The notes beneath the pieces were generated by a model, which worked only from the letters and a program-made list of their open reading frames with translations, searched no databases and was not told where the DNA came from. The position numbers and the translations under genes were made by a program. This document shows positions 1 through 64,000 of a stretch of 64,000 nt of DNA, one piece after another. The stretch is from Rhodothermales bacterium. GTDB lineage: Bacteria; Bacteroidota; Rhodothermia; Rhodothermales; JANQRZ01. Location: contig JBDUXZ010000023.1 of NCBI GenBank assembly GCA_039944855.1, forward strand, positions 62,001 through 126,000. Reading direction: 5' to 3'. Each line of letters starts with the position of its first letter. Position 1 is the stretch's first letter.

Positions 1-268
1 GCGCGCGCTCGGCGCCCTTCGGCGCGGCGGACTCGGACTGGCCGGCTTCGGGGCGGCTGGCCTCGGGCCGGCTGCGGCGGAGGCCGCGCGCCGAAGGGCG
101 CCGCTCAGCCACGTCTTCATCGCGGTCGGCGTCGGCGACGGCGTTGGCCTCGAGGATCTGGTAGATCAGGTCCTCTTTGCGGAGGTGCGAGTAGTCCGGG
201 ATGTCGAGGTCGCGGGCGATCCGTTGCAGCTCGGCGACCTTTTTGCGCTGAAGGGAGGTGATGTTCAT
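1..268 (-). CDS. rho: Transcription termination factor Rho, N-terminal fragment
   Basis: Only the first 89 codons lie in the window; the gene runs leftward off the edge. The ATG complementary to 266-268 opens MNITSLQRKKVAELQRIARD and continues through IPDYSHLRKEDLIYQIL, the SAP-like Rho_N helical domain (about residues 1-45) that precedes the RNA-binding OB-fold in Rho hexameric helicases. Residues 46-89 are a charged Arg/Glu/Pro/Ala-rich low-complexity segment, as in Rho proteins of many high-GC and Bacteroidota-like bacteria, where an insert separates the SAP-like and RNA-binding domains. The gene is 80 bp downstream of folC on the same strand. The OB-fold and ATPase core cannot be seen, so identity rests on the N-terminal domain alone. 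Confidence 0.85.
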   Translation of the reverse strand, partial: MNITSLQRKKVAELQRIARDLDIPDYSHLRKEDLIYQILEANAVADADRDEDVAERRPSARGLRRSRPEASRPEAGQSESAAPKGAERA

Positions 269-348
269 GAGAGGGGCCGGTTACGCACGGCCGGGGGGAA
301 TCAGAGAGGGGACGAGGAGAGGGCGAGCGCCCGGAGCCGAAAGGCAGG

Positions 349-1656
349 CTAGGAAGTCGAGCGCGTTCCGAGCGCGGTGCGGGCCGCGGCGACGGTCAGG
401 TGAGATCCGGTAACGAGCAAGCTGTCGGCCGCCCCCGCGTGCCGAACGAACCAGTCGATCCCTTCTCGGACGCCGCCGACGTCGACGACGCGTAGCCCGC
501 GGAGGAGGAGCGCCTCCCGCAATAGACGTAAAGGTACGGCACGGGACGAAGGGAGGGGCACCGGGAGGACGATTACGTCTCCTTCGACCATCCCGTCGGT
601 CATCGCATGGAGGTCTTTGTCGCGCATCGTGCCGAAGAGCACGTGGAGTTGCCCACGCCGGAGCCCCCCTGCGAAAGCGAGCGAGGCCCGCAGCCCATCT
701 GCGTTATGGGCCACATCGCTCAAGATGAGAGGAGTTGCGCAGAGTAATTCACAACGGCCGGTTAATCCGCTATGTTTCCTCACCTTCAAGAGCCCTTCGT
801 AAATCGGTGCCGCGTCATGCGCTGCTGCGGCCACGACGTGTTCCGCCGCACGTACGGCGAGCGCGGCGTTCCACACCTGGTGCCGCCCCGGCAGCCCGAT
901 CTCTAACTCCGCGTACGTCCGCATCGGCGTGGTCAAGTCCATGACGAGCCGGTCCGGCTGCACGTCCACGCGGCCCACGTCGACTTCGTCCTGCACGCGC
1001 ACGAACGTCGCGCCGCGCGCCTCGGCCGTCTCGCGGATCGCCGCCGCGACGCCGTCGCCCTCGGCCGCCGTCAGCAGCGGAACGCCCGGCTTCGCGATGC
1101 CCGCCTTCTCCCGCGCCACGGCTTCGAGCGTGTCGCCGAGCAGGTCAGCGTGGTCGAGCCCGATGTGGGTGATGAGCGCGAGGTCAGGCCGGAGCACGTT
1201 CGTCGCGTCGAGCCGCCCGCCGAGGCCGACTTCGATGACGGCGAGGTCCACGTCCATCTCGGCAAAGTAGAGGAAGCTGAGCGCTACGGTGGCTTCGAAA
1301 AAGCTCGGCTCCGTGGCGACGAACGCGGAGCCGAGGCGGGCGACGGCGTCGGCGATCCAGCCGTGCGGGGCGGGGACACCGTCGAGGCGGAGGCGCTCGG
1401 CGAGGTCGTGGAGGTGGGGCGAGGTGTGGAGCCCGACGCGGAGCCCGGCCGCCGTCGCGATCGACGCGACGAGGGACGCCGTCGAGCCCTTCCCGTTCGT
1501 GCCGGCGACATGGACGCTGCGGAACCGCTCGTGCGGATTGCCGGCCGCGTCGAGGAGGGCGTGCATCCGCTCCAGCCCCGGCTTGAACGCCGCACTGCCT
1601 TGGTCGGCAAAGCGCGGGAGATCGAGCAGGAGGGCTTCGGCCTCGGGCCAGGTCAT
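349..1656 (-). CDS. folC: Bifunctional dihydrofolate/folylpolyglutamate synthase
   Basis: 435 aa. FolC adds glutamate to dihydropteroate or to tetrahydrofolates in the cytoplasm, using ATP. The Mur-ligase-type P-loop AGTNGKGST is at residues 51-59, with the family signatures TSPHL just after and EVGLGGRLDATNV and THIGLDHADLLGDT in the central domain. The C-terminal domain has SDVAHNADGL. The start is the ATG at 1656, giving MTWPEAEALL; a longer frame exists upstream but its extra 32 residues are low-complexity and overlap tsaE. The ATG overlaps the tsaE stop in an ATGA arrangement, so the two are translationally coupled. Confidence 0.95.
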   Translation of the reverse strand: MTWPEAEALLLDLPRFADQGSAAFKPGLERMHALLDAAGNPHERFRSVHVAGTNGKGSTASLVASIATAAGLRVGLHTSPHLHDLAERLRLDGVPAPHGWIADAVARLGSAFVATEPSFFEATVALSFLYFAEMDVDLAVIEVGLGGRLDATNVLRPDLALITHIGLDHADLLGDTLEAVAREKAGIAKPGVPLLTAAEGDGVAAAIRETAEARGATFVRVQDEVDVGRVDVQPDRLVMDLTTPMRTYAELEIGLPGRHQVWNAALAVRAAEHVVAAAAHDAAPIYEGLLKVRKHSGLTGRCELLCATPLILSDVAHNADGLRASLAFAGGLRRGQLHVLFGTMRDKDLHAMTDGMVEGDVIVLPVPLPSSRAVPLRLLREALLLRGLRVVDVGGVREGIDWFVRHAGAADSLLVTGSHLTVAAARTALGTRSTS

Positions 1657-2090
1657 CGCGCCACCTCGATCCGCCGCCGGTCCCCGCCGAGGTGCGTCAG
1701 CCGTAGGCGGAGCGCGTGGTCCGGGACGAGCGGCTCCACCCGCTCCGGCCACTCGACGAGGCAGACGCCGTCGCCGAAGAAGTAGGTCTCGTAGCCCAGC
1801 TCGAAGAACTCCTCCGTCCGTTCGATCCGGTACGCGTCGATGTGGTAGACCGGGAGCGCGCCGTCGTACTCGTTAACGAGCGTGAACGTCGGCGAGCTGA
1901 CGGACGCGGCGGGAATGCCGAGGCCGGCGCAAAGCCCTTTGACGAGGTGCGTCTTGCCTGCGCCGAGGTCTCCGTAGAGCGCGAGCACGTCGCCGGGCTG
2001 CAGCACGCCGGCGAGCCGCTGCCCGAGCGCGACGGTCTCATCAGGCGAGGCGGACTCGGCAGGCAGGAGGTCGGTGAGGGCAGCGGTCAT
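1653..2090 (-). CDS. tsaE: tRNA N6-threonylcarbamoyladenosine biosynthesis ATPase TsaE
   Basis: 145 aa, normal length for the family. TsaE is the small P-loop ATPase that works with TsaB and TsaD in making t6A37 in ANN-decoding tRNAs. The Walker A GDLGAGKT is at residues 40-47, followed by SSPTFTLVNEY and the conserved YHIDAYRI and VEWPERV segments. The stop overlaps the folC start (ATGA) and the gene begins 13 bp after the porX stop, so porX-tsaE-folC reads as one operon. TsaE next to PorX is, to my knowledge, a recurrent arrangement in Bacteroidota. Confidence 0.95.
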   Translation of the reverse strand: MTAALTDLLPAESASPDETVALGQRLAGVLQPGDVLALYGDLGAGKTHLVKGLCAGLGIPAASVSSPTFTLVNEYDGALPVYHIDAYRIERTEEFFELGYETYFFGDGVCLVEWPERVEPLVPDHALRLRLTHLGGDRRRIEVAR

Positions 2091-2103
2091 CGATCGGGCG
2101 GAG

Positions 2104-3669
2104 CTAGCGCGGACGCAGCGTGACGACGGGAAGGATCATCTCTTCGAGCGAGGCCCCGCCATGCTGGAACGTGTCTTTGTAGTGGTTGAGGTAGCGGTGG
2201 TAGTTCGTCGGGTAGACGAAGTAGTAGTCCTCCTTCGCGAAGATGTAGTTCTCGTTCAGGCCGGTGCGCGGGAGGCCGTACGTCTCCGGCTCCCGGACGA
2301 AGATGGCGTGGCGCTCGTCGCACTTGAGGTTGCGGCCGTGCTTGTAGCGGAGGCTCGTTGAGGTCTCGCGGTCGCCAATGACTTTGGTGGCGTGGAGGCT
2401 ACGGATCGCGCCGTGGTCCGTCGTGATGACGATCGTGACGTCCTGCTGGGCCAGCTCTTCGAAAGCCCGGTAGAGCCAACTGTGCTCGAACCACGTCCGC
2501 GTGAGGGCACGGTAGGCGCGCTCGTCCGGGGCGATCTCCTTGAGCACGTTCGAGTCGGAGCGGCTGTGGGCGAGGATATCGACGAAGTTGACGACGACGG
2601 CGGCGAGGTCGTGCTGGGCGAGGTCGGTGATGCTGTCGGCGAGGGCGATGCCGGTCTCGGCGTTCGTGATCTTCTCGTAGCGGACGCGGGCGTCGCGCTT
2701 ATGCTTCCGCTTGAGGAGCTCGCCGAGGAACTCGGCCTCGAACTGGTTGAGCGAGTGCTCGTCGCCGTTGTCGTGCTGCCAGAACTGCGGGTAGCGTGTG
2801 GCGAGGTCGATGGGGAGGAGTCCGCCGAAGATGGCGTTGCGGGAGTACGGCGTGGCCGTCGGGAGGAGCGAGCAGTGCCAGTCCTTCTCGACGTTGAAGA
2901 GGGGGTAGAGCAGGCGCTCGAACTCCAGCCACTGGTCGAAGCGCATGCAGTCGATGAGGAAGAAGAGCACGGGCTTGCCGCCGTCGAGGTGGGGGAGCAC
3001 CCACTTCGGGAGGACCTCGTGCGAGAGCGGCGGCCGGTCGGTCGTGTCGCCGTCCTTCGCCTGCCCGATCCATCCAGGATACACCTCTTCAATGAACCGG
3101 CCGAACTCGCGGTTGGCGTCTCGGTACTGGTCGTCGAGGATCTGGCGAGCGGCGTCGTCGGCGTCGAGCTCGAGCCCGTAGCGGACGAGTTCGCTGTAGA
3201 CCTCGGTCCAGCCTTTCCAGTCGAGCCCGCTGTTAATCTCGGCCGAGAGCTGGCCGAACGACTGGAGATAGTTCTGCGACGCTTTCTCTTCGCGCAGCCG
3301 GCCGCCTTCGAGGAGCCGCTTGCAGGTGAGGAGGATCTGCTTCGGGTTGACCGGCTTGATGAGGTAGTCGGCGATCTGCTGCCCGATCGCGTCCTCCATG
3401 ATGTGCTCCTCCTCGCTCTTCGTGATCATCACGACGGGCGTCTCGGGCGACACGTCTTTGATCTCGCCGAGGGCGTCGAGCCCGCCCATCCCCGGCATCT
3501 GCTCGTCGAGGAAGACGACGTCGAAGCGCTGCTCGCGCACCTTGTCCACGGCGTCGGCGCCGTTCGTGACGCTCGTCACGTCGAACCCTTTGGCTTCGAG
3601 GAAGAGGATGTGGGGCCGGAGGAGGTCGATCTCGTCGTCGGCCCAGAGGATGCGGCGGGAGTCTGCCAT
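2104..3669 (-). CDS. porX: PorX-type response regulator with PglZ/alkaline phosphatase-like domain
   Basis: 521 aa from the ATG at 3669 (MADSRRILWADDEIDLLRPH). Residues 1-120 form a receiver domain: acidic pair DDE near residue 10, phosphoacceptor D55 in FLDEQMPG, conserved Lys in LIKPVN. After a helical linker comes a PglZ domain of the alkaline phosphatase superfamily (about residues 200-515) with the metal-site-like segments FLIDCMRFDQW and VITTDHGAIR. This is the architecture of PorX, which with the sensor PorY controls T9SS genes in Porphyromonas gingivalis. T9SS-sorted proteins and a PorV-like protein at the right of this window fit that role. An in-frame extension to 3705 is possible but is Pro-rich and unlike the family. 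Confidence 0.92.
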   Translation of the reverse strand: MADSRRILWADDEIDLLRPHILFLEAKGFDVTSVTNGADAVDKVREQRFDVVFLDEQMPGMGGLDALGEIKDVSPETPVVMITKSEEEHIMEDAIGQQIADYLIKPVNPKQILLTCKRLLEGGRLREEKASQNYLQSFGQLSAEINSGLDWKGWTEVYSELVRYGLELDADDAARQILDDQYRDANREFGRFIEEVYPGWIGQAKDGDTTDRPPLSHEVLPKWVLPHLDGGKPVLFFLIDCMRFDQWLEFERLLYPLFNVEKDWHCSLLPTATPYSRNAIFGGLLPIDLATRYPQFWQHDNGDEHSLNQFEAEFLGELLKRKHKRDARVRYEKITNAETGIALADSITDLAQHDLAAVVVNFVDILAHSRSDSNVLKEIAPDERAYRALTRTWFEHSWLYRAFEELAQQDVTIVITTDHGAIRSLHATKVIGDRETSTSLRYKHGRNLKCDERHAIFVREPETYGLPRTGLNENYIFAKEDYYFVYPTNYHRYLNHYKDTFQHGGASLEEMILPVVTLRPR

Positions 3670-3865
3670 GGACGGGTGCGGGGTTGGAAGGGGGAGGGGC
3701 TGCAACCCGACGGCGGGCCGGGTTGATCCGCCGGGGCGGCTCGTCAGAAGAACGGACGGCGGGCGCTGAGATTGCCCTCTGTTGGGGCCGGCGTTGAGAC
3801 CCCGCGCCCGCGAGGGCTCGTACGAAACCGGCCTCTCTATTCTCCTCTCTCCTCATTCTCAGCCT

Positions 3866-4081
3866 ATGTCACGCTTCAACAACGGCGACACCGTCACGTG
3901 GAACTGGGGCTCCGGCACCGCCACGGGCACCGTCCAAGAATCCTTTACCGAGCGCGTCACGCGCACCATCAAAGGCACCGAGGTCACGCGCGACGCCGAC
4001 GTCGACAACCCCGCGTACCTCATCGAGCAGGACGACGGTGACCGCGTGCTGAAGTCGGAGAGTGAGTTGAGCGCGGCGTGA
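3866..4081 (+). CDS. Small DUF2945/HVA1-TUDOR-like protein
   Basis: 71 aa, MSRFNNGDTVTWNWGSGTAT onward. The pattern (GDxVxWNWG-GxAxGxV, then TIKGxEVxRxA, ending NPAYLIEQDDGxRVLKSESEL) matches the DUF2945/hypervirulence-associated TUDOR-like family, short beta-barrel proteins of unknown role common in bacteria and fungi. The ATG at 3866 is chosen because the family starts just before GDxVxW; upstream in-frame codons are low-complexity. A CTATTCTCC motif lies at 3837-3845, 20 bp upstream. It is divergent from porX and probably monocistronic. Confidence 0.8.
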   Translation: MSRFNNGDTVTWNWGSGTATGTVQESFTERVTRTIKGTEVTRDADVDNPAYLIEQDDGDRVLKSESELSAA

Positions 4082-4129
4082 TCGTCGGCTCGGCGTAACC
4101 GGCGAGCGCATCCTCGCGTACGGCGTTCC

Positions 4130-4135
4130 TATACT
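4130..4135 (+). promoter_or_regulatory. Candidate -10-like hexamer upstream of the S9 peptidase
   Basis: TATACT in an otherwise GC-rich intergenic stretch, about 40 bp before the ATG at 4176. No convincing -35 element could be assigned, so this is only a positional suggestion. Confidence 0.3.
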
Positions 4136-4175
4136 GTGCGCGCCTCTCCGCTGTTTACCGCCAACCTCTCCTGCC

Positions 4176-6893
4176 ATGACGCTGCTCTACCGCTGTACGC
4201 TTCTGCTCGTGCTCGCGGCGACCGCTTTGCCCGCCGCCGCCCAACTCCCCCCGCTCGTCGACCGCGAGGTGTTCTTCGGCGACCCCGAGATCGCCGGGGG
4301 CCAGCTCTCGCCCGACGGGCAGTACCTCTCGTTCCTCAAGCCCTACGACGACGTGATGAACGTCTGGGTGAAGGGGATCGATGAGTCGTTCGATGCGGCG
4401 CGCCCGCTCACGGCCGACGACCGCCCCGTCCCCGGCTACTTTTGGAGCGAAGACGGCCGCTACGTCCTCTACGTGCAGGACAAAGGCGGCAACGAGAACT
4501 ACCACATCTACGCCGTCAACCCCTCTGCCGAGGCCGATCCGGCGACGGGCGTTCCCCCGGCGCGCGACCTCACCCCGCTCGACGACGTCCGCGCGCAGAT
4601 CCTCGCGACGCCCCAGAACAGCCCGAACGAGATCGTCGTCGGCCTCAACGACCGCGACGCGGCGTGGCACGACGTCTACCGCCTCAACCTCGAAACGGGC
4701 GAGCGCGAGCTCGTCGTGGAGAACACAGAGCGGATTGCGGGCTGGCAGACGGACCTCAACGGGAACGTCCGCCTCGGCCTCCGCATCGACCCGAAGGGGA
4801 CGACCGAGGTACTCCGCGTCGGCAACGACCTCTCCATCGAGCCGGAGCCGGTCTACACCTGCTCCGTCGAGGAGTCCTGCGGGCCCGTGCGCTACCACGA
4901 GGACGGCCGCCGCGTGTACATGATCACGAACAAGGGCGATCGCGACCTCACCGAGCTCGTCCTCTTCGACCCGGCGACGGGCGAGGAGGCCTTCGTCGAG
5001 CGCGATCCCGAGGGGCAGGTGGACTTCGGTGGCGCGCTCTTCTCGAACGCCACCGACGAGCTGATCTTGACCTATTACACCGGCGACCGGACGCGGCTCT
5101 ACCCCAAGACCGACGCCCTCGCCGCCGATCTCGACTTCCTCCGCGCGAACCTCCCCGACGGCGAGCTCGGCCTCGGCAGCCTCACGAACGACGACCGGCT
5201 GATGACGGTCCGCGTCACGCGCGACGTCGACCCCGGCTCGGTCTACCTCTTCAACCGTGAGGCGCAGACCGTCGAGAAGCTCTACACCTCGCGGCCCGAC
5301 CTCCCCGTCGAGCACATGGCGAACATGCAGGCCATCCGCTACACCGCCCGCGACGGCATGGAGATTCCGGCCTACCTCACGCTCCCGAAAGGCGTCGAGC
5401 CGACGAACCTCCCGACGATCATCTTCCCGCACGGCGGGCCGTGGGCGCGCGACACCTACGGCTACGACTCCTTCGCGCAGTTCCTCGCCAACCGTGGCTA
5501 CGCCGTGCTCCAGCCCAACTTCCGCGGCTCGACGGGCTACGGCAAGGCGTTCCTCAACGCGGGCAACAAGGAGTGGGGCACGGGGGCGATGCAGCACGAC
5601 CTCACCGACGGCGTGCAGTACCTCATCGACGAGGGCATCGCCGACGCTGGGCGCGTCGGGATCATGGGCGGCTCGTACGGCGGCTACGCCACGCTCGCGG
5701 GCGTGACGTTCACCCCGGACCTCTACGCCGCCGCCGTCGACATCGTCGGCCCGAGCAACCTCATCACGCTCCTCGAATCGATCCCACCGTACTGGGAAGC
5801 CGGCCGCGTGATCTTCCACACGCGGATGGGCGACCCGAACACGGACGAGGGCCGCGCCCAGCTCGAAGCGCAGAGCCCGCTGAACTTCGCCGACCGCATC
5901 ACGACGCCGCTCCTCGTGATCCAGGGGGCCAACGACCCCCGCGTGAAGCAGCGCGAGGCCGACCAGATCGTCGTCGCCCTCCGCGACCGCGACTACCCCG
6001 TGCAGTACCTCGTCGCGCCCGACGAGGGCCACGGCTTCCGCGGGGAAGAGAACCGCATGGCGATGATGGTGTCCATCGAGACCTTCCTCGCCGAGCACCT
6101 CCAGGGCCGCGCGCAGGAAGGCGCCGCGCCCGAGATCGAGGCGAAGCTCGAAGCCATCACCGTGGACCCCGCGACGGTCGTCGTGACCGACCCGATGGGG
6201 GCGGCGGACATGAGCGCGATGACGTTCGACGGGGCCGCCGTCCAGCCGATGGCGATGACGTACAACATCACGATGAACGTGCAGGGGCAGGAGATCGCGC
6301 TCGACAACCCGACGCGGACTGTCGCAGCCGTCGAGTACGACGGGCAGCCCGCGCTCGCGATCGTGGACCGCGCGACGCTCCCGCCGGCGATGGGCGGGAT
6401 GGCGATGGCGGACTCGTTCGTCGTCGCCCGTGCTGATTTCGCGCCGCTCTACCGGAAGCTCCAGCAGGGGCCGGGCACGATCGTGCTCACGTACTCGGAC
6501 AGCGAGGTGCAGGGCACGATGTCGCAGGGCGGGCAGTCGATGCCGTTCACGAGCGCGCTCGACCTCCCGATCGTCGCCGACAACAACGCGCTCGAAGTCG
6601 CGCTCGGCACGATGCCGCTGGCGGAGGGCTACACGGCGTCGTTCGCCACGTACAACCCGATCCCCGGCCAACAAGGCCTCGCGACGTACACCCTCGACGT
6701 CACCGGGATGGAGGAGGTCACGGTCCCGGCCGGGACGTACACGGCGTACGTCGTCGAGATGGACAAGGCCGACTCCACCGAGGACACGACGCTCTACCTC
6801 GACGCCGAGAGCGGGGTGGTCGTGAAGTCGATGTCGACGCTACCCGCGCAGGCGGGCGGCGGCACCATCATCGCCGAGTTGACGGGGATGTGA
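4176..6893 (+). CDS. Secreted S9 family prolyl oligopeptidase-like peptidase with extra C-terminal domain
   Basis: 905 aa. Residues 1-23 are a Sec signal peptide ending in AAAQ. Residues 30-390 form a beta-propeller-like region with a dipeptidyl-peptidase/acylaminoacyl-peptidase type N-terminus ([10 protein letters not shown]). The alpha/beta-hydrolase domain spans about 395-650, with nucleophile S500 in GGSYGGY, D587 in GANDPRV and H619 in DEGHGF. S9C-type enzymes usually end near here. Here a further 250 residues (about 655-905) follow, beta-rich with no catalytic signature, resembling DUF3108-type lipocalin-like domains ([28 protein letters not shown]). The gene likely acts in the periplasm or at the surface on peptides. 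It stands alone, closed by a terminator. Confidence 0.9.
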
Positions 6894-6917
6894 CCCACCC
6901 CCGCGGATTTACAAACG

Positions 6918-6955
6918 AGCGCCCGGCCTCCGCGATGGAAGCCGGGCGCTTTTTA
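6918..6955 (+). terminator. Rho-independent terminator after the S9 peptidase
   Basis: Perfect 10-bp stem (AGCGCCCGGC at 6918-6927 with GCCGGGCGCT at 6941-6950), 13-nt loop, then TTTTTA. It lies 25 bp after the stop codon. The ferritin-like gene converges from the other side and its stop is 53 bp further on. Confidence 0.9.
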
Positions 6956-7007
6956 CTTCGTCAGAAAGCGGGAGGGGCCGAAGCCGCCCCACCCTCCTCG
7001 CGCCGCA

Positions 7008-7859
7008 TTAGCGGCGGTTGCGGCCGGTCAGCGGGTTGTCTCCTACGATGAACGGGGCGACGATGTTGAGCACTTCCTCGGTGGTGAGCGGCTCGTCCCA
7101 CGCCTCGGTGACCTGCTCGGCCCCGATGCCGGAGACGGCCGGCACGTCGATGTTGTACTTCACCGTCTGGTTCATCCCGGCGTAGACCGCCGCGACGGCC
7201 GGAGCCGGCGACTCGTCGAACGGGATCCACCCCTGCGAGCCGCGGAGGCGGCGCACCTTCGAGGCGTGGCGCGCCTCGACGGAGTGGATGCCGAGCGCGG
7301 CCGTCAGCACCGCGCTGGCATCGATAAGGAAGGGGACCTGCCCCTTGTACGCCCGGACGCCGGTGTCCTCGAACGCCTGCGAGAGGAGCAGGAACGTCGG
7401 GTAGTCGTTGAACGGGTCCAGCGTGCCCCCGGCCGTGAAGTCGAAATCCGGGACGGGAGGATCCGGGGGCGCGGGATTCTGATCGCCCGCGATCTGAGCG
7501 ATGAGGAAATCGACGTGATCGGACTCGTGATCCGCGACGATCTCGTAAAAGGCCCGAACGTCATCTGGCATGGAGAGCGTCTTCGAATCGAGCGCCGTGT
7601 TATAGAAGTTCCGCTCGAGGTACTCGAGCGTGAGGGCGAACAGGAGCACGTCGGAGACGGTGCGCGGGTTCGACTGGGCACGGGCGGCGGAGGCGAACAG
7701 CGTGGCCGGGGCAGACGCGAACGCGAGCCCGAGGCCGACTTTGCCGAGGCTGCGGAGGGCGGCGCGGCGGGTGTTCTCCAGGGAGGCCTCCTCCGTCAGC
7801 ACGTCGGAGAGCAGGTCGGAGGCGGTCGCCGTGGGGGTATCGGTCTTGATGGGATTCAT
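7008..7859 (-). CDS. Tat-exported ferritin-like protein (copy 1, non-lipoprotein member)
   Basis: 283 aa from the ATG at 7859. A long N-region leads to a Tat-like signal, TRRAALRSLG plus a hydrophobic stretch ending SAARAQ (about residues 30-62), so export as a folded protein is likely. The rest is a four-helix ferritin-like domain of the PF13668 type. The diiron pattern is intact: Glu in LEYLERNFY, ExxH in DHESDHVDF, Glu in FEDTGVRAYKG, ExxH in HSVEARHASK. An insertion rich in Pro and Asp separates helices 2 and 3. It follows its lipoprotein partner by 66 bp and is closely related to the gene at 9398-10204. The substrate (iron storage, peroxide removal or other) is unknown. Confidence 0.85.
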   Translation of the reverse strand: MNPIKTDTPTATASDLLSDVLTEEASLENTRRAALRSLGKVGLGLAFASAPATLFASAARAQSNPRTVSDVLLFALTLEYLERNFYNTALDSKTLSMPDDVRAFYEIVADHESDHVDFLIAQIAGDQNPAPPDPPVPDFDFTAGGTLDPFNDYPTFLLLSQAFEDTGVRAYKGQVPFLIDASAVLTAALGIHSVEARHASKVRRLRGSQGWIPFDESPAPAVAAVYAGMNQTVKYNIDVPAVSGIGAEQVTEAWDEPLTTEEVLNIVAPFIVGDNPLTGRNRR

Positions 7860-7925
7860 AGTCAGGTCCTCTTCGGGTGTACAGTCCGTGTGGGGCATGC
7901 GGCTGAGCATGCGCGAGCGCGGGAC

Positions 7926-8921
7926 TTACAGGCCGGTGGGCGTGATTTCGTTTTGGATGAACGGCGCGGCTGCTGTGAGCACTTGAGTGGGGGACAACGA
8001 CCGCTCGATGGAAAACCCTCCGAGGTCGTCGCCGCCGGCGAACAGCTCGTCGAACGCGAAGTTGTTCGGGTCGATGATGTCGCGGATGGCCGCGGCGTGG
8101 CGCGCCTCAACGGACACGATCTCGCCGGCGTTCACGAGGGGGTCCACCTGGTTGATGAGGACGCCGGCTCCGTTATAAGCCGCGACGCCGAGGTCCTCGA
8201 AGGTCCGCGCCGTCTCGAGCACGCTCGTCCGGTCGCCGAAGTTGACGGCGGAGAAGTCCGTCCGGAGCCCGCGGATGGGCGTCCCGCCCTGCTCGAGGAT
8301 CTTCGCCTGGAAGAACTCGCGGTGGGCGACCTCGTGTGCGAGGAGGTCGTTGAGGACGTTCTGCTCGTCGGCGTTGAAGATGGTGCCGAACGCGGGGTCC
8401 GCGACGACGGCGGCGTAGAAGGCGGCTTCGAGTTGTTCGAGCGCGTAGGCGTAGTTGAGCACGCCGGTACGCCCCGCGAAGCTGAGTTCGAGCGGGCCGC
8501 CGGGCGCAAGGACGAAGGCCGTCGTTGCGGTCCCACCGTCGGTCACCGTGACCTCCGTCATGTCCGTGACGAAGCCGTTCGTGGACGCGACGAGGGTAAA
8601 CGTCCCCACCGGGAACTCCTCAATCGTGAAGGACCCGTCCTCCTGCGTCATCACGGTGCGGGGGATGCCGTCGTCGTCGAAGGAGATCAGGACGTCGGCG
8701 ATGCCCTCGCCGGTCTCCGAGTCGGTGACGGTCCCGGTGATGGTGCCGAAGTCGCCGGGGACGATGGGGTCGGGCGTATCGGAGTCACAGCCGGCGGCGA
8801 CGAGGACGACTCCGCCGATGCCGGCGAGCTTCAGGAAGGAGCGTCGGCTGGCTCGCGAGTCAAGCTGGGGCGAGGCCGCGTCAAGCTGGGGCTCGGTGTG
8901 GGAGCGAATCAAGTCAGACAT
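7926..8921 (-). CDS. Tat lipoprotein with carboxypeptidase-regulatory-like and ferritin-like domains
   Basis: 331 aa. The signal combines a Tat motif (SRRSFLK, residues 25-31) with a lipobox (VAAGC, Cys45), so this should be a lipid-anchored envelope protein. Residues 58-140 form a carboxypeptidase-regulatory-like beta-sandwich (GTITGTVTDSETGEGI, DGSFTIEEFPVGTFTLVAS). Residues 152-331 form a PF13668-type ferritin domain with the diiron set: Glu in LEQLEAAFY, ExxH in HEVAHREFF, Glu in FEDLGVAAYNG, ExxH in SVEARHAAA. Its paralog at 10260-10955 lacks the beta-sandwich. The ATG at 8921 (MSDLIRS) is chosen because it matches the paralog start. Confidence 0.87.
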   Translation of the reverse strand: MSDLIRSHTEPQLDAASPQLDSRASRRSFLKLAGIGGVVLVAAGCDSDTPDPIVPGDFGTITGTVTDSETGEGIADVLISFDDDGIPRTVMTQEDGSFTIEEFPVGTFTLVASTNGFVTDMTEVTVTDGGTATTAFVLAPGGPLELSFAGRTGVLNYAYALEQLEAAFYAAVVADPAFGTIFNADEQNVLNDLLAHEVAHREFFQAKILEQGGTPIRGLRTDFSAVNFGDRTSVLETARTFEDLGVAAYNGAGVLINQVDPLVNAGEIVSVEARHAAAIRDIIDPNNFAFDELFAGGDDLGGFSIERSLSPTQVLTAAAPFIQNEITPTGL

Positions 8922-9397
8922 AGGTCCGAGGAATGGTGGCTGGTGGAATGTGGTAGAGGTGCCGTCTCGTCTCACGCGGCGGACGGCGCCGGCCCAGAGG
9001 GGAGAGGCTGTGCAGGCGGCCGTGAGGAGTAGGGGTGGCCGACTTTCGGAGTCAAAATAAGGTGAACAAACGCACTGTGTGCTACTTAGTTCGATAGGGC
9101 ACGAAAACCAGACCCATCGCGGGTTCCGGTCTGAGCCCCGCCTCCGCCTCCGATATGGGGCTAGTGGAGCGCGCCATAGGCGAACGTCGGTGGGTTCGGG
9201 CGCCGCCGAGGGGGACGGCGTATCGCGGCCTCCGAGCCGCCGCTACAAACGTGCGACGAGGGGTGGCATTCGCCACCCCCCGTCGGTTCGAGGTGCTACG
9301 CTTGGACCGGGATTGAGCGGACGCACCCACGGGCGCCCATCCCACGCAAGACCTCGAAGGGTCACGGCCCGGAGAGGGCCGGGTTGTGCCGCGCGGA
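8922..9397. other. 476-bp intergenic region between the two ferritin-like pairs
   Basis: No gene with plausible composition was found on either strand. Near the left end is an A/T-richer patch; its minus-strand reading TTATTTTG (complement of 9053-9060) resembles the Bacteroidota -7 element TAnnTTTG and lies about 130 bp upstream of the gene starting at 8921. A stem-loop at 9254-9285 may end the transcript of the right-hand pair. Confidence 0.5.
9254..9285 (-). terminator. Stem-loop downstream of the second ferritin-like pair
   Basis: A 14-position stem with one mismatch around the tetraloop ATTC (arms 9254-9267 and 9272-9285). In the minus direction it is followed by CACGTTTG, which is only weakly T-rich. 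It lies about 113 bp after the stop at 9398. It could terminate or stabilise that transcript. Confidence 0.5.
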
Positions 9398-10204
9398 TCA
9401 GCCGTCGATGAACGGGCCGGCAATCGCGAGCACGTCGTCCATCGAGAGCGTCTCGTCGAACGCCTCCGTGATCTCTTCCACCGTGTAGCCGGAGAGGGCG
9501 TTGACGAGGTTGACCCCGCCCTGCGTGACGTTGTCTTCCCCGGCGTACACCGGCTGGATCGCCGCGATCGCGCCGGGCTGGGCGTTGGGAATCCATCCCT
9601 GATTGCCGCGGATCCGGCGGACGGCGGCCGCGTGGCGCGCCTCGACGGAGTGGATCTGGAGCGCGGCGGTGAGGTAGGCCGGCGTCGTGATGTTCGCGGC
9701 CTGGCCCTTGTAGGCCCGGACGCCGGTGTCTTCGAACGCCTGCGAGAGCGTGAGGAACGTGGCGTAGTCGCCGAACGGATCGAACGGGCCGCTGCCGGAG
9801 CCGTCGCCGCCGGTGAAGTCGAAGGCGTCGTCATCGAACGAGACGGGCTCGCCGCCGGCCGCGGTGATGGCGCTGGCGAGGAACGCGACGTGCGCGTCCT
9901 CGTCGGCGCTGATCCGCTCGAAGAGCGGGCGGTCGGCGGACTCGATCACGCCGGCGTCGAGCCCGAGGCGGTAGAAGGCGCTCTCGAGGTATTCGAGCGT
10001 GAGGGCGTAGTTGAGGATGTCGACGTCGGTGGCGGGGTCGAACCCGTAGTTCGAGGCCATCACTTTCTTCGCCATGCCGAAGAACGGGAGGGCGACGAGG
10101 GCCGCGCCTGCGCTGTACCGGCCGGCGGTGCGGAGGGCGTCGCGGCGGGAGGTCGGCACGTTGCCGAGGGCGTCGTCGAGGTTGCTAAAGAGATCGGTCG
10201 TCAT
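9398..10204 (-). CDS. Tat-exported ferritin-like protein (copy 2, non-lipoprotein member)
   Basis: 268 aa. A twin-arginine stretch, SRRDALRTAGRYSAG, starts at about residue 19, with a hydrophobic core to about residue 45, giving a Tat-type leader without a lipobox. The PF13668-type ferritin domain keeps all expected metal ligands: Glu in LEYLESAFY, ExxH in DEDAHVAFL, Glu in FEDTGVRAYKG, ExxH in HSVEARHAAA. Long segments match the gene at 7008-7859, including FLTLSQAFEDTGVRAYKGQ against FLLLSQAFEDTGVRAYKGQ. It starts 55 bp after its lipoprotein partner and is surely co-transcribed. The ATG at 10204 is the only sensible start. Confidence 0.86.
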   Translation of the reverse strand: MTTDLFSNLDDALGNVPTSRRDALRTAGRYSAGAALVALPFFGMAKKVMASNYGFDPATDVDILNYALTLEYLESAFYRLGLDAGVIESADRPLFERISADEDAHVAFLASAITAAGGEPVSFDDDAFDFTGGDGSGSGPFDPFGDYATFLTLSQAFEDTGVRAYKGQAANITTPAYLTAALQIHSVEARHAAAVRRIRGNQGWIPNAQPGAIAAIQPVYAGEDNVTQGGVNLVNALSGYTVEEITEAFDETLSMDDVLAIAGPFIDG

Positions 10205-10259
10205 GAGGAGTACGAGCTAGAGGAGCACAGAGAGAGTGGACGGGCGGGCGGAGCGGGGA

Positions 10260-10955
10260 TCACGCGTTGATGGCCCGGATATCGTCGATGATGAAGTCGC
10301 TCGCGGCCGTGAGCACGGCGCTCGGGGCGAGGGCGCGGTCGAGCCCGTTGGCATCGATCACGCCGCTGCCGGCGATCGAATTGGCGGAAAGCAAGCTGGA
10401 GATCACCGACGCATGCCGCGCTTCGACGGAGACGATCTTGCCTGCGATCGTGAGGAACGTGCCGTCGGAGAGGTACTGCCCGGCGCCGTTGTAGGCGGCG
10501 ACGCCGAGGTCCTCGAACACCTGCGCCGTGCCGAGCACGCTGGACCGGCTGGCGAAGTCGATGCTGGTGAAGTTGGGCGTGAGGTTCGGGATCGGCGTCC
10601 CGCCGTTCATCGCGATGGCCGCCTTGAGGAAGTCGCGGTGGATGCCTTCGTGCGCGGCGAGGTCGCGGAGGATGGCCTGCTCGTCGGCGTCGAACGTGGA
10701 CGAGAACGCCGCATTCATCACGACGGTCGCGTAGAAGGCCGCTTCGAGCTGTTCGAGCGCGTAGGCGTAGTTGAGCACGCCGAAGTCGTTCGAGAAGTCG
10801 AGCGTGACGACCCCGTCTTGCATATCGTCGGGGTCGTCGGAATCGCAGCCCGCGGCGACGAGGACGGCGCCGCCGAGGCCGGCGAGCTTGAGGAAGGAGC
10901 GGCGGCTGGCTCGGGGATCGGCCGGCGACGCGAAGGGAGAGGCTAGATCAGACAT
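10260..10955 (-). CDS. Tat lipoprotein with ferritin-like domain (short form)
   Basis: 231 aa from the ATG at 10955 (MSDLASP); an ATG six bases upstream is an alternative. The signal has SRRSFLKLAG and lipobox VAAGC (Cys37), nearly identical to the paralog at 7926-8921. The ferritin domain begins at about residue 50 (FGVLNYAYALEQLEAAFY) and retains ExxH in HEGIHRDFL, Glu in FEDLGVAAYNGAG and ExxH in SVEARHASV. There is no beta-sandwich insert. It is first in its pair and lies 194 bp downstream of the STAND ATPase gene, so the ATPase may be its regulator or head an operon with it. Confidence 0.86.
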   Translation of the reverse strand: MSDLASPFASPADPRASRRSFLKLAGLGGAVLVAAGCDSDDPDDMQDGVVTLDFSNDFGVLNYAYALEQLEAAFYATVVMNAAFSSTFDADEQAILRDLAAHEGIHRDFLKAAIAMNGGTPIPNLTPNFTSIDFASRSSVLGTAQVFEDLGVAAYNGAGQYLSDGTFLTIAGKIVSVEARHASVISSLLSANSIAGSGVIDANGLDRALAPSAVLTAASDFIIDDIRAINA

Positions 10956-11149
10956 GAGCATCGAACGGAGAGTGGGTGGACAGAGGGGGCCGACTCGTCG
11001 CGCAGCAAGGCGGGTCGAAGCGGCGTTCTGTCCAACAGGGCGCAGGGGGGCTTGTTCGCCCCAGATCCCCCGCATTGCGCTCAATCGATGCTCAATCCGT
11101 GCTCACTCCATCCCCCGAGGGCGAATAGGCAGCACACCCCGTTCCCGAC

Positions 11150-13192
11150 TCAGGCGGCGAGTTCCCGCTGCCACAGGGCGGCGACGACGTGCTCGATCCC
11201 ACGCTTGAGGTAGCGGCGGAAGCTGCTGAACGGCATGTCGAGCTGCTCGGCGGCCTCGGCCTGCGTGCGCGCCGGGTCGAGGTAGGTCGCGTCGAGGGCG
11301 AGGTAGTACGGGGCCTCGCGCGGCGTCGCGTTGAGCTCCTCGGCGGCCTCGTTGAGCAGGGCGCGCAGCGCCTCCACCCGGTCGCCGCCGGCCGCTTTTT
11401 CGAGGACGAGGCGGGAGCGCAGGAGCGGGCTGTCGGCGAGGTCGTGGGGGCGGGCGTAGTCGCGGAGCGCGTCGCGGACGGCCTCGCCGAAGTCGGGCTC
11501 GCTGAGGACGACGAGGCGGTCCGGCCGCTCCGGCTCGGCACCCGGCGAGGAGGGCAGCCCGCGCTCGGCGAGGCCTTCGAGCCACACGCCGGGCGGGACG
11601 GCGCGCCAGTCGTGCCCGTACACCCCGAACGCTCGGCCGCCGACCTCGAAACCCGCGTCGGGCAGCCGCTGCAGGCCGACGAAGGTGAAGATCATCGCCC
11701 AGAAATCGGGGTCGGCGCACGGGAGGAACGTGTACGCGAGCCCCTCGGTGCCGAGGTAATGGCGGACGGTGGCGACGAAGATGAGGCTCTGCACGGCCGA
11801 CACGTCCTGATAGTCCTCGCGGTCCATCCAGAACCGGAAGACCGTCGCCCGCTCGCCCGGCCGGAGCGGGGCGTGGGCTTCGAGGTGAGCCCAGGCGGCT
11901 TCGGCGCAGGGGTCGGCCGCGCGCTCCTCGGCCGTCGTCGCGTCGAGGGCGAGGCAGAAGAGGAAGCCGGTCGCGTGGCCGTCCTCGTCGCGGAACACCT
12001 GCACGCGCTCGGGCTGAAGCCGGAACCAGTGCGCGGCGATCTCCGCTGCCGCCTCGCCCTCGTGGCCGCTCACGAGGGCTCGCAGCGCGTCCCACTCGTC
12101 GTCGCGCGGCTGGCCGGAGGTCTGAGGCCGCGCCTTCTGCCACTGCCCGCGGAGTTGAGCGAAGAGCGGCTGCACAATCGGATTGTGGCGGTGGAGAAAG
12201 GTGTAGTCGGCAAGCGTGGCGACCTGCTCGCGCTCGGAGCCGGTGTGGAGGAGGCGGCGGGTGTAGGCGGCGCGGGCGCGGTGGTTGAGCGCGGCGAAGC
12301 GTTCGGGGCGGCGCCAGCGAAGGTCAGCGCCGAGCGTCTCGCGGGCGAGGTCGTGGAGGATGAGCCCGTTCTCGCTGGCCTCGACGAACGAGAGGCCACG
12401 GAGCCACTCGAACGCGGCGTGAGTGTCGTCGCGCTCCAGCAGGTCGGCTAGTAACCCCTCGGTGACGACGCGGACGGTCGCCGCCGCTTCGAGCGCCGCG
12501 TGCTCGGCCTCGTCGTCGATCTCCTGCATGAACCGTGTGAGGAGCGTGCCGACGACGTCGGGCGATTCGTCCACCTGAAACGGCAGGCCCGGCTTCCGCC
12601 GGCAGTGGTCGGCGACGAGGGAGAGGGCGAGGGGGTGGCCGTGCGTGAACCGGAGGACGGCGTCGTGCTCGGCCGTCGGGACGCCCTGCTCTTCGAGGAG
12701 CGCGCGGCCCTCGTCGGGCGTGAGGTTGCGGAGGGGGAGGACGCGCGTGATCTCCTGCCAGCCGAGGTCGCCGCGCCACCCCGCGCTCGGCGCGTAGCGG
12801 CCCGCGAGCACGACGATCCACTCCTCGGACACGGTCGGCAGCAGCTCGTCGCGCAGCCAGTCGTCGAGGGGGTGGAGCGCCTCGTACGTGTCGAGGAGGA
12901 GGACGGCGCGCGCGGCGGGGAGCCCGGCGCCCGAAAGAGCCTGCCGCAGCGCGTCGGGCGCGGCGTCGAGGTCCCGCGCGTCGAGGTACGCGGCCGGGAT
13001 TCCGGACTGCCGCGCGAGGTGCTCGAACTCGCGGAGGAGCGACGTCTTCCCCACCCCGCCGGGTCCGTGGAGGTAGAGCACGTGGAACGGCAGGGAGTCC
13101 GAGCCGAGCGCGTGTTCGAAGACGGCGCGTTCCTCTTCGCGACCGACGAAGAGGGCGTGCCGGGCCGCACGAAGACGGTCTTGCAAGGACAT
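11150..13192 (-). CDS. STAND-type ATPase with C-terminal sigma-70-region-4-like HTH
   Basis: 680 aa. Residues 15-250 form an AAA/NB-ARC-like ATPase: the VGREEE entry motif, Walker A GPGGVGKT with K49, and Walker B AVLLLDTYEAL with D101. A winged-helix and helical region follows (LSFVEASENGLILHDLARETL), then a 250-residue segment of unclear fold. The last 55 residues (ALDATYLDPARTQAEAAEQL, then DMPFSSFRRYLKRGIEHV) look like a sigma-70 region 4 or LuxR-like helix-turn-helix. This is typical of signal-transducing STAND regulators that bind DNA once switched on by ATP and a ligand. It sits directly upstream, same strand, of the ferritin-like pairs. The ligand and target are unknown. Confidence 0.8.
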   Translation of the reverse strand: MSLQDRLRAARHALFVGREEERAVFEHALGSDSLPFHVLYLHGPGGVGKTSLLREFEHLARQSGIPAAYLDARDLDAAPDALRQALSGAGLPAARAVLLLDTYEALHPLDDWLRDELLPTVSEEWIVVLAGRYAPSAGWRGDLGWQEITRVLPLRNLTPDEGRALLEEQGVPTAEHDAVLRFTHGHPLALSLVADHCRRKPGLPFQVDESPDVVGTLLTRFMQEIDDEAEHAALEAAATVRVVTEGLLADLLERDDTHAAFEWLRGLSFVEASENGLILHDLARETLGADLRWRRPERFAALNHRARAAYTRRLLHTGSEREQVATLADYTFLHRHNPIVQPLFAQLRGQWQKARPQTSGQPRDDEWDALRALVSGHEGEAAAEIAAHWFRLQPERVQVFRDEDGHATGFLFCLALDATTAEERAADPCAEAAWAHLEAHAPLRPGERATVFRFWMDREDYQDVSAVQSLIFVATVRHYLGTEGLAYTFLPCADPDFWAMIFTFVGLQRLPDAGFEVGGRAFGVYGHDWRAVPPGVWLEGLAERGLPSSPGAEPERPDRLVVLSEPDFGEAVRDALRDYARPHDLADSPLLRSRLVLEKAAGGDRVEALRALLNEAAEELNATPREAPYYLALDATYLDPARTQAEAAEQLDMPFSSFRRYLKRGIEHVVAALWQRELAA

Positions 13193-13261
13193 AGGCGGGG
13201 GTGGGTGGGTGCGCCCGCCTGAACGTCGGGTCGCGCTATTTGGTTCGATGGCCCCGCCCCG

Positions 13262-14485
13262 TCACCACCGCAGCCACTCGACCTCGACCGGCGTCCCGAC
13301 CGCCGGGTCCTCGATTGCTTCGGGCAAGTGGATCAGCACGTCGGCGCGGAGGACGGAGGAGTAGAGGTTCGAGGCCTGCGCGCCGGTGGGCCGCACGCGC
13401 AGCCGCCCGTCGGCGTCGTGCTCGGCGAGGCCACGGACGAAGTGGTGCAGCCCCGCCTGCTTCGCCACGTCCTCGGCCAGCACGGCAGGCACCGTGCGCA
13501 CCGTCGCAGACCGGCCGAGGAGCGCGGCGAGGGCCGGGCGGACGTACTGCTCGAAGCACACGGCCGACGAGACGGGGTTGCCCGGTAACCCGAAGACGAG
13601 CGTATCGCCGCCCCGTCCACGAGGGCGCGTCCCGAATGCGAGCGGTTTGCCCGGCCGCTGCCGGACCCGCCAGAAGGCCCACGTCACGCCGAGCGCGTCG
13701 AGCACGTCGCGGACCACGTCATACTCCCCCATCGAAACGCCGCCGGAGACGACGACGACATCGGCGTCGAGCGCTACGCCGAGCACGCGGCGGGCGTCGT
13801 CCGCGTCGTCGCGGGCGTGGAGCGGGCCGACGACGGTGCCGCCCGCCGCGACGACCTGCGCGGCGAGCGCCGGCCCGTTCGCGTCGCGGACGTGGCCGGC
13901 CCGCAGCGCCGCTCCTGCCGGCACGAGCTCATCTCCCGTCGCCACGACGGCGACGCGCGGCGGGACGCGCACGGCTAGCTCCGCGAACCCGAGCGTCGCC
14001 GCCATCCCGACGACGGGCGGCGTGACGACGGTGCCGGTCTTGGCCATCGTGTCGCCCGGCTGCACGTCCTGCCCGGCGGGGCGGACGTACTGCCCCGCCG
14101 TCGGCGCGCGGCCGATGAGGACGCGGTCGCCGTCCGGCTCGGTCCACTCGACGGGCGCGACGGCGTCGGCCCCGGCGGGGATCGGCGCGCCGGTCATAAT
14201 CCGTACGCACGTGCCCGGCTCGACGACGACGTCCGGCATCCGCCCGGCCGCGGCTTCGCCGATGACGCGCAGCGTTGCCGTCCCACCGTCGAAGTCGGCT
14301 GTCCGAACCGCAAACCCGTCCATCGCTGAGTTGTCGAACGGCGGGATCGCGTCGCGGCTCACGACGGGTTCAGCGAGCGTCCGCCCGAGGGCGTCGGCGA
14401 GCGGGACGTGCTCGACCGGCTGCACCCACGTCACCGCTGCGAGCACGGTCCGGCGGGCTTCGGCGACGGAGAGGAGCTCGCGCAT
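13262..14485 (-). CDS. moeA: Molybdopterin molybdenumtransferase MoeA
   Basis: 407 aa, normal length. MoeA inserts molybdate into adenylylated molybdopterin to make molybdenum cofactor. Visible signatures are PPFDNSAMDGFAV near the N-terminus, RIMTGAPIPAGADAV, the MoCF-binding-like segment VVATGDELV, SGGVSMGEYD, and FGLPGNPVSSAVCFEQYVRP near the C-terminus. The ATG at 14485 (MRELLSVAEA) is four bases from the recJ stop, so recJ-moeA is an operon. A longer frame upstream of the ATG would overlap recJ and has no family similarity. No other molybdenum cofactor gene is in the window. Confidence 0.95.
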   Translation of the reverse strand: MRELLSVAEARRTVLAAVTWVQPVEHVPLADALGRTLAEPVVSRDAIPPFDNSAMDGFAVRTADFDGGTATLRVIGEAAAGRMPDVVVEPGTCVRIMTGAPIPAGADAVAPVEWTEPDGDRVLIGRAPTAGQYVRPAGQDVQPGDTMAKTGTVVTPPVVGMAATLGFAELAVRVPPRVAVVATGDELVPAGAALRAGHVRDANGPALAAQVVAAGGTVVGPLHARDDADDARRVLGVALDADVVVVSGGVSMGEYDVVRDVLDALGVTWAFWRVRQRPGKPLAFGTRPRGRGGDTLVFGLPGNPVSSAVCFEQYVRPALAALLGRSATVRTVPAVLAEDVAKQAGLHHFVRGLAEHDADGRLRVRPTGAQASNLYSSVLRADVLIHLPEAIEDPAVGTPVEVEWLRW

Positions 14486-14489
14486 GGCG

Positions 14490-16241
14490 TCACGCGCCGG
14501 TGCTCGGGCGCACGTCCTTCGCTTTGAGCTGGAGCTCCGTCCGCCCGTTCCACGTGTTCTCCTCGACGCAGAACGCGAGCTCGACGGGCGTGCCGGTGCG
14601 AACACTTTCGCGGAGCACCGGGAGCCGCTCGGCGAGGCCGAACCCGATCACAGAGTAGACGCCGTGGCCGCTCCGCTGAGCGACGCGCAGGCGAAGGTGG
14701 GTCTGGTCCTTCCCCACCGCCTTTGGCTCGCCGACGAGGCGGAGGTCGCGGCCCCAGAACACCGGCTTCGGGTTGTCCGGGCCGAACGGGCCGAACTGAC
14801 GGAGGACTTGCCAGAACCGCCCGCCGACGCCGTCGGCGATGTGGGCGAGGTCGAGGTGGGCGTCGAGCGCGATCTCGGGTTCGAGGTCGGACGGCTCGAC
14901 GCGCTCGCCGACGGCGGCGCTGAGGGCTTCGCGGAAGGCGGCGAGGTTCTCGAGTGGGAGCGAGACGCCCGCAGCTGCCGCGTGGCCGCCGAAGCCGATG
15001 AGCAGGTCGCTGCACTGCCGGAGGGCGTCGTAGATCGAGACGCCGTCGATCGAGCGGGCGCTGCCGCGCGCGACGCCGTTGTCCCCCGTGAGCATCACCG
15101 TCGGCCGGTAGAACCGCTCGACGATGCGGCTGGCGACGATGCCGATGACGCCACTGTGCCAGTGCGGCTGGTGGAGCACGAGCGCGAACGGATCGCTCGC
15201 GGCGACCTGCGCATCGGCCTCGATGAGCGCTTCGGCGAGCGTGTGGCGGTCGAGCTCCTGCCGCTCGCGGTTGACGGCGTCGAGGTCGGCGGCGAGCTGC
15301 TTGGCTACGGCCGGATCGTCGGCCATCAGGAGGTCCACGGCGCGGCCGGCGTCGCCCATCCGCCCGGCGGCGTTGATGCGCGGGCCGAGCGTGAAGACGA
15401 CGCGCGAGGTCGAGCAGTCGCCGAGGTCGACGCCCGCGACTTCGGCGAGCGCGCGGAGGCCGAGGCGAGGCGCCGAGGCGAGCCGAGCCAGCCCCGCGTG
15501 CATCAGCAGCCGGTTCTCGTCGACGATCGGGACGATGTCGGCGGCGATCGAGACGGCGAGGAGGTCGAGGTAGGGATGCGCGCGCTCCGGCCCGAGGCCG
15601 AGCCGCTGGAGCGTGCCCTGCATCAGCTTGTAGCCGACGCCGCAGCCCGAGAGCCCGGTGAAGGGGTACGCGCAGTCCGGCCGCTTCGGGTCGAGCACGG
15701 CGACGGCGTCGGGGACGGTGTCGAGCGCGGTGTGGTGGTCGCAGATGATGAGGTCGAGCCCGAGCACGTCTTTGGCGTACTTCGCTTCCTCGTGCGCCGT
15801 GATCCCGCAGTCGATCGCGATGACGAGGCTCGCGCCGCGCTCGACGGCCTCGTCGAGCCCCGCCGTGCACAGCCCGTAGCCGTGCTCGAACCGGTTCGGG
15901 ACGAAGTACGTGGCCTCGACGCCGTGCTCGCGCAGGAACAACGTCATCATCGCGGCCGAGGTCGTGCCGTCCACGTCGTAGTCGCCGTAGACCATCACGC
16001 GCTCCCGCTGGGTGATCGCCTCGGCGACGCGGTCGGCGGCGCGGTCCATGTCCCGCATGAGGAACGGGTCGTGGACGGCGTCGAGCGAGGGGCGGAAAAA
16101 GCTGCGTGCCACGTCGAACGAGTCCACGCCACGGAGGACGAGGGCGCGGGCGAGCGCTTCGGGGAGGTCGTTGAGTTGGCGCGCGATCTCGGCGATGGCC
16201 ACTTCGTCGGCCGCCGGGCGCAGGGTCCACCGGTAGTTCAT
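14490..16241 (-). CDS. recJ: Single-stranded-DNA-specific 5'-3' exonuclease RecJ
   Basis: 583 aa. RecJ degrades single-stranded DNA 5' to 3' in recombination and mismatch or base-excision repair. DHH-family motifs are clear: GDYDVDGTTSAAM, IDCGI, ICDHHTAL, then the DHHA1 region with GVIGIVASR and a GFGGHAAAAG glycine motif. The C-terminal OB-like domain ends in EENTWNGRTELQLKAKDVRP. The ATG at 16241 gives MNYRWTLRP, a usual RecJ beginning. A minus-strand TATATTC motif is 62 bp upstream. Confidence 0.95.
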   Translation of the reverse strand: MNYRWTLRPAADEVAIAEIARQLNDLPEALARALVLRGVDSFDVARSFFRPSLDAVHDPFLMRDMDRAADRVAEAITQRERVMVYGDYDVDGTTSAAMMTLFLREHGVEATYFVPNRFEHGYGLCTAGLDEAVERGASLVIAIDCGITAHEEAKYAKDVLGLDLIICDHHTALDTVPDAVAVLDPKRPDCAYPFTGLSGCGVGYKLMQGTLQRLGLGPERAHPYLDLLAVSIAADIVPIVDENRLLMHAGLARLASAPRLGLRALAEVAGVDLGDCSTSRVVFTLGPRINAAGRMGDAGRAVDLLMADDPAVAKQLAADLDAVNRERQELDRHTLAEALIEADAQVAASDPFALVLHQPHWHSGVIGIVASRIVERFYRPTVMLTGDNGVARGSARSIDGVSIYDALRQCSDLLIGFGGHAAAAGVSLPLENLAAFREALSAAVGERVEPSDLEPEIALDAHLDLAHIADGVGGRFWQVLRQFGPFGPDNPKPVFWGRDLRLVGEPKAVGKDQTHLRLRVAQRSGHGVYSVIGFGLAERLPVLRESVRTGTPVELAFCVEENTWNGRTELQLKAKDVRPSTGA

Positions 16242-16302
16242 TCCCGCCAGGTTGAGTGCTCATTCACGTCGGTCCGCGTGTCAAAAGACAGCGGGGCGGC
16301 AG

Positions 16303-16309
16303 GAATATA
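16303..16309 (-). promoter_or_regulatory. Candidate promoter motif TATATTC upstream of recJ
   Basis: Read on the minus strand the site is TTATATTCC, in a GC-rich context, 62 bp before the recJ start. The same heptamer appears at 24254-24260 and 25626-25632 upstream of plus-strand genes. The repetition suggests a local promoter element, but no transcript start is known. Confidence 0.35.
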
Positions 16310-16350
16310 ACCGCACCCTCCGGCGGGGTCGTGTCACCGCGCCCCGCGCC

Positions 16351-17532
16351 TCAGAACAGCTCGACGAGGTAGGCCGCGCCCGGCCGGCCCTCGGCGGCGC
16401 TGCCGATGACGGCGGCGCGCCCGGCCTGATCGACGGCGCTCCCGAACGCCCACTCGCCGACGTCCATCACCTGCTGCTGCACCCACCCTGCCTCGGGCAG
16501 ATATGCGAACGCGTAGACGACGCGGTCGATGTTGAACGTCAGCCCGATCTGCTCGCTGTAGCCAACGACGAGCGCGCGGTCGCCGTCGAGCGTGACGGCC
16601 GTCCCGAACGAGCCGTCGCGGTAGGGCACGCTCGGCACGAGCGTCGCGATCCGCCGCCAGGCCCCGCTCCCGCTCCGGTGGTAGAAAACGGCGGTGCCGG
16701 AGCGGTTCGGCCCGGAGCGACTGTGACCGACGAGAAGGCGGTCGCCGTCGAGGTCGGCGTGGACGTCGAAGCTCTCGACGCCGCCGATTCGTGCTGCCTC
16801 GGCCCACACGCCCGCGCTGTCGCGCTCGAAGACGTAGACCGTGCCCGTGCCCTTCGGGTCGTAGGGCGAGGCTGTGACGAGGGCGCGGTCGCCGTCGAGG
16901 TCCGCCGCGCTGCCGAAGATGCCGGCGGCCGTGCCGCCGCTGCCTTCGAGTCGGGCGATGCGCTGCCAGCGGCCGGCGGCGTCGCGCTCGAAGAGGTACG
17001 CCGCGCCGCCGTAGGCCTGCCGCGCCGGGTCGCCGCCCGTCGTGACGAGGGCGCGGTCGCCGTCGAGGGCGATCGAACGGGCGAAGACCCCTTCGGTCTG
17101 ATCGGGCTCGGCGATGAGTTTTGCCGCTTCGCGCCACGTGCCCGTGCTGTCGCGCTCGAAGACGTACGCCGCATTCGGCCGCCGGGGATCGACGACCTCG
17201 CCGCCCGCCGCGACGAGCGCGCGGTCTCCGCTGAGCGCCACGGCCCGGCCGAAGAAGTCGCCCGGCTCGCAGTCCATCGGTGCCAGACGCGCCGCTTCGA
17301 CGAATACGTCGCTCGTGTCGCGCTCGAAGACGTACGCTGCGCCCGCGTTGGCTCCGCACGCCGCTTCGCCCGTGGCGCCGACGAGCACCCGGCTGCCGTC
17401 GCGGTCGAGGGCGACGGCGGCGCCGAAGTGGTTGCCTGCGGTCGTGTCCGCGTGGGCGAGGGCGCGGATCTGTGCATGGGTCACGCCGGGCACCCACAGG
17501 GCGAGCAGGAGCAGGGTTCGGACGTGATGCAT
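16351..17532 (-). CDS. Secreted FG-GAP-type beta-propeller protein
   Basis: 393 aa from the ATG at 17532 (MHHVRTLLLLALW); a GTG two codons upstream is also possible. A signal peptide ends in THAQ. The rest is about seven repeats of the pattern ...GDFFGRAVALSGDRALVAAGG...AYVFERD, each about 50 residues, the FG-GAP/integrin-alpha-like propeller pattern. Such proteins are exported; binding partners are usually unknown. No lipobox, membrane anchor or T9SS tail is visible. It precedes recJ by 109 bp on the same strand but is probably independent of it. Confidence 0.8.
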   Translation of the reverse strand: MHHVRTLLLLALWVPGVTHAQIRALAHADTTAGNHFGAAVALDRDGSRVLVGATGEAACGANAGAAYVFERDTSDVFVEAARLAPMDCEPGDFFGRAVALSGDRALVAAGGEVVDPRRPNAAYVFERDSTGTWREAAKLIAEPDQTEGVFARSIALDGDRALVTTGGDPARQAYGGAAYLFERDAAGRWQRIARLEGSGGTAAGIFGSAADLDGDRALVTASPYDPKGTGTVYVFERDSAGVWAEAARIGGVESFDVHADLDGDRLLVGHSRSGPNRSGTAVFYHRSGSGAWRRIATLVPSVPYRDGSFGTAVTLDGDRALVVGYSEQIGLTFNIDRVVYAFAYLPEAGWVQQQVMDVGEWAFGSAVDQAGRAAVIGSAAEGRPGAAYLVELF

Positions 17533-17783
17533 GGGCACAGGATAGGGAGGACGAGCGGGGGGGCGAGCGCGGTTCCCCGGATCGCCGGGTTGATAGGTAA
17601 CGCGCAGCCCTCGACATGTCGTGCCCGGTCGGCCGTGCCGCGTCGGCTGTCGTAATTAGTCCGACGCGGCCTGTAGCTTCGTAATTAAGTTGCAAACGTT
17701 TATTCCGGTGGCCGCAGGTTGAAGCCTTGCGGGATTTCCTCACTTCGTCTGACCGAGCCGCTCACCGTTTTCTCCTCGTGCCT
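17533..17783. other. Intergenic region with divergent genes, AT-rich patch
   Basis: This 251-bp gap separates the minus-strand propeller gene from the plus-strand patatin gene, so promoters for both should lie here. The only notably A/T-rich part is 17650-17705, which has the octamer CGTAATTA twice, 31 bp apart. I cannot define promoter boxes with confidence. Confidence 0.4.
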
Positions 17784-20039
17784 ATGTCCGATTCTCTTCC
17801 CCCCTGGCTCCGCGACGTCATTGCCGAGCACGGGGATGCCTTTACGCCGGTCACGCTCGTAGCCGGCGCGCACCTCTTCGACCGAGGCGATGCGCCGGAT
17901 GCTCTCTACGTCGTGGAGGTGGGCGCGGTCTATGTCTACACCGGGGAGCCGGAAACGACGGACGCCGTGGCCCGGCTCGGGGAGGGCGCGCTCGTCGGGG
18001 AGATGGGCTTGCTGGTGGGGCAGCCGAGGATGGCGACCGTCGTGGCGGCGGAGCCGACGCGGCTGCTCCGGCTCCCGCGCGAGGCGTTCGAGCGGCTGCG
18101 GCGCACGCTCCCCTCGCTCGGACGCGCCGTGGCCGAGCAGGCGGTCCCCCGTTGGCAGCGCGTGCTTCTCGCGAAAGCCGTCGAGAACGTGTTCGGAGAC
18201 GACGTGGACCTGGTCACGCAGCACGGCCTGCAGGCGCGTGTGGCATGGCACACCCTCTCGAGCAACGAAGCGATCTGCCGGCAGGGGGACGAAGGGGACT
18301 CGGTGTACCTGATCGTCAGCGGGCGCGTGGTCTTCGAGGTGGAGCGCGCCGATGGGACGGTCTTCGTCGTCGGCGAGGCGGGCGCGGGCGAGGCGGTGGG
18401 CGAGTTCTCCCTGCTGACGGGGGCGCCGCGCTCGGCATCGGTCATCGCCGCGCGGGAGACCACGTATGTGGAGATCGACCGCGCCCTCTTCTCCGAACTC
18501 GTCGCGGCTCATCCGGGCGTGCTTTACGCGCTCACCCGGCAGATGGCCGAGCGGCAGCAGCGGCTGAACGCGCACGGCCTCGCGTCCCTGGCGCCGTCCA
18601 CGCTCACGATCACGCTCGCGCCGGTCAGTCCCGCGCTGTCCATCCGGCCGCTCGCCGAAGTCCTCGTGGCGGAGCTCGGCCGGCTGGGCTCGGTGCGGCT
18701 GATCAGCGCGGAGCGCGCCGACGAGGCGCTCGGCGCGGGAACGGCGGGGACGAGCGAACACGCCTCGCTCCACGCGGTCCTGATGCAGTGGCTCAACGAG
18801 CAGGAGGCCGAGGCCGACATCCTCGTGTTTATCGCCGATGCCGAGTGGACGCCGTGGACGCGCCGGTGCGTCAGCCGGGCCGACCGCGTGGTCTTCGTCG
18901 CCGAGTCTGGTGATGACGCCGCGCTCGGAGAAACGGAGCGCCGGCTCGCCGATTCCGAGGCGCGCTGCGACCGCGACCTCGTGCTCTGGCACCCGCCGGA
19001 GACCGAGCACCCCTCGGGCACGGCGCGCTGGCTGGACCTCCGCCCGGGCTACCGTCACTTCCACGTCCGGCGCGAGGACGCGGCCCACACGTCGCGGCTC
19101 GCCCGTCACCTCGCCGGCGTCGCCGTCGGGCTCGTGCTCGCCGGGGGTGGCGCGCGCGGCTGGGCCCACCTCGGCGTCTTCCGCGCGCTGGAGGAGCTGG
19201 CGATCCCGGTGGACTACATCGGCGGCTCCAGCTTTGGCGCGCTGCTCGGCGCCAGCCGCGCGTCGGAAGCCCCGTCCGACGTCCTCACGAAGGCGAGCGA
19301 GAAGTATGCGCGCAACGATGTCCTGTTCGACCGGACGTTTCCCATCGTCGCGATGAACGCCTCGCACCACCTGACCGCCTTCTGCCAGAACCTCTACGGG
19401 GAGCAGCGGATCGAGGACCTCTGGCTCCCGTTCTTCGCTATGGCGGTCAACCTCACGCGGGGCGAAACCGTCGTGCTCCGCCGGGGGCTGCTCTGGCGGG
19501 CGATTCGGACTTCCATCTCCGTTCCGGGCGTGTTCGCGCCCGTGGTGGAGGACGGGATGCTGATGGTGGACGGCGGTGTGCTCAACAACTTCCCCGTGGA
19601 CGTGATGAAGGCCGAGAGCGGCAGCGACCGCATCATCGGCGCGGCGATCAGGACGGTGAGCGGGAAGGCCTACACCTACGACATGGAGACCGGGGTGTCC
19701 GGGTGGCGGGCGCTGTGGCAGCGGCTCAACCCGTTCGCCCGCTCGCCGCGGCTCCCCGTCCTCAGCCGCGTCCTGACGCAGACGCTGTTCGTGGGCAGCG
19801 CGCCGCTGAGCGAGCAGAACACCCGACTCGCCGACCTGGTGATCCCGCTCGACATCCGCGGGAGCATGCTTAATTTCGAGCCCTTCCGCCGAATTGCGGA
19901 GGACGGCTACGAGCAGTCCATCGACCTCCTCCGCGCCTGGGTCGCCGAGCAACCCGACCTCCGCGACGAAGCAAGCTCGGAGGCGGCGGGCAGGACGCGC
20001 ACCGCCGAGTCGGCTGCGCAGGTGCCCGTCGTCGTGTGA
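17784..20039 (+). CDS. Patatin-like phospholipase with two cyclic-nucleotide-binding domains
   Basis: 751 aa from the ATG at 17784 (MSDSLPPWLRD). Two cNMP-binding folds occupy about residues 15-130 and 155-280 (ALYVVEVGAVYVYTG...GALVGEMGLL and SVYLIVSGRVVFEVE...GEAVGEFSLL). A Rossmann-like linker follows. The patatin domain begins near residue 450 with oxyanion loop GGGARGWAHLG, nucleophile S483 in GSSFG, and the DGG motif in VDGGVLNNFPVD. This is the layout of neuropathy target esterase and related bacterial lysophospholipases. I infer a membrane-associated lipid hydrolase whose activity may respond to a cyclic nucleotide; the residues do not prove cAMP binding. The gene is monocistronic, 56 bp before a tRNA. 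Confidence 0.9.
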   Translation: MSDSLPPWLRDVIAEHGDAFTPVTLVAGAHLFDRGDAPDALYVVEVGAVYVYTGEPETTDAVARLGEGALVGEMGLLVGQPRMATVVAAEPTRLLRLPREAFERLRRTLPSLGRAVAEQAVPRWQRVLLAKAVENVFGDDVDLVTQHGLQARVAWHTLSSNEAICRQGDEGDSVYLIVSGRVVFEVERADGTVFVVGEAGAGEAVGEFSLLTGAPRSASVIAARETTYVEIDRALFSELVAAHPGVLYALTRQMAERQQRLNAHGLASLAPSTLTITLAPVSPALSIRPLAEVLVAELGRLGSVRLISAERADEALGAGTAGTSEHASLHAVLMQWLNEQEAEADILVFIADAEWTPWTRRCVSRADRVVFVAESGDDAALGETERRLADSEARCDRDLVLWHPPETEHPSGTARWLDLRPGYRHFHVRREDAAHTSRLARHLAGVAVGLVLAGGGARGWAHLGVFRALEELAIPVDYIGGSSFGALLGASRASEAPSDVLTKASEKYARNDVLFDRTFPIVAMNASHHLTAFCQNLYGEQRIEDLWLPFFAMAVNLTRGETVVLRRGLLWRAIRTSISVPGVFAPVVEDGMLMVDGGVLNNFPVDVMKAESGSDRIIGAAIRTVSGKAYTYDMETGVSGWRALWQRLNPFARSPRLPVLSRVLTQTLFVGSAPLSEQNTRLADLVIPLDIRGSMLNFEPFRRIAEDGYEQSIDLLRAWVAEQPDLRDEASSEAAGRTRTAESAAQVPVVV

Positions 20040-20095
20040 AAGGGTGGATCTGTCGTCCTGCGTTGCCAGGCGGGCTCGGCGTATTTTCGGGGCGC

Positions 20096-20168
20096 GGGCC
20101 CGTAGCTCAGTGGTTAGAGCAGCGGACTCATAATCCGACGGTCGCAGGTTCAAGTCCTGCCGGGCCCA
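20096..20168 (+). tRNA. tRNA with CAU anticodon, probably tRNA-Ile2 (alternative: elongator Met)
   Basis: 73 nt, full cloverleaf: acceptor GGGCCCG/CGGGCCC (20096-20102 with 20161-20167), discriminator A at 20168, D arm GCTC..GAGC, anticodon loop CTCATAA with CAT at 20129-20131, T arm with GGTTCAAGTCC. CCA is not encoded. C4-G69 and C5-G68 in the acceptor, and the AGTGGTTAGAGCA and GGTCGC segments, resemble Escherichia coli tRNA-Ile2, whose C34 is changed to lysidine by TilS, more than elongator tRNA-Met. Initiator Met is excluded by the paired 1-72 position. Confidence 0.9.
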
Positions 20169-20195
20169 CTTTTCTCCCTCAACAGCCACGCACTC

Positions 20196-22031
20196 ATGCT
20201 ACGCACCCTCGTTATGCCCGATCTCAGGAAACCGTTCGCGCTCCTCTTCGGCGTGGCGCTGCTGCTCGCGCCGCCCGCCGCCGCGCAGTCCGGCCCGATG
20301 GCCGAGCCCACGGTCGGCGACGCCGTAGCCTTCGCCGACTCGGCCGAGGCCGTGCTCTACGACCTCGGCGTGAAGGCGGGCCGCGCGGCGTGGGTCCAGG
20401 CCAACTTCATCACGCACGACACCGAGATCATCGCCGCCGAGGCGAACGAGAACTATGTCGCTGCCCGCGTGGCGCTCGCTGGCGAGGCCGCCCGCTTCAA
20501 CGGCCTCGACCTCCCGTACGACGTCGCGCGCAAGCTGAACATGCTCCGCACGAGCATGACGATGCCCGCGCCGAGTGACCCGGCCAAGACTAGGGAACTG
20601 ACGCAGATCGCCGCGCGGATGGAGAGCACGTACGGGAGCGGCGAGTACTGCCCCGCCGACGGCGAATGCCAGAACCTCGGCGACTTCGAGGAAGTCATCG
20701 ACAACTCCCGCGACCCCGAGGCGCTCGAAGAGGCGTGGGCCGGGTGGCGCACGATCTCTCCGGCGATGCGCGCCGACTACGAGCGCTTCGTCGAGCTGAT
20801 GAACGAGGGCGCGCGCGAGCTCGGCTACGCCGACGTCGGTGCGCTGTGGCGTTCGAACTACGACATGCCGCCCGACGCCTTCGCCGCCGAGCTCGACCGG
20901 CTGTGGGACCAGGTCCGCCCGCTCTACGAGGACCTCCACTGCTACGTCCGCGCCGAGCTCAACGCGCAGTACGGGGACGACGTCGTGCCGCTCGATGAGC
21001 CGATCCCGGCGCACCTCCTCGGCAACATGTGGGCGCAGGAGTGGGGGAACGTCTACGACCTCGTCGCCCCCGGCGACGCCGATCCGGGCTACGACCTCAC
21101 GGCGCTCCTCCAGCAAGACGGCTACGACGCCCTCAAGATGGTCCGCACCGGCGAGCAGTTCTTCTCCTCGCTCGGGCTCGACCCCCTCCCGGACACGTTC
21201 TGGGAGCGCTCGCTCTTCACCAAGCCCGCCGACCGCGACGTGGTCTGCCACGCGAGCGCGTGGGACGTGGACGAGGTCGACGACCTCCGCATCAAGATGT
21301 GCATCGAGGTCAACGCCGAGGACTTCAACACGGTCCACCACGAGCTCGGCCACAACTACTACCAGCGGGCCTACAACCAACTCCCCTACCTCTACCGCAA
21401 CAGCGCGAACGACGGGTTCCACGAAGCCCTCGGCGACGCCGTCGCGCTCTCGATCACGCCCGCCTACCTCGTCGACATCGGGCTCCTCGACGCCGAGCCG
21501 AGCGCCGACAAGGACCTCGGGCTCCTCCTCCGCGACGCCCTCGACAAGATCGCGTTCCTCCCGTTCGGCCTCTTGGTGGACCAGTACCGGTGGAAGGTGT
21601 TCTCCGGCGAGATCGGCCCGGATGCGTACAACGCCGCGTGGTGGGACCTCCGCGAGCAGTACCAGGGCATCCAGGCTCCGGTGGCGCGCACCGAGGCCGA
21701 CTTCGACCCCGGCGCGAAGTACCACGTCCCGGCGAACGTCCCGTACACGCGCTACTTCCTCGCGCGCATCCTCCAGTTCCAGTTCCACCGCTCGCTCTGC
21801 GAGGCCGCCGGCTACGAAGGCCCGCTCAACCGCTGCTCGATCTTCGGCAATGAGGCCGCCGGCGACCGGCTCGACGCGATGATGCAGATGGGCGCGGGCC
21901 GGCCGTGGCCCGAGGCGCTCGAAGCCCTCACCGGCAGCCCGGAGATGGACGCCACCGCGATCCTCGACTACTTCGCCCCGCTCCAGACCTGGCTCGACGA
22001 GCAGAACGAGGGCCGGACCTGCGGCTGGTAG
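20196..22031 (+). CDS. Secreted M2 family (ACE-like) zinc peptidyl-dipeptidase
   Basis: 611 aa; an ATG at 20214 (MPDLRKPFALL) is an equally good start. The signal peptide ends in PAAAQS. The zinc site is HELGH, residues 382-386 in VHHELGHNYYQRAY, with third ligand E410 in GFHEALGD, the gluzincin arrangement of M2 peptidases. RWKVFSGEI and the C-terminal FLARILQFQFHRSLC also match the family. M2 enzymes such as human angiotensin-converting enzyme remove C-terminal dipeptides. In a bacterium this is probably a periplasmic peptide scavenger. It begins 28 bp after the tRNA and ends at a bidirectional terminator. Confidence 0.92.
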   Translation: MLRTLVMPDLRKPFALLFGVALLLAPPAAAQSGPMAEPTVGDAVAFADSAEAVLYDLGVKAGRAAWVQANFITHDTEIIAAEANENYVAARVALAGEAARFNGLDLPYDVARKLNMLRTSMTMPAPSDPAKTRELTQIAARMESTYGSGEYCPADGECQNLGDFEEVIDNSRDPEALEEAWAGWRTISPAMRADYERFVELMNEGARELGYADVGALWRSNYDMPPDAFAAELDRLWDQVRPLYEDLHCYVRAELNAQYGDDVVPLDEPIPAHLLGNMWAQEWGNVYDLVAPGDADPGYDLTALLQQDGYDALKMVRTGEQFFSSLGLDPLPDTFWERSLFTKPADRDVVCHASAWDVDEVDDLRIKMCIEVNAEDFNTVHHELGHNYYQRAYNQLPYLYRNSANDGFHEALGDAVALSITPAYLVDIGLLDAEPSADKDLGLLLRDALDKIAFLPFGLLVDQYRWKVFSGEIGPDAYNAAWWDLREQYQGIQAPVARTEADFDPGAKYHVPANVPYTRYFLARILQFQFHRSLCEAAGYEGPLNRCSIFGNEAAGDRLDAMMQMGAGRPWPEALEALTGSPEMDATAILDYFAPLQTWLDEQNEGRTCGW

Positions 22032-22062
22032 TCCGCGTGCTCGACGAGCTTGATTAACAGTG

Positions 22063-22095
22063 CGGGGGCGCGTCGGTCATGCCGACGCGCCCCCG
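22063..22095. terminator. Bidirectional terminator between the M2 peptidase and pilB
   Basis: Perfect 14-bp GC-rich stem (22063-22076 with 22082-22095) around the 5-nt loop TCATG, in the 89-bp gap between convergent genes. T-tails are weak on both sides, so Rho may assist. Confidence 0.75.
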
Positions 22096-22120
22096 TGTTG
22101 CTTTGGCCCGAGCGTCGCGG

Positions 22121-24130
22121 TCAGCGCAGCACGCCGACGACGCGCACCATCTCCTCGACGCTGGTCTCGCCGGCCGCGGCGAGGGCGCGGGCGGCCCCGG
22201 TGAGCGGCGTCATCCCCTCGAGCACGGCCTGATCGCGGAGGGCGTCTTCGTCGAGGTTGCCCTCGGCCGTGACGATCATCCGCCGGAGGTCCTTCGACAT
22301 CGGCATGACCTCGACAATCGCGCGGCGGCCTTTGTAGCCGTTGCCCTTGCAGGTCTTGCAGTTCGGGTTCGCGCCGACGCGGTACAACGTCGCCGCTTCG
22401 ATCTCCTCGGCGGTGAAGCCGACGCGCTCGAGCGTGTCCCGATCCGGCGCCTCCTCGACCTCCTTGCACGAGGGGCAGAGCGTGCGGATCAGCCGCTGCG
22501 CCGCGACGATCGTGACGGAGTGGGCGATGAGGAACGGCTCCAGCCCCATTTTGTACAGGCGCGAGACCGCGCTCGGCGCGTCGTTCGTGTGGAGCGTGGA
22601 GAACGTGAGGTGGCCCGTATTCGCGAGCTGGATGCCGAGCTCGGCCGTGTCGCGGTCGCGCATCTCGCCGACCATCACGATGTCGGGGTCGTGGCGGAGG
22701 ATGAAGCGGAGGGCCTCTTTCACCGGCAGCTTGTGGCTGATCTTGACCTGGCGGACGCCGGGCAGCACGTACTCCACCGGGTCCTCGGCGGTGAGGATGT
22801 TGCGCGTGGCCGAGCGGACCTGGTGGAGCGCGGCGTAGAGCGTCGTGGACTTCCCCGAGCCCGTCGGGCCGGTGAGGATCACCATGCCCTGCGGCTGCCG
22901 GATCGCCTCTTCGAACAGCCGCAGCTCGCGCTCCGGCAGGCCGAGCACCGAGAGGTCGGCGATGACCTTGCGGTCGTCGAGCACGCGGATGACGATGCTC
23001 TCGTAGCGCGCCTGCTGGTTCGAGTGGGTGATGGGGAGGATGGAAACGCGGAAGCGGATGAGCAGGCCGTCGATGGTCCGCTGGAGGTAGCCGTCCTGCC
23101 CGCGCTCGCGCTCGAAGCGGTCCACGTTGCGCGTCCGGTCTTTGGCGACGGCGAGGAACGCCTCCGGCGGCGCCTTCTCCTCGACGTACCAGCACGTCAG
23201 CTCGCCGTCGATGCGGAAGTTGATGCTGATGTTGCCGTGCTCGTCGGGGCAGATGTGGATGTCGGACGCGCCGAGCCGGACGGCCTCGAAGAGCGCGGCC
23301 TCGAAGAGGTTGATGAGCGCGCTCCGGTTGATCTCCGCTTCGAGCTCCTCCTCCTCGAGGAGGTCGTCCCCGTCGTGCTCGATGTCGACGCCGAGGTCGA
23401 ACGCGCCTTCGGTCTCCTGCACCCGCTCGAGGTACTCGTTCCGCACCATCTTCGTGGTCTCGGAGATGAGCTCGTCGATGAAGGCCTCGGGGGCGAACTG
23501 GAGGTCGTAGTAGGGGAGGGCGAGCGTTTTGAGGAACTGCTGGATCTCGCGGTTCGTCGGGTCGTGCGAGACGAAGACCCACCGGCGGGCCGGGGCCTGC
23601 GTCTCGCGGTGCCCTTTGCCTTTCTTAGCGCCTTTGCGAGCGGTCCCGTCCCCCGTGTCCGCCATCGCGATGGGGATGAGGTGGAGGTCGCGCATCCGGT
23701 CCCACTGCGGCGCGGGGAAGAGGTCGCGGGCTTGCCGGAGGCAGGCGAGCGCGCTGAACTTGGTGACCTTCGTCTCCTTGAAGGCGAAGACCTTCGCCGC
23801 CTCCTTGTAGATGACGGCGCGGTCCAGCGTCGCGTCCTCGGCGAGGGCGCGCCACAGCTTCACCGGCTCGCCTCGCTCGGCGATTTTCTGCTGGTCTCGC
23901 GCCCGGTACCACGCGGCCTCGACGTGGTCGGTGCCGATCAGTTCGTTGAAGAGGAGCGAGATGACGACGCGGTCCTCGAGGTCGAGCATCGAGAAGCCTT
24001 CTTGGACCTCGTCGAGGTTCTCGAACGGAACGACGGACGCGTCGATCTTGCCGAGGCTGCTCTCGACGAGCGCGCCGTCGCCCGCGTTGGGCTCGGCCGA
24101 GGTTGGGTCGTGCTTGGCGTGGTCTTTCAT
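22121..24130 (-). CDS. pilB: GspE/PilB-type secretion or type IV pilus assembly ATPase
   Basis: 669 aa. The C-terminal half is a hexameric secretion ATPase: Walker A GPTGSGKST with K427, Asp box (AEDPVEYVLPG), Walker B DPDIVMVGEMRD, His box GHLTFSTLHTND, and a zinc-binding pair of CxxC motifs (CPSC, CKTC). The N-terminal half holds an MshEN-like region and a Lys-rich linker near residue 170. PilB-type enzymes power pilus extension at the inner membrane. No pilC, pilT or pilin gene is adjacent, so a type II secretion role (GspE) is not excluded. It is monocistronic here, ending at a terminator shared with the convergent M2 gene. Confidence 0.88.
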   Translation of the reverse strand: MKDHAKHDPTSAEPNAGDGALVESSLGKIDASVVPFENLDEVQEGFSMLDLEDRVVISLLFNELIGTDHVEAAWYRARDQQKIAERGEPVKLWRALAEDATLDRAVIYKEAAKVFAFKETKVTKFSALACLRQARDLFPAPQWDRMRDLHLIPIAMADTGDGTARKGAKKGKGHRETQAPARRWVFVSHDPTNREIQQFLKTLALPYYDLQFAPEAFIDELISETTKMVRNEYLERVQETEGAFDLGVDIEHDGDDLLEEEELEAEINRSALINLFEAALFEAVRLGASDIHICPDEHGNISINFRIDGELTCWYVEEKAPPEAFLAVAKDRTRNVDRFERERGQDGYLQRTIDGLLIRFRVSILPITHSNQQARYESIVIRVLDDRKVIADLSVLGLPERELRLFEEAIRQPQGMVILTGPTGSGKSTTLYAALHQVRSATRNILTAEDPVEYVLPGVRQVKISHKLPVKEALRFILRHDPDIVMVGEMRDRDTAELGIQLANTGHLTFSTLHTNDAPSAVSRLYKMGLEPFLIAHSVTIVAAQRLIRTLCPSCKEVEEAPDRDTLERVGFTAEEIEAATLYRVGANPNCKTCKGNGYKGRRAIVEVMPMSKDLRRMIVTAEGNLDEDALRDQAVLEGMTPLTGAARALAAAGETSVEEMVRVVGVLR

Positions 24131-24253
24131 CGGGGCGGACGGAAGCGGGGTGGAACGGCGTGGGAGGCAGAGCCTTGAGTCTCGGCCGCTCGAAACGTGG
24201 AGTTAAGCGGCTTCGCTGGACCGGCCGAGAACGGCCGCACGCCCGATCGATTC

Positions 24254-24260
24254 TATATTC
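24254..24260 (+). promoter_or_regulatory. Candidate promoter motif TATATTC upstream of the DUF2911 gene
   Basis: CTATATTCTCCTCC lies 39 bp before the ATG at 24299. It shares its core with the sites at 16303-16309 (minus) and 25626-25632, and resembles CTATTCTCC at 3837 and CTATTCTCT at 44395. No -33 element is assigned. Confidence 0.4.
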
Positions 24261-24298
24261 TCCTCCTCGTCTGTCTTCCCCTGTCAGCCTCCCTTCGC

Positions 24299-25429
24299 AT
24301 GCGCCGCCTGCTCCTGCTGATCCTCGCCCTCCCGCTCTTCGGTCCTGCCATGGCTCAGGACCGCGCCGCCTTCGTTACCACGCTCGGCGCGGACACGCTC
24401 GCCGTCGAGCGCTTCTGGCAGACGGAGGACGGGGTGGAGGCGGACGTCGTCCTCCGCACGCCGCGCACCACCCGTACGCAGTACCGACTTACCCTCGACG
24501 CCGATGGCGATGTCGCCCGCTACGAGGCCGTCACGCGCACGCCCGGCGAGGACGAGCCGACGCGCCGCGTCGTCGCCGAGCCCGAGGGCGACAGCCTTGT
24601 GGTCCGCGTCACGGAGGGCGCGGAGATGGGCACACGCCGCGTCGTCCGCGTCGCCGGCGCGCTGCCGTTCATCGACATGGTCCACTGGCCGTTCGAGCTG
24701 ATGCTCACGCGTGCGGCCGGGCGGGACATCGCGCAGCCGCTCTTCACCGAGCGCGGCACGCTCGATTTCGAGGTCGGCACCGACGCGGCCGGGCGGCGGA
24801 CGGTGACGCACCCGTTCCGCGGCACGATGACGGTCGAGACCGATGCCGAGGGCCGTCTCCAATCGCTCGACGCGGGCGCGACCACGCGCGCCCTCACGGT
24901 TACGCGCACGGACGGCGTAGACCTCGACGCGCTCACCGATCGGTTCGCCGCACGCGATGCCGCCGGGCAGCCGTTCGGCCCGCTCTCCGGCCGTGGCGAG
25001 ACGACCGCGCAGGTCGGCGGCGCAACGATCTCGGTGGACTACGGGCAGCCTGCCCGGCGCGGCCGTGATCTCTTCGGCGCGCTCGTGCCGTGGGGCGAGC
25101 TCTGGCGCACCGGCGCCAACCGCGCCACCCACCTCACGACGGACCGGGATCTCGTCCTCGGCGGTCTCGCCGTCCCCGCGGGGCAGTACACCCTCTTCAC
25201 GATCCCCGAGCCCGATGGCGGCGTGCTCATCGTCAACCGCGAGACCGGGCAGAACGGCAACTCGTACGACCCGAGCCGGGACCTCGGCCGCGTCCCGATG
25301 ACGCGCTCCGAACGCGCCGAGTCCGTCGAGCCGTTCACGATAGAAGTTGCGGAGACGGCGGACGGCGGCGCGCTCCGGCTCGTCTGGGGCAACGACGCCT
25401 TTACGGTTCCGTTCTCCGTAGCGGAGTAG
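24299..25429 (+). CDS. Secreted DUF2911 domain protein
   Basis: 376 aa. The ATG at 24299 gives a signal peptide (MRRLLLLILALPLFGPAMAQ); in-frame codons upstream encode no signal-like sequence. Residues 25-215 are beta-rich with no recognised motif (substrate-loading-like repeats of VTRT, TVTHPFRGTMTVETDAEGRL). Residues 225-376 match DUF2911, with VDYGQPARRGRDLFGALVPWGE, WRTGANRAT, PAGQYTLFTIP and the terminal NDAFTVPF. The domain is common in Bacteroidota and related phyla, is exported, and has no known activity. It stands alone between pilB (divergent) and a gene-poor gap. Confidence 0.85.
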   Translation: MRRLLLLILALPLFGPAMAQDRAAFVTTLGADTLAVERFWQTEDGVEADVVLRTPRTTRTQYRLTLDADGDVARYEAVTRTPGEDEPTRRVVAEPEGDSLVVRVTEGAEMGTRRVVRVAGALPFIDMVHWPFELMLTRAAGRDIAQPLFTERGTLDFEVGTDAAGRRTVTHPFRGTMTVETDAEGRLQSLDAGATTRALTVTRTDGVDLDALTDRFAARDAAGQPFGPLSGRGETTAQVGGATISVDYGQPARRGRDLFGALVPWGELWRTGANRATHLTTDRDLVLGGLAVPAGQYTLFTIPEPDGGVLIVNRETGQNGNSYDPSRDLGRVPMTRSERAESVEPFTIEVAETADGGALRLVWGNDAFTVPFSVAE

Positions 25430-25820
25430 GGCCTGCCTCGGGCGATGGGTCTGAGGCCAGGTCTGCTTCGGGCTCGTACGTCGACATCATGCGTGGCGAT
25501 GGCTCGGCGTGGGGGGCGAGCAGCCAGTCGATGAGCGGATTCAGCCGGTAGCGCAGCGCGATGAAGACGGGGTCGCTGGGCAGAGCTGCGTAGCAGGCGG
25601 CACCCCCGATGACGTCGGCCGATTTTATATTCCCGCCTGCTGGCAGCACCGTCCTCTGTGATTCCTTCGCTTTTGTCTCTGATGTGGATGCGTAGTGGCA
25701 TTAGCGCCGTGCGAGGGCAATGCACAGACTGTGCCATGCGGATGACATGGCCGCTGTGTTTATTGGGAATAGGTCCCGTACTGGGATGCGTATTCCACCT
25801 TCATCCGAGCCCCCACAGCC
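25430..25820. other. 391-bp intergenic region, no convincing gene
   Basis: Its right half is relatively A/T-rich and contains a TATATTC motif at 25626-25632. A minus-strand frame of 82 codons (25401-25649) overlaps the end of the DUF2911 gene, has no recognisable domain and would begin inside that motif, so I do not call it. The region may hold the promoter and a long leader for the membrane protein at 25821. Confidence 0.4.
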
Positions 25821-26279
25821 ATGGCTACGCTATCTGCTGTCACCTCACGCGCGAGCACCACGCCGACCCATCTCTGGGTGATTGGCATCGTGGCGCTTCT
25901 CTGGAACGCCTTCGGCGCCGTCGACTACCTCATGACGGTCACCGAGAACGAGGCCTACATGAGCAGCTTCACCGAGGCCCAGCGCGCCTACTTCTACAGC
26001 TTTCCCGTCTGGGCCATCTCGGCGTGGGCGCTGGCGGTGTGGAGCGCGGTCTTCGGCTCCGTCGCCCTCCTCCTGCGGCGGCGCTGGGCCGTCGGGCTTT
26101 TCGCCGTATCGCTGCTGAGCATGCTCGTCTCCAGTCTCTACACGTTCGGGCTCTCCGAAGGCGTCAAGGTGATGGGCGGCGGGCTCGGCCAATGGCTATT
26201 CACGCTCGCCATCTGGCTCGTCGCGATTGGGCTTTACTTCTACGCGCGCGCCCAGCGCGCCCAGGGCGTCCTGCGCTGA
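25821..26279 (+). CDS. Small four-helix membrane protein
   Basis: 152 aa with four predicted membrane segments: about residues 18-38 (LWVIGIVALLWNAFGAVDYL), 62-85, 88-110 and 122-143. Between helices 1 and 2 is a polar stretch, MTVTENEAYMSSFTEAQRAY. This pattern occurs in small uncharacterised inner-membrane proteins of Bacteroidota and Gammaproteobacteria sometimes labelled sugar-transporter-like, but no transport function is supported by the sequence. The C-terminus is Arg-rich (ARAQRAQGVLR), consistent with a cytoplasmic tail. recG begins 22 bp downstream, so the two may be co-transcribed. Confidence 0.75.
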   Translation: MATLSAVTSRASTTPTHLWVIGIVALLWNAFGAVDYLMTVTENEAYMSSFTEAQRAYFYSFPVWAISAWALAVWSAVFGSVALLLRRRWAVGLFAVSLLSMLVSSLYTFGLSEGVKVMGGGLGQWLFTLAIWLVAIGLYFYARAQRAQGVLR

Positions 26280-26301
26280 CCCGTTTCTCCATCCCCATTC
26301 T

Positions 26302-28404
26302 GTGAGCGTACTCGACAACGACATCGAAGAGCTCCCCGGCGTGGGGAAGCGTCGGGCCGAGCCGCTGCGGAAGGCGGGCGTGAAGACGTTCCGCGACCTC
26401 CTCCGCACCTACCCCCGCCGCTACCTCGACCGCTCGACGGTGACGCCGATCCGCCAGCTCGCGGCGGGCAGCGAGGCCGTCACCGTTGTCGGCTTCGTGA
26501 AGGCGAAGAACCTCGTGCCGGGGCGCGGCGGGAAGAAGCGGTTCGAGCTCCTCGTGCAGGACGAGAGCGGCGGCACGCTGAAGTGCGTGTGGTTCCGCGG
26601 CGCGAACTACATCCACCGCCTGTTCGAGACCGAGGAGCGCGTAGCCTTCCACGGCAAGGCCGAGCAGTACGGCCGCACGTTCTCGATGGCCCACCCCGAC
26701 TTCGACAAGCTCGACGCCGAGAGCGCCGCGCTCGACACGGGCCGGATCATCCCGCTCTACCCCGGCGGCGCGGCGCTCGACAAAGTCGGCCTCACCAGCC
26801 GGTCGTTCCGGCGGCTGATCTACGGGCTCATCAAGGAGCACGGGCTCGAAATCCCCGAAGTGCTGCCCGATTGGGTGCGGGAGCGGTACGACCTCATCCC
26901 CGGCAATGTCGCCCTCCGTGCTATCCACTTCCCGAAAGACGCGGGCGAGCTCGGGCGGGCGCGGCGGCGGCTGAAGTTCGAAGAGCTGTTCTTCCTCCAG
27001 CTCCTGCTCGCGCTCACGCACCAGAAGCGGCAGGACGTGGCCGGCCCGCCGTTCGGCCCGCCCGGCGACTACGCCCGGCGCTTCGTGAACGACGTGCTCC
27101 CGTTTACGCTCACGGGCGCACAGCTCCGTTCCATCGAGGACGTGGCGAACGACACGATGACGGGGCGGCAGATGAACCGGCTCATCCAGGGCGACGTCGG
27201 CAGCGGCAAGACCGTCGTCGCCGTCGCGGCGATGATGCAGGCGCTCGACTCCGGCTTCCAGAGCGCGTTCATGGCGCCGACCGAGATCCTCGCCGAGCAG
27301 CATTTTTCCAACCTCCAGAAGTACTTCGAGCCGCTCGGCGTCGAGGTCCGGTTGCTGATCGGCGGGCAGCGGAAGCTGCTGCGCGAAGAGATTCTGGCGG
27401 ATCTGAAAGAGGGTCGCGCTGCCGTCGCCGTCGGGACGCACGCGCTCATCGAGGACAACGTGGAGTTCCAGAACCTCGGCCTCGCGATCGTCGACGAGCA
27501 GCACCGGTTCGGGGTGATGCAGCGGGCGCGGATGTTCCGCAAAGGCCCGAAGCCGCACATGCTGCTGATGACCGCGACGCCGATCCCGCGCTCCCTCGCG
27601 ATGACGGTCTACGGCGACCTCGACGTGTCGATTATGAACGAGCGGCCGGCCGGGCGGAAGCCCATCGACACGCGGCTCTACACCGAGAAGCGGCGCGAGG
27701 AGGCGTACGCATTCATCAAAGAGCAGCTCCGGTCCGGGCGGCAGGCGTACGTCGTCTACCCGCTCGTCGGGGAGTCCGAGAGCGAGACCCTGGCCGACAT
27801 CAAAGACGCCGAGTCCGGCTTCGAGCAGCTCACTGAGCTGTTCCGCCCGTACCGCGTCGATCTCGTCCACGGCCAGCTCTTCTCGTACGAGAAAGACGAG
27901 GCGATGCAGCGGTTCAAGGCTGGCGAGACCGACATCCTCGTCGCCACGACCGTGATCGAAGTCGGCGTCGACGTGCCGAACGCGACGGTGATGGTGATCG
28001 AACACGCCGAGCGGTTCGGGCTGAGCCAGCTCCACCAGCTCCGGGGCCGCGTCGGCCGCGGCGCCGACCAGAGCTATTGCATGCTGATGGCCGACTACAA
28101 GCGCTCCGCCGAATCCGAGGAGCGGCTCAAAGCGATGCTCGACACCGACGACGGGTTCAAGATCTCCGAGATCGACTTGAAGCTTCGCGGCGCGGGCGAC
28201 TTCTTCGGCACGCGGCAGTCCGGCCTCCCCGCCTTCAAAATCGCCGACATCGTCAAAGACGCCGACCTCCTCGAGCTCGCCCGCGAGGCCGCCTTCGAAC
28301 TCGCCGGCCGCGATGCCCACCTCCGCCAGGCCGAGCACACCGACACGCGCCGGCACTTCGCCCGCACCGCGCCGAAGAGCCTCGGCTTCGCCCGCGTGGG
28401 GTAG
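26302..28404 (+). CDS. recG: ATP-dependent DNA helicase RecG
   Basis: 700 aa. RecG remodels stalled replication forks and Holliday junctions. An N-terminal helix-hairpin and wedge OB-fold domain begins ELPGVGKRRAEPLRKAGV. The SF2 helicase core has Walker A GDVGSGKT (K303), the RecG DEQH box at 398-401 (VDEQHRFGVMQR), MTATPIPRSL, and the C-terminal TRG-region QLHQLRGRVGRG. The start is GTG at 26302 (VSVLDNDIEELPG): an ATG at 26227 would add 25 low-similarity residues and overlap the preceding gene. Confidence 0.95.
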   Translation: MSVLDNDIEELPGVGKRRAEPLRKAGVKTFRDLLRTYPRRYLDRSTVTPIRQLAAGSEAVTVVGFVKAKNLVPGRGGKKRFELLVQDESGGTLKCVWFRGANYIHRLFETEERVAFHGKAEQYGRTFSMAHPDFDKLDAESAALDTGRIIPLYPGGAALDKVGLTSRSFRRLIYGLIKEHGLEIPEVLPDWVRERYDLIPGNVALRAIHFPKDAGELGRARRRLKFEELFFLQLLLALTHQKRQDVAGPPFGPPGDYARRFVNDVLPFTLTGAQLRSIEDVANDTMTGRQMNRLIQGDVGSGKTVVAVAAMMQALDSGFQSAFMAPTEILAEQHFSNLQKYFEPLGVEVRLLIGGQRKLLREEILADLKEGRAAVAVGTHALIEDNVEFQNLGLAIVDEQHRFGVMQRARMFRKGPKPHMLLMTATPIPRSLAMTVYGDLDVSIMNERPAGRKPIDTRLYTEKRREEAYAFIKEQLRSGRQAYVVYPLVGESESETLADIKDAESGFEQLTELFRPYRVDLVHGQLFSYEKDEAMQRFKAGETDILVATTVIEVGVDVPNATVMVIEHAERFGLSQLHQLRGRVGRGADQSYCMLMADYKRSAESEERLKAMLDTDDGFKISEIDLKLRGAGDFFGTRQSGLPAFKIADIVKDADLLELAREAAFELAGRDAHLRQAEHTDTRRHFARTAPKSLGFARVG

Positions 28405-28453
28405 GCCACGGCTCTTTTTCTATGAGGGGTTGCGCAGACGTGGCAGGATAGTT

Positions 28454-28470
28454 ACTTTGTATCATAAAGT
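28454..28470 (+). promoter_or_regulatory. Operator-like palindrome, copy 1
   Basis: ACTTTGTATCATAAAGT, with inverted ACTTT/AAAGT ends, 16 bp upstream of the membrane-protein start at 28487. The reverse complement of copy 2 (29652-29668) matches it at 15 of 17 positions. Both flank the winged-helix regulator gene at 29256-29591, the likely binder. The site is strikingly A/T-rich against its surroundings and may overlap the promoter. Confidence 0.75.
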
Positions 28471-28486
28471 TCTTCACTGCGAGTTG

Positions 28487-29155
28487 ATGATGCCGAACGA
28501 CCGACCCGCCCTCCGCCGCGACGAGCCCGCGCTCCCGCCCGACCACCGCGCCGAAGCCCACCTCCGGTTCATCCGCGACACGATGTCGCGGACGGCCGAG
28601 TTCACCGCCGTCTCCGGGTGGGGCGGCGTCGCGATGGGCGTGACGGCGCTCGGGGCCGCCGCGCTCGCGGCCCAGCAACCCGACGTCTCCGGCTGGCTTC
28701 GGGTGTGGGCGGCCGAAGCGCTCGTCGGCTTCGCGATCGGGGCGTGGACGACGGCGCGGAAGGCGCAGCAGCACGGCGCGCCGCTCCTCAGCGGGCAGGG
28801 GCGGAAGTTCCTCCTCGGCCTCGCGCCCGCCATCTTCACCGGCCTCGTGCTCACGCTCGCCGTCTACGGCTTCGACCTCGACGCGGCGCGGTACGACGCC
28901 GTCGTCGCAGGTGCGGAGCCGTCGCTGAGCCTGCGGCTGCTGCCGGGGCTGTGGCTACTGCTCTACGGCGCGGGCGTCGTCTCGGCGGGGATGTTCTCGA
29001 TCCGCCTCATCCCGCTCTTGGGAGCGGCGCTCATGCTCGTCGGCACGCTCGCGCTCCTCTCGCCCGCCGCGTGGGGCGATGCCTGGATGGCGGCCGGGTT
29101 CGGCGGGCTGCACCTCGCCTTCGGGCTCCTCATCGCCTACCGACACGGAGGATAG
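28487..29155 (+). CDS. Six-helix inner-membrane protein of the envelope module
   Basis: 222 aa from the ATG at 28487; a second ATG follows immediately. A polar N-terminus (residues 1-40) has an amphipathic helix, HLRFIRDTMSRTAEFTAVSG. Six membrane helices follow, at about residues 42-62, 68-88, 105-125, 148-168, 172-192 and 198-218. I recognise the RFIRxTMxxxxxFTAVxGWGG beginning as that of uncharacterised membrane proteins often encoded beside small winged-helix regulators, but know no function. It is the first gene after operator copy 1 and is followed after 100 bp by the regulator, suggesting a shared transcript and autoregulation. Confidence 0.75.
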   Translation: MMPNDRPALRRDEPALPPDHRAEAHLRFIRDTMSRTAEFTAVSGWGGVAMGVTALGAAALAAQQPDVSGWLRVWAAEALVGFAIGAWTTARKAQQHGAPLLSGQGRKFLLGLAPAIFTGLVLTLAVYGFDLDAARYDAVVAGAEPSLSLRLLPGLWLLLYGAGVVSAGMFSIRLIPLLGAALMLVGTLALLSPAAWGDAWMAAGFGGLHLAFGLLIAYRHGG

Positions 29156-29255
29156 GCTGTGTCCGATAACTCAATCACGGCCTACGCACGGTTCCCAACG
29201 CCCCCCGCCGCAAGGCGTGCTCGGCTTCGTTCTGCATCACCGGACACACCCTGAC

Positions 29256-29591
29256 ATGGCAAAGATCACTCGGGCCAAACGGAAAGCGGCGACGACGCCC
29301 GCGCCCCAACTCGACAAGCTGATCCACGAGCGGATGCGGCTCGGGATCGTGAGCGCGCTCGCGGCGGGCGGGCGGATGGCGTTCACCGATCTCAAGTCCG
29401 TGCTCGACACGAGCGACGGCAACCTCAGCGTCCACGCCCGCAAGCTCGAAGACGCCGGCTACATCGCCTGCCACAAGTCGTTCGACGACCGCACGCCGCG
29501 GACGGAGTACGAGCTGACGGCGGCGGGGCGGACGGCGCTCGAGGCGTACCTCGACCAGATGGAAGCGATCATCCAGACAGCGCGGCGGTGA
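29256..29591 (+). CDS. Winged-helix transcriptional regulator (MarR/HTH_34-like)
   Basis: 111 aa from the ATG at 29256. After a basic N-terminus (MAKITRAKRKAA) comes a single winged-helix domain: LIHERMRLGIVSALAAGGRM, FTDLKSVLDTSDGNLSVHAR (recognition-helix region), KLEDAGYIACHKSF and the wing RTPRTEYELTAAGRTALEAY. The pattern fits PF13601 (HTH_34)-type regulators, small dimeric repressors related to MarR and ArsR proteins. No ligand-binding domain or cysteine cluster is present, so the signal is unknown. Matching palindromes in front of 28487 and 29674 make it the likely regulator of both flanking transcripts. Confidence 0.85.
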   Translation: MAKITRAKRKAATTPAPQLDKLIHERMRLGIVSALAAGGRMAFTDLKSVLDTSDGNLSVHARKLEDAGYIACHKSFDDRTPRTEYELTAAGRTALEAYLDQMEAIIQTARR

Positions 29592-29650
29592 CCGAAGCGC
29601 CGTAGCCGAAGCGGGGGGCGGCACAGCCTCTCGCTTTCTCTGACTCTCTG

Positions 29651-29669
29651 TACTTTATAACACAAAGTA
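29651..29669 (+). promoter_or_regulatory. Operator-like palindrome, copy 2
   Basis: TACTTTATAACACAAAGTA, with inverted TACTTT/AAAGTA ends, ending 4 bp before the uppS ATG at 29674. Reversed, its inner 17 bp agree with copy 1 at 15 positions. A bound repressor here would cover the promoter or the translation start region. The transcript is probably leaderless or has a very short leader. Confidence 0.75.
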
Positions 29670-29673
29670 ATTT

Positions 29674-30438
29674 ATGAATACACATAGCGAACTCCACGTC
29701 GCCCTCATCATGGACGGCAACGGCCGCTGGGCGCAGGCGCGCGGCGGCCCCCGCACCGACGGCCACCGCGCCGGCGTCGAGACCGTGCGGCGCATCGTCG
29801 AGGCCGCGCCGGGGCTCGGGCTGGGGACGCTCTCGCTCTACGCGTTCTCGTCGGACAACTGGAAGCGGCCGGCGGTGGAAGTGGCGGCGCTGATGGGGCT
29901 GCTCCGCCGGTTCCTCACGGCCGAGATCGCCCGGCTCAAACGCGGCGACGTACGGCTGAGCGTGATCGGCCGGCGCGACCGACTGCCGTCGTCGGTGCGG
30001 GCAGCGATCGCACGGGCGGAGTGGGAGACGCGGCGCGGGAGCGGGCTGCACCTCCGCATCGCCGTGGACTACTCGGCGCGGGACGCCCTCTGCCGGGCCG
30101 CCGCGTCGGTGGGCGACGCCACCACGCGGGCCGACTTCACCGACGCCCTCGCTGCGGCGATGCATAGCCCGAGCGCGCCCGACGTGGACCTCCTCGTTCG
30201 CACCGGCGGCGAGCAGCGGCTGAGCGACTTCCTGCTGTGGGAGTGCGCCTACGCCGAACTCCTGTTCGTCCCGACGCTCTGGCCCGACTTCACCGCCGCC
30301 GACCTCGCCGCCGCCGTCGCCGACTTCCGCCGCCGGACGCGGCGCTTCGGCGGGCTCGGCGGTGCTTCCGAACGGGGTGCGGTGCCTCACGCGGGCGCAG
30401 CACGTTGCGCCCCTACGGATGCCGTGGGCGCAGGCTGA
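29674..30438 (+). CDS. uppS: Undecaprenyl diphosphate synthase-like cis-prenyltransferase (divergent paralog)
   Basis: 254 aa. Catalytic segment [14 protein letters not shown] holds the Mg-binding D14, followed by [37 protein letters not shown], and the C-terminal [20 protein letters not shown] and LWPDF. UppS makes the C55 lipid carrier for cell-wall and polysaccharide synthesis. The strand usually reading ALNYGGR is AVDYSAR here, and RTSGE is RTGGE, marking a subfamily distinct from housekeeping UppS. The last 25 residues (after RRFGGLGG) are outside the family and are encoded by a REP-like sequence. Expression from operator copy 2, together with the CreD-like gene, suggests use under envelope stress. 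Confidence 0.88.
30391..30416 (+). repeat. Degenerate REP-like palindrome inside the uppS 3' end
   Basis: GGGCGCAGCACGTTGCGCCC with CTAC following matches the element at 54006-54033 except for a base in the inner arm and the missing GTAG foot on the left. It lies within codons for the last residues of UppS, so the reading frame appears to run through an old insertion. Confidence 0.6.
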
Positions 30439-30476
30439 GGCGGATTCCGCCGCGCTCCCCGATAGCTCGCCATCCT

Positions 30477-30504
30477 GTACAGACGCAGCATGCTGCGTCT
30501 GTAC
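30477..30504. repeat. REP-like 28-bp perfect palindrome
   Basis: Left arm GTACAGACGCAGCA (30477-30490), right arm its exact complement TGCTGCGTCTGTAC (30491-30504), no spacer. Near-identical to 50738-50765. It is between uppS and the CreD-like gene, 28 bp before the latter's start, and forms an RNA hairpin in either direction. Confidence 0.85.
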
Positions 30505-30532
30505 TTCTCACCCTTTAACCCTTTTCGAAGCC

Positions 30533-31798
30533 ATGCTCAAACGCATCATCGCTATCGCTTTCATCTTCGGCTGCACGTCGGTCGCGTGGTTCGTCCTCGG
30601 CGGCGCCGTCACCGTCCGCACCCACGAACAAGACACTTCGCTCCGCAGCGCCGTCGGCCAACTCTGGGGTGGGCGGCAGGTCCAGCGCGCACCCCTCGTC
30701 GAACAGCTCGTTCCGTACGAGGAGACCGTGCAAAAGGTGGTCGACGGGCAGGTCACGACGGAGACCGTCGAGCGCGTCCGCACCGAGCCGCACCCGCTCG
30801 CGGCGAGCGACCTCCGCGTCGGGCTCGCGCTCGAACACCGCAAGAAAGGGCTCCTGTGGTATCCGACGTACGAGGCCGATTTCGCCGGCCGCTACGCGAT
30901 CCATAACTCCGGCGACACCGCCGCGCGCTACCGAATCCGCTACCGCTTCCCCGAAGGCGCGCCCGTCCTCGACGGGTTCGACTTCGTCGTTGACGGCGAG
31001 CCGGCGGGCGATGCGGCGATGGGCGACGGGGGGGCGATGCGGGAGGTGGAAGTCGGGCCGGGGGAGACGGTCGGGTTCCGCGTCGCGTACCGGTCGCAGG
31101 GCGTCGAGACGTGGCGCTACGCCTTCGGCGAGCACACGCAGCAGGTCCGCGACTTCCGGCTCGTGCTCGCGACCGACTTCGACAAGATCGACTTCCCGGC
31201 GGGCACGCTCGCCGCAACCGAGAAGGTGCGCCGCGGCGACGGGTGGGCGCTCACGTGGCGCTACACGAACCTCGTCGCCGACGCCGGGCTCGGCCTCGCC
31301 CTCCCCGAGAAGCTGAACCCCGGCCCGTGGGTGAGCCGGGTGACGTTCTTCGCGCCGGTCTCCCTCTTCCTGTTCTTCTTCATGCTCCTCCTGCTCAGCC
31401 TCATGCGCGGCGTCCGCCTTCACCCCATGCATTACTTCTTCCTCGGCGCGTCGTTCTTCGCGTTCCACCTCCTCCTCGCCTACCTCGTGGATCACCTCTC
31501 GGTGCACATCGCTGTGGCGATCTGTTCGGTCGTCTCGGTTGGGCTCGTCGTGTCGTACATGCGGCTCGTGACGGGGGCGCGGTTCGCGCTCGTCGAGGTC
31601 GGCGGGGCGCAACTCGTCTACCTCGTCGGGTTTGCGTACACGTTCTTCCTCGACGGCGCGACGGGGCTGATGGTGACGGTGCTCTGCATCGCGACGCTCT
31701 TCGGGTCGATGCAGCTCACGGGGCGGCTTGACTGGGAGCAGGTGTTCGGCCGGCCCGAGCCGCAGCCGCTGAAGTCAGCAGCCCCGGCGACGGCATGA
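30533..31798 (+). CDS. CreD-like inner-membrane protein
   Basis: 421 aa from the ATG at 30533. One N-terminal helix (residues 5-25), a long periplasmic region of about 235 residues, then five C-terminal helices from about residue 272. The C-terminal part, [20 protein letters not shown] followed by [15 protein letters not shown], is the signature of CreD (PF06123), the inner-membrane protein linked to the CreBC system and colicin/beta-lactam tolerance in Escherichia coli. Its biochemical role is unknown. Here it lies 94 bp after uppS, with a REP-like hairpin between, and is probably transcribed from operator copy 2. No creBC genes are nearby. Confidence 0.85.
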
Positions 31799-31949
31799 CG
31801 CCGTGTGGAGGTTCGGAGGAGGGTCCGTTGAACCCCGGGGAAAACCTGCCCGGCGGAAACAGCCGCCTGCCGGTTCCGTTCAATCTTCGCTCGCTCGAAA
31901 TCGAAGTCTTGCACCCGAACTGACAGCAATCATCAAGAGGCATTCCCCC

Positions 31950-32294
31950 ATGGCCGACAACGCCAAGTACGTCACCGTGACCGACGCCAACTTCCAGGAC
32001 GAAGTCCTCAACAGCGACCAGCCCGTCCTCGTGGACTTCTGGGCGACGTGGTGCGGCCCTTGCCGCACGATCGCGCCGACGATCGAGGAACTCGCTGCCG
32101 AGTACGAAGGCAAAGCGAAAGTGGCTAAACTCGACGTGGACAACAACCCGCAGGTCGCCATGCAGTTCGGCATCCGCAGCATCCCCACGCTGATGTTCTT
32201 CAAGGGCGGCCGCGTCGTCGACCAGGCCGTCGGCGTCCTCCCGAAGCGCGCCATCGCTGAGAAGCTGGACACGCTGGCTACCGAAACGGCGTAG
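31950..32294 (+). CDS. trxA: Thioredoxin
   Basis: 114 aa, classical thioredoxin. Active site WCGPC with C35 and C38, preceded by VLVDFWATW and followed by the cis-proline loop [10 protein letters not shown] and GG. It reduces protein disulfides in the cytoplasm and takes electrons from the TrxB encoded downstream. No signal peptide, and the usual acidic N-terminal strand is present ([13 protein letters not shown]). The ATG at 31950 is 18 bp after a short AAGAGG, one of few possible ribosome-binding-like sequences in the window. Confidence 0.96.
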
Positions 32295-32311
32295 CCGCTC
32301 GACATAGGTCC

Positions 32312-32364
32312 TAAAACGTAAGGGTGCTCGCAGCGACATGGCCGCGACGTACCCTTACGTTTTA
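32312..32364 (+). terminator. Inverted repeat between trxA and trxB, terminator or attenuator
   Basis: Perfect 14-bp inverted repeat (TAAAACGTAAGGGT at 32312-32325 with its complement at 32351-32364) around a 25-nt loop, ending TTTTATGTTTC. It is A/T-richer than its surroundings. It begins 18 bp after trxA and ends 38 bp before trxB. Confidence 0.7.
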
Positions 32365-32401
32365 TGTTTCACGCTCCCTCGCTCTCGTCTTACCCATCGC
32401 C

Positions 32402-33466
32402 ATGACCTCCCCGAACGGAACCTCCGACCTCTCCGCTTTCGACTTTGACGCTGCCGAGCGCCGCGCCGTCGTCATCATCGGTACCGGGCCGGCGGGGCTC
32501 ACGGCGGCGCTCTACGCCGCCCGCGCGAACCTCGAACCGCTCGTGTTCCAGGGCCTCCAGCCCGGCGGCCAACTCGTCACCACGACCGACGTCGAGAACT
32601 ACCCCGGCTATCCCGACGGCGTCCTGGGGCCGGAGATGATGGCGGACTTCGAGAAGCAGGCCGCCCGCTTCGGCGCCGACCTCCGCCACGGCTCCGTCAC
32701 CGCCGTCGACTTCTCCGAGCGCCCGTTCCGCCTCGTCGTGGACGAGGAGACGCCGGTGCTCGCCGACACCGTCATCATTTCGACGGGTGCGAGCGCGAAG
32801 TACCTCGGGCTCGACAACGAGAAGCGCCTGCTCGGGCGCGGGGTCTCCGCCTGCGCGACGTGCGACGGCGCGTTCTTCCGCGACGAGCACCTCGCGATCG
32901 TCGGAGGCGGCGACACGGCGATGGAGGAGGCCCTCTTCCTCACGCGGTTCGCCAAGAAGGTCACCGTCGTCCACCGCCGCGACGAGCTTCGCGCCTCGCA
33001 GATCATGCAGGAGCGGGCCTTCGCGAACGACAAGATCGAGTTTATGTGGAACACCGCCGTCGTCGACGTGCTCGGCGAGAATGCGGTCGAGGGGCTCCGC
33101 CTGAAGGACACGGAGACGGACGAGGAGCGGACGCTCGACGTCACCGGCTTCTTCGTCGCGATTGGCCACCAGCCGAACACGGCCCTCTTCGAGGGCTGGC
33201 TTGACATGGACGAGACGGGCTACATCCAGACCCTCCCCGACTCGACGTATACGAACGTCGAGGGCGTCTTCGCCTGCGGCGATGCGCAGGACCACGTCTA
33301 CCGGCAGGCCATCACCGCCGCCGGCACCGGCTGCATGGCCGCGATCGACGCCGAGCGCTGGCTCGCCGAGCAGGGCGAGATCTCCGGCGTCCGCACCGAG
33401 ACCGAGTACCACGCCGCCGCCGCCGAGGACAGCAGCGACGGCGAGGCGGTGCAGGCGAAACTCTAG
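32402..33466 (+). CDS. trxB: Thioredoxin-disulfide reductase
   Basis: 354 aa. FAD site IIGTGPAGLTAALYAARA near residue 25, redox pair C151-C154 in SACATCDGAFF, NADPH site IVGGGDTAMEEALFL, and C-terminal FAD motif VFACGDAQDHVYRQAITAAG. It passes electrons from NADPH to thioredoxin. The C-terminus has about 30 extra Glu/Ala-rich residues (TEYHAAAAEDSSDGEAVQAK) beyond the core fold, probably disordered. The start ATG at 32402 leaves 15 residues before the FAD strand. It pairs with trxA, though a strong hairpin lies between them. Confidence 0.96.
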   Translation: MTSPNGTSDLSAFDFDAAERRAVVIIGTGPAGLTAALYAARANLEPLVFQGLQPGGQLVTTTDVENYPGYPDGVLGPEMMADFEKQAARFGADLRHGSVTAVDFSERPFRLVVDEETPVLADTVIISTGASAKYLGLDNEKRLLGRGVSACATCDGAFFRDEHLAIVGGGDTAMEEALFLTRFAKKVTVVHRRDELRASQIMQERAFANDKIEFMWNTAVVDVLGENAVEGLRLKDTETDEERTLDVTGFFVAIGHQPNTALFEGWLDMDETGYIQTLPDSTYTNVEGVFACGDAQDHVYRQAITAAGTGCMAAIDAERWLAEQGEISGVRTETEYHAAAAEDSSDGEAVQAKL

Positions 33467-33553
33467 CCTCCCCGCGTTCTAGTTTCTGTGACAAGGTTGT
33501 GCCCGCGCGATGTCGACGCCGCGCCTCGGTCCGTCTCACCCTCCGCATCCGTT

Positions 33554-34075
33554 ATGAAAGCGATCCTCTGCGCGCTCCTCCTCCTCGTGTTCGCCGCCCC
33601 CACGCGGGCGCAGTCGCTGGAGGACAAGCTGGAGCATGCGCGGACCGTGGCGCGGGCGCGGATCGTGCTCGCGGAGGACGCGGCGCTGCGGTCCTTCACC
33701 TTTCAGCCGAGCGTGAGCGGCGACGTGCTGACGCTCGCCGGGACCGTCGAGACGCAGGCGCAGAAGGAGCGGGCGGGCGAGCTGGTGAGAGGCATCGAGG
33801 GCGTCCGCTCCGTCGTCAACACCGTCCGTGTGGCGAATGCGTCGGGGCCGGATCTGACGGATTTGCCCCCGGCGCCCCCGCCCACGGCGGCGGAGAGAGC
33901 GGCGGCCGAGGCGCAACCGGAGCCCGAGCCCGAGAAGGTCTTCCACACGGTCAAAAGCGGCGACACCGTTGGGGCGATCGCACGGCGCTACGGCGTCTCG
34001 ATCCGGGAGGTGCAGCGGCTCAACGGGCTGCGCGGCTCGACGATCCGCATTGGACAGCGGCTCCGCGTAAAATGA
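33554..34075 (+). CDS. Secreted BON-LysM domain protein
   Basis: 173 aa. Signal peptide MKAILCALLLLVFAAPTRAQ. Residues 25-97 fit a BON fold (RARIVLAEDAAL..VSGDVLTLAGTVETQAQKERAG..IEGVRSVVNTVRV), a domain that binds phospholipid or envelope surfaces. A Pro/Glu-rich linker (98-127) leads to a LysM peptidoglycan-binding domain (FHTVKSGDTVGAIARRYGVS, ending IRIGQRLRVK). The protein resembles YgaU/Kbp and OsmY combinations and is likely periplasmic, tying the wall to the membrane. It is 87 bp after trxB. Confidence 0.85.
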   Translation: MKAILCALLLLVFAAPTRAQSLEDKLEHARTVARARIVLAEDAALRSFTFQPSVSGDVLTLAGTVETQAQKERAGELVRGIEGVRSVVNTVRVANASGPDLTDLPPAPPPTAAERAAAEAQPEPEPEKVFHTVKSGDTVGAIARRYGVSIREVQRLNGLRGSTIRIGQRLRVK

Positions 34076-34109
34076 GCGCGGCGCCATCGCGAGGTAAAGG
34101 CGGCGTGCG

Positions 34110-34841
34110 GTGGAACGGAACGCCGTTTGGTATGGCGTAGCCATTGAGTCCGCCCCGTGCACCGGCGTCAAAGCGCTGGCGTGCGCGGCGGACGCCCCTC
34201 CCCCCGCCGCCTCGCTCGTCGTGCCCCCTCTCCGTTATCCGCTCTATGCCGGCATCCTCGCCGGCGACGTACGGCACGACGCGCTGGAGTTCTCGGCGGC
34301 GGGCATGAGCCTGACGCTGCCTGTGCTGGAGGACGCCGGGCTCGACCACCTCCGACGCGGCGACGAGTGCGCGGTCGTGCTCTGCGTCGGGGGCGCAGGC
34401 TGGCAGGAGGAATACGACGTGGTGCTGCGGCTCGCGGCGCGCGGGACGTCGATTGCCGGGTTCGCCTTCGTCGGGCTGCCGCCGCTCGCGCGCGTGGTGC
34501 TGGAGCGGCACGAGGCGGGCTACGACGGCCCGGACGGATCGGCGTGGGGCGACGAGGCGGCGGGCGACGTGTTCGGAGGCACGGCAGCGCCGTTCGCCTT
34601 TGCCCGACTCGCAGAGCCGACGGAGGTGTCGCGCCGGTTCATCCTCGCCATCAGCGAGACCGTGTTCGCCCTCACGCAGCGGCGGAACCAGCCGCCCTCG
34701 GCGTCCGAGCCTCCAGCGGACGCGCCGCCCGTCCGCCGGCGACGGCCCGTTTCGAATACGACCCCGGCCGGCACCGCCCTCGTCTACGCCCTCGCCCTCG
34801 TCGCCGTGCTGCTCATCGTCGCCGTGATGATGTTCGGCTAA
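34110..34841 (+). CDS. Tail-anchored protein with possible PilZ-like domain
   Basis: Up to 243 aa from the ATG at 34110; a GTG at 34221 would start just before the domain and may be the true start. Residues 40-140 (PLRYPLYAGIL, ALEFSAAGMSLTLPVLED, GDECAVVLCVGG, RLAARGTSIAGFAFVGL) have the strand spacing and SxxG turn of a PilZ beta-barrel, but the RxxxR and D/NxSxxG c-di-GMP motifs are only partly kept. An Arg/Pro-rich linker and one C-terminal helix (ALVYALALVAVLLIVAVMMF) follow, so it is tail-anchored with the domain in the cytoplasm. Function unknown; it may sense a nucleotide or only share the fold. Confidence 0.6.
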   Translation: MERNAVWYGVAIESAPCTGVKALACAADAPPPAASLVVPPLRYPLYAGILAGDVRHDALEFSAAGMSLTLPVLEDAGLDHLRRGDECAVVLCVGGAGWQEEYDVVLRLAARGTSIAGFAFVGLPPLARVVLERHEAGYDGPDGSAWGDEAAGDVFGGTAAPFAFARLAEPTEVSRRFILAISETVFALTQRRNQPPSASEPPADAPPVRRRRPVSNTTPAGTALVYALALVAVLLIVAVMMFG

Positions 34842-34846
34842 GTTGG

Positions 34847-35554
34847 CTAGCGCGCGAGGAGTGTGTACGGATTGATGGCCCGGCCGCCCCAGAGCCGCTG
34901 GCTGCCGGGGCGCGCTTTCCACACGGCGAAGTGGAGGTGCGGGATCGGCGCGTTCCCCGTCTCGCCGACGTAGCCGAGGGTGTCGCCCTGCGCCACGGCC
35001 TGCCCGGCGCGGAGCCCGTCGGCGTAGCGGTCGAGGTGGGCGTAGTAGAACACCCATGCGCTGTCCGGGCCGACCTGGTACACCGTGAGCCCGCCGAGCC
35101 CGCTCGTGTGCTTGCGGATGATGTGCCCATCGGCGACGGCCACGACCGGCGTCCCCGTCGGCGCGAGGATGTCGATGGCGCGGTGGACGCGCGTGCTGTC
35201 GCGCGGGTCGCCGAACGTGTCGACGAGATCGCCCGGCTCGATGCCTACGACGGGGATGATGAGTGGGTAGGGCGGCGGTGCGAGCGGGGGCAGGGTAGCC
35301 GTCGGCGAGGCGGGCGTGGCGAGGGGCTTCACCTTCAGCACGATCTCTGCGGGCTCGTCGGTGGGCGCCGTCGTCGGTACGGACGCGCGGCGGATTGGGA
35401 CCGACGGTACGATGACGGCCCGGTGGGCAGCGCCGGCGAGCTGCGCGCCGGCGCGGGGTGCAGCGACGTCCGTCCGCACAAGCGTGGCGAGGGCGAGGAG
35501 GCCGAGCGCGACGAGCGCGAGCACGCGCCCGAAGGCCGAGGGGTGGAGGTCCAT
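34847..35554 (-). CDS. Membrane-anchored M23 family metallopeptidase
   Basis: 235 aa. The ATG at 35554 overlaps the stop of the proline dehydrogenase gene (TAATG). One N-terminal membrane helix (RVLALVALGLLALATLV) and a Pro-rich stalk lead to a LytM/M23 domain (about residues 110-235): HRAIDILAPTGTPVVAVADG carries the HxxxD zinc ligands and HLHFAVW the HxH. The family cuts glycine or D-Ala peptide cross-links in peptidoglycan, or acts as a scaffold. The zinc residues look intact, so activity is likely. An upstream extension of the frame is the antisense-like low-complexity 3' end of the neighbour and is rejected. Confidence 0.88.
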   Translation of the reverse strand: MDLHPSAFGRVLALVALGLLALATLVRTDVAAPRAGAQLAGAAHRAVIVPSVPIRRASVPTTAPTDEPAEIVLKVKPLATPASPTATLPPLAPPPYPLIIPVVGIEPGDLVDTFGDPRDSTRVHRAIDILAPTGTPVVAVADGHIIRKHTSGLGGLTVYQVGPDSAWVFYYAHLDRYADGLRAGQAVAQGDTLGYVGETGNAPIPHLHFAVWKARPGSQRLWGGRAINPYTLLAR

Positions 35555-36411
35555 TAGCGTCGGAACATGTTTTTGAGGATGAACCACACGTTCTCCTTCC
35601 GCTCGCGGAGGCGGCGCGTGAAGTACGGCCCCCACTGCGTGCCGTAGGGCACATAGATGCGGAGGTTGTAGCCCTCGCGCGCGATCTCCCGCTGTGTGTC
35701 CGGGCGGATGCCGTAGAGCATCTGGAATTCGAACGCGTCGTGGGAAATGCCATGCGCCCCGACGAACGCCTTCGTCGCCGCGATCAGCGTGTCGTCGTGC
35801 GTGGCGATGCCGGGGTAGCGGGCGTCGGTGATGAGCCGCTGCATCTGGCGCTCGAAGTTCTCCCGGATCGTCGGCATGTCCTGGTAAGCGACCTCGGGCG
35901 GCTCTTTGTAGGCGCCTTTGCAAAGGCGAACGCGGGCGTTGAGTTCAGCCATCCGGTCCACATCGGCCTCGGTCCGTCGGAGGTAGGCCTGGAGCACGAC
36001 GCCGACGTTGTCGGGGTAGTCGGGATAGACCTCCTCGAAGAAGCCGAGCGTCGAAGCCGTGAGGTCGGAGCCCTCCATGTCGAGCCGGACGAACGCGCCG
36101 AGCTCGCGCGCCACGTCGAGCACGCGGCGGAGGTTCGCGAGGCAGAAGTCGCGGTCGATCCGCTGCCCGATCATCGAGAGCTTGATCGAGATGTTAGGCG
36201 GCAGCTCGCTGTCCTCGCGGTCGAGCGTGCGGAGGATGTCGATGTATTCGAGCGCGTACCGCTCGGCCCGCTTCCGGTCTTTGACGTCCTCGCCGAGGAG
36301 GTCGAGGGTGACGAGGAGGCCATCGGCGCGGAGGGCGCGGACGGCGGGGAGCGCATCGGCGAGCGTTTCGCCTGCGACAAACCGGCGGGCGAGGAAGAAC
36401 GGGAGCTTCAT
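35554..36411 (-). CDS. Proline dehydrogenase, monofunctional
   Basis: 285 aa from the ATG at 36411 (MKLPFFLARRFVAGETL). This is the FAD-dependent first step of proline breakdown, proline to pyrroline-5-carboxylate, electrons going to the respiratory chain. The TIM-barrel motifs are present: ISIKLSMIGQ, VRLDMEGSDLT, GVVLQAYLRRTEAD, VRLCKGAYKEP, IATHDD, EFQMLYGIR and YVPYGTQWGPYFTRRLRER. The size fits the compact PutB/Thermus type. No pyrroline-5-carboxylate dehydrogenase gene is in the window. It overlaps the M23 peptidase gene by one stop/start junction (TAATG) and is 48 bp downstream of the trans-sulfuration gene. Confidence 0.92.
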   Translation of the reverse strand: MKLPFFLARRFVAGETLADALPAVRALRADGLLVTLDLLGEDVKDRKRAERYALEYIDILRTLDREDSELPPNISIKLSMIGQRIDRDFCLANLRRVLDVARELGAFVRLDMEGSDLTASTLGFFEEVYPDYPDNVGVVLQAYLRRTEADVDRMAELNARVRLCKGAYKEPPEVAYQDMPTIRENFERQMQRLITDARYPGIATHDDTLIAATKAFVGAHGISHDAFEFQMLYGIRPDTQREIAREGYNLRIYVPYGTQWGPYFTRRLRERKENVWFILKNMFRR

Positions 36412-36459
36412 GGAGTGGGAGAGGGGGCGTGGGGAGGAGGGCACACGACGGTGCCCAAT

Positions 36460-37626
36460 CTAGCGCGCCGCCGGCAAACCGTCGAGGGCATCGGTGAGGT
36501 CGGCGACGAGGTCGTCGGCGTGTTCGAGTCCAACGGAGACGCGGAGGAGGTTCTGCGGCGTCGGCGTGGGCTGGCTCTCGATCGAGGCGCGGTGCTCGAT
36601 GAGGCTCTCGGTCCCGCCGAGCGACGTGGCGCGCTTGAAGAGCCGCGTCCGCGCCGCCACGCCGAGCGCCGCGTCGGCATCGCCGCGCACCTGGAACGAG
36701 AGCATCCCGCCGAATCCGTCCATCTGCCGCTTCGCTACGGCGTGACCGGGGTGGTCCGGCAGGCCGGGGTAGTGGACGGCTTCGACGGCGGGGTGCGCCT
36801 GCAGCGCCTCGGCCAGCCGCTGCGCGTTTGCCCCGTGCAGCGACATCCGCGCGCCGAGCGACCGCATCCCGCGCAGCACCAGCCAACTCCCGAACGGGTC
36901 GGCGACGGGCCCGGCTCCCTTTTGCAAGGCGCGGACGCGCTCGAAGAAGTCCAGCCCGCGCCGTGCGACGAGCGCGCCGAGGAGGACGTCGGAGTGGCCG
37001 CCGAGGTACTTCGTGGCCGAGTGCAGCACGAGGTCGGCGCCGACGGCGAGCGGGCGCTGGAGGAGCGGCGTCGTCCACGTCCCGTCCACGAGCAGGAGCG
37101 CCCCGGCGTCGTGCGCGATCCCGGCGAGCGCTTCGAGGTCGACGATTTTGAGGAGTGGGTTCGACGGCGTCTCGGCCCAGACCAGCTTTGTCTCGGGGCG
37201 GAGGGCCGCGCGGACGGCGTCGAGGTCGGTCTGGTCGACTTCGGAGTAGATCAGGCCCCAGTCCGTGAACGTCGAGCGGAAGAGGGAGCGGACGCCGTGG
37301 TAGACATCGTCGGGGAGGAGTACGTGGTCGCCGGGGCGGAGGCTCTGGAGGACGACCATGACGGCGGCCATGCCCGAGGCGAACGCGGCGGCCTCGGCGC
37401 CGTCTTCGGTGCCGTCAGCTTCGAGGTCGGCGAGCGTGGTTTCGAAGAGGTCGCGGGTGGGGTTGCCCCATCGGGCGTACACGTAGCCGTCGCCGTAATC
37501 GCCACTGGGGGGCCGCTCGAACGTCGTGGCGAGGTGGATCGGCGGGGTGAGCGCGCCGGTCTGCGGATCGGGGTGGCATCCGGCCTGCGCGAGGCGGGTA
37601 CGGAGGTGGCGGGAGGCGTCGGCCAT
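36460..37626 (-). CDS. Trans-sulfuration PLP enzyme (cystathionine gamma-synthase/lyase family)
   Basis: 388 aa, normal length. PLP-lysine K206 in LHSATKYLGGHSD, substrate/PLP segments ALTPPIHLATTFE, YARWGNPTRDLFE, AAFASGMAAVMVVLQSL, WAETPSNPLL, and the C-terminal SLGGTESLIEHRAS and RVSVGLE. The family contains cystathionine gamma-synthase, cystathionine gamma- and beta-lyases and O-acetylhomoserine sulfhydrylase; sequence alone does not decide the reaction. Typical Cys/Met metabolism in the cytoplasm. It lies upstream of proline dehydrogenase on the same strand. A 304-bp gap separates it from the divergent hybrid kinase gene. Confidence 0.9.
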   Translation of the reverse strand: MADASRHLRTRLAQAGCHPDPQTGALTPPIHLATTFERPPSGDYGDGYVYARWGNPTRDLFETTLADLEADGTEDGAEAAAFASGMAAVMVVLQSLRPGDHVLLPDDVYHGVRSLFRSTFTDWGLIYSEVDQTDLDAVRAALRPETKLVWAETPSNPLLKIVDLEALAGIAHDAGALLLVDGTWTTPLLQRPLAVGADLVLHSATKYLGGHSDVLLGALVARRGLDFFERVRALQKGAGPVADPFGSWLVLRGMRSLGARMSLHGANAQRLAEALQAHPAVEAVHYPGLPDHPGHAVAKRQMDGFGGMLSFQVRGDADAALGVAARTRLFKRATSLGGTESLIEHRASIESQPTPTPQNLLRVSVGLEHADDLVADLTDALDGLPAAR

Positions 37627-37930
37627 GCGGGGCGGGAGGGAGGCTGGGGAAAGCGGCGTGTCAACGACAGGATGCTCGGCTTAGGTTCTCCGGCAGCGGT
37701 AGTATCTTGACATTCTCCACACAGCAGACGGGCCATCTCTTTCCCCATATTGGGAAACGGGAAGGCAGAGATTGAGCGGCGCACGTCCGAATAAGGAACA
37801 GAATCTGCAAACAGGTCGCGCAGCCTCCCCTAAGACCCTCCCCGCATGCTACGGTCTGGCGGCGTGTTTCGTTGTGAAACGCCGCCGGTAGTAAAGTCTG
37901 CACACGTATTTCGCACCCTCTGGCATCGCC
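37627..37930. other. 304-bp divergent intergenic region with palindromes
   Basis: No gene seen. It separates divergent genes and should hold both promoters. Two structures stand out: an 18-bp imperfect palindrome at 37740-37757 (TTTCCC and GGGAAA ends around an A/T core) and a stem-loop at 37858-37886 with an 11-bp arm and one bulge. They may be an operator and a leader hairpin for the kinase gene. Confidence 0.45.
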
Positions 37931-40582
37931 GTGGAAGTCCAGCATCCCGATTCACCTGCATCGCCGCCGAGCGCGATCATTCCGCCCCTCGCGAGTGAGC
38001 CGGTGGAGGCGACTTCGCGGTCGTGGCCCATCGTGGACTGGTTCATCCCGGCCGTCGTCAGGGAAGACGCCGACACGCTGCGGCGCACGCGGCTGCTCGT
38101 CATCTGCATCGGGCTCGTCGTCCCGTTCTTCTCGGTCGCGGCCGTCGAGCTCTTCGCGGCGGGCGGCCCCTTCGCCGCGCAAGGCCTAGCCGTCACGATT
38201 GCGTCGGGGCTCCTGCTGCTGCTGCCGTTCCTCCTGAAGGTCTCCCGCTCGCACGTTCCGGCGGGGACGCTCTTCTGCGTCATCCTCATCGGGCTCCAGT
38301 TCTTCCTCGCCGTCACCGATGCCGGGCTGTCGGACTCCTCGATGTACTGGATGCCGCTGATCCCGCTGATGGCGGCGTTTATGGTGGGGCCGCGCGTCGC
38401 CGTCGCCTGCGCGGGGCTGATATTGGTGGAGATCGGCGTGCTCTACACGTTGGAGGCCAGCGGGTACCCGTTCCCCCGCTTCTCGACGGTCGCCGACCGG
38501 GTCTGGTTCACGATGCTGGCCCTCGTGTTCTCCGTGCTCCTCGCGGCCTCACTGAGCTGGATCTACGAGGGGTACACGCTCAAGCGGCTGCGTCGGATGA
38601 ACGCGCGGCTGAAGGGATTGCAGGGGGCGCTCGAAGAGAGCGAAGCCCGCTACCGCACGCTCTTCCAGAACATCCCCGTCGGGGTCTACCGCAGCACGCC
38701 GACCGGGCAGGTGCTGATGACGAACCACGCGCTGATCTCGATGCTCGGCTTCACCTCCCGCGAGGAGTTCGCCTCGGCGAATCTCGAGGACGTATACCCG
38801 GACCCGAACGGCCGCGCCCGCTTCCACGAGAAGGTGGCCCGCGAGGGGGTCGTCAACCAGTTCGAGAACGTGCTCGTGCGGCGCGACGGCCGCTTGATTC
38901 ACGTACGCGAGAACGCCCGCGCCACCTTCGACGAGGCCGGCGACGTGGTCTTCTACGAGGGAACCGTGGAGGACGTCACCGAGCACTGGCGGGCGAAGGA
39001 AGCCCTGCACGCGAGCGAAGAGCGGTTCCGCGCTCTCGTCCAGCACTCCACCGACGTCATCACGGTGATCGATACCGACGGCGTGATCACGTACCAGAGC
39101 CCATCGGTGACCCAGAGCTTCGGCTACACCCCCGAGGAGACGCTCGGGATGGACATGCTCGACCTCGTCCACCCCGACGACCGCGAGCGCGCCGCCAAAC
39201 TGTTCGATCAGGTCCTCGAGCACCCCGCTGAGTTCGGCGCCATCGAGTTCCGCTGCTGCCACGCCGACGGCCACTACGTCTACGTCGAGGCCGTCGGGTC
39301 GAACATGCTGGGCAACCCGTGGGTCAACGGCATCGTCCTCAACTCGCGCGACGTGACCGAGCGGAAGCGGGCCGAGATCGCGCTCGTGCAGGCGAAGGAG
39401 CAGGCCGAGGAGGTGGCGCGGATGAAGAGCGCGTTCCTCGCGAATATGAGCCACGAGATCCGCACCCCGCTCACCGGCATCCTCGGCTTCTCCGGCGTGC
39501 TCGCCGAGGAGGTCGACGAGGACCACCGCGAGTTCGTCCACCTCATCGAGCGGAGCGGGCGCCGCCTGCTGGAGACGCTCAACTCCGTGCTCGACCTCGC
39601 CCGGCTCGAAGCCGACCAGATGGAGGTCGAGGTAGACCGCCTCGACGTGGGCGAGCACGTCGACGAGGTCGTACGCCTCCTCGTCCCCCTCGCGTCAGAG
39701 AAGGGGCTCGACCTCGAGACCGTCGTCGAGGCCCCCGGCGTTCAGGCCCCGCTCGACAGCGGGTGCCTCAACCGGATCCTTAACAACCTCGTCGGCAACG
39801 CCATCAAGTTCACGGCGACGGGCGGCGTGACGGCCCGCGTCAGCGCCTCGGACGAGCACGTCGTGATCCGGGTGGAGGACACCGGCGTCGGGATCGACGA
39901 GACGTTCCTGCCCCACCTGTTCGAGGAGTTCAAGCAGGAGTCCACGGGCATGGGCCGCAGCCACGAGGGCAGCGGGCTCGGCCTGACGATCACGCGGCGG
40001 CTCGTCGACCTCATGCACGGCACGCTCGAAGTGGAGAGCGCGAAGGGGAAGGGGAGCACGTTCATCGTCACGTTCCCCCGCGCCGACGCGACGACACCGA
40101 AGGCCCCCGAACCCCCGCAGGAGGAGCCCACACCGAAGGCGCAGGGCTGCCCCCGCATCCTCGTCGTCGACGACAACGAAGGCGCGCGGTTTCTGCTGAC
40201 CCGGATGCTCCGCGATGCCTTCGAGGCCGACGTCGTGGGCGGCGTGGAGGAGGCGATCGAGCGGGCCCACGTGATCCGGTACGACCTCGTCTTGATGGAC
40301 ATCCACCTCTCGGACGAGTCGTCGGGCGTGGATCTCATGGAGCGGTTCCGCAGCCTGCCCGCGTACCGGCACACTCCCATCGTCGCGTTCACCGCGTTCG
40401 CCCTGCCGGGCGACCGTGAGCGGTTCCTCAGCGCCGGGTTCGACGACTATCTCGGGAAGCCGTTCACGCGGCAGCAGCTCTTCGCTACGCTCGGCAAGGC
40501 GCTCGGGACCGACGCGCCGGAGCGGGCCGCGGCCCCGGCTTCGCCGAACGGGATCACGGCGCGTTCGGCGGTCGGCGGCTGA
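37931..40582 (+). CDS. Membrane hybrid sensor histidine kinase with two PAS domains and a receiver
   Basis: 883 aa, GTG start at 37931 (VEVQHPDSPAS). Five to six membrane helices at about residues 54-215 resemble a MASE-type sensor. Two PAS domains follow (about 240-370 and 375-495), then HisKA with phosphoacceptor H508 in ANMSHEIRTPLTG, HATPase (about 620-735; NNLVGNAIKFT, VEDTGVGID, GSGLGLTITRRLVDLM), and a C-terminal receiver (765-870) with D790 in LVLMDIHLSD and the Lys of LGKPF. All residues for autophosphorylation and phosphotransfer are present. The signal and the output are unknown; no DNA-binding regulator is beside it. Confidence 0.93.
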   Translation: MEVQHPDSPASPPSAIIPPLASEPVEATSRSWPIVDWFIPAVVREDADTLRRTRLLVICIGLVVPFFSVAAVELFAAGGPFAAQGLAVTIASGLLLLLPFLLKVSRSHVPAGTLFCVILIGLQFFLAVTDAGLSDSSMYWMPLIPLMAAFMVGPRVAVACAGLILVEIGVLYTLEASGYPFPRFSTVADRVWFTMLALVFSVLLAASLSWIYEGYTLKRLRRMNARLKGLQGALEESEARYRTLFQNIPVGVYRSTPTGQVLMTNHALISMLGFTSREEFASANLEDVYPDPNGRARFHEKVAREGVVNQFENVLVRRDGRLIHVRENARATFDEAGDVVFYEGTVEDVTEHWRAKEALHASEERFRALVQHSTDVITVIDTDGVITYQSPSVTQSFGYTPEETLGMDMLDLVHPDDRERAAKLFDQVLEHPAEFGAIEFRCCHADGHYVYVEAVGSNMLGNPWVNGIVLNSRDVTERKRAEIALVQAKEQAEEVARMKSAFLANMSHEIRTPLTGILGFSGVLAEEVDEDHREFVHLIERSGRRLLETLNSVLDLARLEADQMEVEVDRLDVGEHVDEVVRLLVPLASEKGLDLETVVEAPGVQAPLDSGCLNRILNNLVGNAIKFTATGGVTARVSASDEHVVIRVEDTGVGIDETFLPHLFEEFKQESTGMGRSHEGSGLGLTITRRLVDLMHGTLEVESAKGKGSTFIVTFPRADATTPKAPEPPQEEPTPKAQGCPRILVVDDNEGARFLLTRMLRDAFEADVVGGVEEAIERAHVIRYDLVLMDIHLSDESSGVDLMERFRSLPAYRHTPIVAFTAFALPGDRERFLSAGFDDYLGKPFTRQQLFATLGKALGTDAPERAAAPASPNGITARSAVGG

Positions 40583-40673
40583 TCGGGCGGAGCGCGCGGC
40601 GAGAAGCGGGGTCGGGCCGAACCGTTCGGGCGGAGGGTTGTACCACCGCCTGCCGTTTACCCACGCCTCCACC

Positions 40674-41741
40674 ATGACTCTCATCTCCCGCCCCACCCTC
40701 GCCATCGTCGGGGCTGGGGCCGCCGGCCTCGCCGCTGCGTGGGCGCTCCGCGACGCCCCGCTCGCCGTCACCGTGTTCGAGAAAAGCCGGGGCTTCGGCG
40801 GGCGCGCGGCCACGCGCCGCCATGAGGGGGCGGGCGGGACGTGGACCTACGACCACGGCGCGCAATACGTCAAAACCCCGGAGGGGCACGCGGCCTTTGG
40901 CCTGCTCCGCGAGGCGCTACCGACCGATGACCTCGTTGCCATCGACGGCGACGTGTGGACGTTCGACGCGGGCGGGCGGGTGGCGCCGGGCGACCCGGGG
41001 CACAACGCCGACGGGAAATGGACGTACCGCTCGGGCATCAGCCAACTCGGCAAGTTGCTCGCGGAGGCGTCGGGTGCGGCGGTGCGGACGGAGACCCTCA
41101 TCCATCGCCTCGAACGGGCGGAGGCGGGGTGGGAGCTGCACGCCGACGCCGGCGCCTTCGGCCCGTTCGACGCCGTTCTGCTGACGGCCCCGGCCCCGCA
41201 GTCCGCCGACCTCCTGCACGCGAGCGCGTTCGACGCCGACCTGCGGGCGCTCCTCGTGGACGGGCTGCGGAAGGCGACGTATCGGAAGATCTTCTCGGTC
41301 GTCCTCGCCTACGACACGCCGGTCCCGCGCCCCGGCGATTGCTACGCGCTCGTCAACACGGACGGCGGGCACCCGGTGTCGTGGCTGGCGTTCGAAGAGG
41401 AGAAGGCGGGCCACGTGCCGCGCGGCAGCCTGCTCATCGCGCAGATGGCCGCAGACTGGACGCGGGATCACTATTTCGACGACCGCGAGGTCCTCGCCGC
41501 CGCCGTCCGCCTCCTCCTCGCCGATCTCCTTGACACCCCGCTCGGCCCGCCGGCGTGGGTCGGCAGCCAGCGGTGGCGCTACGCCCTCCCCGACGCGGCG
41601 GCCGACGCCGACGCCCTCGCGCTCGGCACCGACGCCGGGCTCTTCTTCGCCGGTGATTTCACGGCCGGGCAGGGCCGCGTCCACCTCGCCCTCGAGAGCG
41701 GCCTCACCGCCGCCGACCACATCCAATCACACCTGGGATAA
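40674..41741 (+). CDS. Renalase-like NAD(P)/FAD-dependent oxidoreductase
   Basis: 355 aa from the ATG at 40674 ([20 protein letters not shown]). N-terminal dinucleotide motif [16 protein letters not shown], then [16 protein letters not shown] and the flavin segment [10 protein letters not shown]. The C-terminal FAD motif is [21 protein letters not shown]. The layout fits the amine oxidase/renalase family, which oxidises nicotinamide isomers or amines; the true substrate is not evident. It is followed after 7 bp by pdxH, so the two form an operon, and vitamin B6 or NAD(P) repair-type roles are possible. Confidence 0.88.
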
Positions 41742-41748
41742 TCACGCC

Positions 41749-42393
41749 ATGCCCACCGCCAACGTCGCCGACCTCCGCCGCACCTACACCCTCGCCGACC
41801 TCTCCGAACAGGGCGCCGACGCCGACCCGCTCCGCTTTTTCGAGCGGTGGTTCGACGAGGCGGTCAGCGCCGAGGTCCGCGAGCCGAACGCGATGACGCT
41901 CGCGACGCTCGGCGCGGATGGGCAGCCGGCGGCGCGGATCGTCCTGCTCAAAGGGGTGGACGCGGAGGGGTTCGTGTTCTACACCAACTACGAGAGCCGG
42001 AAGGCGCGCGAGCTGGAGGCGCACCCCCGCGCCGCGCTCGTGTTCTGGTGGGAAGCGCTGGAACGGCAGGTCCGCATCGAGGGGACTGTCGGAAGAGTGG
42101 ACGCGGCGGAGTCCGACGCGTACTTCGCGAGCCGGCCGCGCGGCAGCCGGCTCGGGGCGTGGGCTTCGGACCAGAGCCGGCCCATCGCCGACCGCGCGGT
42201 GCTGGAGGAGAAGCTGGCCGAGGTCGAAGCGGCGTACCCCGGCGATGCCGTCCCGCGCCCGCCGCACTGGGGCGGCTATCGGCTGACACCGACGCTCTTC
42301 GAGTTCTGGCAGGGCCGCGCGAGCCGGCTCCACGACCGGCTCGAATACACGCCCGGCCCCGACGGCTGGACGATCCGCCGGCTGGCGCCGTAG
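41749..42393 (+). CDS. pdxH: Pyridoxamine/pyridoxine 5'-phosphate oxidase
   Basis: 214 aa, typical length. PdxH uses FMN and oxygen to make pyridoxal 5'-phosphate. Signatures: [79 protein letters not shown] and [17 protein letters not shown]. The N-terminal [12 protein letters not shown] helix is also conserved. It is 7 bp downstream of the renalase-like gene, and ends 8 bp from the convergent 2TM gene, so the transcripts likely overlap. Confidence 0.95.
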
Positions 42394-42400
42394 CCGCGGG

Positions 42401-42910
42401 CTAGCGCACGCGGCGGGCGATGCGCTCGGTGTGCGCCGCGCCGTCCGCCGGCTCATCGAGCGCAGCGGGTTCGTCGAGGCTGAGGCTCGGGGCGCGGTAT
42501 TCGTCGTCGAGCAGATCCCAGTCGCGGCTCGTGACGATGGCTTCGAGGTTCTCGATCCGGCGGAGGAGCCGGGCGACGTCGGGCGTCTCCGTGGTGCCGA
42601 CCTGCTCGCCGCGTTCGAGCGCGCGCAGTTGGGTGCGGAGCGCGTCGAGGCTCGCTTGCGTCTCCTCCTGCCCGAGCAGTTCCTGCAGGCGCCGCCGCTC
42701 CCAGTCGCCGCCTTTCCCCGGCAGGCCGAACACGCGCGCGGCGTGGCTGACGAGCCCGATGCCCCAGCCGAGCAGGGGGAAGATGAACCAGTAGCCGCCC
42801 GAGAACAGGCTCATCCCGATAAAGAGCGTGTTGAAGACGAGGTACGACGCGAGGTGCCCGTAGAACTCCTTTTCGTCGCGAACTTGCTTTTTGGCTTCGG
42901 ACTCAGTCAT
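42401..42910 (-). CDS. 2TM domain protein
   Basis: 169 aa. The pattern (KKQVRDEKEFYGHLASYLVF, NTLFIGMSLFSGGYWFIFPL, LGWGIGLVSHAARVFG) is the 2TM domain (PF13239), two membrane helices with a short loop, found in Bacteroidota and relatives, sometimes fused to LytTR regulators or histidine kinases. Here there is no such fusion. A helical, charged C-terminal part (residues 70-169) with a coiled-coil-like stretch, SLDALRTQLRALERGEQ, is cytoplasmic. No known function. It is 67 bp after the lipid-kinase gene on the same strand, so co-transcription is possible. Confidence 0.85.
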   Translation of the reverse strand: MTESEAKKQVRDEKEFYGHLASYLVFNTLFIGMSLFSGGYWFIFPLLGWGIGLVSHAARVFGLPGKGGDWERRRLQELLGQEETQASLDALRTQLRALERGEQVGTTETPDVARLLRRIENLEAIVTSRDWDLLDDEYRAPSLSLDEPAALDEPADGAAHTERIARRVR

Positions 42911-42977
42911 GGCAGGGAGGGCAGGAGAGCGGGCGAGGTCTCATCGTACGAACGAATCGCAACGGAGTTGACCGAGC

Positions 42978-43886
42978 CTAGCCCTCCGGCTCCGGCGAAT
43001 AGCTCGGCCCCACCGCCACACGGAGCGCGCCGGGGACGACCTCGAACGTGATCGGCTCGTTCGTGTGCATCTCGCCGTCGAGGTTGAACCACATGCCGGG
43101 CGTGGACTCGACGCGGAGGCGGCGGGCGCGGCGGTAGACGACGTGCTCGCTGTCGAGGTAGTCGCCGGCGAGGGCGCGGGCGGCGAGGCCCGCGAGCTCG
43201 ACCGCCGTGCACTCCTTCACGATCACCACGTCGAGCAGGCCGTCCTCGGGATTCGCGCGCGGCGCGGCCGGCCGACCGCCCCCCGCCGTCCGCCCGTTCG
43301 CGACGACGACGTTGAAGGCGTCCACCTCCTCCAGATCAGTGCCGTCCCACGCGACGAGCGTTTCGTACTCGGAGAGGTCGGGGAGGGCTTTCACGGTGCC
43401 GATGAGGTACGAGAGCGGGCCCCACGTCGCCTTCAGTTCGTCCGTCATCGCCGCGTCGAGGTCGCCGGTGAAGCCGCCGGCGCAGACGTTCGCGGCGTAC
43501 ACCGTCTCGTCCCCGCTCTCGACGCGGATGAGGTCGAGGGCGCGGCGCTCGCCGCGGAGCGCGAGGTGGAACGCGAGGACGGGATCGTTGGGGAGGGCGA
43601 GCGTGCGGGCGAGGTCGTTCCCCGTCCCGAGCGGGACGACGCCGAACGCAGCCGCGCCGAAGTCGCGGGCTAGGCCGTTGATGACTTCGTTCACCGTCCC
43701 GTCACCGCCGGCCGCGATGACGAGGTCGTAGCCCTGCTCGACGGCGTCAGCGGCGAGTTCGCGCCCGTGGCCTGGTGCCTCGCAGTCGCACAGCTCGACG
43801 TCGGATTCGGCGTGGATGGCGAGGCGGAGGGCGTCGGCGGCGTCGGCGCTCCCCGCGTTGGGGTTGAGGATGAGGCGGGCCTTCAT
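42978..43886 (-). CDS. Diacylglycerol/lipid kinase family protein (YegS-like)
   Basis: 302 aa from the ATG at 43886 (MKARLILNPNAGSADAADAL). Nucleotide-binding GGDGTVNEVINGL and PLGTGNDLAR, substrate-side FNVVVANGRTAGGG and PRANPEDGLLDVV, and C-terminal WFNLDGEMHTNEP, all typical of the DAGK catalytic domain plus YegS/DgkB C-terminal sandwich. It phosphorylates a membrane lipid such as diacylglycerol, returning it to phosphatidic acid. An in-frame extension to 43979 is Pro/Arg-rich and rejected. The start is 91 bp from the divergent holin-like gene. Confidence 0.9.
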   Translation of the reverse strand: MKARLILNPNAGSADAADALRLAIHAESDVELCDCEAPGHGRELAADAVEQGYDLVIAAGGDGTVNEVINGLARDFGAAAFGVVPLGTGNDLARTLALPNDPVLAFHLALRGERRALDLIRVESGDETVYAANVCAGGFTGDLDAAMTDELKATWGPLSYLIGTVKALPDLSEYETLVAWDGTDLEEVDAFNVVVANGRTAGGGRPAAPRANPEDGLLDVVIVKECTAVELAGLAARALAGDYLDSEHVVYRRARRLRVESTPGMWFNLDGEMHTNEPITFEVVPGALRVAVGPSYSPEPEG

Positions 43887-43977
43887 GCAGGAGGGGGAGG
43901 GGAGAGGGGAGGCGGGCACTTTCCGCGCGCGTAACCCTTTAATCGCCGTCCTCCCTCTTCGATCCCACCCCGTCGTC

Positions 43978-44316
43978 ATGAATCTGCTGCTCCGCTGGCT
44001 CGTCGGCGCGCTCGCGCTCCTGCTCGTCGCCTACCTCCTGCCCGGCATCGCCGTGGCGAACTTCTTCCCGGCAGCCGTCGTGGCGGCCCTCGTGCTCGGG
44101 CTCGTCAATGCGTTCATCCGCCCGCTCGTGAAGCTGCTCACGCTGCCGCTGACGTGCCTCACGCTCGGGCTGTTCTCGCTCGTGATCAACGCCGCGCTGT
44201 TCTGGGCCGTGGCAGCGTTCGTCGACGGGTTCGCCGTCGAGGGGGCCGTGGCGGCGCTCCTCGGCTCCCTCGCCTACAGCCTCGTAACGGCGGCGGCGAG
44301 CGCCGTGCTGAAATGA
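43978..44316 (+). CDS. Phage holin family-4-like membrane protein (PF04020)
   Basis: 112 aa with four membrane helices: MNLLLRWLVGALALLLVAYL, the AVVAALVLGLVNAFIRPLVK helix-turn, LLTLPLTCLTLGLFSLVINA, and a last helix with AALLGSLAYSLVTAAASAVL. The central NAFIRPLVKLLTLPLTCLTLGLF is the signature of the PF04020 (holin_4_2/YvlD-like) family, which in chromosomes is a small membrane protein of unknown function rather than a lytic holin. No prophage genes are near. It is divergent from the lipid-kinase gene and 108 bp ahead of the OmpA-family gene. Confidence 0.88.
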   Translation: MNLLLRWLVGALALLLVAYLLPGIAVANFFPAAVVAALVLGLVNAFIRPLVKLLTLPLTCLTLGLFSLVINAALFWAVAAFVDGFAVEGAVAALLGSLAYSLVTAAASAVLK

Positions 44317-44424
44317 GCGGGGGCGTTGGAAAAAGCTGACCCACGCGGGCTCCGCATCTCGTGACAGAGAAGGAGGGCGAGCACATCGCCCCCGCTATTC
44401 TCTGTCGTTCACGAGCTTACCGCC

Positions 44425-45741
44425 ATGCGTATCCGCTTCTCTCCGTTCCTCCTCGCCGCCCTCGCGCTGCTGCTCTGTGCCTCGCCGGCGCAGGCGCAGT
44501 TCTGGGACAAAGTCAAAGACGCCGCCAAGCGCGGGGCCGAACGCGCCGCCGAACGCGAGACCGCCGAGCGCGCGGACCGCGCCGTGACGAACGTGTTCGA
44601 AGCCGGCGACGACGCCGTCGCCTGCGTGGTCGGCGACGACGCCTGCGTCCGGCAGGCGCAGGAGGAGGGGCGCGAGGTCGTCGTCGTGGACCGTGACGGC
44701 GAGCCGCTCCCGGCCGATGCGCAGCCCGCCGCCGCTCCCGCTTCGCCCGCACCTGCCGCGAGTCCTGCCGCGAGTCCTGCTGCTGCACCCGGCGACGGCG
44801 TGTGGGCCAACTACGACTTCGTCCCCGGCGACCGCACCCTCTTCTACGACGACTTCGCCCGCGACCGCGTCGGCGATTTTCCGCGCCGGCTGGAGTTCCG
44901 CAACGGGTCGATGGAGGTCGTCGAGTGGGAGAACGGCCGCGCGCTCCGGGCCAAGACGACGGGCGCCTTCGATGTCGTCCTGTCCGAGACGCTGCCCGAG
45001 CGGTTCACACTCGAGTTCGACTACGTCGCCTCCGACTTCACGAACGACTTCCAGATCCAGATCGTGGACGGCGCGGGCGAGCCGCTCGGTCGCAACTACG
45101 TGCAGGTGGACCCCTACGGCGGCGTCGGCATCGAGTCGTTCGAGCGCGGCGGGGTCTCGTCGGTGCAGGAGGATCGGCGGCTCGACACACAGATGCTCCC
45201 GATCCGCGTCGCGGCCGACGGGTCGTACGTGAAGGTGTACGTCGGCGAGGAGCGCGTTGCGAACATCCCCAACGCCGACCTCGGCCGCAGCGACCGGATC
45301 CGGTTCGCGCTCACCGACGTGCGCGAGGAGCCCATCTACTTCAGCAACCTCCGCGTCGCCGCCGGGGGCCGCGAGATCCTCTACGACCGGCTCATCGCCG
45401 ACGGCCGCGTGGCGACGCACGGCGTGCTCTTCGACACCGGTAGCGACCGGATCAAGCCGGAGTCCACCCCGACGCTCGACGACATCGCCGAGACGCTCCG
45501 GCAATACGGCGACCTCCGCCTCCGCATCGAGGGCCACACCGACAATGCTGGCTCGGCCGACGCCAACCGGCAGCTCTCCGAGCGCCGCGCCGCCGCCGTC
45601 CGCGACTACCTCGTGCAGCGCGAAGGCATCGACGCGAGCCGGCTCGAATCGGCCGGGCTCGGCCAGACCGCGCCCGCCGCCGACAACGCCACGCCGGAGG
45701 GCCGGCAGACGAACCGCCGCGTCGAACTCGTCGTCTTATAA
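44425..45741 (+). CDS. OmpA-family outer-membrane protein with embedded beta-sandwich domain
   Basis: 438 aa. Signal peptide ending SPAQAQ. Residues 25-75 are an Ala/Glu/Arg-rich helix (VKDAAKRGAERAAERETAER). A Pro/Ala linker (95-125) is followed by a laminin-G/3-keto-disaccharide-hydrolase-like beta-sandwich (about 135-320; LFYDDFARDRVGDFPRRLEF, TLEFDYVASDFTNDFQIQI, VGEERVANIPNADLG). The C-terminal OmpA peptidoglycan-binding domain (about 325-438) has VLFDTGSDRIKPES, IEGHTDNAGS and NRQLSERRAAAVRDYL. It likely anchors the outer membrane to the wall. A CTATTCTCT motif is 22 bp upstream of the start. The next gene begins 33 bp downstream and may share its transcript. Confidence 0.88.
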   Translation: MRIRFSPFLLAALALLLCASPAQAQFWDKVKDAAKRGAERAAERETAERADRAVTNVFEAGDDAVACVVGDDACVRQAQEEGREVVVVDRDGEPLPADAQPAAAPASPAPAASPAASPAAAPGDGVWANYDFVPGDRTLFYDDFARDRVGDFPRRLEFRNGSMEVVEWENGRALRAKTTGAFDVVLSETLPERFTLEFDYVASDFTNDFQIQIVDGAGEPLGRNYVQVDPYGGVGIESFERGGVSSVQEDRRLDTQMLPIRVAADGSYVKVYVGEERVANIPNADLGRSDRIRFALTDVREEPIYFSNLRVAAGGREILYDRLIADGRVATHGVLFDTGSDRIKPESTPTLDDIAETLRQYGDLRLRIEGHTDNAGSADANRQLSERRAAAVRDYLVQREGIDASRLESAGLGQTAPAADNATPEGRQTNRRVELVVL

Positions 45742-45773
45742 CCCCGTCCCATTCACGTCAACGCTTCGACCCC

Positions 45774-46607
45774 ATGCGCCGCCTGTTGCTGCTCCCGCTG
45801 CTCCTCGCCCTCGTTCCCGCCGCGCTCGCACAGTCCGCCGAGGAGGTGATGCGCGAGGCCCTCGCCCGCTACGAATCCGAGATGGCCGGCATCCGCGACT
45901 ACACCCTCACGCAAGAGGTCATCGGGAACGAGGTCACGACCTACGCCGAGCGGACGGAGGGGGGCGGCCCGCTCGCGTACACGTACTACGTCGTGACCCC
46001 CGGCGGCCTCTATGACGTCGGCGAGGGCGAGGAGCGCGCCGCCGCCAACAATCCGTTCCTCATGCTCGACCGGGTGGCGGACGAGGCCCGCTACGTCGGC
46101 ACCGAGGACGTGGGTGGGGTCCGGTCGCACGTCCTCGCCGTGGACGACTTCGGCGACATCGCCCGGGAAGCCGGCGCCATCCCCCCGCAGGCCGACGGCG
46201 AGTTCGACATCGACGAGGCCACGTTCTACCTCGGCACCGACGACTACCGCCTCCGCAAGATGACGATGGAGGGGACGATGACGAACGACGGCCGCACGTC
46301 GCCGGTCCGGTTCGAGACGGTGTTCTCGGACTTCCGCACCGTCGACGGCTTCACGACCCCGTTCCGCACCGACATGACGATGCAGGGAGTGGAAGGACAG
46401 ATGTCGGACGCGGAGCGCGAGGACGCGCGGCGGCAGCTCGAAGAGGCACGGCAGCAGATGGGTCAGATGCCGCCCGCGCAGCGCCAGATGATGGAGCGGA
46501 TGATGGGCGACCAGCTCGAAAAGCTTGAGCAGATGCTCGGCGGCGAAGGCTTCGCGATGGAGATCGTCGTGACCGACGTAGCCGTCAACACCGGCCGGCC
46601 GGAGTAG
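45774..46607 (+). CDS. Secreted LolA-like protein
   Basis: 277 aa. Signal peptide MRRLLLLPLLLALVPAALAQ. The mature part, YESEMAGIRDYTLTQEVIGN, then alternating strands and TFYLGTDDYRLRKMTMEGTM, FRTVDGFTTPFRTDMTMQG, has the pattern of LolA/LolB/DUF4292-type half-barrels that carry lipids or lipoproteins. Near the C-terminus is a Gln/Met-rich helix (EEARQQMGQMPPAQRQMMER), then a final strand. No lipobox. It is 33 bp after the OmpA-family gene and probably shares its transcript. The family assignment is by pattern only. Confidence 0.65.
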   Translation: MRRLLLLPLLLALVPAALAQSAEEVMREALARYESEMAGIRDYTLTQEVIGNEVTTYAERTEGGGPLAYTYYVVTPGGLYDVGEGEERAAANNPFLMLDRVADEARYVGTEDVGGVRSHVLAVDDFGDIAREAGAIPPQADGEFDIDEATFYLGTDDYRLRKMTMEGTMTNDGRTSPVRFETVFSDFRTVDGFTTPFRTDMTMQGVEGQMSDAEREDARRQLEEARQQMGQMPPAQRQMMERMMGDQLEKLEQMLGGEGFAMEIVVTDVAVNTGRPE

Positions 46608-46628
46608 TCCGCGTGACGCCCCGGCGAC

Positions 46629-46946
46629 TTACCGGAGCGAGCGGAGGTACGTCCACGACCAGATACCGTGGACGTGCCCGTCGCCCCACTCGAATTGCAC
46701 GGCGTAGTTGCCTGCTGGCACGACCCTCTTGAGTTCGTAGGTCTGGAGGCTCGGGAGGTCCCACACGACGGGGTCGACGGGGTCGGCCATCTTGCCGTGG
46801 CCGCCGCGGCATTCCACGCACGGGCACGCGCGGCGCAGACCCTCGTACGAATACACGGAGGTGTGACCGTCAGCCCACGTGATTGTGAGGGATTGGTCGG
46901 CGTGATCGACGGCGATCTGCGTGGGAGTCGTGCGGGGGTCGCTCAT
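46629..46946 (-). CDS. DUF971 domain protein
   Basis: 105 aa. The family signatures are TITWADGHTSVYSYEGLRRA, CPCVECRGG, PSLQTYELKRVVPAGNYAVQ and FEWGDGHVHGIWSWTYLRSL. DUF971 is the small N-terminal domain of gamma-butyrobetaine hydroxylase and occurs free-standing in bacteria, sometimes near Fe-S cluster assembly genes. The cysteines of CPCVEC may bind metal. It is convergent with the LolA-like gene (21-bp gap) and divergent from the dioxygenase. Confidence 0.88.
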   Translation of the reverse strand: MSDPRTTPTQIAVDHADQSLTITWADGHTSVYSYEGLRRACPCVECRGGHGKMADPVDPVVWDLPSLQTYELKRVVPAGNYAVQFEWGDGHVHGIWSWTYLRSLR

Positions 46947-47007
46947 GCGGGGAGGGAAGGCGGCGTGGCGTGCAGGGTGGTCGGAAACCGACCGCACGGA
47001 AGGTAGT

Positions 47008-47025
47008 TGTTTGTTGTAACGAACA
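47008..47025 (+). promoter_or_regulatory. Operator-like inverted repeat ahead of the dioxygenase operon
   Basis: TGTTTGTT-GT-AACGAACA: 8-bp arms with one mismatch and a 2-bp spacer, ending 8 bp before the ATG at 47034. Its base composition contrasts with the region. It is placed to block transcription or translation of the operon. No regulator gene is beside it. Confidence 0.55.
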
Positions 47026-47033
47026 TCAATGCC

Positions 47034-47957
47034 ATGCCTCTCCCCATCTCCGGTCTTCACCACGTCAGCGCGATCGCCGGCCCGCCGCAGTCCAACGTCG
47101 ATTTCTACGTCGGCGTGCTCGGCCTCTGCCTCGTCAAGCGGACGGTCAATTTCGACGATCCCAGCGCGTATCACCTCTACTACGGCGATGCGACCGGTCG
47201 CCCCGGCACGGCGATGACGACGTTCCCGTGGCCGAACGCTGTGCCCGGCCGCGCTGGCGCGGGGATGACGGCCGCGACGGCGTTCTCCGTCCCCGCCGAT
47301 GCGCTCGATTTCTGGATGGGTCGCTTCGCCGACCGCGCGCTCGACTTCGACGCGCCGACGGAGCGCTTCGGCGAGGCCGTGCTCGCGTTCGCCGACCCCG
47401 ACGGGTTGCCGCTCGAACTCGTCGCCCACGACGCGGCGCCCGATGCGATCCCGGACGCGCACGCGATCCGCGGCTTCCACAGCGTCACGCTCGCGCTCGC
47501 CGACCCGACGCCGACAGCACGCGTACTGACCGACGTATTCGGGTGGGACGACGGGGGCGAGGAGGGCGGACGGCTCCGCTTCCGCGCACCCGACGGCGGC
47601 CCGGCGAGCGTCGTCGACCTCGTGCAGACGGATGAGCGCGGGCGGCCCGGCGCCGGGACCGTCCACCACGTCGCCTTCCGCGCCCGCGACGACGACGAGC
47701 AGCGCGCGTGGCGCGACGCACTCCGCACCGCCGGGCTGCACCCGACCGAGGTGAAGGACCGCCAGTATTTTCGCTCCATCTATTGCCGCGAGCCCGGCGG
47801 CGTCCTCTTCGAGATCGCCACCGACGGGCCAGGCTTCACCACCGACGAGGCGGCCGCCGACCTCGGCACCGCGCTGAAGCTGCCGCCGTGGCTCGAATCC
47901 CGCCGCGACGCCATCGCGCAGCGGCTCCCCCCTCTCACCCTTCCGACTTCCCGATGA
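47034..47957 (+). CDS. Ring-cleaving dioxygenase (MhqO-like, glyoxalase superfamily)
   Basis: 307 aa from the ATG at 47034. Two vicinal-oxygen-chelate modules: GLHHVSAIAGPPQSNVDFYV with RTVNFDDPSAYHLYYGD, then IRGFHSVTLALADPTPTARV with TVHHVAFRARDDDEQ and GGVLFEIATDGPGF. The metal ligands His (LHHVS), His (TVHHVAF) and Glu (LFEIATD) are present. This is the family of Bacillus MhqA/E/O, dioxygenases acting on hydroquinones. The stop overlaps the start of an esterase gene (ATGA), the same pairing as mhqO/mhqD-type genes. A role in quinone or catechol detoxification is therefore likely. Confidence 0.88.
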   Translation: MPLPISGLHHVSAIAGPPQSNVDFYVGVLGLCLVKRTVNFDDPSAYHLYYGDATGRPGTAMTTFPWPNAVPGRAGAGMTAATAFSVPADALDFWMGRFADRALDFDAPTERFGEAVLAFADPDGLPLELVAHDAAPDAIPDAHAIRGFHSVTLALADPTPTARVLTDVFGWDDGGEEGGRLRFRAPDGGPASVVDLVQTDERGRPGAGTVHHVAFRARDDDEQRAWRDALRTAGLHPTEVKDRQYFRSIYCREPGGVLFEIATDGPGFTTDEAAADLGTALKLPPWLESRRDAIAQRLPPLTLPTSR

Positions 47958-48631
47958 GCCCCAACGACCCGCACGCCGACCCCCTCGTTCGCACCGTCGG
48001 AGCCCCGTTCGAGCGCGCCCGCGCCGCCGTGATCATCCTCCACGGGCGCGGCGACTCGGCCGACGGGATTCTCGGGCTCGCCGAGGAGTTCGCGCAGCCG
48101 GACGTGGCGTACGTCGCGCCACAGGCGGCGGACCAGCAGTGGTATCCGTACTCGTTCCTCGCGCCGCTCTCCCGCAACGAGCCGTACCTCTCGTCTGCGC
48201 TCCGGGTCGTCGGGCGGATGGTGGAGGAGGTCGAAGCGGCGGGCATCCCGCCGGAGCGGACCGTGCTGATGGGCTTCTCGCAGGGGGCCTGCCTCGCGAG
48301 CGAGTTCGCGGCGCGGAATCCCCGGCGCTACGGCGGGGTCGTCGCGCTCAGCGGCGGGCTGATCGGGAACGAGCAGCTGCAAGCTGTCGACCCGCCCGCC
48401 GACAAGGTGCTGGATTACGAGGGCGATCTCGCCGGCACGCCCGTTTTCCTCGGGTGCAGCGACGTGGACGCCCACATCCCGCTCGTCCGCGTCGAGCACT
48501 CCGCCGAGGCGCTGGAGAAGATGGGCGCCGACGTGACGCTGCGGATCTACCCCGGCATGGGCCACACCGTCAACGACGACGAGATCCGGTTCGTCCGCGG
48601 CCTCCTCGCTCGTGTGCAAGAGGCCGCGTAG
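47954..48631 (+). CDS. Phospholipase/carboxylesterase family hydrolase (MhqD-like)
   Basis: 225 aa. Alpha/beta hydrolase with nucleophile Ser in LMGFSQGACLA, preceded by VIILHGRGDSADG; the acid is in GCSDVDAHIP and the His in PGMGHTVNDDE. The fold and length fit the PF02230 family, which holds YpfH, MhqD and short-chain carboxylesterases. It overlaps the dioxygenase stop by 4 bp and is translationally coupled. With the dioxygenase it likely forms a small detoxification operon for quinone-like compounds; the exact substrate is not evident. Confidence 0.9.
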   Translation: MSPNDPHADPLVRTVGAPFERARAAVIILHGRGDSADGILGLAEEFAQPDVAYVAPQAADQQWYPYSFLAPLSRNEPYLSSALRVVGRMVEEVEAAGIPPERTVLMGFSQGACLASEFAARNPRRYGGVVALSGGLIGNEQLQAVDPPADKVLDYEGDLAGTPVFLGCSDVDAHIPLVRVEHSAEALEKMGADVTLRIYPGMGHTVNDDEIRFVRGLLARVQEAA

Positions 48632-48674
48632 TCCCGGCCTCAAGTGCGTCGCTATCCACCAAACCCCGCCCGAG

Positions 48675-49576
48675 ATGAACACGTCGCCGTGGCCCACGCT
48701 CCCGCCGCTCGCCGACTGGCAGGACACCTGCTCGACGCTCCACCTCTGGACGCAGGTTGTCGGCAAAGTCCGGCTCGCACTCGGGGCCGACCTGAATCAC
48801 TGCTGGGGCGTCGCGCTCTACGTCACTCCGCGCGGGCTGACGACCTCGGCGATGCCGTTCGCGACGGGCAGCGTGCAGATCGACTTCGACTTCGTCGATC
48901 ACGCGCTTCGCGTCGAGACGTCGGAGGGCAAGCGAGCGTCGTTCGCGCTCGAACCGATGTCGGTGGCGGCGTTCTATCGCCGGACGATGGACGCGCTCCG
49001 CGAGGTCGGCGTCGAGGTCCAGATCTGGCCCGTGCCCGTCGAACTGCCGGAGGTGATCCCGTTCGAAGACGACACCGAGCACGCGAGCTACGACGCCGAT
49101 GCCGTCCACGTTTTCTGGCGCGCGCTCGTGCAAGCGGACCGCGTATTCACCGACTTCCGCGCGCGGTTCGTCGGCAAGTCGAGCCCGTCGCACTTTTTCT
49201 GGGGCGCATTCGATCTCGCCGTGACACGGTTCTCGGGGCGGACGGCGCCGCAGCACCCCGGCGGCTACCCCAACATCGCCGACCGGGTGATGCACGAGGC
49301 GTATTCGCACGAAGTGGCGAGTGCCGGCTTCTGGCCGGGGTCGGGACTCGGCGAGGCCGCGTTCTACGCCTACGCATACCCCACGCCCGACGGGTTTGCC
49401 GACCGCGCCGTCGAGCCCGACGCCGCGTACTTCTACCCCGACCTCGGCGAGTTCGTCCTGCCGTACGAGGCCGTGCGGACGGCGCCTGACCCCGACGCCG
49501 CGTTGCTGGCGTTTCTGCAGAGCACGTACGAAGCCGCTGCCGACCTCGCCGACTGGGACCGCGCCGCGCTCGAACG

Positions 49577-49580
<4 letters not shown>
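48675..49580 (+). CDS. DUF5996 family protein
   Basis: 301 aa from the ATG at 48675 (MNTSPWPTLPPLADWQDTCS). The beginning WPxLPxxxWxDTxxTLHLWTQVVGKVRLA and later SPSHFFWGAFDLAVTRFSGR, PNIADRVMHEAYSHEVASAG and FWPGSG are characteristic of DUF5996, whose members are about 300 aa with no known activity. It follows the esterase by 43 bp and is probably in the same operon. Its stop codon shares the palindrome CTAG with the stop of the convergent MalK-type gene. Confidence 0.88.
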
Positions 49581-50710
<1,130 letters not shown>

Positions 50711-50737
50711 GATTCGACAGGGGTGGTTGATCAGAAA

Positions 50738-50765
50738 GTAGAGACGCAGCATGCTGCGTCTGTAC
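50738..50765. repeat. REP-like palindrome between MalG- and MalK-type genes
   Basis: Left arm GTAGAGACGCAGCA (50738-50751), right arm TGCTGCGTCTGTAC (50752-50765), one mismatch at the foot. It begins with GTAG, the tetranucleotide typical of REPs moved by REP-associated tyrosine transposases. Nearly identical to 30477-30504. Confidence 0.85.
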
Positions 50766-50792
50766 GGGTGGCACGTTGCTCGGTGCGTAGCA

Positions 50793-51635
50793 TCATCCCT
50801 TGACGGCGCCGAGCGTGAGGCCGGAGATAAGGTAGCGGCTGAGCGCGAGGAAGAGGCCGACGACGGGGATCGAGACGAGGAGCGCGCCGGCGGCGTAGAG
50901 CCCCCACTGCGTCGTCATGTCGCCCTGAAACATCTTGAGCCCGAGCGGGAGCGTGAACATGTCCGTGTCTTGCAAGACGACGTTCGCGACGACGTACTCA
51001 TTCCACGCCGTCATGAACGAGAAGAGCGCGGTGATGACGAGGGCGGGCGCGGCGAGCGGGAAGATCACGCGGCGGAACGCCTGCCACGGCGTGCACCCGT
51101 CGATGCGCGCCGCCTCTTCGAGCGCGATCGGGATCGTGTCGTAGTACCCCTTCATCTGCCACACGCAGAACGGCAGGGCCGTCGCCGAATAGATCACGAT
51201 GATGCCGAGGTACGAGTTCAGCAACTGGAGGTTGATGAGCACGACGTAGAGCGGCAGCAGCAACATCGTCGCCGGAAACATCTGCGTGATGAGCAGGCCG
51301 CTGAGCATCGAGCCGCGGCCCATGAATTTGTACCGGCTGATGGCGTAGCCCGCCGTCGAGGCGAGCGCGACGCCGGTCACGGTGACGACGAACGAGACGA
51401 TGAGCGAGTTCATCATCCACCGCAGGAACGGCGTCTCGAAGAGGAGCACGCGGTAGTTGTCGAGCGTCGCGCCGTCGGGGATGAACGCGAGCGAGGTCGA
51501 GAGGAGCTGGTCGCCGGGGCGGAGGCTGACGGTGATGATCCGCGTGATCGGGTAGACCGCGATGAACGCGAAGAGCGTGAGCACGGCGTACGGGCCAATG
51601 CGTCCGAGCAGGGATTTCGAGTCGAGTCGGGCCAT
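50793..51635 (-). CDS. malG: Maltodextrin ABC permease, MalG type
   Basis: 280 aa from the ATG at 51635 (MARLDSKSLLGRIGPYAVLT). Six membrane helices and the cytoplasmic EAA loop EEAARIDGCTPWQAFRRVIF, which docks on the ATPase. The C-terminus LSRYLISGLTLGAVKG is typical of MalG/YcjP-like permeases, which end in GAVKG. Sugar specificity cannot be read from the sequence; the neighbouring amylases suggest maltodextrins. The gap of 76 bp to the MalF-type gene contains a stem-loop. Confidence 0.92.
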   Translation of the reverse strand: MARLDSKSLLGRIGPYAVLTLFAFIAVYPITRIITVSLRPGDQLLSTSLAFIPDGATLDNYRVLLFETPFLRWMMNSLIVSFVVTVTGVALASTAGYAISRYKFMGRGSMLSGLLITQMFPATMLLLPLYVVLINLQLLNSYLGIIVIYSATALPFCVWQMKGYYDTIPIALEEAARIDGCTPWQAFRRVIFPLAAPALVITALFSFMTAWNEYVVANVVLQDTDMFTLPLGLKMFQGDMTTQWGLYAAGALLVSIPVVGLFLALSRYLISGLTLGAVKG

Positions 51636-51665
51636 GTGTTTCAAGTTCGGGGTCCGGGGTTTTGA

Positions 51666-51689
51666 GCGGGAGGATTCTCGACCTCCCGC
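51666..51689 (-). repeat. Stem-loop in the malF-malG gap
   Basis: Perfect 8-bp stem GCGGGAGG/CCTCCCGC (51666-51673 with 51682-51689) around an 8-nt loop. It is not followed by a T-run on the minus strand, so mRNA stability or processing is likelier than termination. Confidence 0.55.
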
Positions 51690-51711
51690 CTCGTACTTCC
51701 AACCTCCAACA

Positions 51712-52701
51712 CTAATACGCTGCCTCCGTGGCGTTCGTCCGCTTGAGCAGGACCTGGGTGAAGACGAAGAGCACGGCGAAGATCACCATCGAGAGCGCGG
51801 CGGCCCAACCGAAGCGGTACATCTGGAAGGCCGCCTCGTAGACGTAGCTCACGAGGATGTGCGTCTGGTCGTTGGGCTCGCCGCCGTTCGAGACGAGCCA
51901 GACGACGTTGATGTTGTTGAACGTCCACACCACGCCGAGTGTGATGGCCGGGATCATCACCGGCTTGAGGAGCGGCACGGTGATGCTCCAGAACTTCCGC
52001 CACTCGCTCGCGCCGTCCACGTCCGCCGCCTCGTACAGCTCGCCGGGGATCGACTGCAGGCCGCCGAGCGCGACGACCATCATGAAGGGGAAGCCGAGCC
52101 AGATGTTCGTGAGGATGACGGCGACGAACGCCTCGAACGGGCTCGTCAGCCACGCGATCGGGTCCATCCCGAAGGCACCCGAGAGGAACAGGTTGATGGC
52201 GCCGTACTCGTAGTTGAACATGCCCCGCCACGTCAGCGCGGTGATGTACTGCGGGAGCGCCCACGGCAGGATCAGCAGCACCCGCCAGGCCGGCTTCCCG
52301 ACGATGAACGTCTTGTTCAGGATCACGGCGAGGAACACGCCGAGCCCGACGTGGAAGACGATGTTGACCACCGTCCACACGATGGTCTTGAAAAACACGC
52401 TCCAGAATGCGGCCTCGGTGAAGACGGCGGCGTACTGCTGAAGCCCGATCACATCCCAGTCGCGGATGTGGTAGATGTTCATGTTCGAGAGCGAGAGCAC
52501 CACGTTGTAGAAGAACGGGTACGCCACGACGGAGAGCACGATGAGGACGGTCGGCCCTAGGAGGGACCAGAGGAAGATCCGGTGCCGCCACGTCTCGCTC
52601 AGGCGGGAGGCGGGGGCGACGGGGTCCGTCTGCCGGGCCATCTTTTCCTTCGAGCGCTCGCGGGCTTCGAGCCCCGCCACGGTGTCTTTCGCTTCGAGCA
52701 T
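51712..52701 (-). CDS. malF: Maltodextrin ABC permease, MalF type
   Basis: 329 aa from the ATG at 52701 (MLEAKDTVAGLEARERSKEK). A cytoplasmic N-terminus of about 40 residues precedes six or so membrane helices starting with FLWSLLGPTVLIVLSVVAYP. The EAA loop is LYEAADVDGASEWRKFWSIT, with the following VPLLKPVMIPAI. MalF in enteric bacteria has a large periplasmic loop that is absent here, as in MalF-like proteins of most other bacteria. It pairs with the MalG-type gene. The long gap to the binding-protein gene carries an inverted repeat. Confidence 0.92.
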   Translation of the reverse strand: MLEAKDTVAGLEARERSKEKMARQTDPVAPASRLSETWRHRIFLWSLLGPTVLIVLSVVAYPFFYNVVLSLSNMNIYHIRDWDVIGLQQYAAVFTEAAFWSVFFKTIVWTVVNIVFHVGLGVFLAVILNKTFIVGKPAWRVLLILPWALPQYITALTWRGMFNYEYGAINLFLSGAFGMDPIAWLTSPFEAFVAVILTNIWLGFPFMMVVALGGLQSIPGELYEAADVDGASEWRKFWSITVPLLKPVMIPAITLGVVWTFNNINVVWLVSNGGEPNDQTHILVSYVYEAAFQMYRFGWAAALSMVIFAVLFVFTQVLLKRTNATEAAY

Positions 52702-52722
52702 GGGGTGTGTGATGCGTAATGG

Positions 52723-52779
52723 GTGATGCGTGAGGGTGCCCTGCCCCGTCGCTCTGCCGTGGGCACGGTCACGCATCAC
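52723..52779 (-). repeat. Inverted repeat between the sugar-binding lipoprotein and MalF-type genes
   Basis: GTGATGCGTGAGGGTGCC (52723-52740) pairs with the segment at 52761-52779 (GGGCACGGTCACGCATCAC) with two mismatches, loop about 20 nt. It is at the place where Escherichia coli malE and malF are separated by REP elements that stabilise the malE end of the mRNA. Confidence 0.65.
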
Positions 52780-52789
52780 GCATCACTCG

Positions 52790-54001
52790 TCATAAAAACG
52801 TGTCGGCGATGAGCTTCTCGACGTTCTCCTGCATGAGGCGGGCGCCTTCTTCGGGCGTGACGGCGCCGTTCATGATGAGCTGGTAGGGGCCGCGCATCCC
52901 GTCCCACACCTGCCGCATCTGCGGCGCGATCGGCATCATCCGGCCCTTCTCGACGGTCGCGAGCGAGGCTTGCAACTCGGCGTTGTCTCGGACGGCGTCG
53001 GACTCGCGGACGGTGCGCATCGTGGGGATCGTGGCGAGGTCGGCGGCCATCTGGCGCTGGATGGCGGCGCCGGTAAGCGCCATCAGCACGGCGCGGACGG
53101 CGGGCAGCTTGTCGTCGGGCACGTTGACGTTGACGGAGTAGCCCTTCGCGGCGACCATCGGGCCGGACCACTGCCCGGTCTCGCTCACGCGCGGGATCGG
53201 CGCGATGCCGTAGTCGATGCCGGAGTCGCCGTATCCGGCCCATGCCCACGGACCGTTGATGATGCTCGCGGCGCGGCCCTCCTTAAAGAGCGTTTCAGCC
53301 ACGTCGTAGTCGCTCTCGCCGGGGATCACGCCGTACTTATCGCGGAGGTCGAGCACGAAGCGGATCGCGCGGACGGTCGCCTCGTTGTCGAGCGTCGGGT
53401 GGCCCTCGTCGTCGAGCACCCAGCCGCCGAAGCCGGTGAGGAAGGGGATGAAGAAGAACGGCTCACGGTAGTTCCACGTCAGCCCGTACGTGTCGGTCCG
53501 CCCGTCGCCGTCGGTGTCCTTCGTCTCGCGCTGGAGCGCGGCGATCATCTCGTCGGTCGTCTCGGGCGGCGTCGGGAGGAGCGCCTTGTTGTAGACGAAG
53601 ACGAGCTGGTTGCCGATCTGGTCGGCGAGCATCCACGGCTCGCCCTCCCAGCGGACGATGCCCTCGTCGGTGAACTGCGCGAGGTAGTCGGCGGGGAGGA
53701 CTTCGTCGATGGGCCGGATCGTCGCGGTGACGGCGAGCACGCCGACGTTGTCCGCCGGGCCGAAGATCAGCTCCGGCCCCTGCCCTCCGACGGAGCCGAC
53801 GACGAAGAGATTCCGCAGCTCCTCGGTCTCGCGGTAGAGCGCTTCGACGACGACGGTGTCCTGCTCGGCGTTGAGCCGGGCGACGGCCTCGTTGAAGAAC
53901 ACCCGCTCGGCCCCGGTCTTCTGGTGCCAGATGCGGACGCGCGTCCGGTCGTCCTCCGGCCCGCACCCTGCCATAAGTAGCAGGACGAGCGCTAGCGTCA
54001 T
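52790..54001 (-). CDS. Carbohydrate ABC transporter solute-binding lipoprotein
   Basis: 403 aa from the ATG at 54001. A short signal ends in lipobox LLLMAGC (about Cys12), so it is lipid-anchored. The mature protein has the family-1 binding fold: RIWHQKTGAERVFFNEAVAR, ELIFGPADNVGVLA, VYNKALLPTPPETTDEMIAA, AASIINGPWAWAGYGDSGID, PMVAAKGYSVNVN. Maltodextrin-type specificity is inferred from the operon. A start at 54064 would read through the REP-like palindrome and is rejected, though that palindrome sits only 4 bp from the chosen ATG and might hinder ribosome access. Confidence 0.9.
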   Translation of the reverse strand: MTLALVLLLMAGCGPEDDRTRVRIWHQKTGAERVFFNEAVARLNAEQDTVVVEALYRETEELRNLFVVGSVGGQGPELIFGPADNVGVLAVTATIRPIDEVLPADYLAQFTDEGIVRWEGEPWMLADQIGNQLVFVYNKALLPTPPETTDEMIAALQRETKDTDGDGRTDTYGLTWNYREPFFFIPFLTGFGGWVLDDEGHPTLDNEATVRAIRFVLDLRDKYGVIPGESDYDVAETLFKEGRAASIINGPWAWAGYGDSGIDYGIAPIPRVSETGQWSGPMVAAKGYSVNVNVPDDKLPAVRAVLMALTGAAIQRQMAADLATIPTMRTVRESDAVRDNAELQASLATVEKGRMMPIAPQMRQVWDGMRGPYQLIMNGAVTPEEGARLMQENVEKLIADTFL

Positions 54002-54005
54002 CACC

Positions 54006-54033
54006 GTAGGGGCGCAGCACGCTGCGCCCCTAC
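54006..54033. repeat. REP-like palindrome between amylase and binding-protein genes
   Basis: GTAGGGGCGCAGC (54006-54018) and its exact complement (54021-54033) around AC, feet GTAG/CTAC. Ends 27 bp from the GH13 lipoprotein stop (54068) on one side, 4 bp from the binding-protein start on the other. The central GCAGCA/GCTGC core is shared with the other elements; the outer arm is GGGGC instead of AGAC. Confidence 0.85.
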
Positions 54034-54067
54034 CACGCTGAAGAAAATGGAAGAGCCTCAACATTGG

Positions 54068-56050
54068 TTATCTGTCTTCCCGCGTGAGCACGAGCCCGGT
54101 CCGCGCGGGGATGTCGAGGAGCAGCGCCTCGGCGTCCTGCTGCACGCGGCCCGGCCCCTTCGTGGTGGCGAAGGTGAGCGCGTACGTCCCGGCGACCGGC
54201 ACCGGCACGCGGACGCTGTGCGCCTCGTCCGAGCGGTTCAGCACGACGACGACGGCCTCATCGGGCCGCGTGCGGGCGAAGGCGAAAACGGCGCGCTCGT
54301 CGTCGGCGAGGAGCACGCGGAAGTCGCCGTGGCGGAGGGCGTCGCTCTCGTTGCGGAGGGCGATGGCCTCTTTGTGGAAGGCGAACAGGTCGGCGTCGAA
54401 GGCGACCTCGTCGCAGGCACGCTTACGGCCGAGGGGATCGGCACATTCGTCGTCGTAGGCGAGATCGGCCCAGACCATCGGCTTGCGGTCGTCGGGGTCG
54501 TCGGCGCCCCACATCCCGGCCTCGGTGCCGTAGTAGATCATCGGCGGGCCGACATACGTCATCTGCATGAGGGCGACGAGCCGCTGGATCTCGCGCTGGT
54601 CCGGGCTCGGCCGGCGGACGTCGTAGTCGTAGCCGCCGCGCGGCGAGACGCGCCCGGTCCAGTCGTAGTCCCAGCGGTCGGGCGCGGCGTACGCCTCGTC
54701 CGGGTCCGCGTTCACGATCATCGACGCGACGCGGTCCGTGTCGTGGGAGTCGACGAGGTTCTGGAGCGCGTACTGCACGGCCTCGGGGTACTCCTCGCGC
54801 CGCTCGTTCAGCATCTCGGCGAACGCGCTCGCCGGGGCGGTGCCGTCAATGAGGAAGCCTTTGACGGGGAACGCGAAGCCGTGGTAGTTCATCGTCGCCG
54901 AGAACCCGCCGACGCGGACGAACTCGTCGGCCTCTTCCCAGATCTCGGTGACGGTGTAGGCCTCGGGGTTGAGCTCGCGGACGTGCGCGTTCCAATCGGT
55001 CCAGAACTTGACGGGCACCTCGTTCGCCACGTCGAGCCGCCAGCCGTCGATGCCGTCGCTCGGGTCGCCGTCGCCGTTGGGGTCGTGCCAGCGGGCGGTG
55101 GCGTCGAAGACGTATTCCTTCGGGCCGGGGTGGAGGTCGGTCCCGTCGGCCGTGTCGGCGAACTCGGGGAGGGTCTCGACGCCCCACCACCCGGCGTAGG
55201 CGAACTCGTCCTCCGGCGTCGCCGGGTCGTCGAAGGACTCGACGACGTACCAGTCGGTATAGGGCGAGGCGGCCTGCTCGGTGCGGAGGTTTTCGAAGGC
55301 GAAGAAGTCGCGGCCGGTGTGGTTGAACACGCCGTCGATGATGACGCGGAGGCCGCGCGCGTGGGCCTCGTCGAGGAGGCGGTAGAACAGCTTGTCGGCC
55401 TCGGTGTGGTGCCACGTCGCGGGGTCGCTCGTCTCCGTCGCCATGAGGGCGAAGTCGCCGGCCGGGTCCGGCCCGAAGTGCGGGTCGACGTGGTGGAACG
55501 AGTTGCCGTCGTACTTGTGGAGCGAGCGGGCGTAGAAGACGGGGTTGAAATAGATCGTGTTGATCCCGAGGTCTTTGAGGTAGTCGAGCTTGTCGATCAC
55601 GCCTTGCAGGTCGCCGCCGTAGCGCCGGTCGAAGACGCCGTCCTCGTAGAAGTCGTCGCCGCGCACGGTTTCCCAGTCGGCGCGGGCGTACCAATCGCTC
55701 GTCCACGGCGTGACGGCCCAGTTCGCGGGGATGCGGTCGAGCGGCGTTTCGAGCGAGGCGCGCGTCGGGTCGTTCGTGACGTCGCCGTTGCGGAAGCGCT
55801 CGGGGAAGAGCTGGTAGAACACGGCGTCGGCGGCCCAGGCGGGGACGTTCGGGTTCGAGCGCAGCGCGGCCTCGCTCCCGGATTCCATCACCGGCTTCTC
55901 CATCATGGACTCGTCCATCGCCGGCGTTTCCGGCGCGGCCTCGACGGCGGCGACCTCAACGGGGACGGCGGACATCTCGTCCGATCCGGCGCAGCCGACG
56001 AGGAGGGCGAGTGCCAGCGTCAGCAGACCCCCCGCCGCGCTCGCGGTCAC
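54068..56050 (-). CDS. GH13 alpha-amylase family lipoprotein
   Basis: 660 aa. GTG start at 56050 gives VTASAAGGLLTLALALLVGC, a signal peptide with lipobox LLVGC. A Glu/Ala-rich tether (residues 22-65) leads to a GH13 barrel: region I DGVFNHTG, region II GWRLDVANE with nucleophile D340, region III VTEIWEEAD with acid/base E369, region IV VDSHDTDR. RFRNGDVTNDPTR and YGTEAGMWGADDPDDRKPM suggest a neopullulanase/cyclomaltodextrinase-like enzyme that trims maltodextrins, probably in the periplasm or on the outer membrane. The C-terminal sandwich starts near residue 590. Longer frames to 56413 have no domain and would overlap the upstream gene. Confidence 0.93.
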   Translation of the reverse strand: MTASAAGGLLTLALALLVGCAGSDEMSAVPVEVAAVEAAPETPAMDESMMEKPVMESGSEAALRSNPNVPAWAADAVFYQLFPERFRNGDVTNDPTRASLETPLDRIPANWAVTPWTSDWYARADWETVRGDDFYEDGVFDRRYGGDLQGVIDKLDYLKDLGINTIYFNPVFYARSLHKYDGNSFHHVDPHFGPDPAGDFALMATETSDPATWHHTEADKLFYRLLDEAHARGLRVIIDGVFNHTGRDFFAFENLRTEQAASPYTDWYVVESFDDPATPEDEFAYAGWWGVETLPEFADTADGTDLHPGPKEYVFDATARWHDPNGDGDPSDGIDGWRLDVANEVPVKFWTDWNAHVRELNPEAYTVTEIWEEADEFVRVGGFSATMNYHGFAFPVKGFLIDGTAPASAFAEMLNERREEYPEAVQYALQNLVDSHDTDRVASMIVNADPDEAYAAPDRWDYDWTGRVSPRGGYDYDVRRPSPDQREIQRLVALMQMTYVGPPMIYYGTEAGMWGADDPDDRKPMVWADLAYDDECADPLGRKRACDEVAFDADLFAFHKEAIALRNESDALRHGDFRVLLADDERAVFAFARTRPDEAVVVVLNRSDEAHSVRVPVPVAGTYALTFATTKGPGRVQQDAEALLLDIPARTGLVLTREDR

Positions 56051-56052
56051 TC

Positions 56053-56074
56053 GCGCAGGGACACGCCCCTGCGC
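56053..56074. repeat. Short inverted repeat next to the GH13 lipoprotein start
   Basis: GCGCAGGG (56053-56060) with CCCTGCGC (56067-56074) around a 6-nt loop, 3 bp upstream of the GTG start. In the mRNA it may limit translation. Confidence 0.45.
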
Positions 56075-56093
56075 TCGCTCCCGGCAACGCGCG

Positions 56094-56124
56094 GCTGTCC
56101 CCCTTTGAGGGGGACAGCTTTTTT
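56094..56124 (+). terminator. Terminator-shaped hairpin facing against the operon
   Basis: Perfect 10-bp stem GCTGTCCCCC/GGGGGACAGC (56094-56103 with 56109-56118), 5-nt loop, then six T on the plus strand. All genes here are on the minus strand, where the hairpin is preceded, not followed, by the A/T run. It can stop antisense transcription, or serve as an mRNA stem. Confidence 0.65.
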
Positions 56125-56186
56125 CGCTCTGAACGGAGGGACTCGTCCCGGAGTGATGGCGCAAAAAGCGGGGGGTCAGCATGGGG

Positions 56187-59090
56187 TCAGCGGAGGATGG
56201 TGAGCTTCTGAGTCGCCGTGTGGTCGCCTGTAGTGAGGCGGACGAGGTAGGTCCCGGCCCCGAGCCCTGCGCCGTCGAGCGTGGCGCGGTGCGTGCCGGC
56301 CGTCTGCGGGCCGTCGGCGAGCACGGCCACGCGGCGGCCGAGCACGTCGAACACGTCGATCCGCACGTCGGCGGGGGCGGGGAGGGCGTAGGTGAGCGTC
56401 GCCGTCGCGGCAAAGGGGTTGGGGTAGGCGGCGTCGAGGCGGAAGGCGTCGGGCGTGGTCGCGCCGTCCTCGTCGTCCACGGAGTAGACGTTGCCGTCGG
56501 GCGAGGGCACGTCGACGTCGGTGTAGATCCGCGCCTGTCCGGGTTCGAGCGCGATCGACGCGAATGGGTCGGTCAGCTCTAGCTCGGTGTCGGAGAAGAA
56601 CTCGTACCACGTGCCCGCATTCGGGAACGTCACCTCGACGTCGCCCGGCGTCACGCCGAAGTTGCCGACGATCACGACCTCTTTCGGCTCGCCGTCGGGC
56701 GCGCTGAGGAGCGTCAGCTTGATCCAGCGGTCGGGCGTGCGCCCGACGCTGAGGTCCACGTCGGTGTCGACGCTCGTGAACACGTCGTAGGCGTTGCGGA
56801 GGTTGATGAGGGCGGCCCACGTCTGGTAGAGCCGCTGTCGGGCGGGCTCGTCGGCGTAGTTCCAGCGGATCGGTTTCGGGCTCGTGCGGCCGGGCGCGGA
56901 GGCGGGGCAGTCGCCGTTCGAGCCGTCGCCGGGCTTGAGGCACTCGCCGGGGCCGCCGCCGTAGCCGAGCTCGCCGAACTGCCATAGCATCCGCGCGCCG
57001 GGGACGGGGAAGAAGAACGAGCCGGCGAGCTTCTGCCGGTCGAGCGCCGTCGCGAGGTCGCGGACGTTGTACGTCCCGCTCGTATTCCCGAACGCGCGGT
57101 TCCTGAACATCATCCACTGCTCGTCGTGGCTCTCCATGTACATCACGGCGCCGTCGACGGGCATCCCGGTGATCCACTCGGGCGGGTACGTGTCTTCGAG
57201 CGTGCTCGGGAAGTCCGTCGCCGTGGGGTAGCCCATCGAGCCCTGGTTGTACTCGCGGTTCATGTTGTGCCAGAGCATCATGCCGGGCAGCCCTTCGTCG
57301 CGACCGAAGTTGACGAGCTCGAGATTCTCCTGCGCGCTCGGGTTGAGGTGCTCGAGGATCACGAGCGCGTCGGGATTCGTCTCCCAGATCCGGCTCGCCA
57401 TCCGCGTCAGCAGGCCGATCCGCTGCGGGTTGTAGCCGTCCCACGGGCCGGTCTGCATGAACCCTTTCGAGAGGTCGAAGCGGAAGCCGTCGACGCGGTA
57501 CTCCTCCAGCCACCACTGATTCGCGCGGTCGAGCCAGTACTGCGTGGCGGGCTGCGTGTGGTCGAGGTCGCAGAAGACGTTGAAGGGGTGGCGCGCCGGG
57601 GCGTTCGTGTAGAGCCCGGGCTCGGTGCAGCCGTAGAGCTCGACGAGCGGGCTCGGCCCGTCGGCGTGGTTGTAGACGACGTCGAGGATCACGGCGATGC
57701 CGCGGGCGTGGGCGGCGTCGACGAACGCTTTGAACTGCTCGGGCGGGCCGTAATACTTGTCGAGGGCGAGGTGGAAGGTCGGCTGGTAGCCCCAGTTGAT
57801 GTTGCCGCCGAACTCGGCGACGGGCATCAGCTCGATCGCGTTGACGCCGAGGCGGTCGAGGTAGTCGAGCGTGTCGGCGAGCGTGTCGTAGTCGTGCGCG
57901 GCGATGAAGTCGCGGACGAGGAGTTCGTAGACGACGAGCTCTTCCTGCGCCGGCCGCTCGAAGTCGTCGACCTGCCAGTCGTAGGGCGTGGCGCCGGGGG
58001 TGATGAGCGTCGCGGGCGCGCCGGCCGCCTCCTCGGGATACGTCGGGAGACCGGGGAACGTGGCGGGGGTGATGAAGCCGTCGTCGGGGAGGAGGACGAG
58101 CGGGCTGTAGAGGTCGGCGATGCGCTGCTCGCCGTCGATGAGGTATTGGAAGGCGATGTCCTCGCCGGGCTCCAATCCGTCGAGCTCGATCCACCACCAC
58201 ACACTGTCGGCCGTGGCGGCGTCCTCGCCCGCCGTGTCGCGGAAGAGGAGGGACTGCCCGTCGGCCGTCCAGTCGTTGAAACTGCCGACGACGTGGACGA
58301 AGCTCTTGAACGGGGCGAAGAGCGAGAGCCGCACCGTGTTCGCGTCGACGATCGTGATGCCGTCTTCGAGCCCGGCGGGGCGCGCCGCGTCGACAACGGT
58401 CGGCGGGACGATCCCGGAGGTCGCCTCGACCGTCCGGTCGAGCGCATCGGTGGCGACGATGCGGAGGAAGCCGGGCGCGGCGACGGGCGCGGGAAGCTCG
58501 ACGCGGAAGATGCCGGATTCAGCGTCGTAAGCCGTGAGCCCGTCTTGCAGCGGGCCGTCGTTCACCTGGTACTGGAGCGCCGTGATGGCCTCGGTCCCGA
58601 AGATCCCGGCGCTGACGGCGAACACCTGCCCGGCGTCGTTCTGTTCACGCGCGAGCTGGAACGCGAGGGGGTCCGTGACCTCGATGACCGAGTCATTGTT
58701 CGGCCCCGTCGCGACGGGGTTGAGCGGGTCGGTCAGCCAGACGAACTGGGTGCCGCTCTGGTTCTGGTGGTAGTGGATCTTGTAGGTGTACGTCTGCCCG
58801 GTCGTGAGTGGGATCGTGTAGCGGTACTCGTTCTCGGCCTCGGTGAAGTCCATCAGCGAGATCGCCGTCGGAAGAATCTGGCCGTTGTTGTTCGGCCCCC
58901 AGTCATTGAAGGAGCCGGGGGTGAAGGCGCGGACGACGGGCTCGATCTCGGGCGCCGTCAGGTCCGGCAGGAACCGGAACGTGATGTCGAGCTGGGGCTG
59001 CGCGAGCGCGGGCGATCCGCTGAACGCGAATGCGAGCGCTACGAGCGCGAGCCGAAACGGGGAATAGAGAGCGGTACGTCGGGGAATCAT
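56187..59090 (-). CDS. Secreted GH13 alpha-amylase/pullulanase-like enzyme with T9SS sorting domain
   Basis: 967 aa from the ATG at 59090. Signal peptide ending PALAQP. Residues 28-340 hold two or three E-set/CBM48-like sandwiches (FTPGSFNDWGPN, VVGSFNDWTADGQSLLFRD). The GH13 barrel (about 390-790) has region I LDVVYNHADG, D539 in GFRFDLSKGF, E580 in VILEHLN, and the ESHDEQW region IV. An alpha-amylase C-domain follows. The last 80 residues (YPNPFAATATLTYALPAPAD, VFDVLGRRVAVL, GTYLVRLTTGDHTATQKLTI) are a type A T9SS sorting domain, so it should be exported to the surface. The specificity (amylase, branching or pullulanase) is undecided. Confidence 0.93.
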   Translation of the reverse strand: MIPRRTALYSPFRLALVALAFAFSGSPALAQPQLDITFRFLPDLTAPEIEPVVRAFTPGSFNDWGPNNNGQILPTAISLMDFTEAENEYRYTIPLTTGQTYTYKIHYHQNQSGTQFVWLTDPLNPVATGPNNDSVIEVTDPLAFQLAREQNDAGQVFAVSAGIFGTEAITALQYQVNDGPLQDGLTAYDAESGIFRVELPAPVAAPGFLRIVATDALDRTVEATSGIVPPTVVDAARPAGLEDGITIVDANTVRLSLFAPFKSFVHVVGSFNDWTADGQSLLFRDTAGEDAATADSVWWWIELDGLEPGEDIAFQYLIDGEQRIADLYSPLVLLPDDGFITPATFPGLPTYPEEAAGAPATLITPGATPYDWQVDDFERPAQEELVVYELLVRDFIAAHDYDTLADTLDYLDRLGVNAIELMPVAEFGGNINWGYQPTFHLALDKYYGPPEQFKAFVDAAHARGIAVILDVVYNHADGPSPLVELYGCTEPGLYTNAPARHPFNVFCDLDHTQPATQYWLDRANQWWLEEYRVDGFRFDLSKGFMQTGPWDGYNPQRIGLLTRMASRIWETNPDALVILEHLNPSAQENLELVNFGRDEGLPGMMLWHNMNREYNQGSMGYPTATDFPSTLEDTYPPEWITGMPVDGAVMYMESHDEQWMMFRNRAFGNTSGTYNVRDLATALDRQKLAGSFFFPVPGARMLWQFGELGYGGGPGECLKPGDGSNGDCPASAPGRTSPKPIRWNYADEPARQRLYQTWAALINLRNAYDVFTSVDTDVDLSVGRTPDRWIKLTLLSAPDGEPKEVVIVGNFGVTPGDVEVTFPNAGTWYEFFSDTELELTDPFASIALEPGQARIYTDVDVPSPDGNVYSVDDEDGATTPDAFRLDAAYPNPFAATATLTYALPAPADVRIDVFDVLGRRVAVLADGPQTAGTHRATLDGAGLGAGTYLVRLTTGDHTATQKLTILR

Positions 59091-59108
59091 GGGACCTGCT
59101 GTTAGCAA

Positions 59109-59190
59109 TAAAAAACCGTCCTCGCTGCGCCGACGGCGCGGGGCCTCGCCGGATGGGAGGGCACCGGGACGCCGTCGGCGCAGGGGACGG
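59109..59190 (-). terminator. Large stem-loop with T-tract between the two T9SS protein genes
   Basis: A 14-bp perfect stem (59125-59138 with 59170-59183), extended by CCGTCC/GGACGG with small mismatches, followed on the minus strand by TTTTTT (complement of 59110-59115). A smaller 9-bp hairpin, GGCCGGCCT/AGGCCGGCC (59203-59211 with 59220-59228), precedes it. It comes after the gene ending at 59250 and 20 bp before the amylase start, so it may be a leaky terminator. Confidence 0.75.
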
Positions 59191-59249
59191 AACTGCCGGC
59201 GGGGCCGGCCTCGGCGAAGAGGCCGGCCCTCGGCAACACGCGGACGTGC

Positions 59250-60923
59250 TTAGTTCGTCACCGTCAGCTTCTGGCTGAGGACGGTGCCGCCCACCTGCAG
59301 GCGGGTGACGTAGACGCCGCTGGCGAGCGCGCTCGCGTCGAAGCTGACGCGGTACGTGTCCGCCGTCTGCACGCCGTCGACGAGCGTGGCGACGCGGCGG
59401 CCCATCAGGTCATAGACCGTGAGGCTGACGTGGCCCGCCTCAGCGACGGCGTACTCGAACGTGGTCCGCCCGACGAACGGGTTCGGGTAGTTCCCCCGAA
59501 GCTCGGCCGTGACCGGGACGACGCCCGTCGGCTCCACCGCCACCGGGTTGTTGTCCACATCGCCACCGCGACGGACGACCGTGTAGGTCGGCGGCGTCGC
59601 CGTGTTATCGATGAGGATGTACGGGTCGTACGCCATCGAGAAGTCCTGGTCGTTGATGACCGGGCCGTTGTCGTCGGTGAACGTGCCGTCGGCCCGGCGC
59701 TGGGCGCCGAAGGCTTTCTCGATCGTCTGCGTGCCTTCGGTGAGGACGTAGATGTGGTCCGCCCCGAAGCCGGCCTCGTTGTCGAACCCGTTGATGCCGA
59801 GCTTGCCGGCGAGGGTCTTCGAGGTCCCGGCCGCGAACTCGTAGGTGAGCGTGAAGATGGAGTCACCCGCGGTCACGTCGCCGTTCGTCCCGTCGTCGAA
59901 GAGCTGGCGCGTCGGGATCTGGCCGAGGTCGTCGGGTCCCCACGTCGCCCAGTCGTTCAGGCCGTCGGCGCTGCCGGCGAAGGGGCCGTTGATGAAGAGG
60001 CCGTCGATGCTCGTCGTCGGCTCGCCCGTCTGCGTGTCGGACGGGAGGAAGGTGCTGTCGGCGAGGTGGTAGTACGCCGGGCGGAGGTCGACCTCGAAGA
60101 GGACGGTCGCGGGCGCGGTGAGGATGTCGTCCGGCGTGGTCTCGCTGAAGAAGACGACGTCGAGGATCTTCTCGGGGAAGTCGTTGTCGTCGTCGTCGGA
60201 GTCCGTCTCGTCGCCGGTGATGTTGAACATCCGGTCGCCGCCCTGGGGGAGGGTCTCCCAGCCGTCGGGCGCGGCGTCTTCGGGCTCGCCGATGATGTAC
60301 TTATACGCCTGCTCGCTCGGCACGATCAGCTCGGACTCGACGAGGCCGACGTAGATGTCGGGGTTGAAGATGTCCTGGACGAGCGTGTCGGCCGAGGTAT
60401 TCCAGCCGTTGAAGCCGCCAGCGACCGTGACGACGTCCGTCTCCGGGTCGAACTGGCCCTGGAGGATCTTGACCGACATGTCGACCTGGAAGATGATCTC
60501 GTAGGTCTCGGTCTCCGACGAGCAGAGGTCGGTGAACGTCTGGTTGAAGACGACGGGGTCGAGGACCACGTCCCCGGTCGGGTCGACCGTCCGGTTCGGG
60601 TCGTTCTCCCAGCCGACGGGGTCGGTGCCCCAGAACTTGTACTGGAGCGCGCCGTCGTCGCCGAGGTCGGCTTCGTTGACGGTGAAGGTGCCGCCGTAGA
60701 TGCCGTCGCCGTCGCCGTCGGCGAGGTTGTCGACGCCGGTGCTCCAGCCGTTGAGCTCGCCGGCGACGGAGATGACCTGGTCGGACATGGGGTCGAGCGC
60801 GCAGTTGTCGATCGCTGCGTTCATGTCGACCTGGAAGGTGATCTGGTACTCCTGCGCCCACACGGGGGCGGCGAAGAGCACGAGCGTCACCAACAGGCCG
60901 AGGCGTGTGGTAGCGGTTCGCAT
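59250..60923 (-). CDS. Starch-binding outer-membrane-like protein with T9SS sorting domain
   Basis: 557 aa, signal peptide ending PVWAQE. Three carbohydrate-binding-like modules: VDMNAAIDNC with VAGELNGWSTGVDNL and YKFWGTDPVGWE; VDMSVKILQG with VAGGFNGWNTSADTL; VDLRPAYYHL with GLNDWATWGP. The GxxNxWxxG pattern resembles CBM20/CBM48 and SusE/SusF starch-binding domains. The C-terminal 80 residues (YPNPFVGRTTFEYAVAEAGH, VYDLMGRRVATLVDG, SGVYVTRLQVGGTVLSQKL) are a T9SS type A sorting domain. It is non-catalytic and likely holds starch or dextrin at the cell surface for the amylase encoded next. Confidence 0.87.
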   Translation of the reverse strand: MRTATTRLGLLVTLVLFAAPVWAQEYQITFQVDMNAAIDNCALDPMSDQVISVAGELNGWSTGVDNLADGDGDGIYGGTFTVNEADLGDDGALQYKFWGTDPVGWENDPNRTVDPTGDVVLDPVVFNQTFTDLCSSETETYEIIFQVDMSVKILQGQFDPETDVVTVAGGFNGWNTSADTLVQDIFNPDIYVGLVESELIVPSEQAYKYIIGEPEDAAPDGWETLPQGGDRMFNITGDETDSDDDDNDFPEKILDVVFFSETTPDDILTAPATVLFEVDLRPAYYHLADSTFLPSDTQTGEPTTSIDGLFINGPFAGSADGLNDWATWGPDDLGQIPTRQLFDDGTNGDVTAGDSIFTLTYEFAAGTSKTLAGKLGINGFDNEAGFGADHIYVLTEGTQTIEKAFGAQRRADGTFTDDNGPVINDQDFSMAYDPYILIDNTATPPTYTVVRRGGDVDNNPVAVEPTGVVPVTAELRGNYPNPFVGRTTFEYAVAEAGHVSLTVYDLMGRRVATLVDGVQTADTYRVSFDASALASGVYVTRLQVGGTVLSQKLTVTN

Positions 60924-60981
60924 GGTGATACCATTTGATGTTGAGGAGTAAAGAACCGGCGCGGGGGGCGTCGGGGTCGTG

Positions 60982-62013
60982 CTAGAACGTCACTCCAAGC
61001 GTGAACATCTGAGGGGTCCCGAAGGGCTCGTAGTTCTGGAAGACGTAGTCGAAGTAGCCGGAGAGCCGGCGGTTGAGCGCGTACTGGAGGCCGAAGCCGG
61101 CCGTCCAGCCGCCGTCGTCGGCCGGGCCGAAGGCTTGCCGCCAGCCGCCGCGGACGAAGAGGAGCTCGCGCCAGGCGTACTCCGCGCCGACGTTCGCGCT
61201 CTGCGCGGCGTCGGCCGGGGCGTTCCCGTCGGCGGTGACGGTGAGCCGCTGCTCGGCGCTCTGGTAGGGGACGGCCGAGACGCCGACGCGGAAGATCAGC
61301 GGCATCGCCCAGTCGTCGACCTCGAGGTTGGCGCCGAGGCGGGGGTTGTTGCCGGCCTGGCCGGGGACGGGGTCGATGGGCTGGCGGAGGTCCGGCCCGG
61401 CGAGCTTCATGTCGGTCCCGAAGTTCGCCATCGTCATGCCGATGCGGATGCCCTGGAAGCCGGTGTCGTAGGTGATGCCGAGGTCGAGCGCGCCGCCGGC
61501 GGCCGACTCGTTCCAGATCTGCTGGCGGACGAGCTTGACGGTGCCGCCGAACGAGAACCGGTCGGTGAGGGCGCGGGCGTAGGTGACGCCGACGGCGAGG
61601 TCGAGCGCGTCCCACTGCTCGCCCGTCTCGCAGACGGGGTTGCTCGGGCCGCACAGCGAGATCGCCGTCACGGCTTCGTCGCCGTAGTCGAGCGCGGTGA
61701 CGCTGACGCCGAAGTGACCGAGCCCGCCGGCGTCGAAGACGAGGGCGGCGTGCTGGAGGCGGGAGTCCGCGAACCACTGCGAGTTCGAGAACTCGGCGCC
61801 GTTCGTGGTCATCGCCGTGATGGCGGAGGGGTTCCAGTAGAGCGCGCTGGGGCCCTGGGCCAGGGCCACCTGCGCCCCGCCCATCGCCGTGGCGCGGGCG
61901 CCGACGCCGAGGCCGAGGAACGGGGCCGCCGTCGTGCCGACCTTGTCCTGCGCCTGCGCAGGGGGCACCACCGCGAGGGCGAGGAGGGCCGTAAGAAGGA
62001 GTGTCGTTCTCAT
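60982..62013 (-). CDS. PorV/PorQ family outer-membrane protein
   Basis: 343 aa from the ATG at 62013, signal peptide ending PAQAQD. The N-terminal pattern VGTTAAPFLGLGVGARATAM, GGAQVALAQGPSALYWNPSA is the signature of the PorV/PorQ/UPF0164 family, a FadL-like beta-barrel. Repeated amphipathic strands run to the C-terminal FQNYEPFGTPQMFTLGVTF. PorV proteins bind T9SS cargo at the outer membrane in Bacteroidota. Here it lies between T9SS-sorted proteins, 48 bp after the partial gene upstream, so it may be a dedicated partner for this locus rather than the general PorV. Confidence 0.87.
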   Translation of the reverse strand: MRTTLLLTALLALAVVPPAQAQDKVGTTAAPFLGLGVGARATAMGGAQVALAQGPSALYWNPSAITAMTTNGAEFSNSQWFADSRLQHAALVFDAGGLGHFGVSVTALDYGDEAVTAISLCGPSNPVCETGEQWDALDLAVGVTYARALTDRFSFGGTVKLVRQQIWNESAAGGALDLGITYDTGFQGIRIGMTMANFGTDMKLAGPDLRQPIDPVPGQAGNNPRLGANLEVDDWAMPLIFRVGVSAVPYQSAEQRLTVTADGNAPADAAQSANVGAEYAWRELLFVRGGWRQAFGPADDGGWTAGFGLQYALNRRLSGYFDYVFQNYEPFGTPQMFTLGVTF

Positions 62014-62061
62014 AGTGTTAGTCCGTCCCAATGTCGGTCGTCGTTCGACGCTCGTCATTCG

Positions 62062-64000
62062 TCACTTGATAAGGGCGAGCTTGCCGGTCTTGGAGCCCAC
62101 GTTCGGCGCTTCGACGTGGTAGAAGTAGACGCCGTAGGCGACGTCGAGATTTTCGCGCGAGCGGAGGTTCCAGCTCAGGCTCCCGTCCGCGATCCCGCTC
62201 TCGTGGCGGCCTTCCCACACGAGGGCGCCGCGCACGTTGTAGACGCGGACGGTGGCGTCGACGGGGAGGTTGATGAAGTCCACGCGGCGCTCGCCCCGCC
62301 CGCTCGTGATCGTCTGCGGGAGCGGGCGCTCCCACGACGCCGCGGCGACGTAGGGGTTGGGCACCACGCGGATCCGGTCGAGCCGGCTCTCGGCGGTCTC
62401 CTCGTCCACCGCCGAGGCAACGGTCGAGAAGGTGTACGTGTCGCGCGGGGAGAACGGCTTGCGCGTGGCGAGGAGGTACGTGTCGCCGGCGCCGGGGAAC
62501 TCGCCCACGATCGTCGTCGAGCGAGGGCGGAAGAGGTACGTCGGCACGGGCTCCGTCGCCGGGTCGTCGTCGAGGTCCTCATAGAGGAAGAGGAACTCGT
62601 AGGCGTCGAACCGGCCGTTGCGGCGGGCCGCATTCGGCTCGACGAAGACGAACGGGGCGGGGCGGTCGAGCGTCGTGTTATAGACGGTGAAGTTCGTCTG
62701 CGTCGCGACGGCGGTCGGCGCCGCACTCCCGGTCCCGAGCTGGAACCCGCCGATCGACTGGCCGACGAGGTCGTCGGAGAAGCGGATTTCGTAGTCGTAC
62801 GGGACCGCCGTGCCCTGGAACATCCACCGCTGTGGGCTCGGCTGATCGATGTTGATGACCTGCCGCGTGATGTCGAGCAGGCCCTCGGGGTCCTCGAACC
62901 CCGTCCGCATCGTGTCGATTTGCGTCCGGTCATTGTCGAAGAGGAAGCGGATGCCGTCGAAGACGGTCGAGAGCACGTCGCCCACGGGAGCCCGGGCGAT
63001 GACCTCGCCGAGGTCGGTCGTCACGCGGAAGCTGTCGGCGACGGCGCCCGTGCCGGTGAAGGCGAGGGTATAGCTCCGGTTCTCCGGCACGAGGCGGGGG
63101 TCGAGGATCTCGGCGGCGACCGCCCCCGTGGCGGCCCCGGCCGTCTGCGTCACCCCGTCCACGATCCGCGCGCCGACGAAGCCCGCGACGGGCGCGTTCG
63201 GGATGACCTCGACGACGTTCGGCCCGGTGACGACGCTGCCGTCTTGGAGCACGCTGATGGCGAAGTTGTTCTCGGCGGGGTAGAAGTCCGGCGAGCCGCT
63301 GTCGTAGGCCGTGATGGCGTAGTAGTAGCGCTGCCCGTTGTTGACGAGGGTGTCGGTGACGGAGAACTGCACGCCGGTGTCCTGCCCGAGCGGGAAGGGG
63401 ACGCCGAGCACGCGCACGTCGGACGAGGTGTAGGTGCCGGTGACGCCGTTGTCGAGGTCGTACTGCCACGTCGGGACGAGGAGCGCCTCGTTTCCGTTGA
63501 CGTCCGTGACGACGTCCGGGTCCTGGAAGAAGGGGTCCGTGCTCTTGAAGATCCGGTACCCCTCGAAGTCCATCCCGAGGACGGGGTCGACGGAGTCGAG
63601 GGACTTCGAGTCCCAGTAGAGCGTGACGCGGCCGTCGCCGGGCACGGCGCGGAGCGTGGGCCGGTCGGGCGGGCGGGCGAACTGGTAGTTCCGGTTGTAG
63701 ATCTCCTGGATCGTCTGCGTGTTGTTCGTGATGTCTTCGAGGTCGTTGCCGAAGACGGTCGCGAGGGAGAAGCGGAGGGTCTGGCCGGGTTCGAGCCGGA
63801 AGTAGCCCGACGAGAAGATGAAGTCGCCGTCGACGCCGCCGCCGGCCTGCTGCTGCTCCAGCTCCTCGTTCGTGGTGAAGAAGCCCGGCGTCATGGCCTG
63901 CCACAGCCGCGCGTCGTCGTTCATCCGCAGCGCGCCGGGCGGCGTGAAGTAGAAGAACGAAGAGAGGCCGACCTGGTCCGACTCCGTCACGTCGAGTGCG
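62062..64000 (-). CDS. T9SS-sorted large secreted protein, C-terminal part
   Basis: The open frame continues through the right edge, so the start is missing; about 646 codons are seen. Visible parts include a fibronectin-III-like segment (RPTLRAVPGDGRVTLYWDSK), GQRYYYAITAYDSGSPDFYP and a long beta-rich stretch. The last 100 residues (VVPNPYVAAASWERPLPQTI, DFINLPVDATVRVYNVRGAL, VAYGVYFYHVEAPNVGSKTG) are a T9SS sorting domain. It precedes the PorV-family gene by 48 bp. In related genomes such proteins often follow a TonB-dependent receptor gene; that lies outside the window if present. Function unknown. Confidence 0.8.
   Translation of the reverse strand, partial: ALDVTESDQVGLSSFFYFTPPGALRMNDDARLWQAMTPGFFTTNEELEQQQAGGGVDGDFIFSSGYFRLEPGQTLRFSLATVFGNDLEDITNNTQTIQEIYNRNYQFARPPDRPTLRAVPGDGRVTLYWDSKSLDSVDPVLGMDFEGYRIFKSTDPFFQDPDVVTDVNGNEALLVPTWQYDLDNGVTGTYTSSDVRVLGVPFPLGQDTGVQFSVTDTLVNNGQRYYYAITAYDSGSPDFYPAENNFAISVLQDGSVVTGPNVVEVIPNAPVAGFVGARIVDGVTQTAGAATGAVAAEILDPRLVPENRSYTLAFTGTGAVADSFRVTTDLGEVIARAPVGDVLSTVFDGIRFLFDNDRTQIDTMRTGFEDPEGLLDITRQVINIDQPSPQRWMFQGTAVPYDYEIRFSDDLVGQSIGGFQLGTGSAAPTAVATQTNFTVYNTTLDRPAPFVFVEPNAARRNGRFDAYEFLFLYEDLDDDPATEPVPTYLFRPRSTTIVGEFPGAGDTYLLATRKPFSPRDTYTFSTVASAVDEETAESRLDRIRVVPNPYVAAASWERPLPQTITSGRGERRVDFINLPVDATVRVYNVRGALVWEGRHESGIADGSLSWNLRSRENLDVAYGVYFYHVEAPNVGSKTGKLALIK

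Follow-up and report, generated by a model that had tools for sequence, protein, structure and literature searches.

A tandem pair of lipid-anchored and soluble Ferritin_2 proteins as a candidate dimetal hydrolase of the Rhodothermales envelope

We describe two tandem copies of a gene pair, A–B, in a 64,000-nucleotide stretch of DNA (hereafter, the window) from a Rhodothermales bacterium. Each pair encodes a Tat lipoprotein (A) and a Tat-exported partner without a lipid anchor (B), and both partners belong to the Ferritin_2 family (PF13668). We propose, at a probability of roughly 0.45, that the A–B pair is a membrane-anchored, exported dimetal hydrolase of the envelope that serves stress tolerance. 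The four open reading frames lie in a row on the minus strand in the order A1, B1, A2, B2, which confirms the two same-strand units of the first-pass annotation; they are the only PF13668 genes in the genome assembly. The locus is made up as follows:

11150–13192, minus strand: AAA_16 ATPase gene upstream of A1, with MoeA and RecJ further out.
10260–10955, minus strand: A1, Tat lipoprotein (SRRSFLK, then VAAGC followed by DSDDPDD); Ferritin_2 domain ~10790–10389; PF13668, 132 bits.
9398–10204, minus strand: B1, Tat-exported, without lipobox; Ferritin_2 domain ~10030–9608; PF13668, 146 bits.
7926–8921, minus strand: A2, second Tat lipoprotein of the A family; Ferritin_2 domain ~8468–8073; PF13668, 115 bits.
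8508–8744, minus strand: CarboxypepD_reg-like beta domain in A2 (residues 78–156); PF13620, 55 bits.
7008–7910, minus strand: B2, second Tat-exported protein of the B family; Ferritin_2 domain ~7655–7239; PF13668, 120 bits.
4176–6893, plus strand: S9 peptidase with C-terminal DUF3108, the other boundary of the pair locus.

A2 starts at an ATG at 8921, with a GTG at 8975, and B2 has an alternative ATG start at 7859. Two features of the second unit had gone unnoticed in the first pass: the beta domain of A2, placed between lipobox and ferritin domain, and the single frame shared by A2 and B2, which are separated by one TAA. Scans of the locus for sigma-70 promoters and terminators gave no signal above chance.

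All four PF13668 scores exceed the gathering cut-off of 24.7 bits, the matches running from profile positions 1–3 to 136–137 of 138. Ferritin_2 is the sole ferritin-type model above its cut-off, the Rubrerythrin model falling below, which sets aside membership of the classical ferritins and bacterioferritins. The E, ExxH, E, ExxH pattern recognised earlier is intact in each protein, together with an extra helix-1 Glu (LExLE). Conservation extends well beyond the window: no ligand position, the second Glu of helix 1 included, is kept in fewer than 141 of the 149 homologues of either family.

With the published DRB0118 numbering reproduced by one offset, residues E68, E71, E103 and H106 of A1 align with E73, E76, E132 and H135 of DRB0118, and E148, G151, E178 and H181 with E191, G194, E224 and H227. 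The M1 ligands (helix-1 Glu, helix-2 Glu and His, helix-4 acid) correspond to E68, E103, H106 and E178 in A1; their equivalents are present in A2, B1 and B2, and in at least 144 of 149 members of each family. The M2 site of the DRB0118 type (Glu191, Gly194 and the extra Glu76) is likewise matched by E148, G151 and E71 of A1 and by equivalents in the other three proteins. In RvFeMP-1, Asp135 is essential for activity, and DRB0118 has Gly in its place along with the extra helix-1 Glu (PMC11616004); the window proteins carry the same exchange and the same Glu. Having Gly for Asp135 excludes the four from the RvFeMP-1 subtype but not from the PF13668 phosphatase family, whose active member DRB0118 has Gly as well. 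Sequence identity to the characterised enzymes is low, ~24–34%.

The predicted fold points to the same relatives. RvFeMP-1 is the top match of both the A1 and the A2–B2 models; for A1 (AF2; pLDDT 88, pTM 0.85), the best PDB entries in Foldseek are 8WAI, 8W9K and 8KCE, with TM-scores of 0.67–0.71 on the query, and bacterioferritin and Dps-like proteins match more weakly. The A-family profile also retrieves RvFeMP-1 (8KCE) by sequence (E 1.6e-7); this required the profile, a single-sequence PDB search with B1 giving nothing useful. When A2 and B2 were modelled in frame across the TAA, A2 was packed against B2 (pTM 0.82) as two confident bundles joined by a disordered linker, so that an A–B complex is predicted, in line with the dimers formed by DRB0118 and RvFeMP-1, the Tar-fer-related phosphatases being characterised by a dimer through helix 4. 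However, the packing could also be explained by each protein forming a homodimer, since models tend to arrange homologous halves as a pseudo-dimer.

Export signals divide the two families sharply. A1 and A2 carry an SRRxFLK-type Tat motif (TIGR01409, above cut-off) and the lipobox VAAGC with its Cys; B1 and B2 have RR motifs and no lipobox. The combination of Tat motif and lipobox occurs in 123 of 149 A proteins versus 1 of 149 B proteins. From the lipobox Cys onwards A1 reads CDSDDPD and A2 CDSDTPD, and nearly all lipobox-bearing A proteins have 1–5 acidic residues at positions +2 to +6. This stretch is similar to the lipoprotein export signal (LES) of Bacteroidetes, a polar or acidic +2 to +6 segment after the Cys that marks surface lipoproteins and was established in other species of the group (PMC5080379). 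The earlier picture of four exported, putatively dimetal four-helix proteins, two of them with lipid anchors, in an envelope system is borne out.

A and B form two ancient sister families, separated into two clean clades with 100% support. Adjacent pairs, with even numbers of adjacent genes, are found in all 46 Bacteroidota genomes with strong matches, and each of 80 named loci has the arrangement A+B, with B broken in one. In multi-copy genomes, the A and B of one pair are cognate (mirror-tree r 0.75 versus 0.16 ± 0.11; 0 of 5000 shuffles). This adjacency and co-divergence make the pair a unit of inheritance, as proposed in the first pass, and with the clean clades they rule out an independent joining of the four genes. 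Tandem pairs recur in Hymenobacter and Pedobacter. Plasmids of Mesorhizobium and Hymenobacter carry the pair too; outside Bacteroidota, the evidence for pairing comes from a small number of plasmid and MAG loci. To our knowledge, the Ferritin_2 proteins described so far are single proteins that form homodimers, and we found no description of the pair itself in the openly licensed literature. We give even odds to the broader proposition that A–B is a phylum-wide, obligately paired two-subunit metalloenzyme of the envelope: a heterodimer of two ferritin-fold subunits, one lipid-anchored and one soluble, anciently split, with both dimetal sites active, and inherited and multiplied only as a pair.

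Members of like position are the closest within the window, as previously stated: A1 and A2 share 51% identity over 185 aa and B1 and B2 43% over 271 aa, against 33% for A1 and B1. A trace of duplication persists at the DNA level in repeats ~2.06–2.37 kb apart that are 71–86% identical. B1 clusters with B proteins from the same order. In the concatenated A+B tree, pair 1 joins the single pairs found in its own and in a sister family (100/99). Pair 2 lies on a long branch outside this family clade, weakly placed beside other pairs of the order (88/51). AU tests reject pairs 1 and 2 as sisters (p 0.018), and also a clade of both with the same-family pairs (p 0.009). A recent copying of pair 1 into pair 2 is therefore rejected, although long branches could inflate this outcome. 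Of the proposed duplication as a unit, the unit stands, whereas the recent local event that it implied does not.

Judged from the sequences, pair 2, next to the ancestral pair, is ancient and divergent, and its A gene is a mosaic. The core of A2 is about equally close to an Adhaeribacter A protein (56%) and to members of the order, its signal and beta module is 49% identical to the A gene of a same-family genome (G001), and its signal is 92% like that of A1. The same mosaic, the long branch outside the family clade and the plasmid-borne pairs would also fit a pair acquired ready-made from another lineage, inserted beside the native one and then converted to the local type in its signal region. 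We consider such an acquisition a real if somewhat doubtful possibility: a duplication before the split of the window's family and its sister family (f1 and f12) is allowed (p 0.42), the weak placement is with the order's own pairs, and no mobile element was seen in the locus. The same-family genome G001 preserves the order RecJ–MoeA–AAA–pair, and both G001 and a second genome (G002) have the S9 peptidase/DUF3108 flank, with one pair only between the flanks.

A neighbourhood survey found no universal neighbour of the pair and no consistently adjoining gene of phosphate or nucleotide metabolism. Neighbours are lineage-specific: RecJ in the window's order; in Flavobacteriia and some other lineages, an ECF sigma factor, an RskA anti-sigma factor and fasciclin.

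As to function, the first pass had called the role unknown and suggested iron or oxidants. This overlooks RvFeMP-1, RvFeMP-2 and DRB0118, PF13668 metabolite phosphatases that dephosphorylate nucleotides and other phosphate compounds (PMC11616004). A DRB0118 mutant is sensitive to desiccation (PMC1978522), and PCC13-62 and DRB0118, which gave the family its names, are both linked to desiccation (PMC11616004, PMC1978522). Because all four window proteins have the DRB0118 ligand set, and their metal site thus matches those of desiccation-linked phosphatases, they are more likely to be envelope hydrolases than iron stores. Computation establishes the family, the fold, the conserved ligands, the export motifs, and the strict pairing and joint inheritance; we infer the activity, substrates, location and stress role of A–B. 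The two proteins would be subunits of an exported dimetal hydrolase, each folded and loaded with metal in the cytoplasm before leaving through Tat. A would be lipidated and, given the acidic stretch after its lipobox Cys, probably routed to the outer membrane, perhaps as far as the cell surface; B would be cleaved free and retained by pairing with A. Within the envelope, the complex may dephosphorylate (damaged) nucleotides or sugar phosphates during drying or oxidative stress.

The published activities are 1–2 orders lower than those of typical phosphatases, and the identity is low, so the family may in truth catalyse a different reaction. Ferritins, Dps, rubrerythrins and Mn catalases perform Fe(II) oxidation or peroxide breakdown, and the E, ExxH, E, ExxH set is also found in ferroxidases and oxidases. 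A and B might accordingly be true diiron or dimanganese envelope proteins that oxidise Fe(II) or degrade peroxide, the phosphatase activity of their relatives being a side reaction. The classical ligand set conserved in both subunits, with more carboxylates than in RvFeMP-1, and the secondary fold matches agree with such a redox role, as do a peroxiredoxin-like gene adjoining a Thermus relative and the sigma/anti-sigma genes of Flavobacteriia. We hold it to be rather unlikely, given that the closest solved structure, RvFeMP-1, bound Zn/Mg, that three tested family members are phosphatases (PMC11616004), and that no electron-transfer partner gene is conserved next to the pair. The desiccation link of PCC13-62 and DRB0118 would equally suit a non-catalytic protectant, that is, abundant exported helical proteins buffering metals or shielding envelope parts during drying; this is improbable, as ligands near-invariant in both subunits across the phylum and the EDTA-sensitive phosphatase activity of characterised relatives (PMC11616004) argue for catalysis.

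An envelope hydrolase of this kind would provide a little-understood family of enzymes, recurrent in desiccation-tolerant tardigrades, plants, fungi and Deinococcus, with a location and a partner that can be tested. Its arrangement in Bacteroidota as a nearly inseparable anchored and soluble pair predicts a heteromeric envelope enzyme, and pairing may account for the weak activity in single-protein studies of the family. The repeated growth of tandem pairs in Hymenobacter and others suggests a role in dosage or substrate range.

Among known systems, the tardigrade RvFeMP-1 and RvFeMP-2 (Tar-fer; 8KCE, 8WAI, 8W9K) share with A and B the fold, PF13668, the M1 ligands, the helix-4 acid and secretion, and RvFeMP-1 has an attached beta domain like A2, though C-terminal and IgG-like. 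They differ in being single genes without a lipid anchor or a described partner subunit, and RvFeMP-1 lacks the Gly for Asp135 and the extra helix-1 Glu of the window proteins. Plant PCC13-62 and fungal Rds1 have PF13668 in common with A and B and are secreted or stress-linked, but are described as single genes with the helix-3 Glu replaced by Pro or Thr (PMC11616004). Ferritins, bacterioferritins, Dps and rubrerythrin offer a four-helix bundle and a dimetal carboxylate site; their sequence and fold matches are weaker, and they work as cages or in redox chains, not as exported pairs. DRB0118 of Deinococcus radiodurans, a clade 2 Tar-fer-related phosphatase, stands alone on megaplasmid MP1 with no adjacent partner and has a longer helix 1–2 loop and C-terminus, yet it shares with the window proteins export, 27–34% identity in the core and all eight residues of the site.

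The first-pass annotation had proposed a tandem duplication of a gene pair encoding a Tat lipoprotein (A) and a Tat-exported partner (B). The tandem pairs themselves are confirmed, well above chance, by reading-frame order, Pfam matches, protein identities and DNA repeats. The relevant features of the window are:

7008-10955, minus strand: genes A1, B1 (pair 1), A2 and B2 (pair 2), in this order
9397-8976, between the two pairs: some 420 bases in which no clear gene lies
4176-6893: a single ORF combining an S9 prolyl oligopeptidase with a C-terminal DUF3108, conserved in same-family genomes

All four proteins match PF13668 (Ferritin_2) above the curated cut-off, and the genome assembly holds no PF13668 gene beyond them. 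A1 and A2 carry a Tat signal with a lipobox, B1 and B2 twin-arginine signals without one; A2 has an additional CarboxypepD_reg domain. Identity reaches 51% for A1/A2 and 43% for B1/B2, against 33% for A1/B1, and DNA repeats (71-86% identity, spaced by about 2.06-2.37 kb) follow the same pattern. Given the gap between them, the two pairs may form separate transcription units; a sigma-70 scan found nothing promoter-like in 9397-8976.

The A-B pair is the unit across genomes. In a phylum sample of 395 Bacteroidota genomes, PF13668 is present in 55. Nine of these have a single weak match only (<42 bits); in each of the remaining 46, strong matches number 2, 4, 6 or 8, always even, and are adjacent and on one strand. 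This sample is a less biased test than our 80 named loci from GTDB genomes, chosen by similarity to the query, where A precedes B in 80/80 (one with a broken B) and seven form ABAB or ABABAB arrays (Hymenobacter, Pedobacter). The B gene of Chitinophaga sp. E66 (L144, 6602-7496) seems split in two overlapping frames, unless this is a sequencing error. Phylogenetically, 53 A proteins are parted from 53 B proteins by one branch with 100% support, the first gene always being A and the second B. Moreover, A-A distances track B-B distances (r 0.75 over 36 pairs, drawn from 15 genomes or loci that contain more than one), while shuffling partners within genomes gives r 0.16 +/- 0.11 and reaches the observed value in 0/5000 trials; A and B thus remain cognate through duplications, rather than having joined independently. 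Adjacent pairs also occur in a Gemmatimonadaceae MAG and on Hymenobacter and Mesorhizobium plasmids. IS21 transposase genes lie near one of the two alphaproteobacterial Mesorhizobium loci (L179, L180), which suggests that the pair is mobile.

The age of pair 2 is a separate matter. In a genome of the same family (G001), RecJ, MoeA, an AAA ATPase, A, B and an S9 peptidase on the opposite strand follow each other as in the window, with flanking proteins 69-83% identical, but there is a single A-B pair. At this conserved site the window thus exceeds G001 by one pair, which was either gained in the window or lost in G001. When the A and B alignments are concatenated, pair 1 falls together with pairs from its own family (f1) and from family f12 (support 100/99), and pair 2 forms a long branch outside this clade. 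A topology with the two pairs as sisters is worse by 29 log units (AU p 0.018) and a clade of both with same-family pairs fails (p 0.009), whereas joining pair 2 to f1 and f12 combined is acceptable (p 0.42), although long-branch pull may contribute to these results. The earlier interpretation was thus partly right: the observation and the pair as a cognate unit stand, its two copies as sisters do not. Judged by its affinities, A2 is a mosaic gene: over all 126 residues, its signal plus beta module shares 49% identity with that of G001 A, and the signal alone shares 92% with that of A1 over 24 residues (DNA 86% over 87 nt), but its ferritin core is close to neither. This disparity suggests that copies exchanged sequence, or that modules were reused, in the window lineage. 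Other A proteins have different inserts between lipobox and core, including, by eye, a PKD-like stretch in L177.

The predicted model of A1 alone (pLDDT 88, pTM 0.85) has as its best PDB match the tardigrade protein RvFeMP-1 (TM 0.67-0.71 on query), followed by Rv2844, Dps-like and bacterioferritin chains; the A-protein profile also finds RvFeMP-1 by sequence (1.6e-7). The Deinococcus radiodurans homologue DRB0118 was recognised as MP1 gene DR_RS16050 by residue numbers, which agree with those cited (PMC11616004). Its residues E73, E76, E132, H135, E191, G194, E224 and H227 are matched in A1, B1, A2 and B2. As these positions are kept in at least 141/149 sequences, in the A and B families alike, each subunit seems to be an active metal protein, neither of them inert.

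A lone TAA interrupts the reading frame shared by A2 and B2. With this codon translated as Gln, a natural A2-linker-B2 chain is obtained, which was modelled with AF2 on 80 alignment rows, including 22 natural in-frame pairs. Two confident bundles result, joined by a disordered linker (residues 199-275). Since the pTM of 0.82 exceeds the value near half that we estimate for independent placement, the model predicts that the bundles pack together; such packing falls short of proving a heteromer, as the halves are homologous and the relatives homodimeric.

Tat export fits a metalloprotein loaded with metal before export. The lipid cysteine is followed by an acidic stretch, CDSDD and CDSDT in the window and KDD or DDDD in many relatives. 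In other Bacteroidetes a similar stretch, the lipoprotein export signal, directs lipoproteins to the surface (PMC5080379), so A may be located there too. Elsewhere, including Chryseobacterium, Flavisolibacter and the g58/g168 genomes, a fasciclin-domain gene just precedes A, and genes for an ECF sigma factor and an RskA-type anti-sigma factor are close by. Such loci, from Flavobacteriia and some other Bacteroidota, include, among others:

L067, 2613-4803: fasciclin gene with A-B
L076, 2058-4766: fasciclin gene with A-B
L079, 6494-8722: fasciclin gene with A-B
L157, 3195-5867: fasciclin gene with A-B

This hints at envelope-stress control, and a stress regulon is possible there; at the window's locus the fasciclin gene with these two factors was not seen.

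RvFeMP-1, RvFeMP-2 and DRB0118, of the same PF13668 family as the window proteins, are phosphatases acting on a broad range of metabolites including damaged nucleotides; their activity in vitro is low, and RvFeMP-1 needs metal for it (PMC11616004). DRB0118 mutants are desiccation-sensitive yet radiation-resistant (PMC1978522). Given this homology and the match of all site residues, similar chemistry in the envelope is the most likely role of the window proteins (probability roughly 0.45). Its main rival, a redox role, is less likely, but favoured by the neighbourhood on Thermus thermophilus pHC11 (L183), where three ferritin-like genes share a cluster with peroxiredoxin-like, HD-GYP, carboxymuconolactone decarboxylase and di-heme genes. 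The enzyme family itself is already known. What is new here is the strict A-B pairing of a lipid-anchored with a soluble protein and its tandem multiplication.

Follow-up and report, generated by a model that had tools for sequence, protein, structure and literature searches.

The window, the 64,000-nt stretch of DNA analysed here, belongs to a Rhodothermales genome of 4.6 Mb (G000; other G-numbers denote other genomes of the order set). It contains a P-loop ATPase gene, whose product is termed P0001 and which is the only match to this ATPase in its own genome at E ≤ 0.01. On the 3' side of the ATPase gene, four genes encoding Ferritin_2 proteins (PF13668, E values from 4e-33 to 1e-42) follow on the same strand. 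On the 5' side lie moeA and a recJ-like gene, also on the same strand. The original prediction had placed the ATPase directly upstream of the ferritin-like genes and on their strand, and this arrangement is borne out, the open reading frame itself being on the minus strand. The four Ferritin_2 genes stand in tandem at 7008-10961; two carry Tat signals and one a carboxypeptidase-regulatory-like domain. The first of them sits in a longer open reading frame (10260-11084). The features are listed in Table 1.

Table 1. Features of the ATPase and ferritin locus, with positions counted from the first nucleotide of the window.
Feature	Position	Strand	Evidence or remark
STAND-GNAT-sigma4 regulator P0001	11150..13192	-	ORF 13192 to 11150 with start at 13192, confirmed; translation, 680 aa; 24-member alignment with mean column identity of 45%
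P-loop STAND-type NTPase part	12293..13150 (about residues 15-300, end approximate)	-	AAA_16, P-loop, GxPLA
Probable GNAT-like fold, putative sensor	11504..12148 (about residues 349-563)	-	Model of C-terminal half, Foldseek, VIA-align
Sigma-70 region-4-like helix-turn-helix	11159..11377 (residues 606-678)	-	5fgm alignment; TIGR02937
Predicted operator TGAGCA-N5-TGAGCA-N5-TGAGCG, 11-bp period	11078..11105	-	About 117-123 nt upstream of first ferritin start
Ferritin-like 1, Tat signal, first client gene	10260..10961 (start 10955 or 10961)	-	PF13668 E 1.7e-38; TIGR01409 above cut-off
Ferritin-like 2	9398..10204	-	PF13668 E 1.2e-42
Ferritin-like 3, Tat signal, CarboxypepD_reg and Ferritin_2	7926..8975	-	PF13668 E 4.3e-33
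Ferritin-like 4	7008..7910	-	PF13668 E 9.8e-35

Among the Pfam models, AAA_16 alone passes its cut-off in P0001, with a match that begins at residue 15. The scores for NB-ARC (12.5 bits against a gathering score of 23.5) and NACHT (14.3 against 26.7) are below gathering, and the protein is therefore named STAND-type and not NB-ARC. At E ≤ 0.1, AAA_16 is matched by all 24 aligned members, nSTAND_NTPase5 by 16 and NB-ARC by 15. The P-loop and the Walker B acid are present. Residues G43, G45, G46, G48, K49 and D101 are invariant in the 24 members, and P44 is replaced by M in one. The GxP motif of NB-ARC/NACHT-type ATPases is also present (GHPLALSL), and its residues G185, P187, L188 and A189 are invariant in the same 24 members.

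The folds of the middle and C-terminal regions are read from a low-confidence model (mean pLDDT 46.8) that covers the C-terminal half and was built from two sequences. A full-length model of P0001 was poor (pLDDT 39.1) and was left out of the analysis. The helix-turn-helix (HTH) is the better part of this modest model and aligns with region 4 of SigR (5fgm) over 65 of 65 residues, with a Z score of 8.2 and an rmsd of 2.0; according to the aligner's note, a Z near 8 may reflect a common arrangement. By sequence the HTH is weak. TIGR02937 matches residues 607-669 at E 0.022 and covers them with its region-4 end only, and Pfam Sigma70_r4_2 is found at E ≤ 0.1 in 2 of the 24 members. Region 2 of ECF sigma factors is absent, with no match in P0001 at E ≤ 1. 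The LuxR-type GerE HTH is likewise without a match in P0001 at E ≤ 1 and does not appear among the 25 of 37 families listed for the 24 members. Neither the N-terminal OmpR-like domain of SARPs nor BTAD has a Pfam match in P0001 at E ≤ 1. The original prediction of an NB-ARC-like P-loop ATPase joined to a C-terminal sigma-region-4-like HTH is supported by the profile searches and structure prediction that it had proposed as checks: STAND-type features are found, with AAA_16 above and NB-ARC below cut-off, and the sigma-4 domain is weak by profile and visible in the modest model. On sequence grounds, the family combines a STAND-type ATPase with a sigma4-like HTH.

The middle of P0001 had been described as matching no known domain. 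This holds for Pfam, where the region has no match at E ≤ 1, but the low-confidence model looks GNAT-like. A PDB profile search with the region returns nothing at E ≤ 10, and no acetyltransferase is among the 25 of 37 families listed for the 24 members. With this model, Foldseek returns nothing at E ≤ 0.001; its list consists mostly of acetyltransferases, with BCCIP in the top row (E 0.016) and the first named acetyltransferase at E 0.042. VIA-align on the same low-confidence model gives a best Z of 9.4, and most of the best 50 matches listed are GNAT proteins. When the middle is compared profile to profile with 11 targets, the best is GNAT, represented by an alignment of the 27 sequences longer than 90 aa out of 30 fetched, at a level that is not significant (probability 3.6%, score 16.3; next ABC, 12.7). 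The acyl-CoA loop of GNAT proteins has the motif Q/R-x-x-G-x-G/A. At the position judged equivalent, P0001 has Q462-x-x-S-x-V, and Q462 is nearly invariant. Going by the modelled fold alone, the middle of P0001 is probably a GNAT-like domain, and if it is, a CoA-type ligand is a reasonable guess for the metabolite that, under the original prediction, the protein could sense. The operator evidence given below is independent of the status of this fold.

Homologues of the ATPase occur in 12 of 395 genomes sampled from the phylum and in 26 of the order's 114 genomes. Six plasmid records from Nostoc, Rhodococcus, Kitasatospora and Streptomyces (Cyanobacteriota and Actinomycetota) carry homologues that span at least 80% of the full length, all six deposited solely as 'ATP-binding protein' or 'hypothetical protein'. 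One relative is found in a Rhodothermales MAG. The viral contigs yielded 600 pattern-matching stretches, none of which encodes a relative, and PHROGs contains no match at E ≤ 0.1. On the Nostoc plasmid (L015, 4486-8670), genes for a TnsA-like endonuclease and an ATP-binding protein adjoin the ATPase gene, which hints at transposon-borne spread.

Within about four genes of the ATPase, DUF4331 is present in 11 of 33 loci, 10 of which also have a TPR gene. The ferritin-like pair adjoins the ATPase in 5 of 33 loci, on the same strand in G000, G340, G388 and G427 and divergently in G436. An FAD-oxidoreductase cluster is nearby in four of the 33 loci and one SnoaL cluster in four, two of these also with DUF4331. 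These adjacency counts are lower bounds because the ATPase genes of G200, G404, G407, G411, G412, G417, G423 and G424 are near contig ends. In G423, DUF4331 is beside an ATPase fragment on another contig. On the ATPase tree, the ferritin label requires 3 changes and the DUF4331 label 10. Ferritin_2 and/or DUF4331 are found in 22 of the 26 ATPase genomes and in 4 of the 88 others (p 1e-15). By genus, the counts are 16 of 20 with the ATPase and 1 of 29 without it (p 2e-8). The four ATPase-free genomes with one or both families are G414, G437, G430 and G451, the Ferritin_2 match of G430 being below cut-off, and the ATPase genomes with neither family are G003, G030, G179 and G309. The sister genome G414 has moeA followed directly by the ferritin pair, no ATPase, and a degenerate repeat in the gap (L065, G414:C27, 6590-9989). 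Here the regulator seems to have been lost naturally.

The promoter of the window's ferritin genes contains the predicted operator, a direct repeat of the TGAGCA unit. The sole exact match to TGAGC-N6-TGAGC-N6-TGAGC in the 4.6-Mb genome is the one at this promoter. The unit is found with the same 11-bp period upstream of DUF4331, SnoaL and ferritin genes and on the Nostoc plasmid. A three-copy TGAGCA score of at least 15/18 is reached by 13 of 37 client upstream regions; with the window, the place of the unit's discovery, left out, the count is 12 of 36. At any other period from 7 to 23, at most 2 of the 37 reach this score. None of the 32 ATPase upstream regions does so, and autoregulatory operators facing the ATPase gene are thus absent at this threshold. 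The scan used 69 of 72 anchors, three having been dropped for length, and 3 of the 37 client upstream regions come from ATPase-free genomes. For ferritin-like 3 no operator of its own was found, its repeat score of 10/18 being background. Repeats of a different unit, TGAGAG, also with an 11-bp period, are present in the same genome at G000:C37:80713-80750 and C18:3366-3392, and the one on C37 is perhaps an OmpR-type site.

Among the ATPase genomes, ferritin pairs with a recognisable operator are found in six, namely G000, G404, G420 and G427 and, in weaker form, G388 and G436. In five others (G231, G421, G422, G423 and G424) the ferritin pairs are without one. The ferritin operator of G340 is degenerate, and the ferritin gene of G439 is a fragment. 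G231 and G424 have no convincing operator anywhere in the genome. Clients that carry the operator and are far from the ATPase occur in G000, G340, G219, G404 and G420. According to the original prediction, the ATPase might control the diiron proteins, and the idea was to be given up if the ATPase occurred mostly away from ferritin-like genes. It does occur mostly away from them, as the 5 of 33 loci indicate, but control of the diiron genes is still supported by the shared 11-bp-repeat operator that directly precedes them. Adjacency is too narrow a test because unlinked clients carry the operator too.

The consensus of an ungapped alignment of 33 sites is TGAGCA-N5-TGAGCA-N5-TGRTCTG-N5-TGAGCA. 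A -10-like TAnnnT is often present about 11 bp beyond the closing TGRTCTG-N5-TGAGCA. It lies at column 55 in 16 of the 33 sites and at column 54 in 4, and at no other column from 21 to 60. The same two columns hold TAnnnT in 12 of the 22 sites that were chosen without using the -10, again with no other column from 21 to 60. The window promoter has no TAnnnT at the expected place. Judged from its sequence, the operator looks like an activator site that runs into the -35 region. A common operator of TGAGCA repeats at 11 bp, in most cases with TGRTCTG-N5-TGAGCA as its closing part, precedes the partner genes in many genomes.

Two models of the operator, R1 and R2, were used for genome-wide scans; their E values are rough, and scans over more than 40 genomes used stricter filters. 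R1 is a sequence-only model of 13 DUF4331-operon promoters, including the Nostoc site, and contains no ferritin promoter and no site of G000. Its training sites were located by searching for the repeat unit that had initially been noticed in the window. Across the 114 genomes, R1 has 19 hits at E ≤ 0.001, and all 19 are in the 26 ATPase-bearing genomes. Eleven are training sites and eight are new. The new sites precede TonB-receptor genes (G254 and G412), an ECF sigma gene, SnoaL genes, genes for a large secreted protein and an SdrD-like protein, the DUF4331 operon of G000 and the ferritin pair of G404 (1.1e-6). The best values in ATPase-free genomes are 0.0014 in G410 (72% complete) and 0.0019 in G433 (62% complete). 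Within G000, the DUF4331 operon ranks first (3.1e-6) and the window's ferritin promoter second (0.031). When the window is scanned by itself, the ferritin promoter is the sole match at E ≤ 1 (E 0.00043).

R2 is a wider model of 33 sites, again including the Nostoc site. At E ≤ 0.02 it finds sites in 23 of 27 ATPase genomes, that of G309 probably by chance, and in 1 of 27 ATPase-free genomes (G414) chosen from 88 and not at random; since the training sites of R2 came from ATPase genomes, this comparison is not unbiased and R1 is the fairer test. Beyond its training set, R2 recovers the ferritin promoter of G388, a TonB-receptor-like gene in G407, and ArsS in G340 (TIGR04167) and G414 (by resemblance). 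The site G309:C1:2511401, which resembles coding sequence, was counted as chance or unclear, as were G200:C175 and G231:C1:1231167. The ATPase-free sister G414 is 96% complete and keeps its ferritin pair; its one fair operator precedes the ArsS-like gene (R2 E 0.007). A good-looking site precedes an AhpD-like gene in G433, where no ATPase was found.

Client genes are of several kinds: Ferritin_2, globin, AhpD/CMD-like, a weakly SOD-like lipoprotein, ArsS, DUF3047, DUF4331 and TonB receptors. The lipoprotein client of G404 has no Pfam match and is 34% identical to that of G439, which matches Cu/Zn SOD below cut-off. The CMD match in G388 is also below cut-off. The names TonB (G412, G407), ArsS (G414), CHRD-like (G179) and SdrD-like (G219) were given by resemblance or by eye and not by family search. 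A weaker operator-like site is present before a DUF3047 gene in G000 (C37:155463-155496), and the DUF3047 gene of G388 is also behind a site.

On the plasmids of other phyla, the operator is found in Nostoc before a DUF4331 gene, a site used in training both models, and in two Rhodococcus plasmids; no actinobacterial sequence was used in training R2. The WAY2 plasmid has an untrained site (R2 E 2.7e-6 in 120 kb) that runs from the final codons of the ATPase gene to a point before an FAD-oxidoreductase gene, its first spacer being one base shorter. On the PD630 plasmid, an R2 site (E 0.0034) is beside the ATPase and before an FAD-oxidoreductase gene. In the Kitasatospora and Streptomyces loci R2 finds nothing at E ≤ 5, though these members keep the Arg of the recognition helix. 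A Streptomyces match 2.7 kb from the ATPase, found in a loose scan, is taken as chance. The Arg (R660) is present in 27 of 29 members and is replaced by Tyr in G003 and G030. By R2, these two genomes have no TGAGCA site at E ≤ 0.5, and they have in common an altered element, TCGGCAG-N4-TCGYCTG, on the downstream side of the ATPase gene. This covariation of helix and operator represents one evolutionary event and was spotted by eye.

The simplest account of these patterns is that the repeats are binding sites of the ATPase, which activates the genes downstream of them. P0001 is likely a signal-dependent STAND transcription activator that reads 11-bp repeats and whose regulon includes the ferritins, with direct binding, ATP dependence and the signal being presumed. 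Binding of a ligand to the GNAT-like domain would allow the ATPase to bind ATP and oligomerise. Each repeat would then be occupied by one HTH of the oligomer, with every HTH on the same side of the DNA, and the oligomer would position RNA polymerase at a promoter that lacks a good -35. The predicted regulon in G000 comprises the adjacent ferritin-like genes, an unlinked DUF4331-TPR-TonB operon and perhaps the DUF3047 gene. Clients across the genomes are largely secreted or redox-related, which suggests a stress signal.

Alternatively, the repeats may be bound by another regulator, either an OmpR/PhoB-type response regulator or an ECF sigma factor, with the ATPase merely a linked or accessory gene. 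OmpR-type regulators typically bind 11-bp direct repeats, and the different repeat TGAGAG precedes a response-regulator-like gene in G000. In addition, one of the clients in G219 is an ECF sigma gene, and G414 keeps a site without the ATPase. This alternative is unlikely, however, given that the ATPase is the sole protein cluster common to the clustered loci of Rhodothermales, Nostoc and Rhodococcus, that no R1 hit at E ≤ 0.001 falls outside the ATPase genomes, and that the operator differs where the recognition helix of the ATPase differs. It is highly improbable that the ATPase regulates nothing but the adjacent diiron proteins. DUF4331 is near the ATPase in more loci than adjoin ferritin genes, and the unlinked DUF4331 operon of G000 has the same operator; these points outweigh the same-strand adjacency in G000, the few changes of the ferritin label on the ATPase tree and the perfect operator at the window's ferritin promoter. 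Least credible is an NLR-like STAND immune or defence protein with chance neighbours, for although STAND ATPases are common in defence and the family is patchily distributed with homologues on plasmids, the sole PADLOC match at E ≤ 1 (mad1, E 0.032) spans 26 residues, no homologue is found at E ≤ 1e-5 in 50,697 phage records, and the C-terminal HTH, the shared operators and the co-occurrence with the same gene families all point elsewhere.

Read as a transcription activator, P0001 can be compared with several known systems. MalT/LAL regulators have a STAND ATPase, a C-terminal LuxR-type HTH and a TPR-like sensor, and form ligand- and ATP-dependent oligomers on repeated sites. P0001 shares the STAND ATPase with C-terminal HTH and may share the mode of oligomerisation, but its HTH is sigma4-like and its sensor position holds a probably GNAT-like domain. 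The modelled HTH has the fold of SigR region 4; unlike SigR, P0001 is without sigma region 2, and its region-4-like HTH would serve as the operator-binding domain. AfsR and other large SARPs are ATPase-gated, with operator repeats one helical turn apart near the promoter (PMC10936776). These SARP-NOD-TPR proteins resemble P0001 in joining a STAND/NOD ATPase to a DNA-binding domain and in the direct repeats 11 bp apart near a promoter, as also seen at the predicted operator of P0001. They differ in their N-terminal OmpR-like and BTAD domains, where P0001 has a C-terminal sigma4-like HTH, in the sequence of the repeat, and in their TPR, which has no match in P0001 and is set against its probably GNAT-like domain. 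PimR (SARP-LAL) is a large ATP-binding regulator that recognises three heptameric repeats with 4-nt spacers and differs from P0001 in its DNA-binding domain, its repeat (CGGCAAG) and its single target gene pimM (PMC5930380). P0001 would operate in the manner of a large SARP or PimR with other building blocks, and it is not a member of either type because their defining DNA-binding domain was not found.

A narrow literature search found no example of this architecture. The chances seem about even that the family is a separate class of large STAND activators, with a degenerate acetyltransferase-fold sensor and a borrowed sigma-factor domain as operator reader, which moves between phyla together with its 11-bp-iterated operator and serves varied stress and redox modules (ferritin-like, DUF4331-TPR-TonB, ArsS/AhpD and FAD oxidoreductase). 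Binding on consecutive turns of DNA may here stand in for sigma region 4 where the promoter has no -35. The predicted operator suggests a function and a regulon for a family found in three phyla. It would also join DUF4331, DUF3047 and secreted Ferritin_2 pairs, all orphan families, in a single regulon, and this suggests a stress or redox role common to them; the term DUF4331 was found in no paper of the literature searched.

In G219, an operator directly precedes an ECF sigma gene, which is followed by a kinase-like gene (L144, G219:C58, 4975-5708), an arrangement that could turn the regulon into a cascade.
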